Source: Isoptericola luteus (GTDB lineage: Bacteria; Actinomycetota; Actinomycetes; Actinomycetales; Cellulomonadaceae). Taken from it: a stretch of DNA of 64,000 nucleotides. Position 1 is the first letter of the stretch. Every line of letters begins with the position of its first letter. A program made the position numbers and the translations under genes. Location: the NCBI RefSeq assembly GCF_020297055.1, contig NZ_JAIXCQ010000002.1, positions 372,001 to 436,000 on the forward strand. Direction: 5' to 3'. The notes under the pieces were generated by a model. That model searched no databases. It worked only from the letters and a program-made list of their open reading frames with translations, and was not told the DNA's origin. Shown here piece after piece: positions 1 to 64,000 of the stretch.

Positions 1-76
1 CCTTCTCGTTCTGACCGTCCACCTTCTTCTGCAGGTGGTCGTCGACGAAGGGGCCCTTCTTCAGGCTACGAGGCAT
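1..76 (-). CDS. rpsS: 30S ribosomal protein S19, N-terminal part
   Basis: The frame opens with MPRSLKKGPFVDDHL, the conserved start of S19, which binds the head of the small subunit near the A site together with S13. Only about 25 of the usual 90-odd residues lie inside the window; the rest runs off the left edge, so this is an edge truncation and not a broken gene. It follows rplB by 14 nt on the same strand, which is the normal rplB-rpsS order of the S10 operon. Confidence 0.95.
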   Translation of the reverse strand, partial: MPRSLKKGPFVDDHLQKKVDGQNEK

Positions 77-90
77 CTGTCAGGCTCCTA

Positions 91-927
91 TCAGCGCTTC
101 TTGCCGGTACGGCGACGGCGGACGATCAGCTTGTCGCTCGGCTTGTTCGGGCGGCGGGTCCGGCCCTCGGGCTGGCCCCACGGGCTGACCGGGTGGCGAC
201 CACCGGAAGTCTTGCCCTCACCACCACCGTGCGGGTGGTCGACCGGGTTCATGACCACACCACGCACGGTCGGGCGAACGCCCTGCCACCGCTTGCGACC
301 GGCCTTGCCCCAGTTGATGTTCGACTGCTCGGCGTTGCCCACCTCGCCGACCGTGGCGCGGCAGCGCAGGTCGACGTTGCGGATCTCGCCGGACGGCATG
401 CGCAGCTGCGCGTACGGCCCGTCCTTGGCGACGAGCTGCACGGACGCACCGGCCGAACGGGCGATCTTCGCACCGCCACCGGGCCGGAGCTCGACGGCGT
501 GGATGACCGTACCGGTCGGGATGTTGCGCATCGGCAGGTTGTTGCCCGGCTTGATGTCGGCACCGGCACCGGCCTCGACCACGTCACCCTGCGACAGCTT
601 GTTCGGCGCGATGATGTAGCGCTTCGTGCCGTCCGCGTAGTGCAGGAGCGCGATGCGCGCCGTGCGGTTCGGGTCGTACTCGATGTGCGCGACCTTCGCC
701 GGCACGCCGTCCTTGTCGTGACGACGGAAGTCGATCACTCGGTATGCGCGCTTGTGGCCACCGCCCTTGTGGCGGGTGGTGATTCGCCCGGAGTTGTTCC
801 GGCCGCCCGTCTTGGACAGCGGCCGGACCAGAGACTTCTCCGGCTGCGAGCGCGTGATCTCGACGAAGTCGGCGACACTGGCGCCGCGGCGGCCGGGCGT
901 CGTCGGCTTGTACTTACGGATTCCCAT
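91..927 (-). CDS. rplB: 50S ribosomal protein L2
   Basis: L2 is a primary 23S rRNA binder needed for subunit joining and peptidyl-transferase function. The start [14 protein letters not shown] is the family start. The open frame continues 24 codons upstream, but that part has no L2 similarity, and a purine-rich GAGGACAA lies just before this ATG. The 278-residue length is normal for the family. The C-terminal signature [12 protein letters not shown], followed by a basic tail ending in RTGKKR, is intact. It lies 31 nt downstream of rplW and immediately upstream of rpsS. Confidence 0.97.
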
Positions 928-958
928 GGAAGTTGTCCTCGATCTGCTCTCGTCCGGA

Positions 959-1261
959 TCAGCCGACCGGACCACCGAAGATGTCGATCGTGCCCTCACG
1001 GAGGGTGACGATCGCGCGCTTCGTGTCCTTACGCTTGCCCAGGCCGTTGCGCGTACGACGCGCCTTGCCCTTGCGGTTGATCGTGTTCACCGAGTCGACC
1101 TTCACACCGAAGACCTGCTCGACCGCGATCTTGATCTCGGTCTTGTTGGCCCGCGGGTCCACGACGAAGGTGTACTTGCCCTCGTCGAGGAGGTTGTAGG
1201 ACTTCTCGGAGACGACCGGCGCGATCAAGATGTCGCGCGGGTCCTTCGTCACGGTGGTCAC
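959..1261 (-). CDS. rplW: 50S ribosomal protein L23
   Basis: At 100 residues beginning [20 protein letters not shown], this is L23, which lies at the polypeptide exit tunnel and docks trigger factor and SRP. The motif [19 protein letters not shown] near residues 16-34 is typical. Its ATG shares four bases (ATGA) with the rplD stop, so the two are translationally coupled. Confidence 0.96.
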
Positions 1262-1959
1262 TTGGTGGCCTCCTCGGTGGTCTCTGCCGCCTCGGACTCC
1301 GTCGCGACGGCCTTCACCGACTTGCCGGTCGCCGGGCCCGCGATGAACGCGGCCAGGGCGGCCTCGGTGAAGACGATGTCGTCGGAGACGAGCACGTCGT
1401 AGGTGTTGAGCTGGTCCGCCGTGATGAGGTGGACCTGCTCGACGTTGCGCAGCGACTTGATGGTCAGCTCGTCCGAGCGCTCCGTGACCACGAGGACGTG
1501 CGTGCGCTCGGTGAGCGTCGCGATCGTCTTGAGCGCGGTCCTGGTCGACGGCACGCCGTCGATCCCGAAGCCGGACACCACGTGCACGCGGCCGGCGCGG
1601 GCCCGGTCGGAGAGGGCACCGCGCAGGGCGGCAGCCTTCATCTTCTTCGGGGTGCGCTGGTCGTAGCTGCGCGGCTGCGGGCCGTGGACGGTGCCACCGC
1701 CGGCGAACTGCGGGGCGCGGGTCGAACCCTGACGGGCGCGGCCGGTGCCCTTCTGCTTGTAGGGCTTGCGGCCACCGCCGCGGACCTCGCCGCGGGTCTT
1801 GGTGGAGTGCGTGCCCTGCCGGGCGGCGGCGCGCTGGGCGACGACCACCTGGTGGATCAGCGGAACGTTGGTGACGACGTCGAACACCTCAGCGGGGAGC
1901 TCGGCGGAGCCGGCCTTCTTGCCCTGGGCGTCGAGCACGTCGACAGTCTGGTGAGCCAT
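1258..1959 (-). CDS. rplD: 50S ribosomal protein L4
   Basis: L4 lines the exit-tunnel constriction; in some bacteria it also represses its own operon, which cannot be judged here. The chosen start is [13 protein letters not shown]; an in-frame ATG three codons earlier is less like the family. The 233-residue product has the tunnel loop with [15 protein letters not shown] around residues 66-80. A C-terminal Glu/Ala tail ([15 protein letters not shown]) is longer than in E. coli and common in high-GC actinobacteria. Spacing is 5 nt from rplC and a 4-nt overlap with rplW. Confidence 0.96.
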
Positions 1960-1964
1960 TGGTG

Positions 1965-2618
1965 TCACGCACCCTTCGCAGCGGTACGCACGATGACGAC
2001 GCCACCCTTGGGGCCGGGAACCGCGCCCTTGACGAGCAGCAGACCCTTCTCGGCGTCGACCGCGTGGACGGTCAGGTTCTGGACGGTCTGGCGGGCGTGG
2101 CCCATCCGACCGGCCATGCGCAGGCCCTTGAAGACACGCGACGGCGTCGAGGCGCCACCGATCGAGCCGGCCTTGCGGTGGTTACGGTGCGCACCGTGCG
2201 AGGCGCCCACGCCGGAGAAGCCGTGACGCTTCATGACACCGGCGGTGCCCTTGCCCTTGGTGGTGCCGACGACGTCGACCACGGCACCGGCCGCGAAGGC
2301 CTCGGCGGTGATCTCCTGGCCGAGCGCGAACTCGGCGGCGTCGGAGGTGCGGATCTCGGCCACGTGGCGGCGCGGCGTGACGCCGGCAGCCTCGAAGTGG
2401 CCCTTGAGCGGCTTGGTGACCTTGCGCGGGTCGATCTGGCCGGCGGCGAGCTGGACAGCGGCGTAGCCGTCCTTCTCCGCGGACCGGACCTGCGTCACGA
2501 CATTGGTCGGGACCGCCACGACGGTGACGGGGACCAGGCGGCCGCCCTCGTCCCAGAGCTGGGTCATACCGAGCTTGGTGCCGAGGACCGCGGTCACGTT
2601 CATCTGCTGGTTGGTCAT
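1965..2618 (-). CDS. rplC: 50S ribosomal protein L3
   Basis: L3 starts large-subunit assembly and reaches the peptidyl-transferase centre. The ATG chosen gives [20 protein letters not shown] and a 217-residue protein. The long open frame upstream reads through rpsJ in another phase and is not real. The [24 protein letters not shown] stretch (about residues 130-153) is the diagnostic L3 loop. The gene is 14 nt downstream of rpsJ. Confidence 0.96.
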
Positions 2619-2632
2619 GATCTCCCCCAGCC

Positions 2633-2941
2633 TCAGAGCTTGATCTCGATGTTCACGTCGGCCGGCAGGTCGATACGCATGAGCGAGTCGACAGCCTTGG
2701 GCGTGGGATCGATGATGTCGATGAGCCGCTTGTGCGTGCGCATCTCGAAGTGCTCGCGGCTGTCCTTGTACTTGTGAGGCGACCGGATGACGGTGAACAC
2801 GTTCTTCTCCGTCGGCAGCGGCACCGGACCCACGACCGTCGCACCAGCGCGCGTCACCGTGTCGACGATCTTGCGCGCCGAGCTGTCGATGACCTCGTGG
2901 TCGTAGGACTTGAGCCGGATGCGGATCTTCTGTCCCGCCAT
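2633..2941 (-). CDS. rpsJ: 30S ribosomal protein S10 / NusE
   Basis: S10 is a head protein of the 30S subunit and, as NusE, the partner of NusB and NusG in antitermination and transcription-translation coupling. The start [16 protein letters not shown] gives the standard 102 residues; the frame is open upstream without S10 similarity. It is the first gene of the S10 operon, with about 0.4 kb of non-coding DNA before it. Confidence 0.97.
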
Positions 2942-3352
2942 GGCGTCGTCTGACTCTCTCTCTCGAACCGCTACTGTCCGACCCCCGCGCTCGGGCGTGT
3001 CGCGCTGGGCGACATACCCGGGCACACACCGAGACGGTGAGGGGCCGTTGATGTGGTCCGCGAGCTTGCGGACCACGACGTCTGTCGAGCCTGCCGAGAC
3101 GGTGTCTCACCGAGACCTCGGTCTCGTGGGGCGTCCTGCGCGTCGACAGCTGGCAACCCCGCGAACCCCTCCCTGGAGGAGGGGGACCGATTCAGCCCTG
3201 CGCACGAACCTGAGGCTCGAGGGGGCTGCGGTGCTACACACTGTTCGACACGAGAAAGAACGCGCCCGTGACAGGCAACCTGAACATCATGCCACACGGC
3301 TCCACACAGACCAAGTCGTGGAGCCGTCGATCCGGTGTGACGCCGGACGCAC
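2942..3352 (-). other. Non-coding leader/promoter region of the S10 operon
   Basis: About 410 bp lie between rpsJ and the tuf terminator with no credible gene. On the minus strand I see TGTGTAGCAC (3231-3240), which could supply a TAnnnT-like -10 box, and TTGCCT at 3273-3278, but the two are 36 nt apart and do not make one promoter. A small hairpin (CGAGAC/GTCTCG) lies near 3111-3126. A promoter must be here or further upstream because the operon head has no other source, but I cannot place it with confidence. Confidence 0.4.
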
Positions 3353-3387
3353 CGGAGGCCCGGGCCCTCGAAGGGCCCGGGCCTCCG
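3353..3387 (-). terminator. Intrinsic-type terminator downstream of tuf
   Basis: A perfect 16-bp stem (CGGAGGCCCGGGCCCT and its complement) closes on a 3-nt loop, 44 nt after the tuf stop. There is no long U tract, which is usual for high-GC actinobacterial terminators. It separates the str operon from the S10 operon. Confidence 0.8.
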
Positions 3388-3430
3388 TGCTCGACGGAGC
3401 TCGGAGGAGCTCCTGTCGGGAAACGTCAGA

Positions 3431-4627
3431 TCACTTGACGATCTTGGTGACGCGGCCCGAACCGACCGTGCGGCCACCCTCACGGATGGCGAAGCCGAGG
3501 CCCTCTTCCATGGCGATCGGCTGGATCAGCTCGACCGACATCTCGGTGTTGTCGCCGGGCATGACCATCTCGGTGCCCTCGGGCAGCGTGATGACGCCGG
3601 TGACGTCCGTGGTGCGGAAGTAGAACTGCGGACGGTAGTTCGAGTAGAACGGGTTGTGACGCCCACCCTCGTCCTTGCCCAGGATGTAGACCTGAGCCTC
3701 GAAGTCGGTGTGCGGGGTGATCGAACCCGGCTTCACGACGACCTGGCCGCGCTCGACGTCCTCGCGCTTGATGCCACGCAGGAGCAGACCGGTGTTGTCG
3801 CCGGCCTGGGCCTGGTCCATCTGCTTGTGGAACGTCTCGATACCGGTGACCGTGGTCTTCTGCGGCTCGCGGATACCCACGATCTCGACCTCGGAGTTGA
3901 CGTCGAGCGTGCCACGCTCCACCTTGCCGGTGACGACGGTGCCGCGGCCGGTGATGGTGAAGACGTCCTCGACGGGCATGAGGAACGGCTTGTCCAGCTC
4001 ACGCTGGGGCTCGGGGACGTTCTCGTCCACGGCCTCCATGAGCTCGATGACCTTCGCGGTCCACTCGGGGTCGCCCTCGAGGGCCTTGAGGCCGGACACG
4101 CGCACGACCGGAGCGTTGTCGCCGTCGAAGTCCTGCGACGACAGCAGCTCGCGGACCTCCATCTCGACGAGCTCGAGGATCTCCTCGTCGTCGACCATGT
4201 CGGACTTGTTCAGCGCCACGAGCAGGTAGGGGACGCCCACCTGGCGGGCGAGCAGAACGTGCTCGCGGGTCTGGGCCATCGGGCCGTCGGTCGCCGCGAC
4301 CACGAGGATCGCGCCGTCCATCTGGGCCGCACCGGTGATCATGTTCTTGATGTAGTCGGCGTGACCGGGAGCGTCGACGTGCGCGTAGTGGCGCTTCGGC
4401 GTCTCGTACTCGATGTGCGCGATGTTGATCGTGATACCGCGCTGCTTCTCCTCCGGCGCGGCGTCGATCTCGTCGAAGTTGCGCAGCGTGTTCGCCGGCA
4501 GGTCCGGGTACTTCTCCGCAAGCGTCTTCGAGATCGCGGCAGTCAGGGTCGTCTTACCGTGGTCGACGTGCCCGATCGTGCCGATGTTGACGTGCGGCTT
4601 GGTCCGCTCGAACTTGGCCTTAGCCAC
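3431..4627 (-). CDS. tuf: Elongation factor Tu
   Basis: EF-Tu is the GTPase that delivers aminoacyl-tRNA to the ribosomal A site. The 398-residue product carries the P-loop GHVDHGKT at 19-26, the switch II motif DAPGH at 85-89 and the guanine-specificity motif NKSD near residue 140. A beta-barrel domain 2 and C-terminal domain 3 ending in GRVTKIVK follow. It is the last gene of rpsL-rpsG-fusA-tuf, 127 nt after fusA, and is closed by a strong hairpin. An AGGAGG-like ribosome binding site precedes the ATG. Confidence 0.98.
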
Positions 4628-4754
4628 TGGGGTCCTCCTGGGACTTGGGTAGATGTTCCGAACGTTGCGGGTGTTGGCCGATCAAGCCTAGACCCGCGGG
4701 GCGTTGCGGCTTCCTACAGGTTGATGGTTCTGCTGGTCGTCGACCTGTGGGGGC

Positions 4755-6857
<2,103 letters not shown>

Positions 6858-6931
6858 GGTGTCTTACCCCTTGTCGGTGGAAGGTCGGAAGCCGGGCCGG
6901 AAGGCCGGCTGCCGGCCGGTTCCGGATCCGC

Positions 6932-6962
6932 GGACGGCCCCGGGGGTCGCCCGGGGCCGTCC
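6932..6962 (-). terminator. Intra-operon hairpin between rpsG and fusA
   Basis: A perfect 13-bp GC-rich stem (GGACGGCCCCGGG with its complement) and a 5-nt loop lie 8 nt after the rpsG stop. No U tract follows, and the operon clearly continues into fusA. A partial terminator or an mRNA-processing/stability hairpin that sets the rpsG:fusA ratio is more likely than full termination. Confidence 0.6.
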
Positions 6963-6970
6963 TGAGCGCA

Positions 6971-7441
6971 TCACCAGCGGTAGTGCGCGAAGGCCTTGTT
7001 CGAGTCGGCCATCTTGTGCATGTCCTCGCGGCGCTTGACCGCGGCACCGAGGCCGTTCGAGGCGTCGAGGATCTCGTTCATGAGGCGCTCGGTCATCGTC
7101 TTCTCGCGGCGAGCGCGCGAGAAGTCGGTGAGCCAGCGCAGCGCGAGCGTCGTGGAGCGCGTGGGGCGCACCTCGACCGGCACCTGGTAGGTGGCGCCAC
7201 CGACACGGCGGGAGCGGACCTCGAGGGCGGGGCGGACGTTCTCGAGCGCGCGCTTGAGCACGACGACCGGGTCCTGGTCCGTCTTGGCACGGACACCCTC
7301 GAGGGCGCCGTAGACGATCGACTCGGCGGTGGACTTCTTGCCGTCGAGCAGGACCTTGTTGATCAGCTGCGTGACGACGGGCGACCCGTAGACGGGATCG
7401 ACGATGAGCGGCCGCTTCGGGGCCGGACCCTTGCGAGGCAT
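6971..7441 (-). CDS. rpsG: 30S ribosomal protein S7
   Basis: S7 nucleates the 3' domain of 16S rRNA and contacts the E-site tRNA. The 156-residue product starts [20 protein letters not shown] and ends FAHYRW, the normal length for the family. Its ATG overlaps the rpsL stop by one base (TGATG), so translation is coupled to S12. Confidence 0.97.
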
Positions 7442-7815
7442 CAGGCCTTCTCCTTCTTCGCGCCGTACTTGCTGCGGGCCTGCTTGCGGTTCTTCACGCC
7501 CTGCGTGTCGAGCGCGCCGCGCACGATCTTGTAGCGGACACCGGGGAGGTCCTTCACACGGCCGCCGCGCACGAGCACGATGGAGTGCTCCTGCAGGTTG
7601 TGGCCGACGCCGGGGATGTACGCCGTGACCTCGGTACCGGAGGACAGCTTGACACGCGCGACCTTGCGGAGCGCGGAGTTCGGCTTCTTGGGGGTGGTGG
7701 TGTACACGCGCGTGCACACGCCGCGCCGCTGGGGGGAGGCCTTGAGGGCGGGCGTCTTCGACGCCACAGCCTTCGTGCTCCGGCCCTTGCGGACGAGCTG
7801 CTGGATCGTAGGCAC
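7441..7815 (-). CDS. rpsL: 30S ribosomal protein S12
   Basis: S12 sits at the decoding centre and controls accuracy. A GTG start gives [11 protein letters not shown] as N-terminus and exactly 124 residues; the frame is open upstream but unlike S12. The streptomycin-contact segments [11 protein letters not shown] and GGRVKDLPG have the ordinary lysines (Lys43 and Lys88 by E. coli numbering), so no resistance change is evident. It is the first gene of the str operon. Confidence 0.97.
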
Positions 7816-8100
7816 TACGTCTCCGTCGTCTTCTCGAGCTCTCGAGGGCCGGCCGGCCCTCGACGGTGGTCTGTCTGGCTTGTGCGTGCCGATCGCATGC
7901 GGCACCCGCGACCCTTACGGATCGCAACGCCACTTACCACCGGCTCGATGGCCCGGGCCTCTCCCCCGCCCGTGAGGGCGGTCGGGACTGACCGCGGGAT
8001 GCTCGTGACCAGGTTCGGCGGCGCGTCCGGCAGTCGACCCGAGCCGAGAGCTCAGGGGTGACAGCGGGATGCGCGCACGACAGCACGGGCACGGCTTCCA
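7816..8100 (-). other. Long untranslated leader of the str operon
   Basis: This is the roughly 280-nt 5' leader predicted between the rpsL promoter and the rpsL GTG. It contains no credible ORF. It includes a CTCGAG-containing region close to the gene and GC-rich arms that could fold. I recognise no known riboswitch or ribosomal-protein leader motif in it. Confidence 0.4.
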
Positions 8101-8129
8101 AGATTACCCGCCGAATCAAGTCGGGTCAA
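8101..8129 (-). promoter_or_regulatory. Sigma-70-type promoter for rpsL-rpsG-fusA-tuf
   Basis: On the minus strand TTGACC is followed after exactly 17 nt by TAATCT, a near-consensus housekeeping promoter. Predicted transcription starts around 8094, leaving a leader of about 280 nt. It lies between the rpoC-terminal palindrome and rpsL, as expected for an independent str-operon promoter. Confidence 0.75.
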
Positions 8130-8158
8130 AGGAGGCCGACTGTGACGTACGCCGCCCC

Positions 8159-8259
8159 GCCGAGATAGAGAAGGCTGACGCCGAGATAGAGAGGGTGCGG
8201 ACCGCAACACTTGCGGTCCGCACCCTCTCTATCTCGGCGTCAGCCTTCTCTATCTCGGC
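8159..8259. repeat. 49-bp perfect palindrome with CGAGATAGAGA repeats, 3' of rpoC
   Basis: Arms 8159-8207 and 8211-8259 are perfect reverse complements around a 3-nt loop. Each arm holds two copies of CGAGATAGAGA (starting at 8161 and 8182, mirrored at 8226 and 8247). It begins only 5 nt after the rpoC stop and is far larger than a normal terminator hairpin. It probably terminates rpoBC. The same 11-mer recurs at 55.2-55.3 kb, again at gene ends. Confidence 0.85.
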
Positions 8260-8263
8260 ATGA

Positions 8264-12145
<3,882 letters not shown>

Positions 12146-12193
12146 GATGTCCTACTTCCTAAAGCAGATGGTCGTGGCAGCAGGTCGCTGGGG

Positions 12194-15706
<3,513 letters not shown>

Positions 15707-15870
15707 GAGGGGTCCTTCCCTGCAGTTCGGTGGCACGCTGTACGCTCAGCGAGGCTGCAGGCGCCGGCCGCGGGTCGGAGGACCGTCCGAGGGGTCACGA
15801 AGGGGTGACAGACCGAGGGGCGGACTTCGTCGGCGAGGGGGCGTCGGGGCACACGCGAGCGCAAAGCGCT

Positions 15871-15899
15871 AGCATAGCCAGAACTCCGAAGAAAGTCCA
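15871..15899 (-). promoter_or_regulatory. Promoter for rpoB-rpoC
   Basis: On the minus strand TGGACT is followed after 17 nt by TATGCT, a good match to TTGACA/TAnnnT. Predicted start is near 15864. Together with the rplL terminator it indicates that rpoBC is transcribed separately from rplJL. Confidence 0.7.
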
Positions 15900-16062
15900 C
15901 TCGCGCGGGCACACCAGCGGACGCCCTCGGTTCTGGGGTGATGAGGACGTTGTCTCGGTGGCCGCCATATGCCGCCCAAGAAACGGTTGTCGTCCCACGA
16001 TACTCGCGTCGCGGCACCGATGCCAGACGCACCGGGGCGACGTGCGTCACCCCGACGATGTC

Positions 16063-16126
16063 CGACGCACCGACGCACCGACGCACCGACGCACCGACGC
16101 ACCGACGCACCGACGCACCGACGCCC
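16063..16126. repeat. 8-bp tandem repeat, CGACGCAC x 7 plus a degenerate copy
   Basis: Seven exact head-to-tail copies of CGACGCAC run from 16063 to 16118, followed by CGACGCCC. It lies between the rplL terminator and the rpoB promoter and is not inside a credible gene. Such arrays vary in copy number by slippage. Confidence 0.9.
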
Positions 16127-16170
16127 GTCAGCGCGCCCGCTCCCCCGCCGCTCGCCCGGCCGGGGACGCC

Positions 16171-16206
16171 ACGAGGCCCGCACCCCCGGAAGGGTACGGG
16201 CCTCGT
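16171..16206 (-). terminator. Terminator downstream of rplL
   Basis: The arms ACGAGGCCCG and CGGGCCTCGT pair, with an inner ACCC/GGGT extension and a small loop, 32 nt beyond the rplL stop. This closes the rplJ-rplL unit before rpoB. Confidence 0.75.
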
Positions 16207-16237
16207 GAGAAGCGACGCGCGGCTCAGGCCGCACGGA

Positions 16238-16627
16238 TCACTTGAGGGTGACGGTCGCGCCAGCGCCCTCGAGAGCGGCCTTGGCCTTCTCGGCGGCGTC
16301 CTTGTCGGCAGCCTCGAGAACCGGCTTGGGGGCGCCGTCGACCAGGTCCTTGGCCTCCTTGAGACCGAGGGACGTGAGCGCGCGCACCTCCTTGATGACC
16401 TGGATCTTCTTGTCGCCGGCGGCCTCGAGGATGACGTCGAACTCCGTCTTCTCCTCAGCAGCGGCAGCCTCGCCACCGCCGGCGGCGGGGGCGGCGACCG
16501 CGACGGCGGCCGGAGCAGCGGCGGTGACCTCGAAGGTCTCCTCGAAGGCCTTCACGAACTCGTTGAGCTCGATGAGGGTGAGCTCCTTGAAAGCGTCGAG
16601 GAGCTCGTCGGTGGTGAGCTTCGCCAT
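16238..16627 (-). CDS. rplL: 50S ribosomal protein L7/L12
   Basis: The acidic stalk protein that recruits translational GTPases. It has 129 residues: an N-terminal dimerisation helix ([20 protein letters not shown]), an Ala/Pro-rich hinge at about 33-52, and the C-terminal factor-binding domain with [17 protein letters not shown]. It is 123 nt downstream of rplJ and ends at a strong hairpin. Confidence 0.97.
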
Positions 16628-16750
16628 GATGGCGTTCCTTTCGATCGATGACCCGTGGTGCCGCTCGGGCGTCCACGCGATCCGTTGTGGTGCGTCCTGG
16701 GGCCTGGGGCCCGGCAGAAGCAGAGGGGGGTTGTGCTTGCCGTACCGCCG

Positions 16751-17281
16751 TCAGGCGGCGACGGCCTCCGATTCCTGCTTCTGACGCAGGGCATCGATGA
16801 CGCGAGCGGCCTCGGCGGGCTTCGCGGTGAAGGCGTAGGCAGCCTGGTAGAGCTTGGCCTTCATCGCGCCGGCCGCCTTGGCCAGCAGGACCTCGCGGGA
16901 CTCGAGGTCCGCGAGCTTGGTGACCTCTGCCGCGGTCAGGGCGTTCCCGTCAAGGACACCGCCCTTGATGACCAGAGCAGGGTTCGCCTTGGCGAAGTCA
17001 CGCAGACCCTTGGCGGCCTCGACCGGGTCACCGGTCACGAACGCGATCGCGGAAGGACCCTTGAGGTCGGCGTCGAGCGACTCGATGCCGGCCTCCTTGG
17101 CCGCGATAGCAGTCAGCGTGTTCTTCACCACGGCGTAGGTTGCGTTGCCGCTGAGCGACCGACGCAGCTCCTTGAGCTGCGCGACGGTGAGCCCGCGGTA
17201 CTCGGTCAGCACGGCCGCGTTCGACTCGCGGAACTTGCCCGCGACCTCTGCGACTGCGGCTGCCTTGTCCGGCCTCGCCAT
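16751..17281 (-). CDS. rplJ: 50S ribosomal protein L10
   Basis: L10 anchors L7/L12 dimers to 23S rRNA. The start [20 protein letters not shown] gives 176 residues; the upstream open frame runs through the leader and is not coding. The segment [20 protein letters not shown] is diagnostic. It is preceded by a structured leader with a terminator-like hairpin, the usual arrangement for L10-L7/L12 autoregulation. Confidence 0.96.
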
Positions 17282-17319
17282 GGCAATCCTTCCGATGGTG
17301 GTGCCACCGGTCCCCGGAA

Positions 17320-17475
17320 CGAGAAAAGAGCCCCGGCGCAGGCGCACGGGGCTCGGAGTCGCGGTGTTCGCCGCGGATCGTCGTCGTGTCTCCTGCGCAG
17401 GCCCCCGCGCGTTCAGCGGGACTTCGGTCTTCGTCTGCGATGGATGGATCCAGGCAGCGTCGGACGACCGGCGGT
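17320..17475 (-). ncRNA. L10-type mRNA leader with attenuator hairpin
   Basis: Upstream of rplJ the minus strand carries the CCTGCGCAGG segment and then a hairpin GAGCCCCG ... CGGGGCTC followed by TTTT (17324-17354), 43 nt before the rplJ ATG. A U-tailed hairpin is rare in this GC-rich window and looks like a regulated terminator. L10 leaders of this layout bind the L10-L7/L12 complex; assignment to that family is by position and shape, not by a covariance-model search. The outer limits are approximate. Confidence 0.6.
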
Positions 17476-17492
17476 CTTGGGTTACCCGAGAG

Positions 17493-17498
17493 ACCATA
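17493..17498 (-). promoter_or_regulatory. Possible -10 element for rplJ-rplL
   Basis: TATGGT on the minus strand lies just upstream of the L10 leader, where a promoter is expected. I do not see a convincing -35 at 16-18 nt spacing, so this is tentative. Confidence 0.3.
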
Positions 17499-17716
17499 CA
17501 CGACCCGAGGCGGTGGGCCGGCATCGCCCGTCGAGCTCCGGCTGCGGGCCGGTGCTGCCGTCAGTGGCCGGTGGCCGGGAGCGGCCTGTCCGGGCCGAGG
17601 CAGGAGCAATGGCCCGGGAACTCTCGTCGTGAGGGTGGCACGCCGCGGACCTGCAGCGATGCGCCGGCAACAAGTCGTCTGCGGCGACCTCGCGTCGCAC
17701 GTGCAGCCCGCTCGGC

Positions 17717-17763
17717 GACGAGGTGCGGGCGGGGGCGCGGGCCCGGTCCCGTCGCACCTCGTC
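17717..17763 (-). terminator. Hairpin downstream of the CHAT gene
   Basis: The 11-bp arms GACGAGGTGCG and CGCACCTCGTC enclose a GC-rich 25-nt loop, beginning 21 nt after the CHAT stop. It probably ends the sigma-protease-CHAT operon before the rplJ promoter region. The remaining sequence between 17500 and 17783 shows no gene. Confidence 0.5.
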
Positions 17764-17783
17764 CGCGCACGATGTCGTCCACG

Positions 17784-20363
17784 TCACAGATCGAGGGCGC
17801 CGAAGCAGACGAGCGGGACCGCCTCGGCCTCGTCGGCGGTCGCCCGCGCCAGTGCCTCGCCCGGCCGCATCCCGTCGCGCAGGGCAGCATGCAGCACCGG
17901 CATGACCCGGACGGCGACGTCGTCGCGGAGCGGGGCGACCGCGGCGATCACCGAGCGCGCTCCGTGCCGCAGCAGAACGCTCGCGAACCCCAGCGCCTCT
18001 CCCCCGACGTCCGACGTCGACAGACCGAGCTCGCATGCCGAGAGCACCACGGTCGCACCCGCGAGGTCCACCCCGTCGAGCTCGTGGGCGAAGAGCGGCC
18101 CGTCCGCCAGGCGCAGCGACGAGAACATCGCGTTGTCCTGCACGTGCGTGCCGTGTGCCGCCAGGTGCACCACCCTCGCCCGCGCGAGCGCGTCGACGGC
18201 ACCTGCCGTGGTGGCGTCGTCGCCGACCAGCGCCCGGGCTCCGGGCCAGATAGACGCCACCGCCTCCGCCTCGTGCAGGCCGCCCTCGGTCTCCGGGCCG
18301 GCGAGCACCACGACCCCGGACCGCGCGTCCGGGCCCGCGCCGCCAGGGGCCGCCAGCTCCACCCGCTCGCTCACCCAGGTCCGGCGTCCGAGACGCGAGG
18401 GCAACGCCGACCACGGCAGGGTGAGCAGCTGGCCCCGGGCCACCACGTGCAGGTCGCCGTCCACACCCAGGGGCACGACGAGCAGGTCGTCGAGCTGCGC
18501 CAGCGACTGCGCCAGCGACCTGGCTGCCAGGTCCCTCAGCGGCTGCGGGATGAGGACGTTGGCGACGACCGAGAGGTCGGCCCGTGCCCTGCGCGCCTGC
18601 TCGAGCAGTGCCGGGCGCAGACCGAGCCGGTGCAGCGTGCGCCCGCGGGTGTCGATCCGGACGGCCAGGATCTCGTCGTCGACCGTCGTGTACGAGACCA
18701 CGACGAGGCCGTCGCCATCCGTCCCGTGGCGCCGCAGGGCGGCGCGGACCTCCCTTGCCGTGACCGGCTCGACGGGGCGACGCTCTCCCTCGACCTGCCA
18801 CGAGAGCTCTCGGGCCCGGTCCTGCAGCCGTCGCGCCTCTACCAGGTGCTCACGCTTCCTGCGGATCAGGTCCGCCGTGGCGGCGGACCCGAGCGCCAGT
18901 GCCGACTGGTGCTCGGCCCGGGCGCGCCCGAGCAGGTCGGCCAGCCGCGGGTCGTCCGGGGGGACGAGCCGGGCCGCGCCCGCGGCCGCGGCGCGACCGC
19001 GCTCGAGCGCGTCGAAGACCGCTCCGGCGTCGCCGGTACCGAGCGCGGCGCGGACGTCCACCAGGTTGAGCCGCAGCGCGTGCACCCCGGTGGCGGCGAC
19101 GGCCTCGACGGACCCCAGTCCCCGGTGCGCCGCGAGCGTGCGCTGGCCGTGCCGCACGGCACGCACCCCGGCGCTACGCACCCCCCGCGCGAACGCCACC
19201 TGGGCCGTCATCGCGGACCGCTCCAGCCGCAGGGACAACGGAGCGGTGCCGAGGTCGGCGGGAACCTGCGCCAGCAGCGCGCGCGCCTCGTCCAGGTCAC
19301 CGGCCAACGCCGCCCACTCGGCGGCCATGAGGAGCGCCGGATATGTCACCGTGATCCGCCCGGCGATACCGGCGCGCTCGCCCCGCCGGGCGAGCTCGCG
19401 GGCGCGCTTCGCTCGGCCTCGCAGCCCGGCGCGCGGGCGTCCCTGCACCGCCCAGCGGTCGGCACCGAGCTGCGCCTGCAGCTCCGCCGCCTCAGCGCGC
19501 GTCCGCCAGGGCGTGTTTCCCGCCCGGGCGAACCCGCGGGCCGCGGACCGAGCGGCCTCCTGAGCACGGTCGAAACGGCGCAGGTCCATGAGGCACGTGG
19601 CGAGGGCCAGCTCGACCTCCGCGAGCACTACCGCCGACCCCCCGTCGAGCAGGGCGGCAGCCTGCTCCAGCGCCTCCACCGCGTCGGAGACGAGCCCTGC
19701 CTCTGCCAGCACCCGCGCCCGGTCCAGGAGCGCGACCGGCTCGGGGCGATCGCCCAGCTCCTCGGACTCCGCCATCTCGCGCAGCGCGGACGGAAGGTCG
19801 CCGCCGAGGAACGCGGCATAGCCGAGGTTGTGGCGCGCCGCCGCCTCGAGCGCCGAGTTCTCGATGCGTCGCGCGATCTCGGCGGCGGCGCGCAGGTCAC
19901 GCGCCGCCGCCGAGGGCTCCCCGGCCTCGAGGTGCAGCGCGCCACGATTGAGAAGGACGATCCCGAGGTCGTACGTCGGCTCGGCGCCCGGGCCGGGGGC
20001 GATGCGGTCCAGCGCCTCGCGGGCTCCTTCGAGGTCGCCCGAGCGCAGGAGCAGCAGACCCCGCTGGCCCCAGACCGCGAGCCTCTCCTCGTCCAGGTCC
20101 GCGGCCACGCAGCTTCGCTCGGCGGCGTCGAGCATGCCGAGGGCGTCGTCGAGATCGCCCGACGTCTCGTAGCCGCCCCGGGCGATGCCGAGGTGGGCGC
20201 GCACCCTCAGCGCGGCGCCCTCCTGACCGTCGCCCGGCGTCTCCGCCTCGAGCAGTGCGACGAGCTGCCGGTACAGCGCGAGCGCACGGACGAAGCGCCC
20301 GACGTCCTCCGCCGCATGAGCGTCCGCGTACAGCGCTCGAGCGCGCTCCAGTGCTCCGGCCAC
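17784..20363 (-). CDS. TPR-CHAT (caspase-like) protein
   Basis: An 859-residue protein from a GTG start (AGALERARALYADAHAAED). The frame is open 44 codons further up, but that part is low-complexity and overlaps the intergenic spacer. Residues 1 to about 500 are helical repeats of TPR type (for example GIVLLNRGALHLEAGEPSAA). The C-terminal third is a CHAT domain with the catalytic dyad His737 (HLAAHG) and Cys777 (LSACELG), both present. CHAT proteins are caspase/separase-like cysteine peptidases. No signal peptide or membrane span is seen, so it should act in the cytosol. It is last in an operon after a subtilisin, an Ig-like protein and a sigma factor. Substrate and trigger are unknown. Confidence 0.9.
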   Translation of the reverse strand: MAGALERARALYADAHAAEDVGRFVRALALYRQLVALLEAETPGDGQEGAALRVRAHLGIARGGYETSGDLDDALGMLDAAERSCVAADLDEERLAVWGQRGLLLLRSGDLEGAREALDRIAPGPGAEPTYDLGIVLLNRGALHLEAGEPSAAARDLRAAAEIARRIENSALEAAARHNLGYAAFLGGDLPSALREMAESEELGDRPEPVALLDRARVLAEAGLVSDAVEALEQAAALLDGGSAVVLAEVELALATCLMDLRRFDRAQEAARSAARGFARAGNTPWRTRAEAAELQAQLGADRWAVQGRPRAGLRGRAKRARELARRGERAGIAGRITVTYPALLMAAEWAALAGDLDEARALLAQVPADLGTAPLSLRLERSAMTAQVAFARGVRSAGVRAVRHGQRTLAAHRGLGSVEAVAATGVHALRLNLVDVRAALGTGDAGAVFDALERGRAAAAGAARLVPPDDPRLADLLGRARAEHQSALALGSAATADLIRRKREHLVEARRLQDRARELSWQVEGERRPVEPVTAREVRAALRRHGTDGDGLVVVSYTTVDDEILAVRIDTRGRTLHRLGLRPALLEQARRARADLSVVANVLIPQPLRDLAARSLAQSLAQLDDLLVVPLGVDGDLHVVARGQLLTLPWSALPSRLGRRTWVSERVELAAPGGAGPDARSGVVVLAGPETEGGLHEAEAVASIWPGARALVGDDATTAGAVDALARARVVHLAAHGTHVQDNAMFSSLRLADGPLFAHELDGVDLAGATVVLSACELGLSTSDVGGEALGFASVLLRHGARSVIAAVAPLRDDVAVRVMPVLHAALRDGMRPGEALARATADEAEAVPLVCFGALDL

Positions 20364-20413
20364 CCGGTGAGGGTACGTCCTCGGGCAGCCGTCGCGGGAG
20401 GACCGTGCCCCCG

Positions 20414-22354
20414 TCAGTCGTTCCGGGCGGACGCAGACCCCTCCTGCGGCCGGAGCCCGGTGCTCAAGGTGATCGCGTCCCAGACCTGCGCGCACCGTGC
20501 GGCATCACCCGCCGCACCGTCCGGAACCCGCGGCTCCACGATCCCTCCGTCCAGCAGGTGCCGGGCCAGCTCGCCCGCGAGCACCGGCGCCGCGAACGAG
20601 GTACCGCTCCAGATCGCGAACCCGCCCTCGAAGCCCTCCGGGTCGATCGTGGCACGGTGCCCGTCCGAGAACAGCTCGCGCATGAATCGGGAGGGCGCGA
20701 TGACGCCGTCCATGCTCACCGGCGCCGTGCTGACCAGGGCCGACCCGGGTCGCAGGCACGTCACCCAGTCCCCGTCGTTGCTGAACAAGGCGGTGGTGCC
20801 GTCCGGGTTGCGCGCACCGACCGCGACGAGCGGGGGCTCCTCGACCGACAACGGCTCGAGAGGTGTCGGGGGCTCCGCACGCCGGTCCAGCCGGGGGGCG
20901 AACGCCGCCGGGAACGTCTCGCGCACCTGCCCGTCGTTCCCGCTGGAGCAGACGACCGCGACCCCCCAGCGGCGCAGCTCACGCAGCACGGTGCCCAACG
21001 GAAGGTCGAAGTCCCTGTCCTGCGGCCGCTCGTGGTAGTAGCCGAGCGACAGGACCGCCACGTCCACGGGCGCGTAGCCGTCGACGCCGGCCAGGCCGAG
21101 GAGATGCCACAGGAGCAGCCGCCGCAGCGAACGGAGCAGGTCGCGCTCCGAGATGACACCGGACCCACCGTAGACGCGCGGGGCCAGGATCACGGCGTCC
21201 GGGCACTGCTGGTGGACGAGCCCCGCCATGAAGGTGCCGTGCCCAGCCACCGGGTCGAGCGGGCCCACGAGGGGCTCGATCGAGACGCCACCGATCTCCG
21301 GGTCCTGGTAGTCGTGCGCAGGCTCGGGGCTGAGCCCCACCGGCCTGCCCACGACCCGCGGGTCCCGGATCACGACGTCGGGCCGCGACCGGTCGTCCTC
21401 CGTCCAGCCCACGCCGACCGGGCGTTGGGCACCGTCGAGCCCGAACCAGGGGTGAGGTCCGACGCCCGTGTCCATGAGCGCCACCACCGGACGCCGTCGC
21501 CCGTCGTCACCGACGTACGGGTCGTCGCCCGCCGGGATCTCGCTCCGCGGCACGGCGCCGACCCAGGCCACCGGCTGGCGACCGCCCGATCCGGCCGCGG
21601 TGTACTCGGCCAGCCCGCCGATCGGGTGACCCATCGTGATCGGGTGACCCATCGTGATCGGATGACCCATCGTGATCGGATGACCCATCGTGATCGGGTG
21701 ACCCATCGTGATCGGGTTCCCGGTGATGAACGGCTGGGTGGCCGTGAAGCTCTGCGGCTGGCTCGCGGCCCCGCCGCCGATACCACCGGGGACGATGACG
21801 TGGTCGAGGGCGAGCGAGATCTCGTCGGGGCCGGCGGCGGCCTGGACGGACACGCTCCCGGCCGGCCAGGGCAGCGTGTAGCCCAGGACCTCATCGCTGG
21901 GACGTGCGTCGTGTCTGGCCCACGATCCGCGCACCGCGGTGAGCAGGTTCCAGCCGTCCGGCAAGCCGCCCTCGTCGAGCCGTACCAGCACGGCGGAGGT
22001 GCCGAAGACCTGACGCAACCGTGCGCGCAGCGCGTCGTCGAAGCCCCCGAGGTCGGCGGCCTCGGTGAGGAGGTCCAGGTCGTCGTACGTCTCGGGCTCG
22101 ATCTCGACGTTGACGCCGTGCCGCCACGCCGCGTGCCGCAGGCGCCGCAGCCAGCGCGGGGCCCGCCCTTCCCGCGGCGGTGCCTCGACGTCGAGCAGCA
22201 GCCGGTCCCCGACGTACCAGGTGGGCTGCGGGGAGGCCTGCGAGCCGGACCGCCGGGCGGCCGTCGGGTCGAGGGTGCGGGTGCGCCACTGCAGACGCTG
22301 CGGCGTGTCGGACGACCTCTGCTGCGGCGCGTCCGAGGATCCTGGCGCGCTCAC
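20414..22354 (-). CDS. Cytoplasmic subtilisin-family (S8) serine protease
   Basis: 646 residues from a GTG that overlaps the previous gene's stop by four bases (GTGA). The catalytic triad is complete: Asp295 (LMDTGVG), His372 (GHGTFMAG) and Ser586 (SGTSFAAP), with the oxyanion Asn473 (SSGND). There is no signal peptide or propeptide-like start, so secretion is unlikely. The N-terminal ~210 residues are an unassigned domain. Residues 214-249 form a PITMGH hexapeptide repeat linking it to the protease. The next gene, 50 nt on, encodes the TPR-CHAT protein, so two different peptidases are co-expressed. Confidence 0.92.
   Translation of the reverse strand: MSAPGSSDAPQQRSSDTPQRLQWRTRTLDPTAARRSGSQASPQPTWYVGDRLLLDVEAPPREGRAPRWLRRLRHAAWRHGVNVEIEPETYDDLDLLTEAADLGGFDDALRARLRQVFGTSAVLVRLDEGGLPDGWNLLTAVRGSWARHDARPSDEVLGYTLPWPAGSVSVQAAAGPDEISLALDHVIVPGGIGGGAASQPQSFTATQPFITGNPITMGHPITMGHPITMGHPITMGHPITMGHPIGGLAEYTAAGSGGRQPVAWVGAVPRSEIPAGDDPYVGDDGRRRPVVALMDTGVGPHPWFGLDGAQRPVGVGWTEDDRSRPDVVIRDPRVVGRPVGLSPEPAHDYQDPEIGGVSIEPLVGPLDPVAGHGTFMAGLVHQQCPDAVILAPRVYGGSGVISERDLLRSLRRLLLWHLLGLAGVDGYAPVDVAVLSLGYYHERPQDRDFDLPLGTVLRELRRWGVAVVCSSGNDGQVRETFPAAFAPRLDRRAEPPTPLEPLSVEEPPLVAVGARNPDGTTALFSNDGDWVTCLRPGSALVSTAPVSMDGVIAPSRFMRELFSDGHRATIDPEGFEGGFAIWSGTSFAAPVLAGELARHLLDGGIVEPRVPDGAAGDAARCAQVWDAITLSTGLRPQEGSASARND
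21621..21716 (-). repeat. 18-bp in-frame tandem repeat in the S8 protease gene
   Basis: Five near-identical 18-bp units encode PITMGH x 5 ahead of the protease domain. Units differ only by GGGTGA/GGATGA. Copy number is a multiple of three bases, so slippage would change linker length without a frameshift. Confidence 0.9.
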
Positions 22355-22863
22355 AGCTCGACCACCGGCGTCGTCACCGGGGTGCCTCCGGGCAGCCGCA
22401 CGAGGAAGCTCGCCGAGCCGGGCTCGACGGCCTCGAACACGAACCGGCCGTCGTCGTCGGCCGTCGTCTCGAGCGTGGTGCCGGGCTGCCGCAGCTCGAC
22501 GGCGCGCGGCCCTGCCGGGGCGATCCACCCGTCGACGCGCACGGAGACGCCGTCGTCGGCGGCGGACAGCGCGATCATCACCGTGAGGCGCTCGTGGGTG
22601 AACGTCACGGTGCGTGCCTCGAGCGGCTGCCCGCTCCGCACGGCACCCACCGGCACGTCGATGCGCTGCAGCTCCATGACCTCCGCCTCGAGCCCAGCGA
22701 GCGTCATCGCGAACAGCGACCGCTCGACCAGGCCGTCGGGCACCGGGTCGCGCTCCTCGACGACGCGGGCCAGCCGCCCGAGCACCGCCATGTCCCACGC
22801 GTCCAAGGGTTCGGCCTCACCCGGCACGCTCGTCGTGCCGTCCTGTGCTGAGTTCATGTCCAT
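22351..22863 (-). CDS. Unknown protein with C-terminal Ig-like/carboxypeptidase-regulatory fold
   Basis: 170 residues, starting MDMNSAQDG with GGAAAGG five bases upstream; a second ATG two codons in is also possible. I do not recognise a named family. The C-terminal half (VELRQPGTTLETTADDDGRFVFEAVEPGSASF in outline) has the Gly-Arg-Phe plus Pro-Gly pattern of carboxypeptidase-regulatory Ig-like domains. There is no membrane span or zinc-finger anti-sigma motif. Its position directly after the sigma gene (10-nt overlap) and before the protease (4-nt overlap) makes it a candidate sigma partner or protease substrate; that is inference. Confidence 0.8.
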   Translation of the reverse strand: MDMNSAQDGTTSVPGEAEPLDAWDMAVLGRLARVVEERDPVPDGLVERSLFAMTLAGLEAEVMELQRIDVPVGAVRSGQPLEARTVTFTHERLTVMIALSAADDGVSVRVDGWIAPAGPRAVELRQPGTTLETTADDDGRFVFEAVEPGSASFLVRLPGGTPVTTPVVEL

Positions 22864-23489
22864 GAGACCTTTCCCTGGTCGGTGAGGACGGCGCGCAGCT
22901 TGGCCAGGCACCGTCCCCGAGTTGCACCGATGCTGCCCACGGGCATGCCGAGGGCCGCCGAGATCGCCTTGTAGTCGGGGCGGTCCGCGAGCGAGATGAG
23001 CTTCAAGAGCTGCTGGCAGCGTTCCGGTACCTCACGCAGCGCGGACCACAGGATCTGGTCGCGCTCGTCGTCGAGGACCGTCGCCTCGGGACCCGGGCCG
23101 AGATCCGGGAGCGCGGCGCCGCTCTCCAGGACGTCGTCGGGGAGCTCGGTGCGCCGGCGGGCGTCGTCGCGGGTCTTGCGGACCGCCTCCCACGCCGCGC
23201 GCTTGGCCGTCACGAGCAGCCATTTCAGGACGGCCTTGGGCTCGGCGATCGTGTCGACGTGCCGGACCAGGGCCGCCCACGTGGACTGCACGACGTCGTC
23301 CGCGGCGTCCCGGTCCACGCCCTGCGCCCGCACCGTGTGCCACAACAGTGGCGTGGCCTCCCGCACCAGCGAGGTCAGCGCGCCGGAGCGTCCGTCGCGG
23401 TACTCGAGCAAGGCCCGGGCCGCCCGGTCCCCCAGGCTCTCCTCGGCGTCGCCCACGTCGACGGTTCCTTCCTGCATCGCTCCTGACAT
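22854..23489 (-). CDS. ECF-like RNA polymerase sigma factor
   Basis: 211 residues from the ATG at 23489; the next ATG (23477) is possible, and the frame is open up to 23642. Region 2 is visible in GVDRDAADDVVQSTWAALVRH, continuing into KWLLVTAKRAAWEAVRK. Region 4 is QQLLKLISLADRPDYKAISAALGMPVGSIGATRGRCLAKLR in outline, a helix-turn-helix for the -35 element. No region 1 or 3 is seen. It heads the operon and overlaps the next gene, which is not a membrane anti-sigma factor. It probably directs its own operon. Confidence 0.88.
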   Translation of the reverse strand: MSGAMQEGTVDVGDAEESLGDRAARALLEYRDGRSGALTSLVREATPLLWHTVRAQGVDRDAADDVVQSTWAALVRHVDTIAEPKAVLKWLLVTAKRAAWEAVRKTRDDARRRTELPDDVLESGAALPDLGPGPEATVLDDERDQILWSALREVPERCQQLLKLISLADRPDYKAISAALGMPVGSIGATRGRCLAKLRAVLTDQGKVSWT

Positions 23490-23601
23490 GGCAGTTCGCA
23501 CCTCACGCGGGCTCGTCGACGAGACCCGACCGCTGTGGCCGGGGTCTCCTGAGCCTAGGTCGCTCGTTCTGCGCTCGGCAGGGACGCGAGGGGGTGCCAT
23601 C

Positions 23602-23613
23602 GGTGAATTCACC
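23602..23613. promoter_or_regulatory. 12-bp perfect palindrome GGTGAATTCACC upstream of the sigma gene
   Basis: The dyad sits about 110 nt upstream of the chosen sigma-factor start and is nested in a wider GGGGGTG ... CACCCCC inverted repeat (23590-23616). It is the only AT-containing dyad in the 308-bp gap between sigma and rplA. It may be the operator or -35 element through which the operon is controlled; no regulator is identified. Confidence 0.45.
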
Positions 23614-23720
23614 CCCTGGAGCGGGTCGTGGACTGTCATCACCTCCGAAGGAGGGCCGCGGCGGGTGCCTGATACATGGCTCGAACCCGCCGCACGTCCG
23701 GACGGGCTCCCTCGGACGCA

Positions 23721-23756
23721 CGAAGGCCCGGCACCCCTGGGGGTGCCGGGCCTTCG
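23721..23756 (-). terminator. Terminator downstream of rplA
   Basis: A near-perfect 17-bp stem (CGAAGGCCCGGCACCCC and complement) with a tight loop lies 42 nt after the rplA stop. It separates the rplK-rplA transcript from the sigma/protease operon. Confidence 0.85.
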
Positions 23757-23797
23757 TCGAGAAACCGATCAGCGGGGACCTGCAGGTCCCGGCCGGA

Positions 23798-24508
23798 TCA
23801 CGCCTCGTCGAGCAGCTTCGTGGTGCGCGACTGGTCGAGCGGGATGCCCGGGCCCATCGTCGTCGCCATCGTGGCCTTGGTGATGTAACGGCCCTTCGAG
23901 GACGACGGCTTGAGGCGCAGGACCTCGTCGAGCGCCGCCGCGTAGTTCTCCACCAGCGCGGTCTCGCTGAACGAGGCCTTGCCGATGATGAAGTGCAGGT
24001 TCGAGTGCTTGTCGACGCGGAACTCGATCTTGCCGCCCTTGATGTCGGTGACGGCCTTGGTCACGTCCATCGTCACCGTGCCGGTCTTCGGGTTCGGCAT
24101 GAGACCACGGGGGCCCAGCACCTTGCCCAGTCGACCGACCTTGCCCATGAGGTCCGGCGTCGCCACGGCGGCGTCGAAGTCGGTGTACCCGGCGGCCACC
24201 TTCGCGATGAGCTCGTCGCCACCGACCTCGTCGGCGCCGGCCGCACGGGCCTCCTCCGCCTTGGCGGCGTTCGCGAAGACGAGCACGCGGGCCGTCTTGC
24301 CGGTGCCGTGCGGGAGGTTGACCGTGCCGCGGACCATCTGGTCCGCCTTGCGGGGGTCGACACCCAGGCGGAAGGCGACCTCGACGGTCGCGTCGTACTT
24401 GACCGTCGCGGTCTCCTTGGCGAGGCGGACCGCCTCGAGGGGCGCGTAGAGCGCGTCGCGGTCGATCTTCTCCGCGGCGGCGCGGTATGCCTTGCTGCGC
24501 GTTGCCAT
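23798..24508 (-). CDS. rplA: 50S ribosomal protein L1
   Basis: L1 forms the mobile stalk that moves E-site tRNA. The start [18 protein letters not shown] has AGAAGGAG upstream and gives 236 residues; the 40 codons upstream are not L1-like. The [11 protein letters not shown] motif is conserved. It follows rplK by 116 nt, with a hairpin in the gap, and is followed by a strong terminator instead of rplJ. Confidence 0.97.
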
Positions 24509-24587
24509 CTGCGTTCTCCTTCTGCAGTCGTGGTGAACGGGTCCGCGCGGACCCTGCCACTGGCCCGACGACGTTCGCCGGGCGGTT

Positions 24588-24618
24588 CGTGCCGGCCCGG
24601 AGCGATCCGGCCGGCACG
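24588..24618 (-). other. Hairpin in the rplK-rplA spacer
   Basis: The arms CGTGCCGGCC and GGCCGGCACG pair around an 11-nt loop, 7 nt beyond the rplK stop. It may be a processing, attenuation or L1-contact site; the sequence alone does not decide. Confidence 0.5.
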
Positions 24619-24624
24619 GGGACA

Positions 24625-25056
24625 TCACTCGGAAACGGTGATGCCCATCGAGCGGGCGGTGCCCGCGACGATCTTCATCGCGGCGTCGATGTCGTTCGCG
24701 TTGAGGTCGGTCAGCTTCGTCTGGGCGATCTCACGGACCTGGTCCGACGTCAGCGAGGCGACCTTGACGGTGTGCGGGGTCGCGGAGCCCTTGGCCACAC
24801 CGGCGGCCTTCTTGATGAGCTCGGCGGCCGGCGGCGTCTTCGTGATGAACGTGAACGAGCGGTCCTCGTACACGGTGATCTCGACGGGGACGACGTTGCC
24901 GCGCTGCGACTCGGTCGCCGCGTTGTAGGCCTTGCAGAACTCCATGATGTTCACGCCGTGCTGACCGAGCGCGGGGCCGATCGGCGGGGCGGGGGTGGCC
25001 GCGCCGGCCTTGATCTGGAGCTTGATGAGGCCGGAGACCTTCTTCTTGGGAGGCAT
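24625..25056 (-). CDS. rplK: 50S ribosomal protein L11
   Basis: L11, in the GTPase-associated centre and the site of thiostrepton action. 143 residues starting [18 protein letters not shown], with the [21 protein letters not shown] motif in the N-terminal domain and the rRNA-binding C-terminal domain ending [10 protein letters not shown]. It lies 99 nt after nusG. Confidence 0.97.
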
Positions 25057-25155
25057 TGCTCTTCCCTGTCCTTCTGAGTTCGTGGACCGACGCCGTGGGC
25101 GATGACCCGGTTGCAGTACTGCGTTCGGCGAGCGAGCGGCAGGTGCCGCCCGTCG

Positions 25156-25980
25156 TCAGATCTTGGCGACCTGGTTGAACGACAGCTCGACCGGGGTCTC
25201 CCGGCCGAAGATGGAGACGAGGACCTTGAGCTTGGCGGCCTCGACGTTGATCTCGGAGATCGTGGCGGGCAGCGTGTCGAACGGGCCGTCCGTGACGGTC
25301 ACCGACTCGCCGACCTCGAAGTCGACCTCGACGGCGGCGGCCTGGCCGCCCGCGGAGGACGCGGCGGCAGCCTGCTTGACGGCCTCGGGCTGCGTCGCGA
25401 GGAACGTCGGCGCGAGCATCGAGTAGACCTCGTCGAGCGTCAGCGGGACCGGCTGGTGGGTGTGGCCCACGAAGCCGGTGACGCCCGGGGTGTGGCGCAC
25501 GGCGCCCCACGACTCGTCCGTGAGGTCCATGCGCACGAGGACGTAACCGGGGATGCGGACGCGGCGGACGATCTTCTTCTGCGCGTTCTTGATCTCGGTC
25601 ACCTCCTCCATGGGGACCTCGATCTGGAAGATGTAGTCCTCCATGTTCAGGCTCTGGATGCGGTTCTCCAGGTTGGCCTTCACACGGTTCTCGTACCCGG
25701 CGTAGGAGTGGATGACGTACCAGTCGCCGAACTGCGCGCGCAGGGTACGGCGGAACTCCTCGGCGGGGTCCTCGACGGCCTCGTCGGCGTCGGCGGCGGC
25801 CTCGGCCGGCTCGTCGTCAGCCTCATCGGCGGGCTGGTCGGCCACCGCGTCGCCGGCAGCGTCGTCGGCCGCGGTGTCCGTGGTCTCGTCCGTGGGCGCG
25901 TCGACGTCAGCCACGTCGCCGTCGGCGACGGGCTGCGTGGGGTCGACGTTCTCCGTCTGGTCCAGCGGATCCTGGGACAC
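25156..25980 (-). CDS. nusG: Transcription termination/antitermination factor NusG
   Basis: NusG binds RNA polymerase through its NGN domain and S10 or Rho through its KOW domain. 274 residues: a long acidic N-terminal extension (about 1-80, rich in Asp/Glu/Ala/Thr), NGN from about [20 protein letters not shown], and KOW around [20 protein letters not shown]. The acidic extension is absent from E. coli NusG (181 residues) and typical of high-GC actinobacteria. It lies between secE and rplK in the conserved order. Confidence 0.97.
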
Positions 25981-26048
25981 GAACGAACCTGCTTTCTGAC
26001 TTCTGCTGTGGAGGACGGGCGTCCTGGCGGACGGCCTGCGGGGAAGGG

Positions 26049-26303
26049 TCAGTCGCCGAAGATGGCGAGGACACCCAGCCCGATGACGTAGTCGAGCGCC
26101 GTCACGAAGAGCATGACCACCGTCACGAACACCAGGACGACGATCGTGTAGCTGATCAGCTCCGACCGCGTCGGCGTGACCACCTTGCGCAGCTCGCCCA
26201 CGACCTGGCGGACGAAGAACGCGATGCGGGCGAACACGTTGCGACGCTGGCCCTCGCGGGCGCCCGCGTCGTCGTGCACGGCCTCAGCCGGCGACTCGCT
26301 CAC
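26049..26303 (-). CDS. secE: Preprotein translocase subunit SecE
   Basis: 84 residues from a GTG (reading [13 protein letters not shown]). The upstream open frame is Gly/Ala-rich and unlike SecE. A single C-terminal membrane span ([20 protein letters not shown]) follows the amphipathic helix [20 protein letters not shown], as expected for the short SecE form that clamps SecY. It lies between tRNA-Trp and nusG. Confidence 0.93.
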
Positions 26304-26439
26304 TTGCTGTACCCCGTTTCGCGTTCGAACCGCAGCCGCACCGCCTCCCGGCGACGCGCCCACGGCACAGACTCCTGGCGTTCCGAGGTCACGCGACGTG
26401 CGACCCCGCTGCGCGCGGCCCCGCGGGGGAACACGCTGG

Positions 26440-26512
26440 CAGGGTAGACAGGACTCGAACCTGCAACCTGCGGTTTTGGAGACCGCTGCGCTACCAATTG
26501 CGCCACTACCCT
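26440..26512 (-). tRNA. tRNA-Trp (anticodon CCA)
   Basis: A complete cloverleaf: acceptor AGGGTAG/CTACCCT, D arm GGCGC region, anticodon loop CTCCAAA on a GCGGT/ACCGC stem, T arm with TTCGAGT. The anticodon CCA reads UGG. Its position before secE-nusG matches the usual actinobacterial order, and co-transcription with secE is likely. A weak TTGTCC upstream might be its -35 box. Confidence 0.97.
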
Positions 26513-26671
26513 TCGTGCTCGATGCTCCGACCGCCGCGCTGCAGGGCGCGTTCGATCATGGCGGGCATCAACCACCGAGGGACAACTGTACGCGACGCGA
26601 GGGCGTGGGTCGAACCACGGTCACGGGACGCCGTGCCGGACGCCGCGGACCATCGCCGGACCGCCGCCAGC

Positions 26672-26689
26672 GTCCACCGACCGGTGGAC
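26672..26689. promoter_or_regulatory. 7-bp inverted repeat upstream of the ABC-two-component operon
   Basis: GTCCACC-N4-GGTGGAC lies 58 nt before the ATP-binding gene start. It could be an operator for the NarL-type regulator encoded in the same operon. Nothing else recognisable lies in the 26513-26747 gap. Confidence 0.35.
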
Positions 26690-26747
26690 ACGAGGTCCCC
26701 CCGACCGGACCTCGCGGGCGTCCTGCCCTCCCCGCCAGGCTGGTCGC

Positions 26748-27716
26748 ATGGAGATCACGAGCACCACGGCCACTCCCCAGCCGGCCACGAGACCCCGCCC
26801 CGGCGGCGCACCCGGGGGCACCGCCGTCCACGTCCGCGGGCTGCGCAAGCGGTACGGGACCAAGCAGGCCGTCGACGGCCTGGACCTCGACATCGACGAG
26901 GGCGAGATCGTGGCGGTGCTCGGCCCGAACGGCGCCGGCAAGACCACGACGGTCGAGATCCTCGAGGGCTTCCGCTCCCGCGACGGCGGCGAGGTCCGCG
27001 TGCTGGGCGAAGACCCGGTGACCGGCGGCCACGCGTGGCGGGCCAGGATCGGCGTCGTCGCCCAGGACTCGCGCGACCAGGCGGAGCTCACCGTCGCCGA
27101 GTCCGTCCGCCACACGGCGCGCTACTACCCCCGGCCCGCCGACCCGGACGCCGTCGTCGACGCCGTCGGGCTCACGCCGAAGGCTCGCGTGCGGGTGCGG
27201 TCCCTGTCCGGCGGGCAGCGCCGCCGGCTCGACGTCGCCCTCGGTATCGTCGGGCGCCCCGAGCTCCTCTTCCTCGACGAGCCCACGACCGGGTTCGACC
27301 CGCACGCGCGGCGCGACTTCTGGGACCTCGTGCACGCCCTGCGGGCGAGCGGCACCACGATCCTGCTCACCACGCACGACCTCGCCGAGGCCGCATACCT
27401 CGCCGACCGGGTCGCGGTGGTGCGCGACGGCGTCGTCGTCGCCGAGGGGCCGCCCGGCTCGCTCGGCGGGCCCGAGGCCCGCGTCCCCCTCGTCTCGTGG
27501 ACGCAGGACGGCGTCGCCCGCTCCGAACGGACGACGACGCCGACCGCGCTGCTGAGCCGGCTCGCCGCCACGGCGGCCGGGCCGGACGGCGAGATCGCGG
27601 ACCTGCGGGTCACCCGGCCCACGCTCGAGGACGTCTACCTCGAGCTGGTCGGCGGCCCGGAGTCGGCCGCCGCCGAGGACGCCCGCCCCACCGGAACCCA
27701 GGAGGACGCAGCATGA
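26748..27716 (+). CDS. ABC transporter ATP-binding protein (drug/ABC-2 exporter type)
   Basis: 322 residues. Walker A GPNGAGKTT at 59-67, signature LSGGQ at 153-157, Walker B LLFLDEPTTG at 173-182, and the H-loop His in LTTHDLAEA. The extended C-terminal region is typical of DrrA/CcmA-like exporters. The stop overlaps the permease start (ATGA). With the permease and a HisKA_3 kinase/LuxR regulator directly following, it resembles antibiotic- or envelope-stress-responsive export operons; the substrate is unknown. Confidence 0.93.
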   Translation: MEITSTTATPQPATRPRPGGAPGGTAVHVRGLRKRYGTKQAVDGLDLDIDEGEIVAVLGPNGAGKTTTVEILEGFRSRDGGEVRVLGEDPVTGGHAWRARIGVVAQDSRDQAELTVAESVRHTARYYPRPADPDAVVDAVGLTPKARVRVRSLSGGQRRRLDVALGIVGRPELLFLDEPTTGFDPHARRDFWDLVHALRASGTTILLTTHDLAEAAYLADRVAVVRDGVVVAEGPPGSLGGPEARVPLVSWTQDGVARSERTTTPTALLSRLAATAAGPDGEIADLRVTRPTLEDVYLELVGGPESAAAEDARPTGTQEDAA

Positions 27717-28579
27717 GCGCCGTGCAGCAGGCCACCGTCGCCGCCCCGCCCCGTGGCCGGCGGCCGGACCGCCTTCCCGGCGTGGGCACCCTCACCCTCG
27801 TGCGCGCCGGCGTGGAGCTGCGCCAGTTCTTGCGCGAGCGCGACGCGGTGATCTTCGTCTTCGCCTACCCGGTCATCATGCTCGCGATCTTCTCGACGGT
27901 GTTCTCCGACGCCCAGCAGGGCGCGGAGGGCGTCGAGGTCGACTTCGCCCGCTACTTCCTGCCGGGCATGATCGCGACCGGCATCATGCTCACCGGCTTC
28001 CAGTCGATCGCCATCTCCATCGCCGTCGAGCGCGACGACGGCACCCTGCGCCGGCTGCGCGCCACCCCGCTGCCCGCCACGGCGTACTTCGGGGGAAAGG
28101 TGGTGCTCACGCTGGCGACGTCGGTGGCACAGACCGTTACGCTGCTGGCCGTCGCGGCGCTGGTCTACGACGTCCCGATGCCCACCGACGCCGCGGACTG
28201 GGCGACGTTCGCCTGGGTGTTCACGCTGGGCACCGCCACGGGCGCGGTCTGCGGGGTCGGGTTCTCCTCGGTGCCGCGGTCGGGGCGTTCGGCGAGCGCC
28301 GTCGTGACCCCGGTCGTGCTGATCCTCCAGTTCATCTCCGGCGTGTTCTTCGCGTTCTACGCCCTGCCCGGCTGGATGCAGACGGTCGCCTCCGTGTTCC
28401 CCCTGAAGTGGCTGGCGCAGGGCATGCGGTCCGTGTTCCTGCCGCCCGAGCTCGAGATCCTCGAGGTGGGCGAGTCCTGGCAGCTCGGGGCGGTTGCTGC
28501 TGTACTGACCGCATGGTTGGTGGTCGGGCTCGTGCTGGGGGTCCGCTCGTTCCGGTGGCGCCGGCGTGACGACGGCTGA
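27713..28579 (+). CDS. ABC-2 type transporter permease
   Basis: 288 residues beginning MSAVQQATVAAPPRGRR. Six likely membrane segments are visible, including VIFVFAYPVIMLAIFSTVF and VVTPVVLILQFISGVFFAFYAL, the ABC-2 family layout with a cytosolic N-terminus. It is coupled to the ATPase by ATGA and overlaps the following kinase gene by 14 nt, so the four genes form one unit. Confidence 0.93.
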   Translation: MSAVQQATVAAPPRGRRPDRLPGVGTLTLVRAGVELRQFLRERDAVIFVFAYPVIMLAIFSTVFSDAQQGAEGVEVDFARYFLPGMIATGIMLTGFQSIAISIAVERDDGTLRRLRATPLPATAYFGGKVVLTLATSVAQTVTLLAVAALVYDVPMPTDAADWATFAWVFTLGTATGAVCGVGFSSVPRSGRSASAVVTPVVLILQFISGVFFAFYALPGWMQTVASVFPLKWLAQGMRSVFLPPELEILEVGESWQLGAVAAVLTAWLVVGLVLGVRSFRWRRRDDG

Positions 28580-29822
28580 GGGCCTCCCGGACGGCGGCAC
28601 GCCCCTGAACCGGTACGACGCCGAGGACGGTGCGTCGTGGGACCGCCAGGTCGTGTGGTGGGACGCCGCGTTCGTGGGCATCGTCGTGCTCACCGCCGTC
28701 GCGCTGCCGCTCAGCGGGGTCACCGGCGCCGCGCTGGGCATCGCGCTGGGCGCGATGGCCGCGCTGCTGGTCGCCTACCTGCTGTGGGGCGCCCGTGCGG
28801 CGCGCACGCGGGAGCAGGGTCCGGCCGTCGCGTACGTCGTGGTGCTGATCGTCGCCACGACGGTGAGCACCGCGCAGGCGAGCCTCGCCACGCTGCTGCT
28901 ATTCGCCGCGTTCAGCCAGATCTTCATGCTGCTCGAGCCGGCGCGGCGCGCCGCGCTGGCGTCCGCCGTCCTCGCCACCGCCACGGCGTTCGGCATCGCG
29001 TTCCAGGGCGGCTTCGACCTGCCGACCCTCCTGGAGGCGGCGCCCCAGATGGTGGTGGCCCTGGCGTTCGCGCTGCTCCTCGGGCTGTGGTTCGCCACGG
29101 TGATGCGCCGCTCTGACGAGCGGGCCCGGCTGCTCGGGGAGCTGGAGGAGGCGCAGGCGCAGCTCGCCGAGTCCCATCACTCCGCCGGCGTGACGGCGGA
29201 GCGCGAGCGCATCGCGCGGGAGATCCACGACACCCTGGCGCAGGGCTTCACGAGCGTCGTGACCCAGGCGCAGGCCGCCGTCGCCGCGCTCGACCGCGAC
29301 GAGCCGGCGCGGGCCCGCGAACGCCTGCTCCTGGTGGAGCAGACGGCCCGCGACAACCTCGCCGAGGCCCGTGCGCTCGTGGCCGCGTTCGCGCCGGTGG
29401 CCCTGCAGGACTCGACGCTCGCCGAGGCGCTGCGCCGCCTCGCGGAACGGTTCACCGCCGAGACCGGCACTCCCGTCCGCCTCGAGGTGGCGGACGGCCA
29501 GGGCGGGCCGGCGCCCGACCCGACGTCCGACGTCGTGCTGCTGCGGGCCGCGCAGGAGGCGCTGGCGAACGTGCGGCGGCACGCCGCCGCCCACACCGTC
29601 GTGGTGCGCCTCGACCTCGGGGCCGGGGTCGTCCGGCTCGCGGTGGACGACGACGGCACCGGCATCGCCCCGGACCGGCCGGAGGGCATCGGGCTCGCCG
29701 GGATGCGGGACCGGGTCCGCGCCGTCGGCGGCTGGATCGACGTCGGACCCGGGCGGGACGGCGGGACACGACTCGAGGTCCGCCTGCCCGCGCACGAGCT
29801 GCCCGAGCACGAGGCGTCATGA
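28566..29822 (+). CDS. Sensor histidine kinase, NarL/DesK type
   Basis: 418 residues from a GTG inside the permease 3' end. Residues up to about 185 hold several hydrophobic segments. A coiled helix (LLGELEEAQAQLAE) then leads into HisKA_3 with phospho-acceptor His221 (IAREIHDTLAQGF). HATPase_c follows with RAAQEALANVRRHA (N box) and VDDDGTGIAP (G1 box). There is no extracellular sensor domain, so it probably senses within the membrane or through the ABC exporter. It is coupled to its response regulator by ATGA. Confidence 0.93.
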   Translation: MTTAEGLPDGGTPLNRYDAEDGASWDRQVVWWDAAFVGIVVLTAVALPLSGVTGAALGIALGAMAALLVAYLLWGARAARTREQGPAVAYVVVLIVATTVSTAQASLATLLLFAAFSQIFMLLEPARRAALASAVLATATAFGIAFQGGFDLPTLLEAAPQMVVALAFALLLGLWFATVMRRSDERARLLGELEEAQAQLAESHHSAGVTAERERIAREIHDTLAQGFTSVVTQAQAAVAALDRDEPARARERLLLVEQTARDNLAEARALVAAFAPVALQDSTLAEALRRLAERFTAETGTPVRLEVADGQGGPAPDPTSDVVLLRAAQEALANVRRHAAAHTVVVRLDLGAGVVRLAVDDDGTGIAPDRPEGIGLAGMRDRVRAVGGWIDVGPGRDGGTRLEVRLPAHELPEHEAS

Positions 29823-30460
29823 GGACGTCCACGCCCGCCGGCCCGCGGACCGTGCGGGTGCTCGTCGCAGACGACCACCCGGTGGTCCGGTCCGGCATCG
29901 TGGGGATGCTCGACGGCGAGCCGGATCTCGAGGTGGTCGGCGAGGCACCGGACGGCGAGGCCGCCGTGACGCTGGCCGCCGAGCTGGCGCCCGACGTCGT
30001 GCTCATGGACCTGCGCATGCCTCGGCTCGACGGGGTGGGCGCCACGGCGCGGATCGCCGGGACCGGGCCGGCCGTCGTCGTGCTCACCACGTACGACACG
30101 GACGCCGACATCCTGCGTGCCGTGGAGGCCGGGGCCACGGGCTATCTCCTCAAGGACACCCCGCGGGACGTGCTCGTCGCCGGCGTCCGCGCGGCGGCCC
30201 GCGGCGAGACGGTGCTCGCCCCCGGGGTCGCGACGCGCCTCGTGGCGGGGGTCCGTTCCGTCGCCGGCCGCCTCACCGACCGGGAGGCGCAGGTCCTCGC
30301 GCTGGTGGCGCGCGGGATGTCCAACGCCGCGGTCGGCCGCGAGCTGTTCATCGCGGAGGCGACCGTCAAGACGCACCTGCTGCGCACGTTCGCCAAGCTG
30401 GGCGTCGACGACCGCACCGCGGCCGTGACCGTGGCCCGGGAGCAGGGCTGGCTCGTTTGA
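29819..30460 (+). CDS. Response regulator, NarL/LuxR type
   Basis: 213 residues. The receiver domain has the acidic pocket ADDH at 17-20, phospho-acceptor Asp64 (VVLMDLRMP) and Lys in YLLKDTPR. The C-terminal LuxR HTH is LTDREAQVLALVARGMSNAAVGRELFI with TVKTHLLRTFAKLGV. It is the partner of the preceding kinase and likely regulates the ABC operon, perhaps through the dyad at 26672. Confidence 0.94.
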   Translation: MRTSTPAGPRTVRVLVADDHPVVRSGIVGMLDGEPDLEVVGEAPDGEAAVTLAAELAPDVVLMDLRMPRLDGVGATARIAGTGPAVVVLTTYDTDADILRAVEAGATGYLLKDTPRDVLVAGVRAAARGETVLAPGVATRLVAGVRSVAGRLTDREAQVLALVARGMSNAAVGRELFIAEATVKTHLLRTFAKLGVDDRTAAVTVAREQGWLV

Positions 30461-30517
30461 GCCCCTCGGGCCACCGGACCCCCGGCGCCGGACGCGCGTG
30501 ACTGAGAGACTGCCCCC

Positions 30518-31594
30518 GTGCGCGACCTGGCGAAGCTCCCCAAGGCCCACCTGCACCTGCACTTCACGGGGTCGATGCGGACGTCGACCCTGCAGGACAT
30601 GGCGACGGGCCACGGCCTGCGCCTGCCGTCGGTCCTGCTCGACGGCGACCCGCTGCGGGTCCCTGCCGACGAGCGCGGCTGGTTCCGGTTCCAGCGGCTC
30701 TACGACGCGGCCCGCGCCTGCGTGCGGTCCGAGGCGGACATGCGGCGCCTGGTCGACGAGGCCGCGGCCGACGACGCCGCCGAGGGCTCCGGACGCCTCG
30801 AGATCCAGGTGGACCCGACGTCGTACGCCCCGTTCGTGGGCGGGATCACCCCGGCGGTCGAGATCGTGCTCGACGCCGCACGGGTCGCGAGCGCCGCGCA
30901 CGGCACCGAGGTGGCGGTGGTCGTCGCGGCGTCACGCATGCGGCACCCGCTGGACGCGCGCACCCTGGCCCGCCTGTCCGCCCGCTACGCCGGGCAGGGG
31001 CCGGGCGAGGTCGTCGGCTTCGGGCTGAGCAACGACGAACGCCGCGGGGACACCGAGGAGTTCGCCGCGGCGTTCCGCATCGCCCGGCGCGCCGGCCTGG
31101 CGTCCGTGCCGCACGGCGGTGAGCTGCTGGGGCCGGACCACGTGCGGCAGGTCGTGTCGGCGCTGGCCCCCGAGCGGCTCGGCCACGGCGTGCGCGCGGG
31201 CGAGGACCCCGCGCTGCTCGACGAGCTGGTCGCGGCGGGGGTCGCGCTCGAGGTCTGCCCCTCGTCCAACGTGGGGCTCGGCGTGTACCCCGATCTCGAG
31301 GCCGTGCCCCTGCGGCGGCTGGTCGACGCCGGCGCCCGGGTGGCGCTCGGCGCGGACGACCCCCTGTTGTTCGGCTCCCGGCTCGGGGCCCAGTACGAGG
31401 CGGCCCGCACCGTGCACGGCTTCACCGATGCCGAGCTGGCCGCGCTCGCGCGCTCCTCCATCGAGGCGAGCCGCGCCTCGTCCGGCACCAGGGCGCGGCT
31501 CCTGGCCGGCGTCGACGCGTGGCTCGCGTCGCCCGACGGGGGCGCGGGCGACGCCCCGCCGCTCTCATCTGCGTCTCATCCGCCCGCGCGATGA
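30518..31594 (+). CDS. Adenosine deaminase-family protein
   Basis: 358 residues from GTG. The metal-binding HLHLH lies at residues 11-15. Further metal/catalytic motifs are SVPHGGELLGPD (His and Glu), ERLGHGVRAG (His) and LGADDPLLFG (Asp). This matches the amidohydrolase-fold adenosine/AMP deaminase family, which deaminates adenosine to inosine in purine salvage. Substrate preference (adenosine, adenine or another aminopurine) cannot be fixed here. It stands alone between two signalling operons. Confidence 0.9.
   Translation: MRDLAKLPKAHLHLHFTGSMRTSTLQDMATGHGLRLPSVLLDGDPLRVPADERGWFRFQRLYDAARACVRSEADMRRLVDEAAADDAAEGSGRLEIQVDPTSYAPFVGGITPAVEIVLDAARVASAAHGTEVAVVVAASRMRHPLDARTLARLSARYAGQGPGEVVGFGLSNDERRGDTEEFAAAFRIARRAGLASVPHGGELLGPDHVRQVVSALAPERLGHGVRAGEDPALLDELVAAGVALEVCPSSNVGLGVYPDLEAVPLRRLVDAGARVALGADDPLLFGSRLGAQYEAARTVHGFTDAELAALARSSIEASRASSGTRARLLAGVDAWLASPDGGAGDAPPLSSASHPPAR
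31564..31585 (+). promoter_or_regulatory. 11-bp direct repeat CTCATC-N5-CTCATC before the OmpR-type operon
   Basis: Two CTCATC half-sites start 11 bp apart (31564 and 31575), one helical turn, the arrangement bound by OmpR/PhoB-family dimers. They end 17 nt before the start of the first gene of the operon encoding an OmpR-type regulator, overlapping the 3' end of the deaminase gene. Similar half-sites recur at 36283-36311. Confidence 0.5.
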
Positions 31595-31601
31595 TCGACG
31601 C

Positions 31602-32045
31602 ATGGCTGTTCAGGTGGTCCGCCGGCTCCTGCCGTGGGTGATCGGGATCGTCCTGACCCTGGTCGTGGTGTGGGCCGTCGCCGCGAGCACCATGAGCCCG
31701 CCGGACGAGGTCAACGTGGGCGGTCCGGTCGTGGTCTCCCCCTCCCCGCTCCCCGGCCTGCCGTCCGGGACCGGCCAGGTCTCGCCGGAACCGTCGTCGG
31801 CATCGCCGTCGGCATCGCCGTCGGCATCGCCCGACGACAGGTCGTCCCCGGAGCCGGCGACCGAGACGTCGCGCGCCACCGTCCCTCCGGTCCCGCCGTC
31901 GTCCGAGGACGACGATGATGATGACGGGAGCGACGACGGCGCCGACGACGACGACGGTGCCGACGAGGACGCCGACGAGGACGCCGACGAGGACGCCGAC
32001 GAGGACGCCGACGAGGACGCCGACGAGGACGGGGACGACGACTGA
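31602..32045 (+). CDS. Small membrane-anchored protein with acidic DEDA-repeat tail
   Basis: 147 residues. One N-terminal membrane span (VIGIVLTLVVVWAVAAST, about 13-30) is followed by a Pro/Ser-rich spacer (45-100). The extreme acidic tail (102-147) is built of DEDA repeats encoded by a 12-bp unit (gccgacgaggac) between about 31969 and 32030. By topology the tail would be outside the cell. The stop overlaps the next kinase start by one base. I do not recognise a family; a cation-binding accessory to the sensor kinase is plausible but unproven. Confidence 0.8.
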   Translation: MAVQVVRRLLPWVIGIVLTLVVVWAVAASTMSPPDEVNVGGPVVVSPSPLPGLPSGTGQVSPEPSSASPSASPSASPDDRSSPEPATETSRATVPPVPPSSEDDDDDDGSDDGADDDDGADEDADEDADEDADEDADEDADEDGDDD

Positions 32046-33547
32046 TGGTCCGAGCAGGGGGCCCGCGCCGCGGGCTCACGGTCCGCACGCGCATCCTGGC
32101 CGCGCTCCTGGCTCTGACCGCGCTCGCCCTGGCGTTCTCCGGTGCCACCGCATTCCTGCTGACCTACGGTCAGATCGACGAGCGGATCGACGCCGACCTC
32201 AGCGAGTCCGCGGACGAGCTGCGCACCCTCGCCGCCTCCGGCGTCAACCCCGTCACCGGTGATCCCTTCTCGTCCGCGGACGAGGTGGTCGTGGCGATGA
32301 TCCAGCTCGACGTCCCCGCGGACCACGAGGGCGTGCTCGGCCTGCGGTCCGGGCGCAGCCCGCTCGTCACCCAGCAGGCGGTGGAGCTGCACCTGGAGGA
32401 CGACGCCGCGTTCGTCGAGGCCGTGACGCCCCTGCTGACCTCCGACCACGTGATGCTCCGCTCGATCCAGACGCCGACCACCCACTACCGGGCTCTCATC
32501 GCCCCCGTGGCGGCACTCCCGCAGGGCGGCGGCGTCCCGGCCGACGAGCCCGCCGCGCTCGTGCTGGCCTACGACCGGGTCGCGGAGCACGCGGAGACCC
32601 AGCGGGTGTTCCGCGTCTACGCGCTCGTCGCGCTGGGCGCCCTCGGCTTCGCCGGCGTCGTCGGCTGGCTCCTCGCCGGCCGGCTGCTGCGCCCCATCCG
32701 CACCCTCGCGACCACCGCGCAGCGCATCAGCGACACCGACCTGTCCGCGCGCATCCCCGAGACGGGCAACGACGACCTGACACACCTCTCGGGCACGGTG
32801 AACGCCATGCTCGGGCGCCTGGAGGGGTCCTTCGAGGCGCAGCGGCGACTCCTCGACGACGTCGGCCACGAGCTGCGCACCCCCCTGACCGTCGTCCGGG
32901 GGCACCTCGAGCTCATGGACCCGCACGACCCGGCGGACGCGGCCGAGACCCGCGGGATCGCGCTGGACGAGCTCGACCGGATGCACCGGATCGTCGACGA
33001 CCTCGTCACCCTGGCCACGGCCGACCAGCCTGACTTCGTCCGCCTCGCGCCGGTCGACCTCGGCCGCCTCACCGACGACATGTTCGACAAGGTGCGCCCG
33101 CTGGGCCACCGCACCTGGCTCGTCGACGCCCGCACCGACGCCCGCACCATGGCGGACGCGCAGCGGCTCACGCAGGCCTGGATGCAGCTCGCGGCGAACG
33201 CCGTGAAGTTCTCGGGCGATGCCAGCACCATCGCCATCGGCTCGCGCACCACGCCCGACGGTGCACGGGTGCGCCTGTGGGTGCGCGACGAGGGCGTCGG
33301 CATCCCCGAGGACGAGATCGGCTCGATCTTCGAGCGGTTCTCCCGCGGCCGGCAGACCGGCGAACGTCGTGACGGCGCGGGCCTCGGCCTCACCATCGTC
33401 TCGGCGATCGCCGAGGCGCACGGCGGCGAGGTCACCGTCGACTCCGTCGTCGGGCAGGGGTCGACCTTCAGCGTGGTCGTCCCCGTGCTGCCCGTGCCCG
33501 ACGCCGACCCCTCCCCCACCGGCACCGTGGAAAGGACCGCCCCGTGA
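32045..33547 (+). CDS. Sensor histidine kinase, OmpR/EnvZ type
   Basis: 500 residues. Membrane span 1 (ILAALLALTALALAFSGATAFLL in outline), an extracytoplasmic domain of about 150 residues, span 2 (VYALVALGALGFAGVVGWLLAG in outline), HAMP, then HisKA with phospho-acceptor His275 (DVGHELRTPL). HATPase_c has the N box MQLAANAVKFS, G1 RDEGVGIP and G2 GAGLGLTIV. It is translationally coupled to both neighbours, the DEDA protein and the response regulator. Confidence 0.95.
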   Translation: MVRAGGPRRGLTVRTRILAALLALTALALAFSGATAFLLTYGQIDERIDADLSESADELRTLAASGVNPVTGDPFSSADEVVVAMIQLDVPADHEGVLGLRSGRSPLVTQQAVELHLEDDAAFVEAVTPLLTSDHVMLRSIQTPTTHYRALIAPVAALPQGGGVPADEPAALVLAYDRVAEHAETQRVFRVYALVALGALGFAGVVGWLLAGRLLRPIRTLATTAQRISDTDLSARIPETGNDDLTHLSGTVNAMLGRLEGSFEAQRRLLDDVGHELRTPLTVVRGHLELMDPHDPADAAETRGIALDELDRMHRIVDDLVTLATADQPDFVRLAPVDLGRLTDDMFDKVRPLGHRTWLVDARTDARTMADAQRLTQAWMQLAANAVKFSGDASTIAIGSRTTPDGARVRLWVRDEGVGIPEDEIGSIFERFSRGRQTGERRDGAGLGLTIVSAIAEAHGGEVTVDSVVGQGSTFSVVVPVLPVPDADPSPTGTVERTAP

Positions 33548-34200
33548 GCCAGATCCTCGTCGCCGAGGACGAGACCCGCATCGCCTCGTTCATCGCCAAG
33601 GGCCTGCGCTCCGCCGGCTACGCGAGCACCACCGTCGCCACGGGGCGCGAGGCGTTCGACCTGGCGAGCAGCGGGGAGTTCGACTTGCTCGTGCTCGACC
33701 TGGGCCTGCCCGACCAGGACGGTTTCACCGTGCTGCGCCGGCTGCGCGAGGCGAAGGTGACGATGCCCGTCATCATCCTCACCGCGCGGACGTCGGTGAC
33801 CGACACCGTCGCCGGGCTGGAGGGCGGGGCCGACGACTACATGCCCAAGCCGTTCCGGTTCGAGGAGCTGCTCGCCCGCATCCGGCTGCGCCTGCGGTCC
33901 GAGCCTGCCGGCGAGGTGACCGTGCTCAGCCACGGCGACCTGAGCCTCAACCTGCGCACCCGCCGCGCCACCGCGAGCGGGACCGAGGTCGACCTGTCCG
34001 CCCGGGAGTTCGCGCTCGCGGAGGCGTTCCTGCGCAACCCCGGCCAGGTGCTCAGCCGCGAGCAGCTGCTGTCCCGGGTCTGGGGGTACGACTTCGACCC
34101 CGGGTCGAACGTCGTCGACGTCTACGTGCGCTACCTGCGCAACAAGCTCGGCGCCGAGCGGTTCGTCACCGTGCGCGGCATGGGCTACCGGCTGGCCTGA
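33544..34200 (+). CDS. Response regulator, OmpR/PhoB type
   Basis: 218 residues from GTG, overlapping the kinase stop by four bases. Receiver: AEDE at 7-10, phospho-acceptor Asp52 (LLVLDLGLP), Lys in YMPKPFRF. The C-terminal winged helix has the LSAREFALAEAFLRNPGQVLSREQL core and ends in TVRGMGYRLA. Likely targets are the CTCATC direct repeats nearby. A bidirectional hairpin follows. Confidence 0.95.
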   Translation: MSQILVAEDETRIASFIAKGLRSAGYASTTVATGREAFDLASSGEFDLLVLDLGLPDQDGFTVLRRLREAKVTMPVIILTARTSVTDTVAGLEGGADDYMPKPFRFEELLARIRLRLRSEPAGEVTVLSHGDLSLNLRTRRATASGTEVDLSAREFALAEAFLRNPGQVLSREQLLSRVWGYDFDPGSNVVDVYVRYLRNKLGAERFVTVRGMGYRLA

Positions 34201-34256
34201 CCCCGGCGCCGTTGCCGGGTGAGCCTCGGTGGGGCGGTCCGGTCTGGCCTGGACGC

Positions 34257-34292
34257 CGAGGGGCGGCCCGCCCCGCGGGGCGGGCCGCCTCG
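34257..34292. terminator. Bidirectional terminator between convergent genes
   Basis: Perfect 13-bp arms GGCGGCCCGCCCC / GGGGCGGGCCGCC, extended by CGAG/CTCG with a bulge. The hairpin sits between the end of the response regulator and the end of the KSPVSA gene and can serve both strands. Confidence 0.75.
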
Positions 34293-34324
34293 ACGTCCTT
34301 GGTCGGTGCGCGCCTGGCGCCGGG

Positions 34325-34939
<615 letters not shown>

Positions 34940-36250
34940 TCAGGAACGGCCGGTCCTGCGCCCGGCGACGGGCCCGCCGGACGCGAGCTCCTCCGCGAGC
35001 GACACCCACGTCGCGGCGAGCTCGTGGTCCGCGGCGCCGACGGCGAGCGAGACGACGACCGCCGCCGCCCGGGCCCGCAGCACCGCAGGGTCCACGACCC
35101 TGCCGAACGCGACCAGCCACGCCTCGAGCAGGTGCTCGGCGCCGTCGTACGCTCCCGGGCTGAGCGAGGGCAGCACGGCCAGGTGCCCGACGGCGCACGC
35201 GAGGTCGTCGACACGGTGCCCCGGCCCGAGGGTGTCGACGTCGAGCACGGAGCCGACACGGCTCGTGCCCGGGATCAGCAGCAGGTTGGCCGCGTGGAGG
35301 TCGCCGTGGGTCGTCACGGTCGGGCCCAGCCCGCGCGCCGCCACGACCCGGCCCACCCGGGCGGCGAGCGCGGCCAGACGGGCGGGGTCGACCGGGTGCA
35401 CACCCGGCAGGGCCGCGACGTACTCGTCCAGGCGGTCCGCCCAGCCGGGCCGCCGGGGCAGGTCGACGCCGTCGCGCGGCAGCTCGGCGGTGACGCGCAG
35501 GATCTCGGCCGGGTCGACGGCCGTGGCCCGCCGGGCCGCGGGCACGGACGCCAGGTGGTCCGCGACCGAGGGGCCGTCGGCCTCGGCGAGCAGGACGACA
35601 CCGTCGTCCGACCACGCGAGCACGGCGGGCGCGGTGGCCGCGCCGCGCAGCCCTGCGCCGGCGAAGAGGGCGTGCCGGCGCACGAGGTCCTGCACCTTCG
35701 ACGGCCGCACGACCTTGACGTACACGGTGGCCGGGTCACCGCTGCCCCGGGTCCGCGCCCGGAGCACCGCCCGGCGCAGCGGACGGTACGTGACCGTCTC
35801 GAGGTGCTCGACCTCGACCGCCGGGTCGAGGGCACGAAGCCGTTGCGCCACCGCGAACGGGGTGCTCCCGGCCGCCAGGCCCGGCAGCGCGGGGTCGTGC
35901 GGGTGCCGCCACACGTGCACGGTCCGGCCGTCCCCGTCGAGGCGGACCACGCCCTGCTCCAGCGTGCCGGCGCGGACCGCCGGGCCGAGCGACCTCGCGG
36001 CCGCGCTCGTGGCGAAGAGGTGCTCGGAAGCGGTGCGCCCGCCACGGCTCGCGACGACGTCGTACGCGACCGTCGTCTCCGCGCCCGGGCGGGCGTGCAC
36101 CTGGTGCACCGCCCACGACTCCAGGCGTGCGCCGTCGGCCGCGAGCGCCGCCGCGAGCAGGTCGCCCGCTCCGTCTCCGGTGAGCACGTCACGCCAGGCG
36201 GCGTGGTCCGAGGGCGCGACGCGCGACGGGGCGGGGGGTGCGGCGGGCAT
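34940..36250 (-). CDS. Aminoglycoside phosphotransferase-like kinase-fold protein
   Basis: 436 residues from MPAAPPAPSRVAPSDH. The C-terminal half has the kinase-fold catalytic loop THGDLHAANLLL and the metal-binding DVDTLGPGHRVDDLA. VKVVRPSK may carry the ATP Lys. This matches the APH/choline-kinase superfamily. The N-terminal ~170 residues are a separate region. Many members phosphorylate small metabolites and not antibiotics, so resistance should not be assumed. A CTCATC/CTCATG direct repeat lies 33-49 nt upstream of the start. Confidence 0.8.
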   Translation of the reverse strand: MPAAPPAPSRVAPSDHAAWRDVLTGDGAGDLLAAALAADGARLESWAVHQVHARPGAETTVAYDVVASRGGRTASEHLFATSAAARSLGPAVRAGTLEQGVVRLDGDGRTVHVWRHPHDPALPGLAAGSTPFAVAQRLRALDPAVEVEHLETVTYRPLRRAVLRARTRGSGDPATVYVKVVRPSKVQDLVRRHALFAGAGLRGAATAPAVLAWSDDGVVLLAEADGPSVADHLASVPAARRATAVDPAEILRVTAELPRDGVDLPRRPGWADRLDEYVAALPGVHPVDPARLAALAARVGRVVAARGLGPTVTTHGDLHAANLLLIPGTSRVGSVLDVDTLGPGHRVDDLACAVGHLAVLPSLSPGAYDGAEHLLEAWLVAFGRVVDPAVLRARAAAVVVSLAVGAADHELAATWVSLAEELASGGPVAGRRTGRS

Positions 36251-36282
36251 GCCCCGACCCCATCGTCCGGCGACGAGCCCCG

Positions 36283-36311
36283 CATGAGGACCGGATGAGA
36301 GTCCTCTCATC
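36283..36311. promoter_or_regulatory. Second CTCATC-type site: 11-bp direct repeat plus inverted copy
   Basis: On the minus strand CTCATC and CTCATG start 11 bp apart (36294-36299 and 36283-36288). A further CTCATC on the plus strand makes a perfect inverted repeat GATGAGAG-TC-CTCTCATC (36294-36311). It lies just upstream of the phosphotransferase-like gene and resembles the site before the OmpR-type operon. Confidence 0.5.
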
Positions 36312-36331
36312 TGCCCGGGCCTCCCGGGTCG

Positions 36332-37426
36332 TCAGACGGTCGCCTCCGCGAGCCCGAGCCACCGCGCCAGGAGGTCCAGCTCCTGGGTGACCGCGTCCGT
36401 GACCTCCGGCGCGAAGGGCACGTCCTCGTGGATCGCGTGCACGTGCAGCACGCCCGCCCGGCGGTCGACCTTCGCGTCGACCTTGCCCACGAACGCCTCG
36501 CCGTGCAGCACCGGCAGCGCGAAGTACCCCCACCGCCGCTTCGCCGCGGGCTTGTACATCTCCAGGAGGTACTCGAAGTCGAAGACCTGAAGCAGTCGCT
36601 CCCGGTCGGTGACGAGCCCGTCGAACGGCGACAGGATCGCGGTGCGGGGCTCGAAGGGGGCACCGAGTCCGTCCAGCGCCTGCGGGTCTGCCTGCCAGAC
36701 GCCCTCCGCACCCTCGACCTCCACCTCGACCCCCGTCATCGTGACGTAGTCGGCGTCGCCGGGCACCCCCGGGATCCGCGCCCTCGACAACCCCAGCGCG
36801 TGGAGCCGCCGTGCGGCCCGCTCGGCCAGCGACTCGGCGTAGGGCACCGGCTCGACGTCGGGGTAGACGCGCTCCGCCAGGTCCCACAGCTTCTCTCGCC
36901 CGCGCCGGCCCGCGACCGCTACATCGCCGTACAGGCAGAGCAGCTCGAGCATCTGGCTGACGTTCCGGTGCCCCGTCCAGCCGCTCGACTGCCACGGCCG
37001 CACGCTCGTGTCCGGGACCTCCCTGGACGTCAGCGGCCCCTGCTCACCGAGCAGCTCGAGGACGTCGTCACGGAAGGTCGCGTTGTCACGCACCCAGCCA
37101 CCGCGCCAGTCGTGCTCGGCCCGGTGCGCCATCTCGGCCAGGTACAGGGGCAGGTCGTCCGTCGAGCGCGCCGTGCCCTGGAGCTGGAACAGCATGCGGT
37201 CCGCGAGCGCGTCGGCGGCCGCACCCACCCAGTGCGCCCGCCCCATGCGTGACCACGGCACGAGGTCCACCGACGGCGCCACCGCCGCCGTCGGGTCCAT
37301 CGGCAGGTACGTGAGGTGCCCGGTGACGGCGAGCAGGTCGGTGGGCCGTTCGCCGTCAAGGAGCTGCGCACGCACCGCGAGGCGGCGCGCCTGCGCGCGG
37401 GTCAGCCGGAGCGGGGCGGTGCTCAC
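36332..37426 (-). CDS. Winged-helix protein of the YcaQ/AlkZ (HTH_42) family
   Basis: 364 residues from a GTG (reading STAPLRLTRAQARRLAVRAQ). Similar to the tandem winged-helix crosslink-repair glycosylases AlkZ/YcaQ: LRLTRAQARRLAVRAQ start, VDLVPWSRMG, and a C-terminal AILSPFDGLVTDRERLLQVF. The catalytic Gln-x-Gln/Asp motif of active members (QIDT-like) is replaced by LPMDPT, with Pro at the first Gln position, so glycosylase activity is doubtful or altered. It is divergent from the next kinase gene, sharing a 96-bp promoter region. Confidence 0.8.
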   Translation of the reverse strand: MSTAPLRLTRAQARRLAVRAQLLDGERPTDLLAVTGHLTYLPMDPTAAVAPSVDLVPWSRMGRAHWVGAAADALADRMLFQLQGTARSTDDLPLYLAEMAHRAEHDWRGGWVRDNATFRDDVLELLGEQGPLTSREVPDTSVRPWQSSGWTGHRNVSQMLELLCLYGDVAVAGRRGREKLWDLAERVYPDVEPVPYAESLAERAARRLHALGLSRARIPGVPGDADYVTMTGVEVEVEGAEGVWQADPQALDGLGAPFEPRTAILSPFDGLVTDRERLLQVFDFEYLLEMYKPAAKRRWGYFALPVLHGEAFVGKVDAKVDRRAGVLHVHAIHEDVPFAPEVTDAVTQELDLLARWLGLAEATV

Positions 37427-37522
37427 CCCGTCGACGCTAGGCGCAGGGTACGACACCGGTACCGTCCGGGGTGGCACCACGGGCGGACGCGCGCCGCCCG
37501 GGCCCGGCGTAGCGTGCCGGGC

Positions 37523-38785
37523 ATGGACGCCCCCACCCCCGACGCAGGCCCCCTGGACCGGCGTCGCCCCCGGGTGTTCCTCGGGGTGGCCCTGGCGGTG
37601 GCGGTCGTGGTGGGCACCATCGGCGCGTCGCACTGGCAGGTCGGCGCCCGCCCCCTGGACGCCCTCGGCCTGGCCCTGGCGCTGGCCGGGCCGACGCTCG
37701 TCGTGCTCAACCCCCGGCCGCCCGCGGTCGCCGTCCTGGCCGCCGTCGCCGCCGTCGGCGCCTACGTCGGCCTCGGCTACGCGTGGGGGCCCGCCCTCGC
37801 GGGTGCGGTCGGGGTGCTCGTGACGGTGATGCTCACCGGCGACGCGCGCCGGGCGCGCGTCGTCGCCTGGTCCGGCGCCGCCCTGTACTGGGGGGTGGTG
37901 TGGGGGTTCGCGGCGCTGCGCGACGACGGCCCCCGCCCCGCCGGGCTGCTCGCCGGCGCGGCGTGGAGCGCCGTCGCGCTCCTCGTGGCGGGTGCCGCGC
38001 GCGAGCGCGCCGCCCGCGCGGCGGCGGCCCGCGCGGCCCGCGACGAGCGGGAGCGCACCGCGGTCGCCACGGAGCGGCTGCGCATCGCACGCGAGCTCCA
38101 CGACGTCCTGGCGCACTCGCTGTCCGCGATCAACGTGCAGGCCGGCGTCGGGCTGCACCTGCTCGACCGGGACCCCGGGCAGGCGCGGTCGGCGCTCGCC
38201 GCGATCAAGTCCACCAGCCGGGACGCCCTCGACGAGGTGCGGTCCGTGCTCGGCGTCGTGCGCGGCGAGGACGCGGCGGACGGGGCCGGGCCGGAGCGCG
38301 AGCCCCGCGCGCCGACCTGGAACCTCGCGGCGCTGCCGCACCTGGCCGAGCCGCTGCGCGCGCGGGGAGTCGACGTGAGCTTCGACGTCGACCCCGCGCT
38401 CGAGCCCGAGGGCGCGCTGCCCCCGCACGTGGCGGGCATCGCGTACCGCGTGGTGCAGGAGGCGCTGACCAACGTGGGCCGGCACGCCCCCGCCGCACGC
38501 CGCGTCGTGGTGTCCGTACGGCACGACGACGGCACGCTGCACGCCGTCGTGTCCGACGACGGCGGGGCGGCGGACGGTGACGAGCCGACGCCCGGCTACG
38601 GGCTGCGAGGCATGCGCGAGCGGGTCGAGGGTGCCGCCGGCCGGCTCGACGCCGGTCCGGGGCAGGGCGCGGCGGGTGACGGGTTCGTCGTCGCGGCGGC
38701 CGTGCCCGCCGTCGCGCCGCACCGGCGCCCTGCCGCCGACGGACCGGAGCTCGACCGCCCTGCCCAGGACGGAGGGACGCCGTGA
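37523..38785 (+). CDS. Sensor histidine kinase, NarL/DesK type (second)
   Basis: 420 residues starting MDAPTPDAGPLDRRRPR. Several membrane segments lie in the first ~150 residues and a helical linker rich in Ala/Arg follows. HisKA_3 phospho-acceptor is His193 (IARELHDVLAHSLSAINVQ). HATPase_c has VVQEALTNVGRHAP and a GYGLRGMRERV G2-like box. The acidic pair VSDDGGAADGD stands at the G1 position. Coupled to the response regulator by a GTGA overlap. Confidence 0.92.
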   Translation: MDAPTPDAGPLDRRRPRVFLGVALAVAVVVGTIGASHWQVGARPLDALGLALALAGPTLVVLNPRPPAVAVLAAVAAVGAYVGLGYAWGPALAGAVGVLVTVMLTGDARRARVVAWSGAALYWGVVWGFAALRDDGPRPAGLLAGAAWSAVALLVAGAARERAARAAAARAARDERERTAVATERLRIARELHDVLAHSLSAINVQAGVGLHLLDRDPGQARSALAAIKSTSRDALDEVRSVLGVVRGEDAADGAGPEREPRAPTWNLAALPHLAEPLRARGVDVSFDVDPALEPEGALPPHVAGIAYRVVQEALTNVGRHAPAARRVVVSVRHDDGTLHAVVSDDGGAADGDEPTPGYGLRGMRERVEGAAGRLDAGPGQGAAGDGFVVAAAVPAVAPHRRPAADGPELDRPAQDGGTP

Positions 38786-39447
38786 TCCGCGTGCTGCTGG
38801 CCGACGACCAGGCGCTCGTGCGCGGCGGGTTCCGCGCGCTGCTCGACGCGGAGGACGACATCGAGGTCGTGGCCGAGGCCGCCACCGGCACGGACGCCGT
38901 CCGGCTCGCCCTGGAGCACCTGCCCGACGTCGTGCTCATGGACGTGCGGATGCCCGGGCTCGACGGGCTGGAGGCCACCCGCCGCGTCGTCGCCGACCCG
39001 CGCGCGGGCGGGGTGCACGTCGTCGTGGTGACGACGTTCGAGCTCGACGAGTACGTGGCGCAGGCGATCCGCGGCGGCGCGTCGGGGTTCCTCGTCAAGG
39101 ACACGGAACCGGCCGACCTCGTCCGCGCGGTGCGGGTCGCGGCCGCCGGCGACGCGCTGCTCTCCCCCACCGTGACGCGACGGCTGCTGGCCCGGGTGGC
39201 CGACGCGACCCGCGACGTCGCTCCACCGCGCGGCCTCGACGACCTCACCGCCCGCGAGCGCGAGGTGCTCGTCGCCGTCGCCGGCGGGCTGTCCAACGAC
39301 GAGATCGCCCGGAGCCTGTACCTCTCCGAGTCCACGGTCAAGACGCACGTGTCGCGAGTCATGGCCAAGCTCGGCGCGCGGGACCGGGCGCAGCTGGTGG
39401 TGACGGCATACGAGGCGGGCGTCGTCCGCCCCGGCTGGACCGCCTGA
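38782..39447 (+). CDS. Response regulator, NarL/LuxR type (second)
   Basis: 221 residues from GTG. Receiver: ADDQ at 7-10, phospho-acceptor Asp54 (VVLMDVRMP), FLVKDTEP Lys. LuxR-type HTH: LTAREREVLVAVAGGLSNDEIARSLYL with TVKTHVSRVMAKLGARDR. Partner of the preceding kinase. The SHOCT-domain membrane gene 172 nt downstream is a possible target. Confidence 0.94.
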   Translation: MIRVLLADDQALVRGGFRALLDAEDDIEVVAEAATGTDAVRLALEHLPDVVLMDVRMPGLDGLEATRRVVADPRAGGVHVVVVTTFELDEYVAQAIRGGASGFLVKDTEPADLVRAVRVAAAGDALLSPTVTRRLLARVADATRDVAPPRGLDDLTAREREVLVAVAGGLSNDEIARSLYLSESTVKTHVSRVMAKLGARDRAQLVVTAYEAGVVRPGWTA

Positions 39448-39619
39448 CCCGCACCTCCTCCCCGCCGAGCGACGAGGGGCGGCGGGGTGGAGCCGCGGGG
39501 TGGGACAGCACCCCGGGACGACGCGGGTCGGTACGACGGGAGGACGACGCCCGCCCCGGCGGGCGGGACGGTGGACGCAGCGGCCCGCACCGGGCGGGCC
39601 ACCGCACAAGGAGTCCGAG

Positions 39620-39919
39620 ATGTTCGCGACCGTCACTGCCTTCTCCGCCTCGACGGCCCTCCCGGCCGTCGCCGCGCACCCCGCCGGCTGGGCGGCCGGC
39701 GGCGGGCCCAGCTGGTGGATCGTCTTCCCGATCCTGTGGTTCCTGCTGTTCGCCGCGGTCGTCGTCCTCGTCGCGCGCCGCGCCCGCCGGCACGGACCTC
39801 CGTGGGCCCGCGCAGGGGCCGGCGGCGTCGACGTGCTCGGCGAGCGGTACGCCCGCGGGGAGATCGACGAGGCCGAGTACCGCCACCGCCTCACCGTGCT
39901 GCGCGAGGACCGTCGCTGA
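39620..39919 (+). CDS. Small membrane protein with C-terminal SHOCT domain
   Basis: 99 residues with AAGGAG seven bases before the ATG. A hydrophobic N-terminal stretch and one clear membrane span (WWIVFPILWFLLFAAVVVLV, about 33-52) are followed by a cytosolic SHOCT motif (LGERYARGEIDEAEYRHRL). SHOCT domains are short oligomerisation modules common next to two-component systems. No enzymatic role is visible. Confidence 0.85.
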   Translation: MFATVTAFSASTALPAVAAHPAGWAAGGGPSWWIVFPILWFLLFAAVVVLVARRARRHGPPWARAGAGGVDVLGERYARGEIDEAEYRHRLTVLREDRR

Positions 39920-39946
39920 GCGCTGCGCGTCCCCGCCGCGACCCCG

Positions 39947-39976
39947 GCCGTCGTCCGACGGCGGCCGGGGTCGCGG
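39947..39976 (+). terminator. Terminator downstream of the SHOCT gene
   Basis: Complementary arms CGCGACCCCGGCCG and CGGCCGGGGTCGCG (with one bulged base) form a strong stem about 28 nt after the SHOCT stop. Confidence 0.7.
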
Positions 39977-40173
39977 TGCGCGGGCTGTGATCTTCACCCC
40001 ATCGTTCCGGGCCCGTCGAGCGTCAGGGCAGGTGACAGGTCACAACACGATGACGATCCGGGAGCGAGCCGTGCGGCGGGCTCGCGGGTCGCGCCGGCCC
40101 AGTGCACCTTAGGAGTCCGAGATCGCGCCGTCGTGCGCAGGACGACGCCGGCTCTGGGCGTAGAGGGGACAAC

Positions 40174-41175
40174 ATGCGCACGGTTCAGCATTCTGGGGGA
40201 GGGCACGCACCCTCGTTCCGTGGCGCGCTCGTCGCGCTCGCGACGGTGGGTGCGCTGCTCCTCGCCGGGTGCGCCCCGGCCCACGATCTCGAGCCCGGGG
40301 CGGCGCCGGCGGCCTCGTCCCCGGGCCGGTCCGCGTCGCCCGGCTCCGCGACCGCCGCCGCGGGGGTGGACGACGCCGCGCAGGACCGCGCCCAGAAGGA
40401 CCGCGCCGAGAAGAAGGCGGCCCAGGTGGAGGCCGCCGCGAAGGCCGCGGAGCAGGAGGCGGCCGAGGAGAAGAAGGCCGAGAAGGCCGCCGAGAAGGAG
40501 GCCGCCGAGGAAGCCGCGGCGGCGAAGGCGGCCGAGAAGGAGGCGGCGGAGAAGAAGGCCGCCGAGGAGCGCGACCGGATGCTCGAGTACGGCGACTCGG
40601 GCAAGCGGGTCACCGCGTTGCAGGAGCGGCTGCAGGAGCTCGGGTACTTCCTCCAGGACGCGGACGGCAGCTTCGGCCCCGCGACGCAGCAGGCGGTCTG
40701 GGCGCTGCAGAAGGCGGCCGGGCAGTACCGCGACGGCGTCGTCGGGCCCAAGACGCAGGACGCGCTGGACCGGGGCGTGCGCCCGTCCGCGAAGACGTCG
40801 TCGGGCAAGGCGATCGAGATCGACATCGACCGTCAGCTGCTGATGGCGGTCGAGGACGGCAAGGTCACGCGCATCATCAACGCGTCGTCGGGCAACGGCG
40901 AGTCCTACGAGGCGAAGGGACGCACCTACCGCGCGTCGACGCCCCGAGGCTCGTACGCCGTCTACATGGAGCGCAACGGCATGCACGAGTCGACGCTCGA
41001 GCTCGGCTCGATGTACCGCCCCAAGTACTTCGTGGGCGGCTACGCGGTGCACGGGTCGGGGTCGATCCCGCCCCACCCCGCGTCGCACGGCTGCGTGCGG
41101 GTGTCGAACGCCGCGATGAACTGGCTCTGGGACACCTGGGGGCTGCCCAAGGGCACCCCCGTCATCCTCTACTGA
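40174..41175 (+). CDS. Lipoprotein L,D-transpeptidase with peptidoglycan-binding domain
   Basis: 333 residues starting MRTVQHSGGGHAPSF. A signal segment ends in the lipobox LLLAGC, so it is probably lipid-anchored. A long Ala/Glu/Lys helical or coiled-coil stalk (about 65-130) projects it into the wall. A PG_binding_1 domain follows (GDSGKRVTALQERLQELGYF), then the YkuD domain with catalytic Cys307 in PHPASHGCVRVS and the upstream VHGSGS. It would make 3-3 crosslinks or attach proteins to peptidoglycan. It ends 2 nt before the arm of a G/C-tract palindrome. Confidence 0.92.
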   Translation: MRTVQHSGGGHAPSFRGALVALATVGALLLAGCAPAHDLEPGAAPAASSPGRSASPGSATAAAGVDDAAQDRAQKDRAEKKAAQVEAAAKAAEQEAAEEKKAEKAAEKEAAEEAAAAKAAEKEAAEKKAAEERDRMLEYGDSGKRVTALQERLQELGYFLQDADGSFGPATQQAVWALQKAAGQYRDGVVGPKTQDALDRGVRPSAKTSSGKAIEIDIDRQLLMAVEDGKVTRIINASSGNGESYEAKGRTYRASTPRGSYAVYMERNGMHESTLELGSMYRPKYFVGGYAVHGSGSIPPHPASHGCVRVSNAAMNWLWDTWGLPKGTPVILY

Positions 41176-41177
41176 CG

Positions 41178-41304
41178 CCGCCCTCTGATCGTTGTGAGCG
41201 GGGGGGGGGGGGCCCCCCGGGGGGCCCCGGGGGGCCCAACCCCCCCCCCCCCCCCCCCCCCCCCCCGCCCCCCCCCCCCCCCGCCCACAACGATCAGAGG
41301 GCGG
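41178..41304. repeat. CTGATCGTTGTG-bounded palindrome with G/C homopolymer core, copy 1
   Basis: CTGATCGTTGTG at 41185-41196 and its reverse complement at 41286-41297 flank about 90 bp made almost only of G and C runs. The symmetry extends 7 bp outward (CCGCCCT/AGGGCGG). It lies between the convergent ends of the L,D-transpeptidase gene and murB; the murB stop is inside the right arm. The same bounding 12-mer occurs at 49838-49932. Homopolymer lengths may not be reliable. Confidence 0.85.
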
Positions 41305-42517
41305 TGCCGACCAGGACGGGCTCGGGCTCCAGCTCGATGCCGAAGGCGTCCAGGACGCCGTCGCGGACGGCGCGCGCGAGCGCGACCAGGTCGGCCGCCG
41401 TCGCGCCGCCGCGGTTGGTCAGCGCCAGCGTGTGCCGCGTCGACAGGCGCGCCGGGCTGTGCTCGCCCGCGAGCCCGAAGCCCTTGCCGAACCCGGCGTT
41501 CTCGATGAGCCAGGCCGCGCTCGTCTTGACCAGCGACTCGTCGACGACGCCGAGGCTCGGCCCGGTCGTGGTCTGCGGGGTGGCCGAGCGCACGGGGAAC
41601 CGGGGCGCGCCGGAGGGCAGGCTCGCCGCGGCGTCCGCGGGCAGCACCGGGTTGGTGAAGAACGACCCGGCGGACCACCGGTCGTGGTCGGGGGCCGCCG
41701 CGCCCCCGACGCCGTCGAGCAGCATGCCCTTGCCGCCGCGCAGCTCGAGCACGGCCTCGCGCACCTCGTCCGACGGCGCACGGCTGCCCACCTCGACGCC
41801 GAGGCGCCGCGCGAGCTCGGCGTACCCGACGGGTGCGGAGCGGTTGCCCAGCCGCAGCTGCAGGAGCACCTCGAGCACGACGTACCGGGGCGTCGGGTAC
41901 CAGGGCGCGCCCTCGCCGCCGCCGGAACGCATGGTCCGCTTGAGCAGGGACGTGCGGTAGCCGAACCCCAGCTCGCTGAGGGGGAACGTGCGCCGGGAGC
42001 TCGTGGCGCGGTCCCAGGTGCGCACCGCCGCGACGACGCCGGAGACCTCCTGCCCGTACGCGCCGATGTTCTGCACCGGCGCCGCGCCCACCGTGCCGGG
42101 GATGCCGGACAGCGCCTCGACGCCGACCCACTCGTTCGCGACGGCCTCGGCCACGAAGCCGTCCCAGTCCTGGCCGGAGGGCAGCGTGACGCTCGCCCCG
42201 CCGCACGCGCCGTCGGTGCCGCAGGAGTCGGTGAGGTCGGCGTCCAGGCCCTGGCGCACGTCGCGCACGACGACGCCGGCGAATCCCTCGTCCGCGACGA
42301 GGAGGTTCGAACCGCCGCCGATCACCAGCAGGGGCAGCCCGGCGTCGTCCGCGCCGCGGACGGCGTCGATGAGCTCTGCCTCCGTCCCGGCCTCGACATA
42401 GGCGCCGACCGGCCCGCCCACGCGCAGCGTCGTGAGCTCCGCCAGGGAGGGCACGTCGAGGCCCCCCACGGGGGACGGCGCGAGGTCTGCAGGGGTGCTG
42501 GGCGCGTGCGAGCTCAT
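41294..42517 (-). CDS. murB: UDP-N-acetylenolpyruvoylglucosamine reductase (UDP-N-acetylmuramate dehydrogenase)
   Basis: MurB reduces UDP-GlcNAc-enolpyruvate to UDP-MurNAc with NADPH and FAD. 407 residues, MSSHAPSTPADLAP start with TGGAGGA upstream. FAD-binding motifs LLVIGGGSNLLV and GIPGTVGAAPVQNIGAYGQE are clear, and the catalytic Ser region SAGSFFTNPVL and C-terminal WLIENAGFGKGF are conserved. The stop lies in the arm of the palindromic element. The start overlaps the MFS gene stop (ATGA), so it is co-transcribed with it. Confidence 0.95.
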   Translation of the reverse strand: MSSHAPSTPADLAPSPVGGLDVPSLAELTTLRVGGPVGAYVEAGTEAELIDAVRGADDAGLPLLVIGGGSNLLVADEGFAGVVVRDVRQGLDADLTDSCGTDGACGGASVTLPSGQDWDGFVAEAVANEWVGVEALSGIPGTVGAAPVQNIGAYGQEVSGVVAAVRTWDRATSSRRTFPLSELGFGYRTSLLKRTMRSGGGEGAPWYPTPRYVVLEVLLQLRLGNRSAPVGYAELARRLGVEVGSRAPSDEVREAVLELRGGKGMLLDGVGGAAAPDHDRWSAGSFFTNPVLPADAAASLPSGAPRFPVRSATPQTTTGPSLGVVDESLVKTSAAWLIENAGFGKGFGLAGEHSPARLSTRHTLALTNRGGATAADLVALARAVRDGVLDAFGIELEPEPVLVGTAL

Positions 42518-43818
42518 TCCTCCAGGGTAGACGTCCGCTGCCCGGCCGCGGTCGTCAGGGGGCGCGCGGCCCCCGCCACCAGCAGCCCGACGGCCACGGG
42601 CAGCGCCAGCACGAGCAGCGCGTCCCGGTACCCGGTGTGCTCGGCGAGGAAGCCGATGAGCGCGGGGCCGACGAAGAACGCGGAGTACCCGATGGTCGAG
42701 ACGACGGAGACCCGCACGGCGGCCTTGGCCGGGTCGTCGGACGCCGCCGACATGCCCAGGGGGAACCCGAGTGCCGCCCCGGCGCCCCAGATGGCGACGC
42801 CGACGACGGAGACCCACAGGACCGGCACGAGGGCGAAGATCCCGACCCCGACGAGGGCCGCCACACCGGACAGGCGCAGCACCCGGACGCGGCCGAGCCG
42901 GTCGATGAGTGCCGTGCCGGCCAGCCGGGTGACCGTCATGGCCGTCAGGAACACCGCGAGCGCCACGGCCCCGGCGGCGTTCGCGGCCCCGAAGCCGTCG
43001 ACGACGGCGAGGCTCACCCAGTCGTTCGCGGCGCCCTCCGTGAGCGCCGCGGCCAGCACGACCAGCCCGACGAGCAGGGTCCGCGACTCGCGCCAGGCGG
43101 CGAGCGTCTCGCGCGCGGAGTGACCGCTGGGCGGCTCCACCGCCGTCGACGGGTCCTCCCCCACGCCGACGGCGACGCCCGCGAGCTCGCCCTGGCGGCC
43201 GCCGGCGTGCGGTGTCGGCTCGAAGAACCGGACGGCCAGGACGACGACGACGAGATCGACGACCATCACCGTGATGACGTGGCCCGGCAGGGACAGCCCG
43301 ACGTGTGCGGCGAGCGCGCCGAGGCCTGCCCCGGCGACCGTGCCGAGCGAGAACCCGGCGTGGAAGCGCGGCATGATCGACCGGCCCAGGCGCTGCTCGA
43401 CGACGGCACCCTCCAGGTTCATGGCGGCGTCCCAGACGCCCACGCCCATGCCACCGAGGAAGAGCCCGACGCGCACGAGCACCGGGAGGTCCTGGCCCAC
43501 CGCGAGCGTGGCCACGGCGAAGCCCACGACACTGAGGGCGGCGAACGAGACGCAGGTGGCGGCGGCGCCGAGACGCGACGCGATCATCCCCGACAGCGGC
43601 AGCGCTATCAGCGACCCGATCGCGCCCGTGAGCAGCAGCACGCCCATCTGCGACTCGGTGAAGGCGAGCCCGTCGCGGACGGCGGGGATGCGCGAGGCCC
43701 ACGTCGACATGCCCACACCGGCGACGACGAAGACCGCGAAGACGGCCCAGGCCGCACGGACGGCGTGGCGCGGCGGAGAGGTGACGGGCCGCGACGGCGG
43801 CGTGGGTGCGGTGCTCAC
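42514..43818 (-). CDS. MFS transporter
   Basis: 434 residues from GTG (reading STAPTPPSRPVTSPP). About twelve membrane segments are visible, starting AAWAVFAVFVVAGVGMSTWA. The loop between helices 6 and 7 is long and hydrophilic (about 205-240). It resembles the drug/sugar exporter subgroup with helices such as LLLTGAIGSLIALPLSGMIA. It is divergent from a LacI-family regulator with a palindromic operator between them, so it is probably induced by that regulator's ligand. Confidence 0.88.
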   Translation of the reverse strand: MSTAPTPPSRPVTSPPRHAVRAAWAVFAVFVVAGVGMSTWASRIPAVRDGLAFTESQMGVLLLTGAIGSLIALPLSGMIASRLGAAATCVSFAALSVVGFAVATLAVGQDLPVLVRVGLFLGGMGVGVWDAAMNLEGAVVEQRLGRSIMPRFHAGFSLGTVAGAGLGALAAHVGLSLPGHVITVMVVDLVVVVLAVRFFEPTPHAGGRQGELAGVAVGVGEDPSTAVEPPSGHSARETLAAWRESRTLLVGLVVLAAALTEGAANDWVSLAVVDGFGAANAAGAVALAVFLTAMTVTRLAGTALIDRLGRVRVLRLSGVAALVGVGIFALVPVLWVSVVGVAIWGAGAALGFPLGMSAASDDPAKAAVRVSVVSTIGYSAFFVGPALIGFLAEHTGYRDALLVLALPVAVGLLVAGAARPLTTAAGQRTSTLEE

Positions 43819-43862
43819 CCCATGACGGTCGGGCCTGCGCGACGTCGAGTCAAGTCCTGGAT

Positions 43863-43888
43863 CGAATCGATTCGTCACATCGATTCGA
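43863..43888. promoter_or_regulatory. LacI-type operator between MFS and regulator genes
   Basis: CGAATCGATTCG (43863-43874) is a perfect 12-bp palindrome with a central CG, the usual form of a LacI/GalR site. A second partial copy ATCGATTCGA follows at 43879. They lie 45 nt from the MFS start and about 80 nt from the LacI-family start. Confidence 0.65.
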
Positions 43889-43965
43889 GCGGCCGCTCCG
43901 ACCCGACGGTAGGCTGACGCCCCGACGACGGCCGACGGGGCCACGCCGACCGGAAGGAGAGCCTG

Positions 43966-45060
43966 ATGGCTCGCCACCCAGGCAGCAAACCGACCCTCGC
44001 CCGGGTCGCGGAGCTCGCGGGGGTCTCGGTGTCGACGGCGTCCCTCGCCTTCTCCGGGGCCGGCCCCATCACCGCGGAGACCCGGGACAAGGTGCTGGCC
44101 GCCGCGGAGCAGCTCGGCTACTCCGGCCCGAACCCGCTGGGCCGACAGCTGCGCTCCGGCCGCTCCGGCATCGTCGGCGTCGTCATCGGGGACCAGCCTG
44201 GCCGCGCGTTCCGCGACCCGGTCGCGGTCAAGGTGCTCGACGGGCTCGTCGACGTGCTCGGCACCCAGGGCCTCGGCGTCCTGCTCATCCCGGGGGTCCA
44301 GGGCAGGGGCACGGACGGCGCGCCGCCCACGATCGACCCGCTGCTGGAGACGGCGGCCATGGACGTCGGGGTCCTCGTCTGGGGCGCGCTGGGGGAGGAC
44401 CCGACGCTCGCGGCCCTGCAGCGGCGCGGCGTCCCCGTCGTCATCGGCGAGGGCAGAGAGGTGCCCGGAGCGCCGCTGGTCGCGCTCGACGACCGGCAGG
44501 GCACGGCCCAGGCCGTACGCCACCTGAGCGACCTCGGGCACACCCGCGTCGCCGAGATCACGCTGCCGCTCGGCAACACCGAGCGATCGGGCCCCATCGA
44601 CACCGAGCGCCTCGCGCAGGCCGACCGCACCCCCACCCGCCACCGCCTCGCCGGGGTCCGCGACGTCCTCGAACCCGTGATTTCGTGGGAGACACCCGCG
44701 TCCCTCGTCGAGCACGGCCGGGACGCCGCGACCGAGATCCTCGGCACCTGGGTGCCGGCCAGCGAGCGCCCCACGGCGATCATCGCGCACTCCGACCTGC
44801 TCGCCGCCGGCGCCGTCATCGCGGCCCGTGAGCTCGGCCTGCGGGTGCCCGCCGACGTGTCCATCGCAGGCTTCGACGGCATCGACATGCCGTGGCTCTC
44901 CCCCGACGTGCTCACCAGCGTCCACCAGCCCCTCCAGGCCAAGGGGGCCGCGCTGGGCCGCGCCGTGCTGGGCGTGCTGGCCGGCGACGAACCGACGGTC
45001 ACGACGCTCCCGGTCGAGCTGGTGCCCGGGACGACGACGGGCCCGCCGCCCGGGCGCTGA
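43966..45060 (+). CDS. LacI-family transcriptional regulator
   Basis: 364 residues. The N-terminal HTH TLARVAELAGVSVSTASLAFSG and hinge helix NPLGRQLRSGRSG are typical, followed by a periplasmic-binding-protein-like ligand domain ending in the PADVSIAGFDGIDMPWLSPD signature region. It should repress or activate the divergent MFS gene through the CGAATCGATTCG palindrome. The effector is unknown, presumably a sugar or sugar-like compound. Confidence 0.93.
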   Translation: MARHPGSKPTLARVAELAGVSVSTASLAFSGAGPITAETRDKVLAAAEQLGYSGPNPLGRQLRSGRSGIVGVVIGDQPGRAFRDPVAVKVLDGLVDVLGTQGLGVLLIPGVQGRGTDGAPPTIDPLLETAAMDVGVLVWGALGEDPTLAALQRRGVPVVIGEGREVPGAPLVALDDRQGTAQAVRHLSDLGHTRVAEITLPLGNTERSGPIDTERLAQADRTPTRHRLAGVRDVLEPVISWETPASLVEHGRDAATEILGTWVPASERPTAIIAHSDLLAAGAVIAARELGLRVPADVSIAGFDGIDMPWLSPDVLTSVHQPLQAKGAALGRAVLGVLAGDEPTVTTLPVELVPGTTTGPPPGR

Positions 45061-45081
45061 CCCGCCCTCGGCGCCGGTCGG

Positions 45082-45831
45082 CTAGCTGGTCCGCTCCGTG
45101 GCTCCGGCGGTGGCGGTGCTGGCGGCGTGGGTCGCGGCGATCTCCAGCCCTCGTTCCCTGCCGCAGAACGCCAGCACCGCCTCCTTGGGTCCGTGCGGCG
45201 AGGTGAACCGGACGGTGCCCGCGGGCTCGAAGCCGAAGGCGACCATGCGGGCGACGGCGGCCCGGTTCCGGGCGTCCGGCTCCACGACCAGGCGACGCGT
45301 CCCCGGCGCGGCGAGCGCGAAGCCGAGCGCGGCGGGGCCGACCACCGACCAGGGCTCGACGCCGTGGGCGGCGGCCGGCCCGTCACCGCCCTTGAAGAAG
45401 TGCAGGCCCAGGTCCCCCTCGCGCACCTCGTACGCGGCGGCGACCGGGTCGTCCTCCGGGTGGTAGAGCTGCACCAGCGCGACCGGCTCACCGTCCCAGC
45501 GCAGCAGGTACGCCTCGTGGGTGGGCAGCGCGTCGACGAAGGCGTACGTGGCGCGCAGCTCCTCGCGGTCCAGGTCGGCCAGTCCCCAGAAGCCCGCGTG
45601 CCGCGCCGTCACCCACGCGTGCAGCACGTCGAGGTCGCCGTCGGGGTCCACCACGTGCGCCGTGACCTTCCCCGCTCCCGGCAGCTCGCGGCGCCACACC
45701 TCCTGCCCGCGCCGGCCGTGCAGGAGCCGGTCGGACGGCGAGGTGCGGGGCGGGGTCGCCCGGTCAGCCGGCGTGCGGTCGGTGGTCGTGCGGTCGGTGG
45801 TCGTGGGGCCGGGGGCGGGTGAGGTGGTCAT
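45082..45831 (-). CDS. Second siderophore-type GNAT acyltransferase
   Basis: 249 residues, starting MTTSPAPGPTTTDRTTT with a Thr/Asp/Pro-rich N-terminus of about 45 residues. The acyltransferase core includes VLHAWVTARHAGFWGL, LGLHFFKGG and RLVVEPDARNRAAVARMVAFGF, matching IucB/RhbD-like hydroxylamine acyltransferases. It parallels the N-terminal domain of the IucA/IucC fusion in the same operon (VHAWLAHPASVFWRM, RVVVEPDVANRAVAAKNAAAGF), so the two look paralogous. Its ATG overlaps the acylase stop. It may load a different acyl group from the fused domain. Confidence 0.88.
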   Translation of the reverse strand: MTTSPAPGPTTTDRTTTDRTPADRATPPRTSPSDRLLHGRRGQEVWRRELPGAGKVTAHVVDPDGDLDVLHAWVTARHAGFWGLADLDREELRATYAFVDALPTHEAYLLRWDGEPVALVQLYHPEDDPVAAAYEVREGDLGLHFFKGGDGPAAAHGVEPWSVVGPAALGFALAAPGTRRLVVEPDARNRAAVARMVAFGFEPAGTVRFTSPHGPKEAVLAFCGRERGLEIAATHAASTATAGATERTS

Positions 45832-48077
45832 CGGTCCTCCTGCGGGTGCTCGGGACGCAGCCGCGCCCAGTCGGTCTCGATCGCCGTGGTGCGGGCCTGC
45901 GCCCACAGCTCGTGCTGGTCCGCGAAATGCGGCGAGCCAGGGTCGCCGCTCGCGCCGAAGGGGACGCCCCACCGGCTCCGGCGTCGGTCGCCGAGGTCCC
46001 ACACCCAGCGCGCCACCGAACCACGGGAGGCGAGGAACGTCACCCCGGGCACCCCGCCGGTGCAGCGGACCGTGTCGCCGGCGCCACCGAGCGCCACCGC
46101 GGGGACGTCCGGCACGACGACGCCCTGCGCGTCGGCGCCCGCGAGCTCGCCGAGCGCGTGCAGCGGGTGCAGCCGGTGCAGGTCTCCCCACGTCGCGGCC
46201 GCCCCGGAGAACGGGTCGCCCTCGCCGTCGGGCCCGTCGCCGGTGCGGTCGCCGGTCTCGCGGCGCAGCGAGGCCACGACCTCCGCGAACGCGGCCGCCG
46301 CCTCGGCACGCGCGTCGAGCCGGTGCCCGCCGACGACGCGACCGTCGGCGGCGGCGAGGAGGCGCGGCAGGACATCGGACACGCGGGCGGTGACGTCCAG
46401 CCAGGGCGCGAAGATCGCCGGGAGCGCCGGATCGGCGTGCAGCGGCGCGAGCGCCGGGTGCGCCGCCATCCGCCGCACCAGCGCGTGCCGCCAGCGGGCG
46501 AACACCGCCGCGTCGGTGCTCTCCGCGTCCATCCGGGCGCCGGCCGCCGCCCACGCCCGCAGCCGGTCCGCGAGACGGCCCGCCTCGTCGTCCGGCGCGT
46601 CGTCCGGCTCGGCCTCGGCGTCGAGCCAGCCCACCAGCGCCGCGGCGCCGGCGTCCTGCGTGTCGCCCAGGATCCGCTCCTGTGCGCGGGGCGTCGCCCC
46701 GCCGGCCGTGCCGCCCGACGCCTGCGCCAGCAGCGCCCGGATGCGGTCGGCGCGGTGCTCGGCGTAGGCGTACCCGAGGTCGGCGGCAGGGTCGCGCGGG
46801 CGCTCGTTGGCGTCCACGGCGACGTCGGCGACCTGGACGACGGCGGCGGGCGGGCGCCACGGCGGCGCCACCGCGGGTGCCGGGCGCGGGCGCTCGCGGT
46901 CCGCACGGGCGACGTCCGGCACGAGTCCCGCGGTGAGGCTCACCACAGACCCGCCGGAGTCGGCGGCCAGCACCCGGTGCACCGGGTCGACCCAACCGGC
47001 GAAGGCCGCGGCGACGTCGTCGGCCGTGACGGCGTGCTGGAGCCGTCGCCACGCCGCGACACCGGCGTCCGCCCTCACGCGCACCGGCCAGCGCACGCTG
47101 TGCCGGTCGGTGACCACGGGCCCGCGAGGAGTCTCGGTCCACACCACCGGGACCGGCTCGCCCCCGCGCACGGGCACCAGGTCGGCTCCGGACGCCGTGA
47201 CCTGCCCCGGCAGGTCCTCGGTGAACAGCTCGACGTGGTGTGCCAGCGCGTTGGTGATGCCCCACGCGGCGGACCCGGCCCGCCCGCTCGTCTGGCCGAA
47301 GTGCGGCACGCCCGGTACGCCGGGGAAGGCCAGGCCCAGCACGTCGAACGCGCCGTCGGGCCCCGTGCACGCGAGCCGCACCTGCTGGTAGACGCCCGGC
47401 AGCTCGAGCAGCCGGTGCGGGTCGCCGGCCAGCAGCGGGAGCCCCGACGCGGTCCGCGAGCCGTGCAGCGCCCAGGCGTTGGACCCGGACGACGGCCCGC
47501 CGTCTGCCCCCAGCAGCCCGAGGGCCCGCGCGTCGTCACCGAGCGTGCGCAGCGCGTGCTCACGCCAGAGCAGGTGCGCGAACCCGCTGAACAGCACGTG
47601 GTTGAGCAGGAACACCCCGACCGGCATCCATTCGGGCCACGCGTCGTCGTCGGGCAGCGGCGCACCCCCGAGCGCGCCCCGGAGGCGGTCGATCTCGGGG
47701 GCGTCGCTGCCGCCCGAGGCAAGCCCGGCGCGCACCCCGGCCGCGTGAGCGGCCACCCACCGGCGCTCGGCCGGCGGCAGCGCGTCCCAGACCCGCAGCA
47801 CGGTGTCCCGCAGCCGCACGCGCACGGCGAACCGGTCCCACGCCAGCCCGGCCGCGCCGAACCGGGCCGCGAACCGGCCCTCGACCTGCCACCGGGCGAC
47901 CAGGACCTGCCAGCCCCGGTCCAGGCCCGCCGCATAGCCCTGCCCGAAGGACACGTCGAGCTCGGTGACGCCCCGCACGTGCGGCACGCCCCACGCGTCG
48001 CGGAACAGCTCGAACCGGCTCCCCGTCGCGCCTCCCGGGACGCCGTCCGCGGCACGGGCACCGGTACCGGGCGTCAC
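45828..48077 (-). CDS. Penicillin acylase-family (Ntn) hydrolase in the siderophore operon
   Basis: 749 residues from a GTG overlapping the synthetase stop (GTGA). Family features: the start FELFRDAWGVPHVRG, the autoprocessing site Gly198-Ser199 in SSGSNAWAL with Ser199 as nucleophile of the mature beta chain, DPHRLLELPGVYQQVRL, and the later GVVVPDVPAVALGGAGDTVR stretch. These enzymes cleave amides of acyl side chains. No signal peptide is visible, unlike the periplasmic PvdQ that deacylates pyoverdine precursors in Pseudomonas. A maturation or recycling role for the hydroxamate is inferred only from context. Confidence 0.88.
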   Translation of the reverse strand: MTPGTGARAADGVPGGATGSRFELFRDAWGVPHVRGVTELDVSFGQGYAAGLDRGWQVLVARWQVEGRFAARFGAAGLAWDRFAVRVRLRDTVLRVWDALPPAERRWVAAHAAGVRAGLASGGSDAPEIDRLRGALGGAPLPDDDAWPEWMPVGVFLLNHVLFSGFAHLLWREHALRTLGDDARALGLLGADGGPSSGSNAWALHGSRTASGLPLLAGDPHRLLELPGVYQQVRLACTGPDGAFDVLGLAFPGVPGVPHFGQTSGRAGSAAWGITNALAHHVELFTEDLPGQVTASGADLVPVRGGEPVPVVWTETPRGPVVTDRHSVRWPVRVRADAGVAAWRRLQHAVTADDVAAAFAGWVDPVHRVLAADSGGSVVSLTAGLVPDVARADRERPRPAPAVAPPWRPPAAVVQVADVAVDANERPRDPAADLGYAYAEHRADRIRALLAQASGGTAGGATPRAQERILGDTQDAGAAALVGWLDAEAEPDDAPDDEAGRLADRLRAWAAAGARMDAESTDAAVFARWRHALVRRMAAHPALAPLHADPALPAIFAPWLDVTARVSDVLPRLLAAADGRVVGGHRLDARAEAAAAFAEVVASLRRETGDRTGDGPDGEGDPFSGAAATWGDLHRLHPLHALGELAGADAQGVVVPDVPAVALGGAGDTVRCTGGVPGVTFLASRGSVARWVWDLGDRRRSRWGVPFGASGDPGSPHFADQHELWAQARTTAIETDWARLRPEHPQEDR

Positions 48078-50698
48078 GACCAGGCGCCGTCCGCCACCGG
48101 GTTCGCCATCGACCCCGCGTACAGCAGCGAGGCCGACTGGTCGGCGAGGTCCACCATCTGCAGGGTGTTGCGCAGCTGCAGCCGGTTGAGGCACGAGTGC
48201 GCGAACCGCGGCGCGCGCAGGTCGACGCCCGCGCCGACGCCGGGGTGCTCGTCGCGGTGCCGGTCCAGCGTCGCCCGCACCGTCGCCCAGAACCGGTCCT
48301 CGGCCAGGACGCCGTCCACGGCGAGGATACCGGCGAGGTGCCGCAGCACCCCGTCGAACACGTCGGTGAAGACGGCGAGCGCCTGCTCGTCGTCGTCGAC
48401 GGTCGTGCCGATCCGCGCCACCTGCGGCGGCAGCCCCGCGCCGCCCGACAGGACGGACACCTCCTCGCCGACGTCCTTCATGAGCGCGCGGCGCACCACA
48501 CCGTCGCGCAGCACCAGGACGAGGTTCTCCCCGTGCGGCATGAAGGCGAGCCGGTGCGCGAGCAGGCAGTGCACCACCGGGTACAGGTAGGCGTCGAGGT
48601 ACGCCTGCAACCAGCGCTGCGGCTCCACGCCCGACGCCCGCACGAGCGACGTGACCAGCGCCGTCCCCGCGGCGTCGCGGTGCAGCAGGGCGGCCATGGT
48701 GACGAGCCGTTCGCCCGGTCCCGTGCGCGGCAGCGGGGACTCGCGCCACAGTGCGGCGAGCATCTTGCGGTGCGCGCTGGGGCGCGCGGTGCGGTGGTAG
48801 ACGTCGCCGGTGTAGCCGACCGAGGCCACCTCCCGCAGGATCCGGAAGCCGGCGGCGCCCAGCGTCGGGTCGGAGTCCACGACGTCGGCCACCCAGTCGT
48901 TGATCGCGGGCGTGGCCCGCATGTACGCCGGGGAGAGCCCCCGCAGGAACCCCATGTTCTGGATGGCCAGCGCCGTCTTGACGTAGTGCCGTCCCGGCCG
49001 CGTGCGGTTGAACAAGGTGCGGATCGACTGCTGGGGCTGGTACTCGTCGGCTCCCGGGCCGAGGGGCACGAGATCGTCGCGCGCGACGTCCGCCGCGAAC
49101 GTGATCGGCACCCGGTGCTGCCACTGCCAGGGGTGCACGGGCAGGTAGAGGTAGTCCGCCCGGTCCAGTCCGCGCGCGGCGAGCCGGTCGCCGAAGGCCG
49201 CCCGCTCGGCGCCGCTCAGCTCCGCGTCGTACAGACGGCGCTCGGACTGGTCGGCCGCGAGCGCCAGGTGCGTGTGCTCGCGCCGGGCGGCGAGCCACAT
49301 CAGGCGCAGGCGCTGCCCGCGCTCCGGGGCGTAGGCGCGGTAGTCGTCGAGGGAGAAGCCGATCCGCCCGTTGTTGGCCACGAAGCCCGGGTGCCCCTCG
49401 GTCATCGCCGCCTCGGTCTCCTGGAAGGCGTCGGCGCGACGTCGCGCGTCGTCGTCCGCTTCGTCGTCCGCTTCGTCGTCCGTGTCGTGGGCGGCGGGCG
49501 CCGGAGCGAGCGTGGCCACGAGGGCCGGGACCTGCGGCGAGCCGCCGGCGAGCTCGCGCTCCCGCTTGGCGCACGCTGCCGCGAGCGTGGCCGAGAGCTC
49601 CTCGAGATAGGTGGCGACCAGGTCGTCGGGGATCGACAGCAACGGCTGCAGCTCGACGACCAGCTCGAGCACGTCGACCGGGAGCTCGGCCCGGCCCGCC
49701 GTGCGGGTGATCGACGCCGGGTCCACCACCCAGTGCTCGAGCGCGAACGTGCGCGCCGCGAACCGGTACGTGACACCGTCGAGGGCGAGGGCGTACCCGG
49801 TCGGCCGGCTCGCGCCCCCTGCCCCGCCGCCCCACCCCTGATCGTTGTGAGCGGGGGGGGGGGGCGGGGGGGGGGGGGGGGCGGGGGCGGGGGGCCCCCC
49901 CCCCCCCCCCCCCCCCCGCCCACAACGATCAGGGGTGGGGCGGAACAGCCGCTCGTGGGCCAGCTCGCCGAGCACCTTGGCGGCCAGGTGCCGGTGCGCG
50001 GCCTCGGCCAGGTCGGGGCGCAGGTGCGGTGCGGCGTCGACGCCCGGGCCCAGCGGGGACGCCGCGAAGTCCTCGCGCGTGCAGACGCTCAGCGCCGCGC
50101 GCTTGGTGTGCCCGCCGTCGGTGACGTCGACGTGGCGCAGCACGCGGAACCCGGCCGCCGCGTTCTTGGCGGCGACGGCACGGTTCGCGACGTCGGGCTC
50201 GACGACCACCCGCGCGGCCCCGCGGCCCGCGGGGCGCGGGGCCAGGCAGAACTCCACGACGGCGCGCATCACCGCGTCGGTGAGGCCGCGCGTGCGGTGG
50301 GCCCGGTCGAGGGGCGGCGGCGCGACCAGCAGGTGCATCCCGAGGTCGCCGGGCACCGGCTCGTGCACGCCGGCGAGCGGCCCGTGCGCCGGGTCGTAGG
50401 TCTCGACGTAGAAGGTGGGTGCGCCGTCGACGCACCCGAGCCACGCATCCTGGTGCGCGTCGGCGACGACGACGGTGAGGTAGTCACGCACCTCTGCCGC
50501 ACCCAGGTGTCCCATCCGCCAGAACACCGACGCCGGGTGGGCCAGCCAGGCGTGCACGGTGGCGGCGTCGCGGGCCGGGTCGACCGGCTCCAGCGTGAGG
50601 ACGCCGACGCGCGGCGCCTGCGACGCGAACGCCGGGTGCGGGACGGCGGGCACGTCCGCCGTCGCGGTCGCCGCGGTCGTCTCGGTCGCCGCGGTCAT
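48074..50698 (-). CDS. GNAT acyltransferase - IucA/IucC siderophore synthetase fusion
   Basis: 874 residues. Residues ~25-215 are a GNAT acyltransferase (DesC-like); from ~235 on it is an NIS synthetase (DesD/IucA/IucC), with HPWQWQHRVPI, the ATP-binding PQQSIRTLFNRTRPGRHYVKTALA stretch, FMPHGENLVLVL and the ferric-reductase-like C-terminal region. It would acylate N-hydroxycadaverine and condense the units with ATP. Between LFRPTP and YALALDGVTYRF, where relatives have only a few residues, a G/C-tract palindrome adds about 39 codons of Gly/Pro (residues ~253-291). The frame stays open only if the homopolymer lengths in this assembly are right. Confidence 0.88.
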   Translation of the reverse strand: MTAATETTAATATADVPAVPHPAFASQAPRVGVLTLEPVDPARDAATVHAWLAHPASVFWRMGHLGAAEVRDYLTVVVADAHQDAWLGCVDGAPTFYVETYDPAHGPLAGVHEPVPGDLGMHLLVAPPPLDRAHRTRGLTDAVMRAVVEFCLAPRPAGRGAARVVVEPDVANRAVAAKNAAAGFRVLRHVDVTDGGHTKRAALSVCTREDFAASPLGPGVDAAPHLRPDLAEAAHRHLAAKVLGELAHERLFRPTPDRCGRGGGGGGGPPAPAPPPPPPPPPAHNDQGWGGGAGGASRPTGYALALDGVTYRFAARTFALEHWVVDPASITRTAGRAELPVDVLELVVELQPLLSIPDDLVATYLEELSATLAAACAKRERELAGGSPQVPALVATLAPAPAAHDTDDEADDEADDDARRRADAFQETEAAMTEGHPGFVANNGRIGFSLDDYRAYAPERGQRLRLMWLAARREHTHLALAADQSERRLYDAELSGAERAAFGDRLAARGLDRADYLYLPVHPWQWQHRVPITFAADVARDDLVPLGPGADEYQPQQSIRTLFNRTRPGRHYVKTALAIQNMGFLRGLSPAYMRATPAINDWVADVVDSDPTLGAAGFRILREVASVGYTGDVYHRTARPSAHRKMLAALWRESPLPRTGPGERLVTMAALLHRDAAGTALVTSLVRASGVEPQRWLQAYLDAYLYPVVHCLLAHRLAFMPHGENLVLVLRDGVVRRALMKDVGEEVSVLSGGAGLPPQVARIGTTVDDDEQALAVFTDVFDGVLRHLAGILAVDGVLAEDRFWATVRATLDRHRDEHPGVGAGVDLRAPRFAHSCLNRLQLRNTLQMVDLADQSASLLYAGSMANPVADGAWS
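49827..49943. repeat. CTGATCGTTGTG-bounded palindrome with G/C core, copy 2, inside the synthetase gene
   Basis: CTGATCGTTGTG (49838-49849) and its reverse complement (49921-49932) flank about 70 bp of G and C runs. Symmetry extends 11 bp further on each side (CCGCCCCACCC / GGGTGGGGCGG). The whole is 117 bp, exactly 39 codons, and keeps the host frame open. It shares its bounding sequence with the element at 41.2 kb but has different outer flanks. Confidence 0.85.
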
Positions 50699-52062
50699 CG
50701 CGCTGCCTCCGTGTCTCGAGGGGTGGTCGACGCGGCGGGAACGCCGCCGGGCAGACCGAAGGTCTGGAAGACGATCCGCTCCTCGACCGGGTACGGCTCC
50801 CGGCCGGTCACCCGGGCGAGGATCACGGAGTTGCGCCAGGGCGCGAACCCCAGGTCCGGCGCCGTGACGCCGTGGGTGTGCACCTCGGTGCCGGACGCGT
50901 GCAGCCGCCCGGCGTCGTCCACGGTGTAGTCGCGGGCGACGTCCAGGCGGCCCAGCTCGTCGAGCCGAGCCAGTCCCGGCGCCAGGAAGCCCGGCACACC
51001 GGAGCCGTACCCGGTCGCGGCGACGACGGCGCGCGTACGGTGCACCGCGACCGTGCCCAGCTGGCCGTGGCGCAGCGTGAGCTCGAGCTCCCCCTGACCC
51101 TCGGCGACGCGCGCCGCGACGACCTCCGTGTCGGTCAGGAGCGTCGTCGGGACCTCCCGCCCGAGGGCGGTGCGACGGTAGAGCGTGTCGTAGATGTCGT
51201 CGACGAGGTCGGCGCTGATGCCCTTGAACAGGCCCCGCTGCTCGCGACCGAGCAGCTCGCGCAGGTCCGTCGGCAGCGACCGGTAGTGGTCGGTGTACTC
51301 CGGCGACGTCATCTCGAGCGTGAGCTTCGTGTACTCCATGGGGAAGAACCGGGGCGAGCGGGTCACCCAGTCCACGCGGTACGTATCGAGGCCCGCGCCC
51401 TCGAGGAGGTCGCGGTACACCTCGGCGGCCGACTGGCCCGACCCGACGACCGTCACGGCGCCCGAGGCCGTCAGCGCGTCGCGGTGCGCGAGGTAGTCCG
51501 CGCTGTGGACCACCGGGCCGGCGCCGGCGTCCTGCCCGGCCGCCTCGGCGAGGCCCGCCAGCGGCGCGGGCAGCCGCGGCGTCGTCCCGGTGCCGAGGAC
51601 GACGTGCCGCGCCCGGTACGTCCGGGTGCGCGTGGACGCCGCCGGGTCGGTGACCTCGGCGACCACGGCCAGGTCGTCGGAGCCGGGGACCCGGTCCACC
51701 CGGACCACCCGGTGCCCCCAGCGCAGCGACGGGAGCATGCCCGCGACCCAGCGGCAGTACTGGTCGTACTCGGACCGCAGCGGGTAGAACGACTCGCGGA
51801 TGTAGAAGGGGTAGAGCCGCCCGGTGGCCTTGAGGAACGCGAGGAACGAGTACGGCGAGGTGGGGTCCGCCATCGTCACCAGGTCGGCGAGGAACGGCAC
51901 CTGGATCGTGGCGCCGTCGAGCATCATGCCCGGGTGCCAGGAGAACCCTGCCCGCTGGTCGAGGAACAGCGCGTCGACGTCGTCCAGCGGGGCCGAGAGC
52001 GCGGCAAGCCCCAGGTTGAACGGCCCGATGCCGACGCCGATCACGTCGTAGGTGCGGGTCAT
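50695..52062 (-). CDS. Lysine/cadaverine N-monooxygenase (DesB/IucD type)
   Basis: 455 residues. FAD-binding GVGIGPFNLGLAAL at the N-terminus, the substrate/FAD segment GMMLDGATIQVPFLADLVT, the NADPH-binding VVGSGQSAAEVYRDLL, and ATGYGSGVP near the C-terminus define the N-hydroxylating flavoprotein monooxygenases. In this operon, after a decarboxylase, the likely substrate is cadaverine, giving N-hydroxycadaverine. Starts and stops overlap both neighbours (ATGA), so the enzymes are made in step. Confidence 0.93.
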   Translation of the reverse strand: MTRTYDVIGVGIGPFNLGLAALSAPLDDVDALFLDQRAGFSWHPGMMLDGATIQVPFLADLVTMADPTSPYSFLAFLKATGRLYPFYIRESFYPLRSEYDQYCRWVAGMLPSLRWGHRVVRVDRVPGSDDLAVVAEVTDPAASTRTRTYRARHVVLGTGTTPRLPAPLAGLAEAAGQDAGAGPVVHSADYLAHRDALTASGAVTVVGSGQSAAEVYRDLLEGAGLDTYRVDWVTRSPRFFPMEYTKLTLEMTSPEYTDHYRSLPTDLRELLGREQRGLFKGISADLVDDIYDTLYRRTALGREVPTTLLTDTEVVAARVAEGQGELELTLRHGQLGTVAVHRTRAVVAATGYGSGVPGFLAPGLARLDELGRLDVARDYTVDDAGRLHASGTEVHTHGVTAPDLGFAPWRNSVILARVTGREPYPVEERIVFQTFGLPGGVPAASTTPRDTEAAR

Positions 52063-53633
52063 CGGGCGACCTCCTGCGAGAGCAGCTCCTGGCCCGCGAG
52101 CAGGCCGTGCGCGGCGGACCGCACGAGCTCGAGCACGGCGCGGACGTCGCCGGGCGTGGCGTCCGGGTTGAGCAGCGTGAGCTTGAGGCAGGGCCGCCCG
52201 TCGAGCACCGTCTTGGCGACGAGCGCGCGGCCGGAGTCGAACAGCACGCGGCGCACCTGCGGCACGAGGGCGTCGGCGCGCGCGTCGTCCAGGCCGTCGG
52301 GCTGGAAGCGGAACAGGACGGTGGACAGGTCGGTGGGTGCCAGGAGGCGCAGCTCCTCGTCGGCGGCGAGGTCGGCGTGCACGGCGGCCGCGAGATCGCA
52401 CACGGCGTCGACCAGCTCGCCGATCCCGGCGGCGCCGACGGCGCGCAGCGTCGCCCACAGCTTGAGCGCGTCGAACCGGCGTGTCGTCTGCAGCGACTTG
52501 TCGACGAGGTTGAGGTCCGGGTTGGGCACCCCGGCCTCCTGCGCGGGGTTGAGGTAGTCGGCGTTCCAGGTGGTGCGCGCCAGGTCGGCGCGGTCCCGGA
52601 CGAGCAGGGCGCTCGACGACACCGGCTGGAAGAAGGTCTTGTGGAAGTCGATCGTGACGCTGCGGGCCCGCTCGATCCCGGCCAGCAGGTGCCGGCGGCG
52701 CGACGAGACCAGCAGCCCGCCGCCGTACGCGGCGTCCACGTGCAGCCAGGCGCCAGCGGCGTCGCACAGGTCGGCGACCGGCTCCAGCGGGTCGACGCAG
52801 CCCCGGTCGGTGGTGCCCGCGGTCGCGACGACGGCCATGACCACGTCGCCTGCCCGCGCGGTGCTCACCAGCGAGGCGGCGAGCGCCTCGGGGTCCATCC
52901 GTCCGTCCGTGTCGACGCCGACGGCCACCACGGCGTCGTCGTCGAGCCCCAGGAGCAGCGCCGCCCGGGCGACGCTGAAGTGGCTCGACGCGGTGGTGAG
53001 CACCCGCAGCCGCGCGAGGCGCTCCTGGCGCGCGTGCCCGCGCAGCCGGGCGCCGTGGGCGTCGGTCAGGGCGCGCTCACGCGCCAGGTGGAGCGCCTGC
53101 AGGTTCGACTGCGTGCCACCGGAGGTGAAGACGCCGTCGCCGGAGGCGAACCCGACCCGGCCGGCCGCCCACTCGACGAGCCGCTGCTCCATGAGCGTGG
53201 CCACGGTGGACTGGTCGTACGTGTCGACCGAGGTGTTGATCGCGGCGAGCATCGCCTCCGCCCCGACAGCGGCCAGGGCGACGGGGCAGTTGAGGTGCGC
53301 CGCGTACGCCGGGTGGTGGAACCAGACCGCGTGCGGCGCGAACAGGTCGGACGTCTCGCGCAGTGCGTCCGCGGTGCCCACGGGGAGCCCGTCCAGGTCG
53401 ACGGCGTCGACGAGGCCCTGGAGCTCGGGGCGGCTCGCCCCGGAGAACGGCTGCTCGACCGCCGCGATCCTGGCCGCGAGGTCGTCGGCGACGTCGTGCA
53501 CGAGGTCGGCGTACCGTGCCGCGGTCGCGCCTCGCAGCAGCACGTCGCCCGTCGGCGTCGGTCCCGGGACGCTCCCGAGGAACCGGGGACGGGGTGCGGT
53601 CGTCGTGCTGTCGACGGACAGGGGGCTCAACAT
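52059..53633 (-). CDS. PLP-dependent group II decarboxylase (lysine decarboxylase, DesA-like)
   Basis: 524 residues from MLSPLSVDSTTTAP, with GAGGAG upstream. An in-frame ATG 20 codons earlier would start inside the iron box, so it is rejected. Features: FTSGGTQSNLQAL, HVDAAYGGGLL, and the PLP lysine in TIDFHKTFFQPVSSS. Relatives decarboxylate lysine to cadaverine for desferrioxamine, though 2,4-diaminobutyrate or ornithine cannot be excluded. It is the first gene of the operon, directly under two IdeR-like boxes. Confidence 0.92.
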   Translation of the reverse strand: MLSPLSVDSTTTAPRPRFLGSVPGPTPTGDVLLRGATAARYADLVHDVADDLAARIAAVEQPFSGASRPELQGLVDAVDLDGLPVGTADALRETSDLFAPHAVWFHHPAYAAHLNCPVALAAVGAEAMLAAINTSVDTYDQSTVATLMEQRLVEWAAGRVGFASGDGVFTSGGTQSNLQALHLARERALTDAHGARLRGHARQERLARLRVLTTASSHFSVARAALLLGLDDDAVVAVGVDTDGRMDPEALAASLVSTARAGDVVMAVVATAGTTDRGCVDPLEPVADLCDAAGAWLHVDAAYGGGLLVSSRRRHLLAGIERARSVTIDFHKTFFQPVSSSALLVRDRADLARTTWNADYLNPAQEAGVPNPDLNLVDKSLQTTRRFDALKLWATLRAVGAAGIGELVDAVCDLAAAVHADLAADEELRLLAPTDLSTVLFRFQPDGLDDARADALVPQVRRVLFDSGRALVAKTVLDGRPCLKLTLLNPDATPGDVRAVLELVRSAAHGLLAGQELLSQEVAR

Positions 53634-53665
53634 CGATATGACTCCTCGGGACGCGGACGCGCGGA

Positions 53666-53701
53666 CTAAGGCCAGGCTTGCCTTAGTGAGCATTACCTAA
53701 G
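53666..53701 (-). promoter_or_regulatory. Two overlapping IdeR/DtxR-type iron boxes
   Basis: TAAGGCCAGGCTTGCCTTA (53667-53685) matches the 19-bp consensus TWAGGTWAGSCTWACCTWA at 16 positions. Overlapping it, the minus strand reads TTAGGTAATGCTCACTAAG (53700-53682), with a perfect left half-site and about 14 matches. They lie 33-67 nt upstream of the decarboxylase start and should repress the siderophore operon in high iron. The divergent C39 peptidase gene starts about 150 nt away. Confidence 0.85.
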
Positions 53702-53848
53702 CACGACAGGTCGGCGGCGTCCAACGGGCGGCCTACGCCGTTCCACGGAACGGACCTGCGGAAACTAGTGACACAAGTTCCAGCGTCTGGGAAAGTTGTC
53801 GTCATGGGCGGCGGAACCGTCCGCCGCCTCCGCCTGCGGAGGGGTGTC

Positions 53849-55210
53849 ATGACTGGCGCGTTCGTGCGGAGGACCTGGATGCGAGTGACGACGGCGACCA
53901 TCGCCGCGAGCGCGGTCGTCGTACCGATGGGTGCGGCGAGCGCGACTCAGGAGGCGCACGACGGCGCGGGCGGCGCACCGCCGTCGGGCGCGAGGATCAC
54001 CGCCACCCACTGGGAAGGGATCGGCGACCTGCGCCAGGGAGAGTGGGAGAACCTGCGACCCGGCGCAGGAGGGACGCTCGGCATCCGCCACCGCGGCGGC
54101 GAGATCACCGAGTACACCGACCCGTTCGGCGACGGCACCGCCGTCGCCTACGAGACCGGGACCTGGACCTCACCCGTGGTCGAGCCCGGCTACGCCGTCG
54201 ACGAGTCCGTCACCTCGTGGAACGCCACGACGCCGACGGGCACCTGGGTCGAGGTCGAGTTCCGCGGGCGCAAAGCCGACGGCGCCTGGACCAAGTGGTT
54301 CGTCATGGGACGCTGGGCCTCCGGGGACGACTTCCAGCCCGACGACGGCGCGGTGGGCGACATCCACCGCACGTCGGTGAACGGCCAGTCCGACGAGGAC
54401 GCAGCCCTGTACACCGACACGTTCGTCGCCCGGACCGGGCATGAACCGGAGGCGTTCCAGACCCGGGTCACGCTGTACCGGCCGCAGGGCACCCGGACCA
54501 CGCCGCGGCTCGAGGGCGTGACGACCATGACCAACGAGTACCTGCCGTCGTCGCGGTACACCGGGACGAGCGAGTTCACGCTGGGCCGGCACGTCGAGGT
54601 GGACGTCCCCGGCTTCTCGCAGAACATCCACCGGGGCGAGTACCCGGAGTTCGGCGGGGGCGGCCAGGTCTGGTGCTCGCCGACGTCGACGTCGATGGTG
54701 CAGTACTCCTACGGCCCGCGGTTCGAGGTGCCCCGGTCCGAGCTGGCCGGGATCGAGGCGCCGCAAGGCGACCCGCAGGTGGACTACGCCGCGATGAACG
54801 CCTGGGACTACGCCTACGAGGGCGCGGGCAACTGGCCGTTCAACACCGCCTACGTGCACCGGTTCGGTATGGAGTCGTTCGTCACGCGGCTGCGGTCGCT
54901 GGCGGAGGCCGAGAAGCTCGTCGCCGCCGGCGTCCCGCTGGTCATGTCGGTGAACTTCTCGAAGGACGAGATGCCGGAGGCCGGGTACGGCACCGACGGC
55001 CACCTGCTCGTGCTCGTCGGGTTCACCGCCGACGGCGACCCCATCATCAACGACCCTAACAAGCCGAGCAACGACGCCGTGCGCAACGTGTACACGCGGG
55101 AGAACTTCGAGCGGGTGTGGCAGACGTCGACCGACGGGCTGACGTACGTCATCCACCCGCACCACGTGAAGCTCCCGCGCACCCCGGCGGGTGCCACCCC
55201 CAACTGGTGA
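53849..55210 (+). CDS. Secreted C39-like cysteine peptidase
   Basis: 453 residues starting MTGAFVRRTWMRVTTATI, with GGAGGGG before the ATG; other upstream ATGs lack such a site. Signal peptide with likely cleavage after GAASA. The middle region (about 70-230) is beta-rich without a named domain. The C-terminal peptidase_C39-like domain has Cys276 (QVWCSPTST), His385 (TDGHLLVLVGF) and Asp402 (IINDPNK). Probable role: wall- or surface-protein processing. It is divergent from the siderophore operon and shares the region with the iron boxes. Confidence 0.87.
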   Translation: MTGAFVRRTWMRVTTATIAASAVVVPMGAASATQEAHDGAGGAPPSGARITATHWEGIGDLRQGEWENLRPGAGGTLGIRHRGGEITEYTDPFGDGTAVAYETGTWTSPVVEPGYAVDESVTSWNATTPTGTWVEVEFRGRKADGAWTKWFVMGRWASGDDFQPDDGAVGDIHRTSVNGQSDEDAALYTDTFVARTGHEPEAFQTRVTLYRPQGTRTTPRLEGVTTMTNEYLPSSRYTGTSEFTLGRHVEVDVPGFSQNIHRGEYPEFGGGGQVWCSPTSTSMVQYSYGPRFEVPRSELAGIEAPQGDPQVDYAAMNAWDYAYEGAGNWPFNTAYVHRFGMESFVTRLRSLAEAEKLVAAGVPLVMSVNFSKDEMPEAGYGTDGHLLVLVGFTADGDPIINDPNKPSNDAVRNVYTRENFERVWQTSTDGLTYVIHPHHVKLPRTPAGATPNW

Positions 55211-55217
55211 CCCCTCC

Positions 55218-55334
55218 CGCGAGATAGAGAGGTCCCAGGGCCGAGATAGAGAGGCCCCACAGCCGAGATAGATGACCTCTCTATCTCGTGCCGGGGACCT
55301 CTCTATCTCGGCGGGGTGGGGTCTCTATCTCGCG
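55218..55334. repeat. Nested CGAGATAGAGA inverted repeats between convergent genes
   Basis: Three forward copies of CGAGATAGA(GA) start at 55220, 55242 and 55264, and three reverse copies at 55278, 55300 and 55322, giving a three-level nested palindrome. It lies exactly between the C39 stop and the amidase stop and can act as a terminator on both strands. The same 11-mer builds the palindrome at 8159-8259. Confidence 0.85.
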
Positions 55335-55335
55335 G

Positions 55336-57552
55336 TCAGTGGGGGCGGACGGGGGCGGTGGGGTCGGAGACGAAGGTCGCCGACTCGTAGCCCCGGGCGC
55401 TCACGGTGACGGCGACGGAGATCTCCGCCCCGCGGTCGCGGCCGGTCAGGTGGTACCGCCGGCCGTCCGCGCCGCGGACGGGCTCACCGTCCCGCAGCCA
55501 CTGCACGCGCGTGCGCAGGTGCCGCGAGTCGGGCAGGTACTCCCCCACGTCGGCGCGCAGCACCTTGCCGATCTGGGCCCTGCCCCGGATGCTCGGCCCC
55601 TCGACGTCGGTGACGACGGGGTCGTGCACGGTGAGCTCGGCGGTGCGGGCGAAGACCTGCCGGTGCGCGTACCAGAGCTGCACGTAGTGGTCCTGCCCCC
55701 GCACGTCGGTCCGGTCGCCAGGACCCGAGCCGTCGAACGTCACGGCACGGTAGTAGTCCGCCGGCACGTCGTCGTCGGAGACCACGTACGTCTGGTCGGC
55801 GCCGATCGTGTACTCGATGGGCGTGACCGGCTGCACCGGGATGCCCGGGTACGGGTCGTACGCGGCCGCCTCGGGGTACGCCCGGCCGTAGACCGAGGCG
55901 TCCTGCGTGCCCGTGACCGTCACGGTCTTGCCGGTGGCGGGTACGACGACGGGGCGTTCGGCCGGGTTGTGGACCCACACCAGCGAGCCTGCCCACCACA
56001 CGCCGAGCCAGTCGCCCGTGACCTGGGCGACGACGAACTTGTGCCCCGACGTGACGCGCGCGCTGATGTCGCTGGCGTGCGTGGTGCCCGCGGCCCCGTC
56101 GGGCTTCCAGCCCGGGTCGCGCGCGTAGGGCGCGTCGAGCGACGGCTCGGAGTAGGCGAGGACGAAGTTCGTGTCCGCGCCCTCGACGCAGTCGCCGGAG
56201 CCCGGCGACGCCTGCTCGCACCCGGTGATCGGGTTGGTGTTCTCGTCGTCACCGGCCACGACCTCGACGACGTCGCCCGCCTGGACGTCCGTCGTCGGGT
56301 CCAGGCCCGCGCCGATGGGCGCCCCCAGCAGCTCGAAGTAGTGGTCCCAGTCCCAGTAGGGGCCCGGGTCCCAGTGCACGTTCTTCGTGTACCCGGGCAG
56401 GATCCCCGGCACCTGGTCGTGGCCGATGACGTGCGCCCGGTCCAGGGGGACGTCGTGCTCGTGCGCGAGGTACCGCACCAGCTCCGCCGACGACTGGTAC
56501 AGCGCCTCGGTGTACCAGCCCGCCGTGCCCGCCCAGCCCTCGTGCTCCAGCCCGATGGAGTGCATGTTCACGTACCAGTTGCCCGCGTGCCAGCCGACGT
56601 CGGCGGGCTCGAGGTGGTTCGCCACGTGGCCGTCGCTCGAGCGCAGCGTGTAGTTCCACGCCAGGTAGCTCGGGTCCTGGACGAGCCTCACCGTGCCGTC
56701 GTAGCTGGTCTCGGTGTCGTGGATGAGGATGTACTCGATCGACGGGCCGCCCGCGCCGGTGCGGTCGGCCTGGTCGTGGTTGCCGTAGTTCCCGGTGTCG
56801 TCCGGCAGGTCCGGGCTGCCCTTCTCGTATGGGGCGGGCAGCCACTCGCAGCCCAGGCTCCGGGGGCAGTGGGTCGCGGGGTCGCTGTCCTCACCGGCCC
56901 GGGCACCGAGGGCTGCGACCTCGGGACGCGCCGCGAGCGCGACGGTGCCGCCGTCGTCCGTGCTGCGCTCCTGGCCCTGACGCAGGGTGGTGTAGACGCG
57001 CTCGGCGAAGCCGGGCACGTCGCTCATGCGAGCCACCGCCGCCCCCCAGTCCTCGAGGTCCGCGTCGGTGCCGAGGCCCGCGGCCTCCTGGTAGAACGCG
57101 AGCAGTGCGGCACCGCCGCAGATGTTGGCGCCGGCGTCCGACTTCAGGCGGGGCTCGTCGAGGCCGGTGAGGGCGGCGGCCCGGGCGACCTCGCTCACGG
57201 GCTCGCGCCCCGGCTCGCCCTTGCCGGCGCCGTCGGGCGCCGCCTCGGGGGCGTGGTCGAGCAGGTTGAAGACGCCGTAGCCGCCGTCCGTGCTGGGCAC
57301 GCCGGCGTGCTGGTCCCAGCGGGACTCCAGGTAGGACACGGCCTTGAGCAGGTCGGCGGGGACTCCGGTGGCCTCGCTCGCGGCGGCGAACGCCGCCTGC
57401 CGGTCGGGGGCCGCGACGACGTCGTCGCAGCTGATCCCGTCCGCGGGTGGGGAGGAAGGCCCGGCACCGGCGACGAGCGCGGGTGTCGCGACCAGGGGAA
57501 CAAGCAGCCCGGCCACGGCCAGGGCGGTGGTGCGTCGTCGTACGGATCTCAC
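55336..57552 (-). CDS. Secreted N-acetylmuramoyl-L-alanine amidase with N-terminal transglycosylase-like region
   Basis: 738 residues from a GTG with GGAG eight bases upstream; a GTG 11 codons earlier is an alternative. Signal peptide RRRTTALAVAGLLVPLVATP. Residues ~50-190 resemble lytic transglycosylases (LLKAVSYLESRWDQHAG with Glu76-Ser77, then GGYGVFNL). Amidase_2/PGRP domain around IEYILIHDTETSYDG, IGLEHEG and VIGHDQVPG, giving the zinc ligands. The C-terminal third contains SH3/Ig-like segments (FVVAQVTGDWLGVWW, RAQIGKVLRADVGEYL). Likely a two-activity wall hydrolase. Confidence 0.85.
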   Translation of the reverse strand: MRSVRRRTTALAVAGLLVPLVATPALVAGAGPSSPPADGISCDDVVAAPDRQAAFAAASEATGVPADLLKAVSYLESRWDQHAGVPSTDGGYGVFNLLDHAPEAAPDGAGKGEPGREPVSEVARAAALTGLDEPRLKSDAGANICGGAALLAFYQEAAGLGTDADLEDWGAAVARMSDVPGFAERVYTTLRQGQERSTDDGGTVALAARPEVAALGARAGEDSDPATHCPRSLGCEWLPAPYEKGSPDLPDDTGNYGNHDQADRTGAGGPSIEYILIHDTETSYDGTVRLVQDPSYLAWNYTLRSSDGHVANHLEPADVGWHAGNWYVNMHSIGLEHEGWAGTAGWYTEALYQSSAELVRYLAHEHDVPLDRAHVIGHDQVPGILPGYTKNVHWDPGPYWDWDHYFELLGAPIGAGLDPTTDVQAGDVVEVVAGDDENTNPITGCEQASPGSGDCVEGADTNFVLAYSEPSLDAPYARDPGWKPDGAAGTTHASDISARVTSGHKFVVAQVTGDWLGVWWAGSLVWVHNPAERPVVVPATGKTVTVTGTQDASVYGRAYPEAAAYDPYPGIPVQPVTPIEYTIGADQTYVVSDDDVPADYYRAVTFDGSGPGDRTDVRGQDHYVQLWYAHRQVFARTAELTVHDPVVTDVEGPSIRGRAQIGKVLRADVGEYLPDSRHLRTRVQWLRDGEPVRGADGRRYHLTGRDRGAEISVAVTVSARGYESATFVSDPTAPVRPH

Positions 57553-57669
57553 GGGGAGTGCTCCTCTCGATGACGGTGTGCGCACCCGGAGGCAGACGAG
57601 TGCTCCGCGTACACGGTCATCGAACCGTGAAATCCACTTTCATGGGAAGTGGAATCGAGAAATTCTCCG

Positions 57670-58107
57670 TCAGAGACGGACGGTGGCCTGCGCGCGCCCC
57701 AGGACCTTGACGTCCTCGTGCGTCACCGTCAGGTCGACGCGCACCGTGCCCGCGTCGGCGTCGACCGCGCCGATCGTGGCGCTCACCTCGACGGTGGCGG
57801 ACCCCGCCACGGGGACCGGGACAGGCTTGGTGAACCGTGTCTGGTAGGCCACGACGGCCCCCGGGTCGCCCGCCCAGTCGGACACGACGCCGACGACGGA
57901 GCCCATGGTGAGCATGCCGTGCGCGATGACGCCCGGCAGCCCCACGGCGGTCGCGAACGACTCGTCCCAGTGGATCGGGTTGAAGTCCCCGCTCGCACCC
58001 GCGTACCGCACCAGGCGGGACCGGTCGAGCTCCACGGTGCGCGTGCCGACGACGTCGCCCACGGCGAGGTCGGCGAGCACCGGGCGAAGGCGGGCGGTGT
58101 CGGCCAT
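57670..58107 (-). CDS. MaoC-like (R)-hydroxyacyl dehydratase, HadB type
   Basis: 145 residues. The hydratase-2 signature is complete: YAGASGDFNPIHWDESFATA with catalytic Asp and His, then GVIAHGMLTMG. Paired with the adjacent HadA-like gene (one-base overlap), it should form a heterodimer that dehydrates 3-hydroxyacyl thioesters. This organism is not expected to make mycolic acids, so the pair probably serves general fatty-acid synthesis. Confidence 0.9.
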   Translation of the reverse strand: MADTARLRPVLADLAVGDVVGTRTVELDRSRLVRYAGASGDFNPIHWDESFATAVGLPGVIAHGMLTMGSVVGVVSDWAGDPGAVVAYQTRFTKPVPVPVAGSATVEVSATIGAVDADAGTVRVDLTVTHEDVKVLGRAQATVRL

Positions 58108-58562
58108 CAGGAGCCCTCCCCGCGGATCACGAGGCTGGACGAGACGGACGCCACGGGCTCGCTGCCGCCGTCGGTCAGCGCCGCGATCTCGCAGCGCGTG
58201 GTCACCATGGCGATGCCGGCACGCTGCGTGACCGAGTCGACATGGAGCACGGTGACCAGCTCGTCGCCGGCGACGATCGCCCGGTGGTGCACGAACTTCT
58301 CGTCGGCGTGCACCACGCGCGAGAAGTCCACGCCGGCGTCCGGGTCCTGGACGTACTGCGCCTCGGCGCGCTGCGCCACGACGACGGCGAACGTCGGCGG
58401 GGCGACCAGGTCGGGATAGCCGAGACCCCGCGCCACCACGAGATCGTGGTGGGCGGGGTCGTCGGCACCGACGGCAGAGGCGAACTCGCGGATCTTCTCG
58501 CGCCCCACGCTGTAGGGAGCCGTGGCCGGGTACTCGCGGCCTGCGAAGTCAGCGTTCGCCAC
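58107..58562 (-). CDS. MaoC-like dehydratase partner, HadA type
   Basis: 151 residues, FAS1-type dehydratase N-domain: YSVGREKIREFASAVGADDP, then LVAPPTFAVVV, ending in a hot-dog strand pattern. The Asp/His active-site pair of HadB is not present in the same form, as expected for the stabilising or substrate-binding subunit. The order rpmG-hadA-hadB matches mycobacteria. Confidence 0.9.
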   Translation of the reverse strand: MANADFAGREYPATAPYSVGREKIREFASAVGADDPAHHDLVVARGLGYPDLVAPPTFAVVVAQRAEAQYVQDPDAGVDFSRVVHADEKFVHHRAIVAGDELVTVLHVDSVTQRAGIAMVTTRCEIAALTDGGSEPVASVSSSLVIRGEGS

Positions 58563-58591
58563 GTCGGTGCGGTGCTCTGCGAACGAACCGG

Positions 58592-58762
58592 TCAGCGCGT
58601 CTCGCGGTGCGACGTGTGCTTGCCGCAGCGCGGGCAGAACTTCGCCAGCTCGAGACGGTCCGGGTCGTTACGCCGGTTCTTCTTGGTGATGTAGTTCCGC
58701 TCCTTGCAGTCCACGCAGGCGAGCGTGATCTTCGGGCGGACGTCCGCGCTCTTGGAAGCCAT
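58592..58762 (-). CDS. rpmG: 50S ribosomal protein L33, zinc-binding form
   Basis: A 56-residue protein, [20 protein letters not shown] start, with the fold and length of L33. Two CxxC pairs (Cys16/Cys19 in ACVDC and Cys43/Cys46 in FCPRC) make it the zinc-containing (C+) paralogue, usually expressed when zinc is sufficient. It lies between the hadAB pair and tRNA-Met, a conserved actinobacterial arrangement. Confidence 0.95.
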
Positions 58763-58848
58763 GGTGTGTCACCTCTCGCGCCCCCGGAAGGCGCCACGTG
58801 CGTCAAGGAACATGCGGTTCGACGCCGGCCGTCGAACCGTGTGGATGG

Positions 58849-58922
58849 TAGCGAGGGCGGGGCTCGAACCCGCGACCTCACGATTATGAGTCGTGCGCTC
58901 TGACCAGCTGAGCTACCCCGCC
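58849..58922 (-). tRNA. tRNA-Met (anticodon CAT)
   Basis: Acceptor GGCGGGG/CCTCGCT (two G-U pairs), D arm TAGCTCAGCTGGTCAGAGC, anticodon loop CTCATAA on CACGA/TCGTG, T arm with TTCGAGC. CCA is encoded immediately downstream (58846-58848). The 1-72 pair and the lack of GGG/CCC anticodon stem pairs favour the elongator over the initiator. Confidence 0.96.
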
Positions 58923-58933
58923 GCGCGTGACAG

Positions 58934-58977
58934 AACGCGGGACCACCCGTCCGACAACCGGTGGACGGTCCCGCGTT
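58934..58977 (-). terminator. Hairpin between tRNA-Thr and tRNA-Met
   Basis: Arms AACGCGGGACC and GGTCCCGCGTT (11 bp) with a further inner pairing make a strong stem just downstream of tRNA-Thr. It probably terminates or processes the tRNA-Thr transcript. Confidence 0.65.
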
Positions 58978-58986
58978 GTATCACAG

Positions 58987-59059
58987 AGCCCCGAAAGGGA
59001 ATCGAACCCTTGACCTTCTCCTTACCATGGAGACGCTCTGCCGACTGAGCTATCGGGGC
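58987..59059 (-). tRNA. tRNA-Thr (anticodon GGT)
   Basis: Acceptor GCCCCGA/TCGGGGC, D arm TAGCTCAGTCGGCAGAGC, anticodon loop ATGGTAA on TCTCC/GGAGA, T arm with TTCGATT. Anticodon GGT reads ACC/ACU. CCA is not encoded. Confidence 0.97.
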
Positions 59060-59191
59060 AGCGGGGAAGACTTTACACGGCTTCCGTCGCCGGGCGAAAT
59101 CCGCTGGATCGCACCCGACGGCGACGTGCGCCGCCCTCCCCTGAGCACCGGACGGGGCACCACCCATGGGCGATGCCCCGTCCGGCTGTGG

Positions 59192-59273
59192 TGGCAGGTG
59201 AGGGATTCGAACCCCCGAAGGCTGAGCCGTCTGATTTACAGTCAGATCCCTTTGGCCGCTCGGGCAACCTGCC
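59192..59273 (-). tRNA. tRNA-Tyr (anticodon GTA)
   Basis: A class II tRNA of 82 nt with a long variable arm. Acceptor GGCAGGT/ACCTGCC, anticodon loop CTGTAAA on TCTGA/TCAGA, T arm with TTCGAAT. CCA is encoded after the discriminator A. Confidence 0.97.
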
Positions 59274-59344
59274 GTGCACGGCCGCGGACGGCCCTGCGGG
59301 TAGAACCATAACGCCCCGGAGCGCCGAGCAGGAAATCCAGCCCA

Positions 59345-59369
59345 CGTGGCACCCGTCACGGGTGCCACG
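59345..59369 (-). terminator. Terminator downstream of the CAP-domain gene
   Basis: Perfect 11-bp arms CGTGGCACCCG and CGGGTGCCACG with a 3-nt loop, 9 nt after the CAP-gene stop on the minus strand. Confidence 0.7.
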
Positions 59370-59377
59370 GCGCGCCG

Positions 59378-60373
59378 TCAGCCCCAGCCGAACACCTGCG
59401 TCCAGACGGCGTCCGCGTGCCCGACACCGATCTCCTTCAGGCCGCAGTTGAGGATGTTCGCGCGGTGTCCCGGCGAGTCCATCCACGCGGCGACGACCTC
59501 GGCGGCGGTGCGCTGCCCCCGGGCGATGTTCTCCGCCCCGGGAGTCGGGTAACCCTGCGCCTCGATCCGGTCCCACGGCGAACGCCCGTCCAGGCTCGTG
59601 TGGTCGAAGTACCCCTCGGCGAGCATGTCCTCGCTGTGGAGCTGCCCCGCGGCGGTGAGCCGGTCGTCGACGGTCACGGGCCCGCACCCGGCGGCGGCCC
59701 GCTCGGCGTTGGTCGCCTCGACGACTGCGACGCCCTCGGCCGAGATCGCACCCGGACCAGCCGGCTGCGTGGCGGACGCGCCGGCCTTCGGCGTCGACCC
59801 CGCCGCCGAGGTCGTCTCGCGCCCCGGGTCTGCCTCCGCGTCCGCCGCAGGCTCGGGTTCAGGCTCCATCGGCGGCTCGGACGCGGCGTCCTCGGAGACC
59901 GACGGCGCAGGCTCATCCTCCGGCGTCTCGGTGGCGTCGGTGTCCTGGGCCCCGTCCTCGCCGCCCGGGCCGTCGGCTCCATCGTCGGGGTCCGGGGCGT
60001 CCGACACGTCGACCGGGCCGACGGCACTGTCCACGACGTCGGCGTCGCGCTCGTCGCCGGCCAGCGTGCGCGAGCTGCGGTCCTCGAGCTGCGCCCGCTC
60101 CGCCAGCAGCCGCTGCGGGTCCGCGCCCTGCCAGGGCAGGGCGGCCACGACCGGCCCGAACGGTCCCACGTGCTCCGGCCGGAGGTCTCCGGTGACGGTC
60201 GCGAGCGTGAGCCCGAGCGGCGGGCCGAGCAGCAGGGCCACCGCGACGCCCCCGACCACCGGGACTCGTGGTGCGGAGCGCATGTGGCGTGCGAACGGCC
60301 GAGGCCGTCCGTCCCGCGCCGCTGTCGTCGAGGCGGGACCTGCGCGGTGTCGGGGTGTGCGCTGCGAGGACAT
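59378..60373 (-). CDS. CAP-domain (SCP/PR1-like) protein, membrane-anchored
   Basis: 331 residues from [16 protein letters not shown]; an upstream ATG adds a low-quality stretch. One membrane span near residues 38-58 ([20 protein letters not shown]). A long acidic Pro/Glu/Asp-rich spacer follows (about 105-210). The C-terminal CAP domain has [48 protein letters not shown] and [10 protein letters not shown]. Bacterial CAP proteins are surface proteins, often of unknown activity. Divergent from yajQ. Confidence 0.87.
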
Positions 60374-60541
60374 CCTCGGACGATACCCACTGCGGAGTCC
60401 CTTTGTCCCCGTTCGCCCCTTTCCTCGGGCTGCCCCGCTCCCGGGGTCCGGGGCGGCCCGCAGCCCCGGGCACCCGCCCAGAGGCCCGTGCACGCACTAC
60501 GGTGGTGCCCAGGTCCTGACCCCGAGCTGAAGGAGCGCACC

Positions 60542-61036
60542 GTGGCCGACTCGTCGTTCGACATCGTGAGCAAGGTGGATCGCCAGGAGGTCGACAACGC
60601 CCTCAACCAGGCCGCCAAGGAGATCTCCCAGCGCTACGACTTCAGGAACGTCGGCGCCTCGATCACCTGGAGCGGAGAGTCGATCCTCATGGTCGCCAAC
60701 TCCGCCGAGCGGGTGACCGCGATCCTCGACGTCTTCCAGACCAAGCTCATCCGGCGCGGCGTCTCGCTCAAGGCGATCGACACCGGCGAGGGCGAGCCGC
60801 AGCCGTCGGGCAAGGAGTACCGGCTCGGGGCCACCCTCAAGGAAGGGCTGTCCAGCGAGGAGGCCAAGAAGATCACCAAGATCATCCGCGACGAGGGACC
60901 CAAGGGCGCCAAGACGCAGATCACCGGTGACGAGGTGCGCGTGAGCAGCAAGTCCCGGGACGACCTGCAGTCGGTCATCGCCCTCCTCAAGGGCGCCGAC
61001 CTCGACGTCGCGCTGCAGTTCACGAACTACCGGTGA
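60542..61036 (+). CDS. yajQ: YajQ-family nucleotide-binding protein (UPF0234)
   Basis: 164 residues from a GTG with GAAGGAG upstream ([20 protein letters not shown]). The two ferredoxin-like subdomains are visible, with the family motifs [14 protein letters not shown] and [25 protein letters not shown]. Members bind nucleotides or cyclic di-GMP in some species; the role here is unknown. Coupled to the next gene by GTGA. Confidence 0.93.
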
Positions 61037-61977
61037 CCACCGCGGGGCCGCTGCCGCGCCTGGTCGCGACGGACCTCGACGGCACACTGTTGACGAGCGG
61101 CGGCACGGTGTCCGACCGCACCCGCCGCGCGCTCGCCGCCGCCGAGGCCGCGGGGGTCGAGGTCGTGTTCGTCACGGCTCGCCCGCCGCGCTGGCTCGAC
61201 ACCCTGTCCCGCTACGTGGGCGGGCACGGCCGCGTGATCTGCCTCGGGGGGGCGGCCGTGTGGGACCTGGACGGCGGGAGCGCCCTGGAGGTGCACGGAT
61301 TCGCCGCCGACGACGTCCAGGACCTGATCAAGGCGCTCCGGCAGGCCGTGCCCGGCGTCGCGCTCGCGGTGGAGCTCGTCTCCGGCCCGTTCTTCGACCC
61401 CGCGTTCCCCGAGGGCGAGCCGGACCTCCCGGCCGGCCTGCGGGCGCGCCCCGTCGAGGACGCGCTGGCCGCCGCCGGTGCGGGGACCGTGACCAAGCTG
61501 CTCGCCGTGCGGCCGGACACCCCGGCCCAGGGCTTCGGGGTGGTGCAGCAGGGTCACGTCGAGGACGCCGCCCAGGACGCGTTCTTCCACCAGGTGCGGT
61601 CCGCCGTCACCGGGCGTGCCGAGCTGCACTACTCGGGGGCGGCGGGGCTCGCCGAGCTCCTCGCGCCCGGCGTCACGAAGGACGTGGCCCTCGCCCGGTG
61701 GTGCGACCGGCTCGACATCGACGCGCGGGACGTGTGGGCGTTCGGCGACATGCCCAACGACCTACCCATGCTGCGGTGGGCGGGGCGGGGCCATGCCGTC
61801 GCGAACGCCCACCCCGACGTGCTCGCCTGCGCCGACGCCGTCGTGGGCGCCAACGACCGCGACGGCGTCGCCGCGGCGCTCGAGCAGGCGCTCCGGTCCG
61901 CTCGCGCGCCGCTGGCCGGCCTCAGCGGCCCGTCGGCCGCGACGGCCCCTCAGTCCTCGGTGGTACCGCCCGCCTGA
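61033..61977 (+). CDS. HAD-superfamily phosphatase, Cof/IIB type
   Basis: 314 residues from GTG. Motif [12 protein letters not shown] (nucleophile and acid Asp), motif [13 protein letters not shown], and motif [17 protein letters not shown]. The cap lies between, with a Cof-like C2 insertion. Likely a sugar-phosphate or flavin-type phosphatase. The 3' end overlaps the convergent ion-channel gene by 28 bp. Confidence 0.92.
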
Positions 61978-62843
61978 CGGTTCTCGTCGCGGCGCTCCAC
62001 CGCGGCGAGCTCCGCGCGCAGGGCCTGCACCTCGGCAGTCAGCAGCGTCACCTGGACGCGGCTCGCCGGCAGGTCCCCCATCCCCCCGATCGACGCGCCG
62101 GTGCCCCCACCGTCGTCGCCGACCTCCCGGTCCGGCGACGCCACGACCTGCTCGACCAGCCACGACGCCAGCGTCGCCGTGACGACGCCCAGCAGCGCGA
62201 TCCCCCCGAGCATGAGGCCGACCGCGATGACGCGTCCCACTCCGGTCACGGGAGCCATGTCGCCGTAGCCGACCGTCGTGATGGTGACCATCACCCACCA
62301 GAACCCGTCCCCGAGGTTGTCGATGCTCGCCCCGGGCGCACCACGTTCCGCCTGCGTGACGGTGAGCGCACCCACCAGCACGAGCAGCGCCGTACCCGTC
62401 GCGGCGAACCGCACCACCTTGCCGCGCAAGCGCAACGCGTTCAGGCGCCCGAGCCGGGCCACCACCGAGATGAGCAGCAGCGGCCGGAGCACCGGCAGCA
62501 CCACGACGGCCAGCTCGAGGAGGTGCCGGCGCACGTACGTCCTCGGGTGCGGGGCGAGGCGGACCCGCACCACGTAGTCCACGACGAAGACCAGCCACGT
62601 GAGGACGAGCACCGCCGTGCACGCCGACCGCACGTCCGCGGAGACGTCCGGCCGGGCCACCGGCACCGCGTAGGCCACCAGGAACAGCAGCGCCATGGCC
62701 GTGAGCGGTCGTTCCGTCGCCGCCTGCCAGCGGCGCAGGCGCGCCCTGGCGGCGTCCGGGTGCGCGGGCGGCTCGGACGACGGCGTCCCGGCGGGGTCGG
62801 CCGGGACCGCGGGGCCTACGGGACCTGCGGGATCGCGGGACAT
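61950..62843 (-). CDS. Voltage-gated-like potassium channel
   Basis: 297 residues. The selectivity filter TTVGYGD sits between the last two membrane spans (pore helix FWWVMVTIT). About four further spans precede it, one with spaced arginines (VVARLGRLNALRLRGKVVRF), so a voltage-sensor-like domain is possible. The C-terminal tail contains a predicted coiled coil (VTLLTAEVQALRAELAAVERR) for tetramerisation. Overlaps the HAD gene tail to tail. Confidence 0.9.
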   Translation of the reverse strand: MSRDPAGPVGPAVPADPAGTPSSEPPAHPDAARARLRRWQAATERPLTAMALLFLVAYAVPVARPDVSADVRSACTAVLVLTWLVFVVDYVVRVRLAPHPRTYVRRHLLELAVVVLPVLRPLLLISVVARLGRLNALRLRGKVVRFAATGTALLVLVGALTVTQAERGAPGASIDNLGDGFWWVMVTITTVGYGDMAPVTGVGRVIAVGLMLGGIALLGVVTATLASWLVEQVVASPDREVGDDGGGTGASIGGMGDLPASRVQVTLLTAEVQALRAELAAVERRDENRQAGGTTED

Positions 62844-62884
62844 CGCCGGTCAGCCTGCCAGAACCGGTGCGCACGTGCCCGCCG

Positions 62885-62920
62885 GGACGGCAGCGGCCGC
62901 GGGGACGGCAGCGGCCGCGG
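62885..62920. repeat. 18-bp tandem repeat between htpX and the channel gene
   Basis: Two perfect copies of GGACGGCAGCGGCCGCGG followed by a degenerate third, in the 106-bp gap. Each unit contains a GC-rich dyad. No function is evident. Confidence 0.8.
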
Positions 62921-62949
62921 GGACGGTCGCGACGGCGCGGCCGGCGGGA

Positions 62950-63843
62950 TCAGTAGCGGGTGATGCCGCCCGGGCCGAAGCCTGTGCCGCCGGCCATCTT
63001 CTCGAGGCGCGAGATACGCTCCGACATCGGCGGGTGGGTGGCGAACAGCTTGGCCATGCCCGCGCCGCGGAACGGGTTGGCGAGCATGAGGTGCGAGACG
63101 TTCTCCAGCTCCCGGGTCTGCGGCAGCGGGGCCTTGGCGGTACCGGACTCCAGCTTGCGCAGCGCCGACGCGAGCGCCATCGGGTCGCCGGTGAGCTTCG
63201 CCCCGTCCTCGTCCGCGTCGTACTCACGTGTGCGGGAGATCGCCATCTGGATCAGCATCGCCGCGAACGGCGCCAGGATGGCCAGCGCGAGCGCGGCCAG
63301 CGGGTTGCCGCCCTCGCGGCGGTCCCCACCGCCGAAGAAGAGCAGGAACTGCGCCAGCGACGTGATCACGCCCGCCATCGCGGACGCGACCGACGACGTG
63401 AGGATGTCCCGGTTGTAGACGTGCATGAGCTCGTGCCCGAGCACCCCGCGCAGCTCCCGCTCGTCGAGCAGGCGCAGGATCCCCTCCGTGCAGCACACCG
63501 CGGCGTTCTTGGGGTTGCGACCCGTCGCGAACGCGTTCGGCGCCTGGGTGGGCGAGATGTACAGCCGCGGCATCGGCTGACGGGCCGCGGTGGACAGCTC
63601 GCGCACGATGCGGTGCATCTCCGGCGCCTCGAGCTCCGTCACCGGGTACGCGTGCATCGCGCGGATGGCGATCTTGTCGGAGTTCCAGTAGCTGACGAAC
63701 GTGGTGATCAGACCGATCGCCACGAACACGAACAGCATGGACTGGCTGCCGCGGAAGAACAGCGCCCACAGACCGAGGACGACGGCCCACATGCCGCCGA
63801 ACAGCGCCGCCGTCTTGAGACCGTTGAAATGCTGGTGGCCCAT
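62950..63843 (-). CDS. htpX: Membrane zinc metalloprotease HtpX
   Basis: 297 residues, M48 family. Two N-terminal spans ([17 protein letters not shown] and [15 protein letters not shown]), the zinc motif GHELMH with Glu as catalytic base, the third ligand in [12 protein letters not shown], and two later hydrophobic segments. HtpX degrades damaged membrane proteins with FtsH. It is a single gene with its own upstream region. Confidence 0.95.
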
Positions 63844-63915
63844 GTGTGGTGCCGTCTCCCTCCGTGCGCCCTGCCGGTGCAGGGGTGCACCGACAGGATC
63901 CCACCGGGGGAACGC

Positions 63916-63950
63916 TCCGCGGGCGGGCGAGGTTCCCGCCCACCCGCGGA
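63916..63950 (-). terminator. Terminator-like hairpin before htpX
   Basis: Outer arms TCCGCGGG / CCCGCGGA and an inner GCGGG/CCCGC stem, 3 nt after the stop of the gene cut by the right edge. It separates that gene from htpX. Confidence 0.55.
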
Positions 63951-63952
63951 CG

Positions 63953-64000
63953 TCAGGAGTCCGAGCGCCCCTTGGCGATGTCGAGCATCTCCTCGCGCGG
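63953..64000 (-). CDS. C-terminal end of an unidentified gene (edge-truncated)
   Basis: The minus strand reads [15 protein letters not shown] and a TGA stop, directly followed by a terminator-like hairpin. This is too little to name a family, but codon use and position suggest a real gene running off the right edge. Confidence 0.5.

What the first reader, a model, noticed from the sequence alone, without database searches (positions are those of the whole stretch)
49827..49943. The same palindrome lies in frame inside the siderophore synthetase: insertion, phase switch or artefact
The 117-bp element (39 codons) separates LFRPTP from YALALDGVTYRF, which are normally only a few residues apart in IucA/IucC proteins, and encodes Gly and Pro runs. 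It keeps the frame only if the G and C tracts have exactly these lengths. If real, tract slippage would switch the iron operon's key enzyme on and off, with polar effects on the coupled acylase and acyltransferase genes. The symmetric outer flanks (11 bp) differ from those of copy 1.
Basis: partly seen in the sequence, partly recalled or inferred. Interest (0 to 1): 0.65.

Follow-up and report, generated by a model that had tools for sequence, protein, structure and literature searches.

The report
Coding palindrome hidden by sequencing artefact
The long G and C runs in this iron-scavenging gene are most likely a sequencing artefact, but they hide a real short DNA palindrome of a kind that this bacterium and some relatives carry after many genes and, in reading frame, inside several enzyme genes.

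Summary
The palindrome is present at 49827-49943 and in frame in the assembly. The G/C runs are not credible: this assembly has 98 starts of 12-G runs in 35 clusters, against 0-6 in each of 17 other genus genomes, and the runs point inward (17 clusters G-left/C-right, 0 reversed, 9 same base at both ends). So nothing supports a tract-length switch. The arms, however, match the ends of a real dispersed hairpin, CGY-TGTGAGC...GCTCACA-RCG: 58 nt, a 60-nt unit of 20 codons, at 37 places in this genome, and with matches in 12 of 18 genus genomes and 19 of 150 family genomes. Of 31 own copies, 22 lie within 60 nt after a gene's stop codon (random 3.7%) and five lie in frame inside genes. The first biotin carboxylase insert is 20 residues against a solved homologue. 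The synthetase copy has a phase that fits a 58-nt element. It works like Rickettsia coding palindromes and intragenic REPs, but differs in length and tags, and no Y1 transposase was found in this genome. New variant of a known kind; mobiliser and interior of this copy unknown.

The parts
48074..50698 (-). acyltransferase/NIS siderophore synthetase fusion gene that holds the insert
   Evidence: ORF; Pfam Acetyltransf_8, IucA_IucC and FhuF; nearest solved chains DfoC 5o7o and DesD
49827..49943 (.). whole palindrome as assembled (copy 2)
   Evidence: inverted repeat I15
49845..49925 (.). element proper, YTGTGAGC...GCCCACAR: 81 nt as assembled, against a 60-nt unit in resolved copies
   Evidence: coordinates checked; unit
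49853..49917 (.). G and C tracts, not to be trusted
   Evidence: sequence; tract statistics
49827..49844 (.). left outer arm, mirror image of 49926-49943; in part peculiar to this site
49926..49943 (.). right outer arm, mirror image of 49827-49844
41178..41304 (.). copy 1, between genes, with the same arms and its own G/C tracts (element from 41193 to 41289 as assembled, 97 nt)

Best explanation
Two things lie on top of each other. (1) The long G and C runs are technical: at this strong hairpin, reads from either side most likely lost signal, which two-colour instruments call as G, and the assembler joined G-tailed reads from the left to C-headed (reverse-complement) reads from the right. (2) The hairpin itself is real: a copy of a dispersed 60-nt palindrome of Isoptericola-like actinomycetes. 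In this genome most copies sit just after stop codons. Because the unit is 20 codons long and open in two of its three frames, an insertion into a protein loop adds 20 residues without shifting the frame, and copies in tolerant loops survive. The synthetase copy lies in such a variable linker. Shown by calls: tract statistics, element family, position after stop codons, in-frame copies, 20-residue size at one site, and agreement of phase in the synthetase. Inferred: the optical cause of the G calls (recalled knowledge), the true interior and length of this copy, that the synthetase still works, and template switching as the origin of the mirror-image outer flanks.
For: Tracts: 98 starts here, 22 in the other 17 genus genomes together, and 1, 0, 0, 0 in the four single-contig ones; 17 clusters G-to-C, 0 C-to-G; 7 of 35 clusters with N10 gaps, 6 at or near contig ends; L036 turns from clean element into G16. 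Element: 16 copies of 58 nt; 89.8% of cells paired, 0 of 500 shuffles as high; 37 own places; 12 of 18 genus and 19 of 150 family genomes. Position: 22 of 31 within 60 nt after a stop codon, random 3.7%. In frame: five own copies, three of the four proteins with a Pfam domain running through an insert. Size: 20-residue gap against 9yx0; loop of 28 residues against 8 in the four closest relatives. Orthologues: MoeA site 1 occupied in 5 of 16 loci, site 2 in 5 of 15. Synthetase: 79 nt = 58 + 21 as assembled, remainder 1 modulo 3 like 58.
Against: The interior of the synthetase copy is not resolved, so its length and frame in the cell are not shown. No other synthetase locus of the genus has the element there. 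Only 9 of 35 tract clusters bear the element's arm by a strict test, so the tracts are not specific to it. A few tracts occur in other genomes (up to 6). Of 24 best-scoring copies located in loci of other genomes, none lay in frame inside a gene; in-gene copies elsewhere were found only by looking at MoeA and the carboxylase. Two of five covariation measures do not exceed shuffles. Loop lengths of more distant carboxylases vary from about 5 to 14, which blurs the size outside the four closest. The optical mechanism was not tested with reads.
Confidence: 0.82

Rival explanations
1. The tracts are real and vary in length by slippage, so that the synthetase is phase-variable.
For: The assembled ORF is in frame, and slippage in homopolymers is a known switch (recalled).
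Against: Tracts are an assembly-wide feature here and nearly absent in relatives; they point only inward; resolved copies of the element lack them.
Confidence: 0.03
2. Everything is artefact: no element lies in the synthetase, and the arms come from fold-back molecules made in library preparation.
For: The outer arms mirror each other exactly for 18 nt, as a fold-back would give, and the 5' side fits the native LFRP(E)PD.
Against: The arms carry the family's own terminal sequence CGYTGTGAGC in an open frame used by other in-gene copies; tract-free copies also have mirrored outer flanks, up to 19 nt in L211.
Confidence: 0.09
3. The palindrome is a terminator or other hairpin that separates two genes, acyltransferase and synthetase, here.
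For: 22 of 31 copies follow a stop codon; hairpins of -58 to -73 kcal/mol in five resolved copies.
Against: The ORF is open through it; orthologues read through this linker; the break lies inside the synthetase part, after AHERLFRP, not between the two domains; flanks have no T-run.
Confidence: 0.04

Closest known systems
Rickettsia palindromic elements (RPE)
   Same: Palindromic elements inserted in frame in unrelated genes and outside genes, adding a peptide (passages of PMC10969869; of PMC6649704).
   Different: About 150 bp in the review against a 60-nt unit here; Rickettsia against actinomycetes; no sequence comparison with RPEs was made.
GTAG/CGTC-tagged REPs, including those inside genes
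   Same: Short palindromes mostly downstream of coding regions, some wholly inside ORFs in several species (passages of PMC3733652).
   Different: 20-40 bp with a GTAG or CGTC end in that paper; here 58-60 nt ending in CGYTGTGAGC; no match to PF01797 in this genome.
MITEs
   Same: Dispersed short inverted repeats; some fuse in frame with ORFs (passages of PMC10969869).
   Different: No parent transposon or target duplication was shown here.
Coding palindromes of nematomorph mitochondria
   Same: Long inverted repeats translated inside genes; template switching proposed for their upkeep (passages of PMC6649704).
   Different: That paper sets its repeats apart from inserted elements; here a shared terminal sequence marks an inserted family.

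Membership tests
Rickettsia palindromic element | palindromic insertions in frame within unrelated protein genes | tested here: met
   five own copies in four genes; MoeA and carboxylase orthologues
Rickettsia palindromic element | length near 150 bp as given in the review | tested here: not met
   58-nt core, 69 nt in some MoeA copies; length from PMC10969869
Rickettsia palindromic element | sequence relation to an RPE family | not tested
   no RPE sequence was fetched
GTAG/CGTC REP | GTAG or CGTC tag at one end | tested here: not met
   conserved ends are CGYTGTGAGC; columns beyond are not conserved
GTAG/CGTC REP | mostly downstream of coding regions | tested here: met
   22 of 31 own copies, random 3.7%
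GTAG/CGTC REP | Y1 (RAYT-type) transposase in the genome | tested here: not met
   no PF01797 match in the own genome at E 0.001; 5 of 14 control genomes match. Other genomes were not searched
MITE | terminal inverted repeats in many dispersed copies | tested here: met
MITE | target-site duplication | tested here: inconclusive
   the flanking CG is its own mirror image, so duplication and arm cannot be told apart
MITE | related autonomous transposon | not tested
   no search for a transposon with these ends was made
Intrinsic terminator | T-run after the hairpin | tested here: not met
   flank columns -4 to -15 are rich in C (G on the other side) without a T- or A-run

The most novel reading that the evidence does not exclude
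A palindrome of exactly 20 codons acts in actinomycetes as a frame-neutral mobile module: moved by an unknown mechanism without a Y1 transposase of its own genome, it parks after genes and enters the same tolerant loops of core enzymes repeatedly and independently, giving 20-residue peptides in either of two frames, while template switching keeps its arms matched and extends them into the flanks.
Probability: 0.35. Interest if true: 0.7.

Novelty: new variant of a known kind. Interest (0 to 1): 0.5.

Why it matters
It adds an actinomycete family to the few known cases of mobile palindromes translated inside enzymes, with a unit length that is itself a multiple of three. Because MoeA sites 1 and 2 are occupied in some species and empty in others, and read in two frames at site 1, gain, frame choice and decay can be followed. 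It also warns that long G/C runs in an assembly can mark real hairpins and corrupt the genes that hold them.

Tried and rejected
Rejected: a slippage switch. Rejected: an Rfam family (13 matches up to E 1 in six loci, none at the gathering score; those on the element are to microRNA models). Rejected: the 73-nt R1 matches in L300, L306 and L312, which I read as ordinary coding sequence conserved between the three. No help: searches for poly-G artefacts listed no paper that I opened; the two-colour mechanism is recalled. Searches for Isoptericola with palindromic, and for in-frame or intragenic palindromes in actinobacteria, listed nothing that by title and abstract start describes this element; papers in those lists were not opened except PMC10969869 and PMC3733652, and the library lacks most subscription journals, so absence from print is not shown. 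The 2002 paper on coding palindromes of Rickettsia is not held. Left open: whether the shared CTGATCG flank of copies 1, 2 and L036 marks a subfamily; the third copy was found by searching for that very string.

Rows dropped before counts: one search read 36 regions; searches used 31 of them (L250, L255, L256, L257 and L264 left out as partial or beside tracts). Two of the 31 had N in a flank and were left out of the outer-flank statistic (29 counted). The place C21:50391 lies in the same region as C21:50282 and was not examined apart. In one search seven regions had the same best frame on both sides without a stop in the element; L247 and L258 (element ahead of a likely start codon) are not counted as in-gene, and L252 (C-terminal extension) is not either. 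The test of tract direction leaves out 6 clusters at or within about 170 nt of contig ends and 3 clusters with a single tract. In one search, 7 of 31 loci had no element that my pattern located. Site 2 of the carboxylase was read in 4 loci only. L278 looks like a decayed site-1 copy by eye and is not counted.

Full report
What is in the sequence. At 49827-49943 lies an inverted repeat with arms of 49 nt, 96% complementary. It is in frame in ORF 48074-50698 on the minus strand, an acyltransferase/siderophore-synthetase fusion by Pfam, nearest in solved structures to DfoC (5o7o) and DesD. A second copy, at 41178-41304, lies between genes. Both share CTGATCGTTGTGAGC and its mirror image and differ in their outer flanks, which mirror themselves.

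The G and C runs are an artefact. The window's genome has 98 starts of runs of twelve or more G on the two strands. They fall in 35 clusters, all of which I read: 7 have an N10 gap beside them and 6 lie at or within about 170 nt of contig ends. The same pattern gave 98 here and 22 in the other 17 genomes of the genus together, 0 to 6 each; the four single-contig genomes gave 1, 0, 0 and 0. Of 26 clusters with at least two runs and away from contig ends, 17 begin with G and end with C, none begins with C and ends with G, and 9 begin and end with the same base. True palindromes should show both directions; G calls running inward from both sides give only the first. L036 shows clean element sequence that turns into G16. 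That two-colour instruments call missing signal as G is recalled, not from a call, and no reads were seen. Only 9 of the 35 clusters bear the element's arm by a strict test, 6 on both sides, so other sequences are affected too.

The element is real. Among the loci fetched with a half-arm search, a pattern for GTGAGC...GCTCAC allowing 48 to 72 nt found 17 cases: 16 from this genome, all 58 nt with the outer T and A, and one of 52 nt in a relative's locus that does not look related. In the 25-pair stem 89.8% of cells pair, and the covariation score is 0.138; no one of 500 shuffles reached either. The counts of pairs changed on both sides (6) and of further pair types (16) do not exceed the shuffles. 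Flank columns are conserved for three further positions, CGY, and not beyond. A covariance model finds 37 distinct places in this genome (scored candidates were capped, so a lower bound), matches in 12 of 18 genus genomes including this one, and in 19 of 150 family genomes, 5 of 25 genera, under stricter filters. It does not find the two window copies, whose interiors are broken.

Where it sits. Of 31 copies examined in this genome, 22 lie within 60 nt after the stop codon of a gene with good coding score, 6 of them on both sides; 3000 random positions in the same stretches gave 3.7% and 0.1%. Five lie in frame inside genes: two in a biotin carboxylase, one in MoeA, one in a YjeF_N/Carb_kinase protein and one in a PPDK_N/PEP-utilizers protein. 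In the first three proteins a Pfam domain runs through an insert (Biotin_carb_N, MoeA_N, YjeF_N); in the last it lies between two domains, and no orthologue was compared for the last two. Against biotin carboxylase 9yx0 the first insert is a gap of 20 residues; the loop has 28 residues here and 8 in the four closest relatives G002, G010, G011 and G014, but about 5 to 14 in others. A decayed second copy in MoeA aligns as a 20-residue gap against E. coli MoeA.

Recurrence in the same loops. In MoeA of the genus, site 1 holds such a palindrome in 5 of 16 loci and site 2 in 5 of 15, with ends TGTGAGC or TGTGGGC and lengths of 58 or 69 nt, in ORFs without stops. At site 1 two species read it in the frame CER and three in the frame AVG or VVG, which suggests independent insertions or a change of frame. 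Site 1 of the carboxylase is occupied in 1 of 16 loci, site 2 in 2 of the 4 read. In G011 site 2 shows N and a proline run, and a G12 run lies beside it, so the same artefact may occur there. Against this, of 24 best-scoring copies located in loci of other genomes none lay in frame inside a gene.

The synthetase copy. From TGTGAGC (49846) to GCCCACA (49924) the assembly has 79 nt, which is 58 + 21, so a canonical copy would keep the frame. Its frame (CER...AHN) is one of the two that are open in the element and is used by the MoeA and PPDK_N copies. Without the 60-nt unit and the 21 extra bases the linker of 47 residues would be 20, near the range in other species: 7-18 in 13 loci by pattern and about 30 in L072 by eye. 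DfoC has almost no residues here. None of the 16 other loci has the element at this place.

Mirror-image outer flanks. In copy 2 the coding-strand 5' side reads RPTPD and fits LFRP(E)PD of orthologues, so it is probably native and the other side its inverted copy. Copies without tracts show this as well: 3 of 29 have at least 6 exact outer pairs and one, L211, has 19; pairs of flanks from different copies reach 6 in 0.9% of 1624. Template switching can make and mend such arms (abstract of PMC8794818); for this element that is inference.

Comparison. It works like Rickettsia palindromic elements (passages of PMC10969869, and PMC6649704) and like REPs inside genes (passages of PMC3733652). I do not file it as either: length and tags differ, and no Y1 transposase match was found in this genome. 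I call it a new variant of a known kind, with an unknown mobiliser. Gene names such as L,D-transpeptidase and MurB beside copy 1 are by eye only.

Noticed in passing
8159-8259 and 55217-55335: A second palindrome family built on CCGAGATAGAGAGG, with arms of 49 nt (100% complementary) and 56 nt (77%); the same motif lies beside 3 of the 35 G/C tract clusters (L045, L046, L062).
   Followed up: partly
window's genome, 35 clusters on 14 contigs: The G/C-run defect touches many gene ends and at least one gene of this public assembly, so its annotation near these places is doubtful.
   Followed up: partly
34308-34568: 18-nt tandem repeat (GACTTCGCGGAGACCGGG and variants), six codons per unit.
   Followed up: no
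21602-21745: 18-nt tandem repeat GATCGGGTGACCCATCGT.
   Followed up: no
16062-16132: 8-nt tandem repeat CCGACGCA, a length that would shift a frame.
   Followed up: no
45082-53693: Minus-strand ORFs beside the synthetase look by eye like a PLP decarboxylase, a lysine N-hydroxylase, a penicillin-acylase-like enzyme and a second acyltransferase, as in a desferrioxamine-type operon (ORFs; names by eye).
   Followed up: no
L265 (MoeA), second site: A decayed second copy in the same MoeA gene with a C9 run, in frame.
   Followed up: partly
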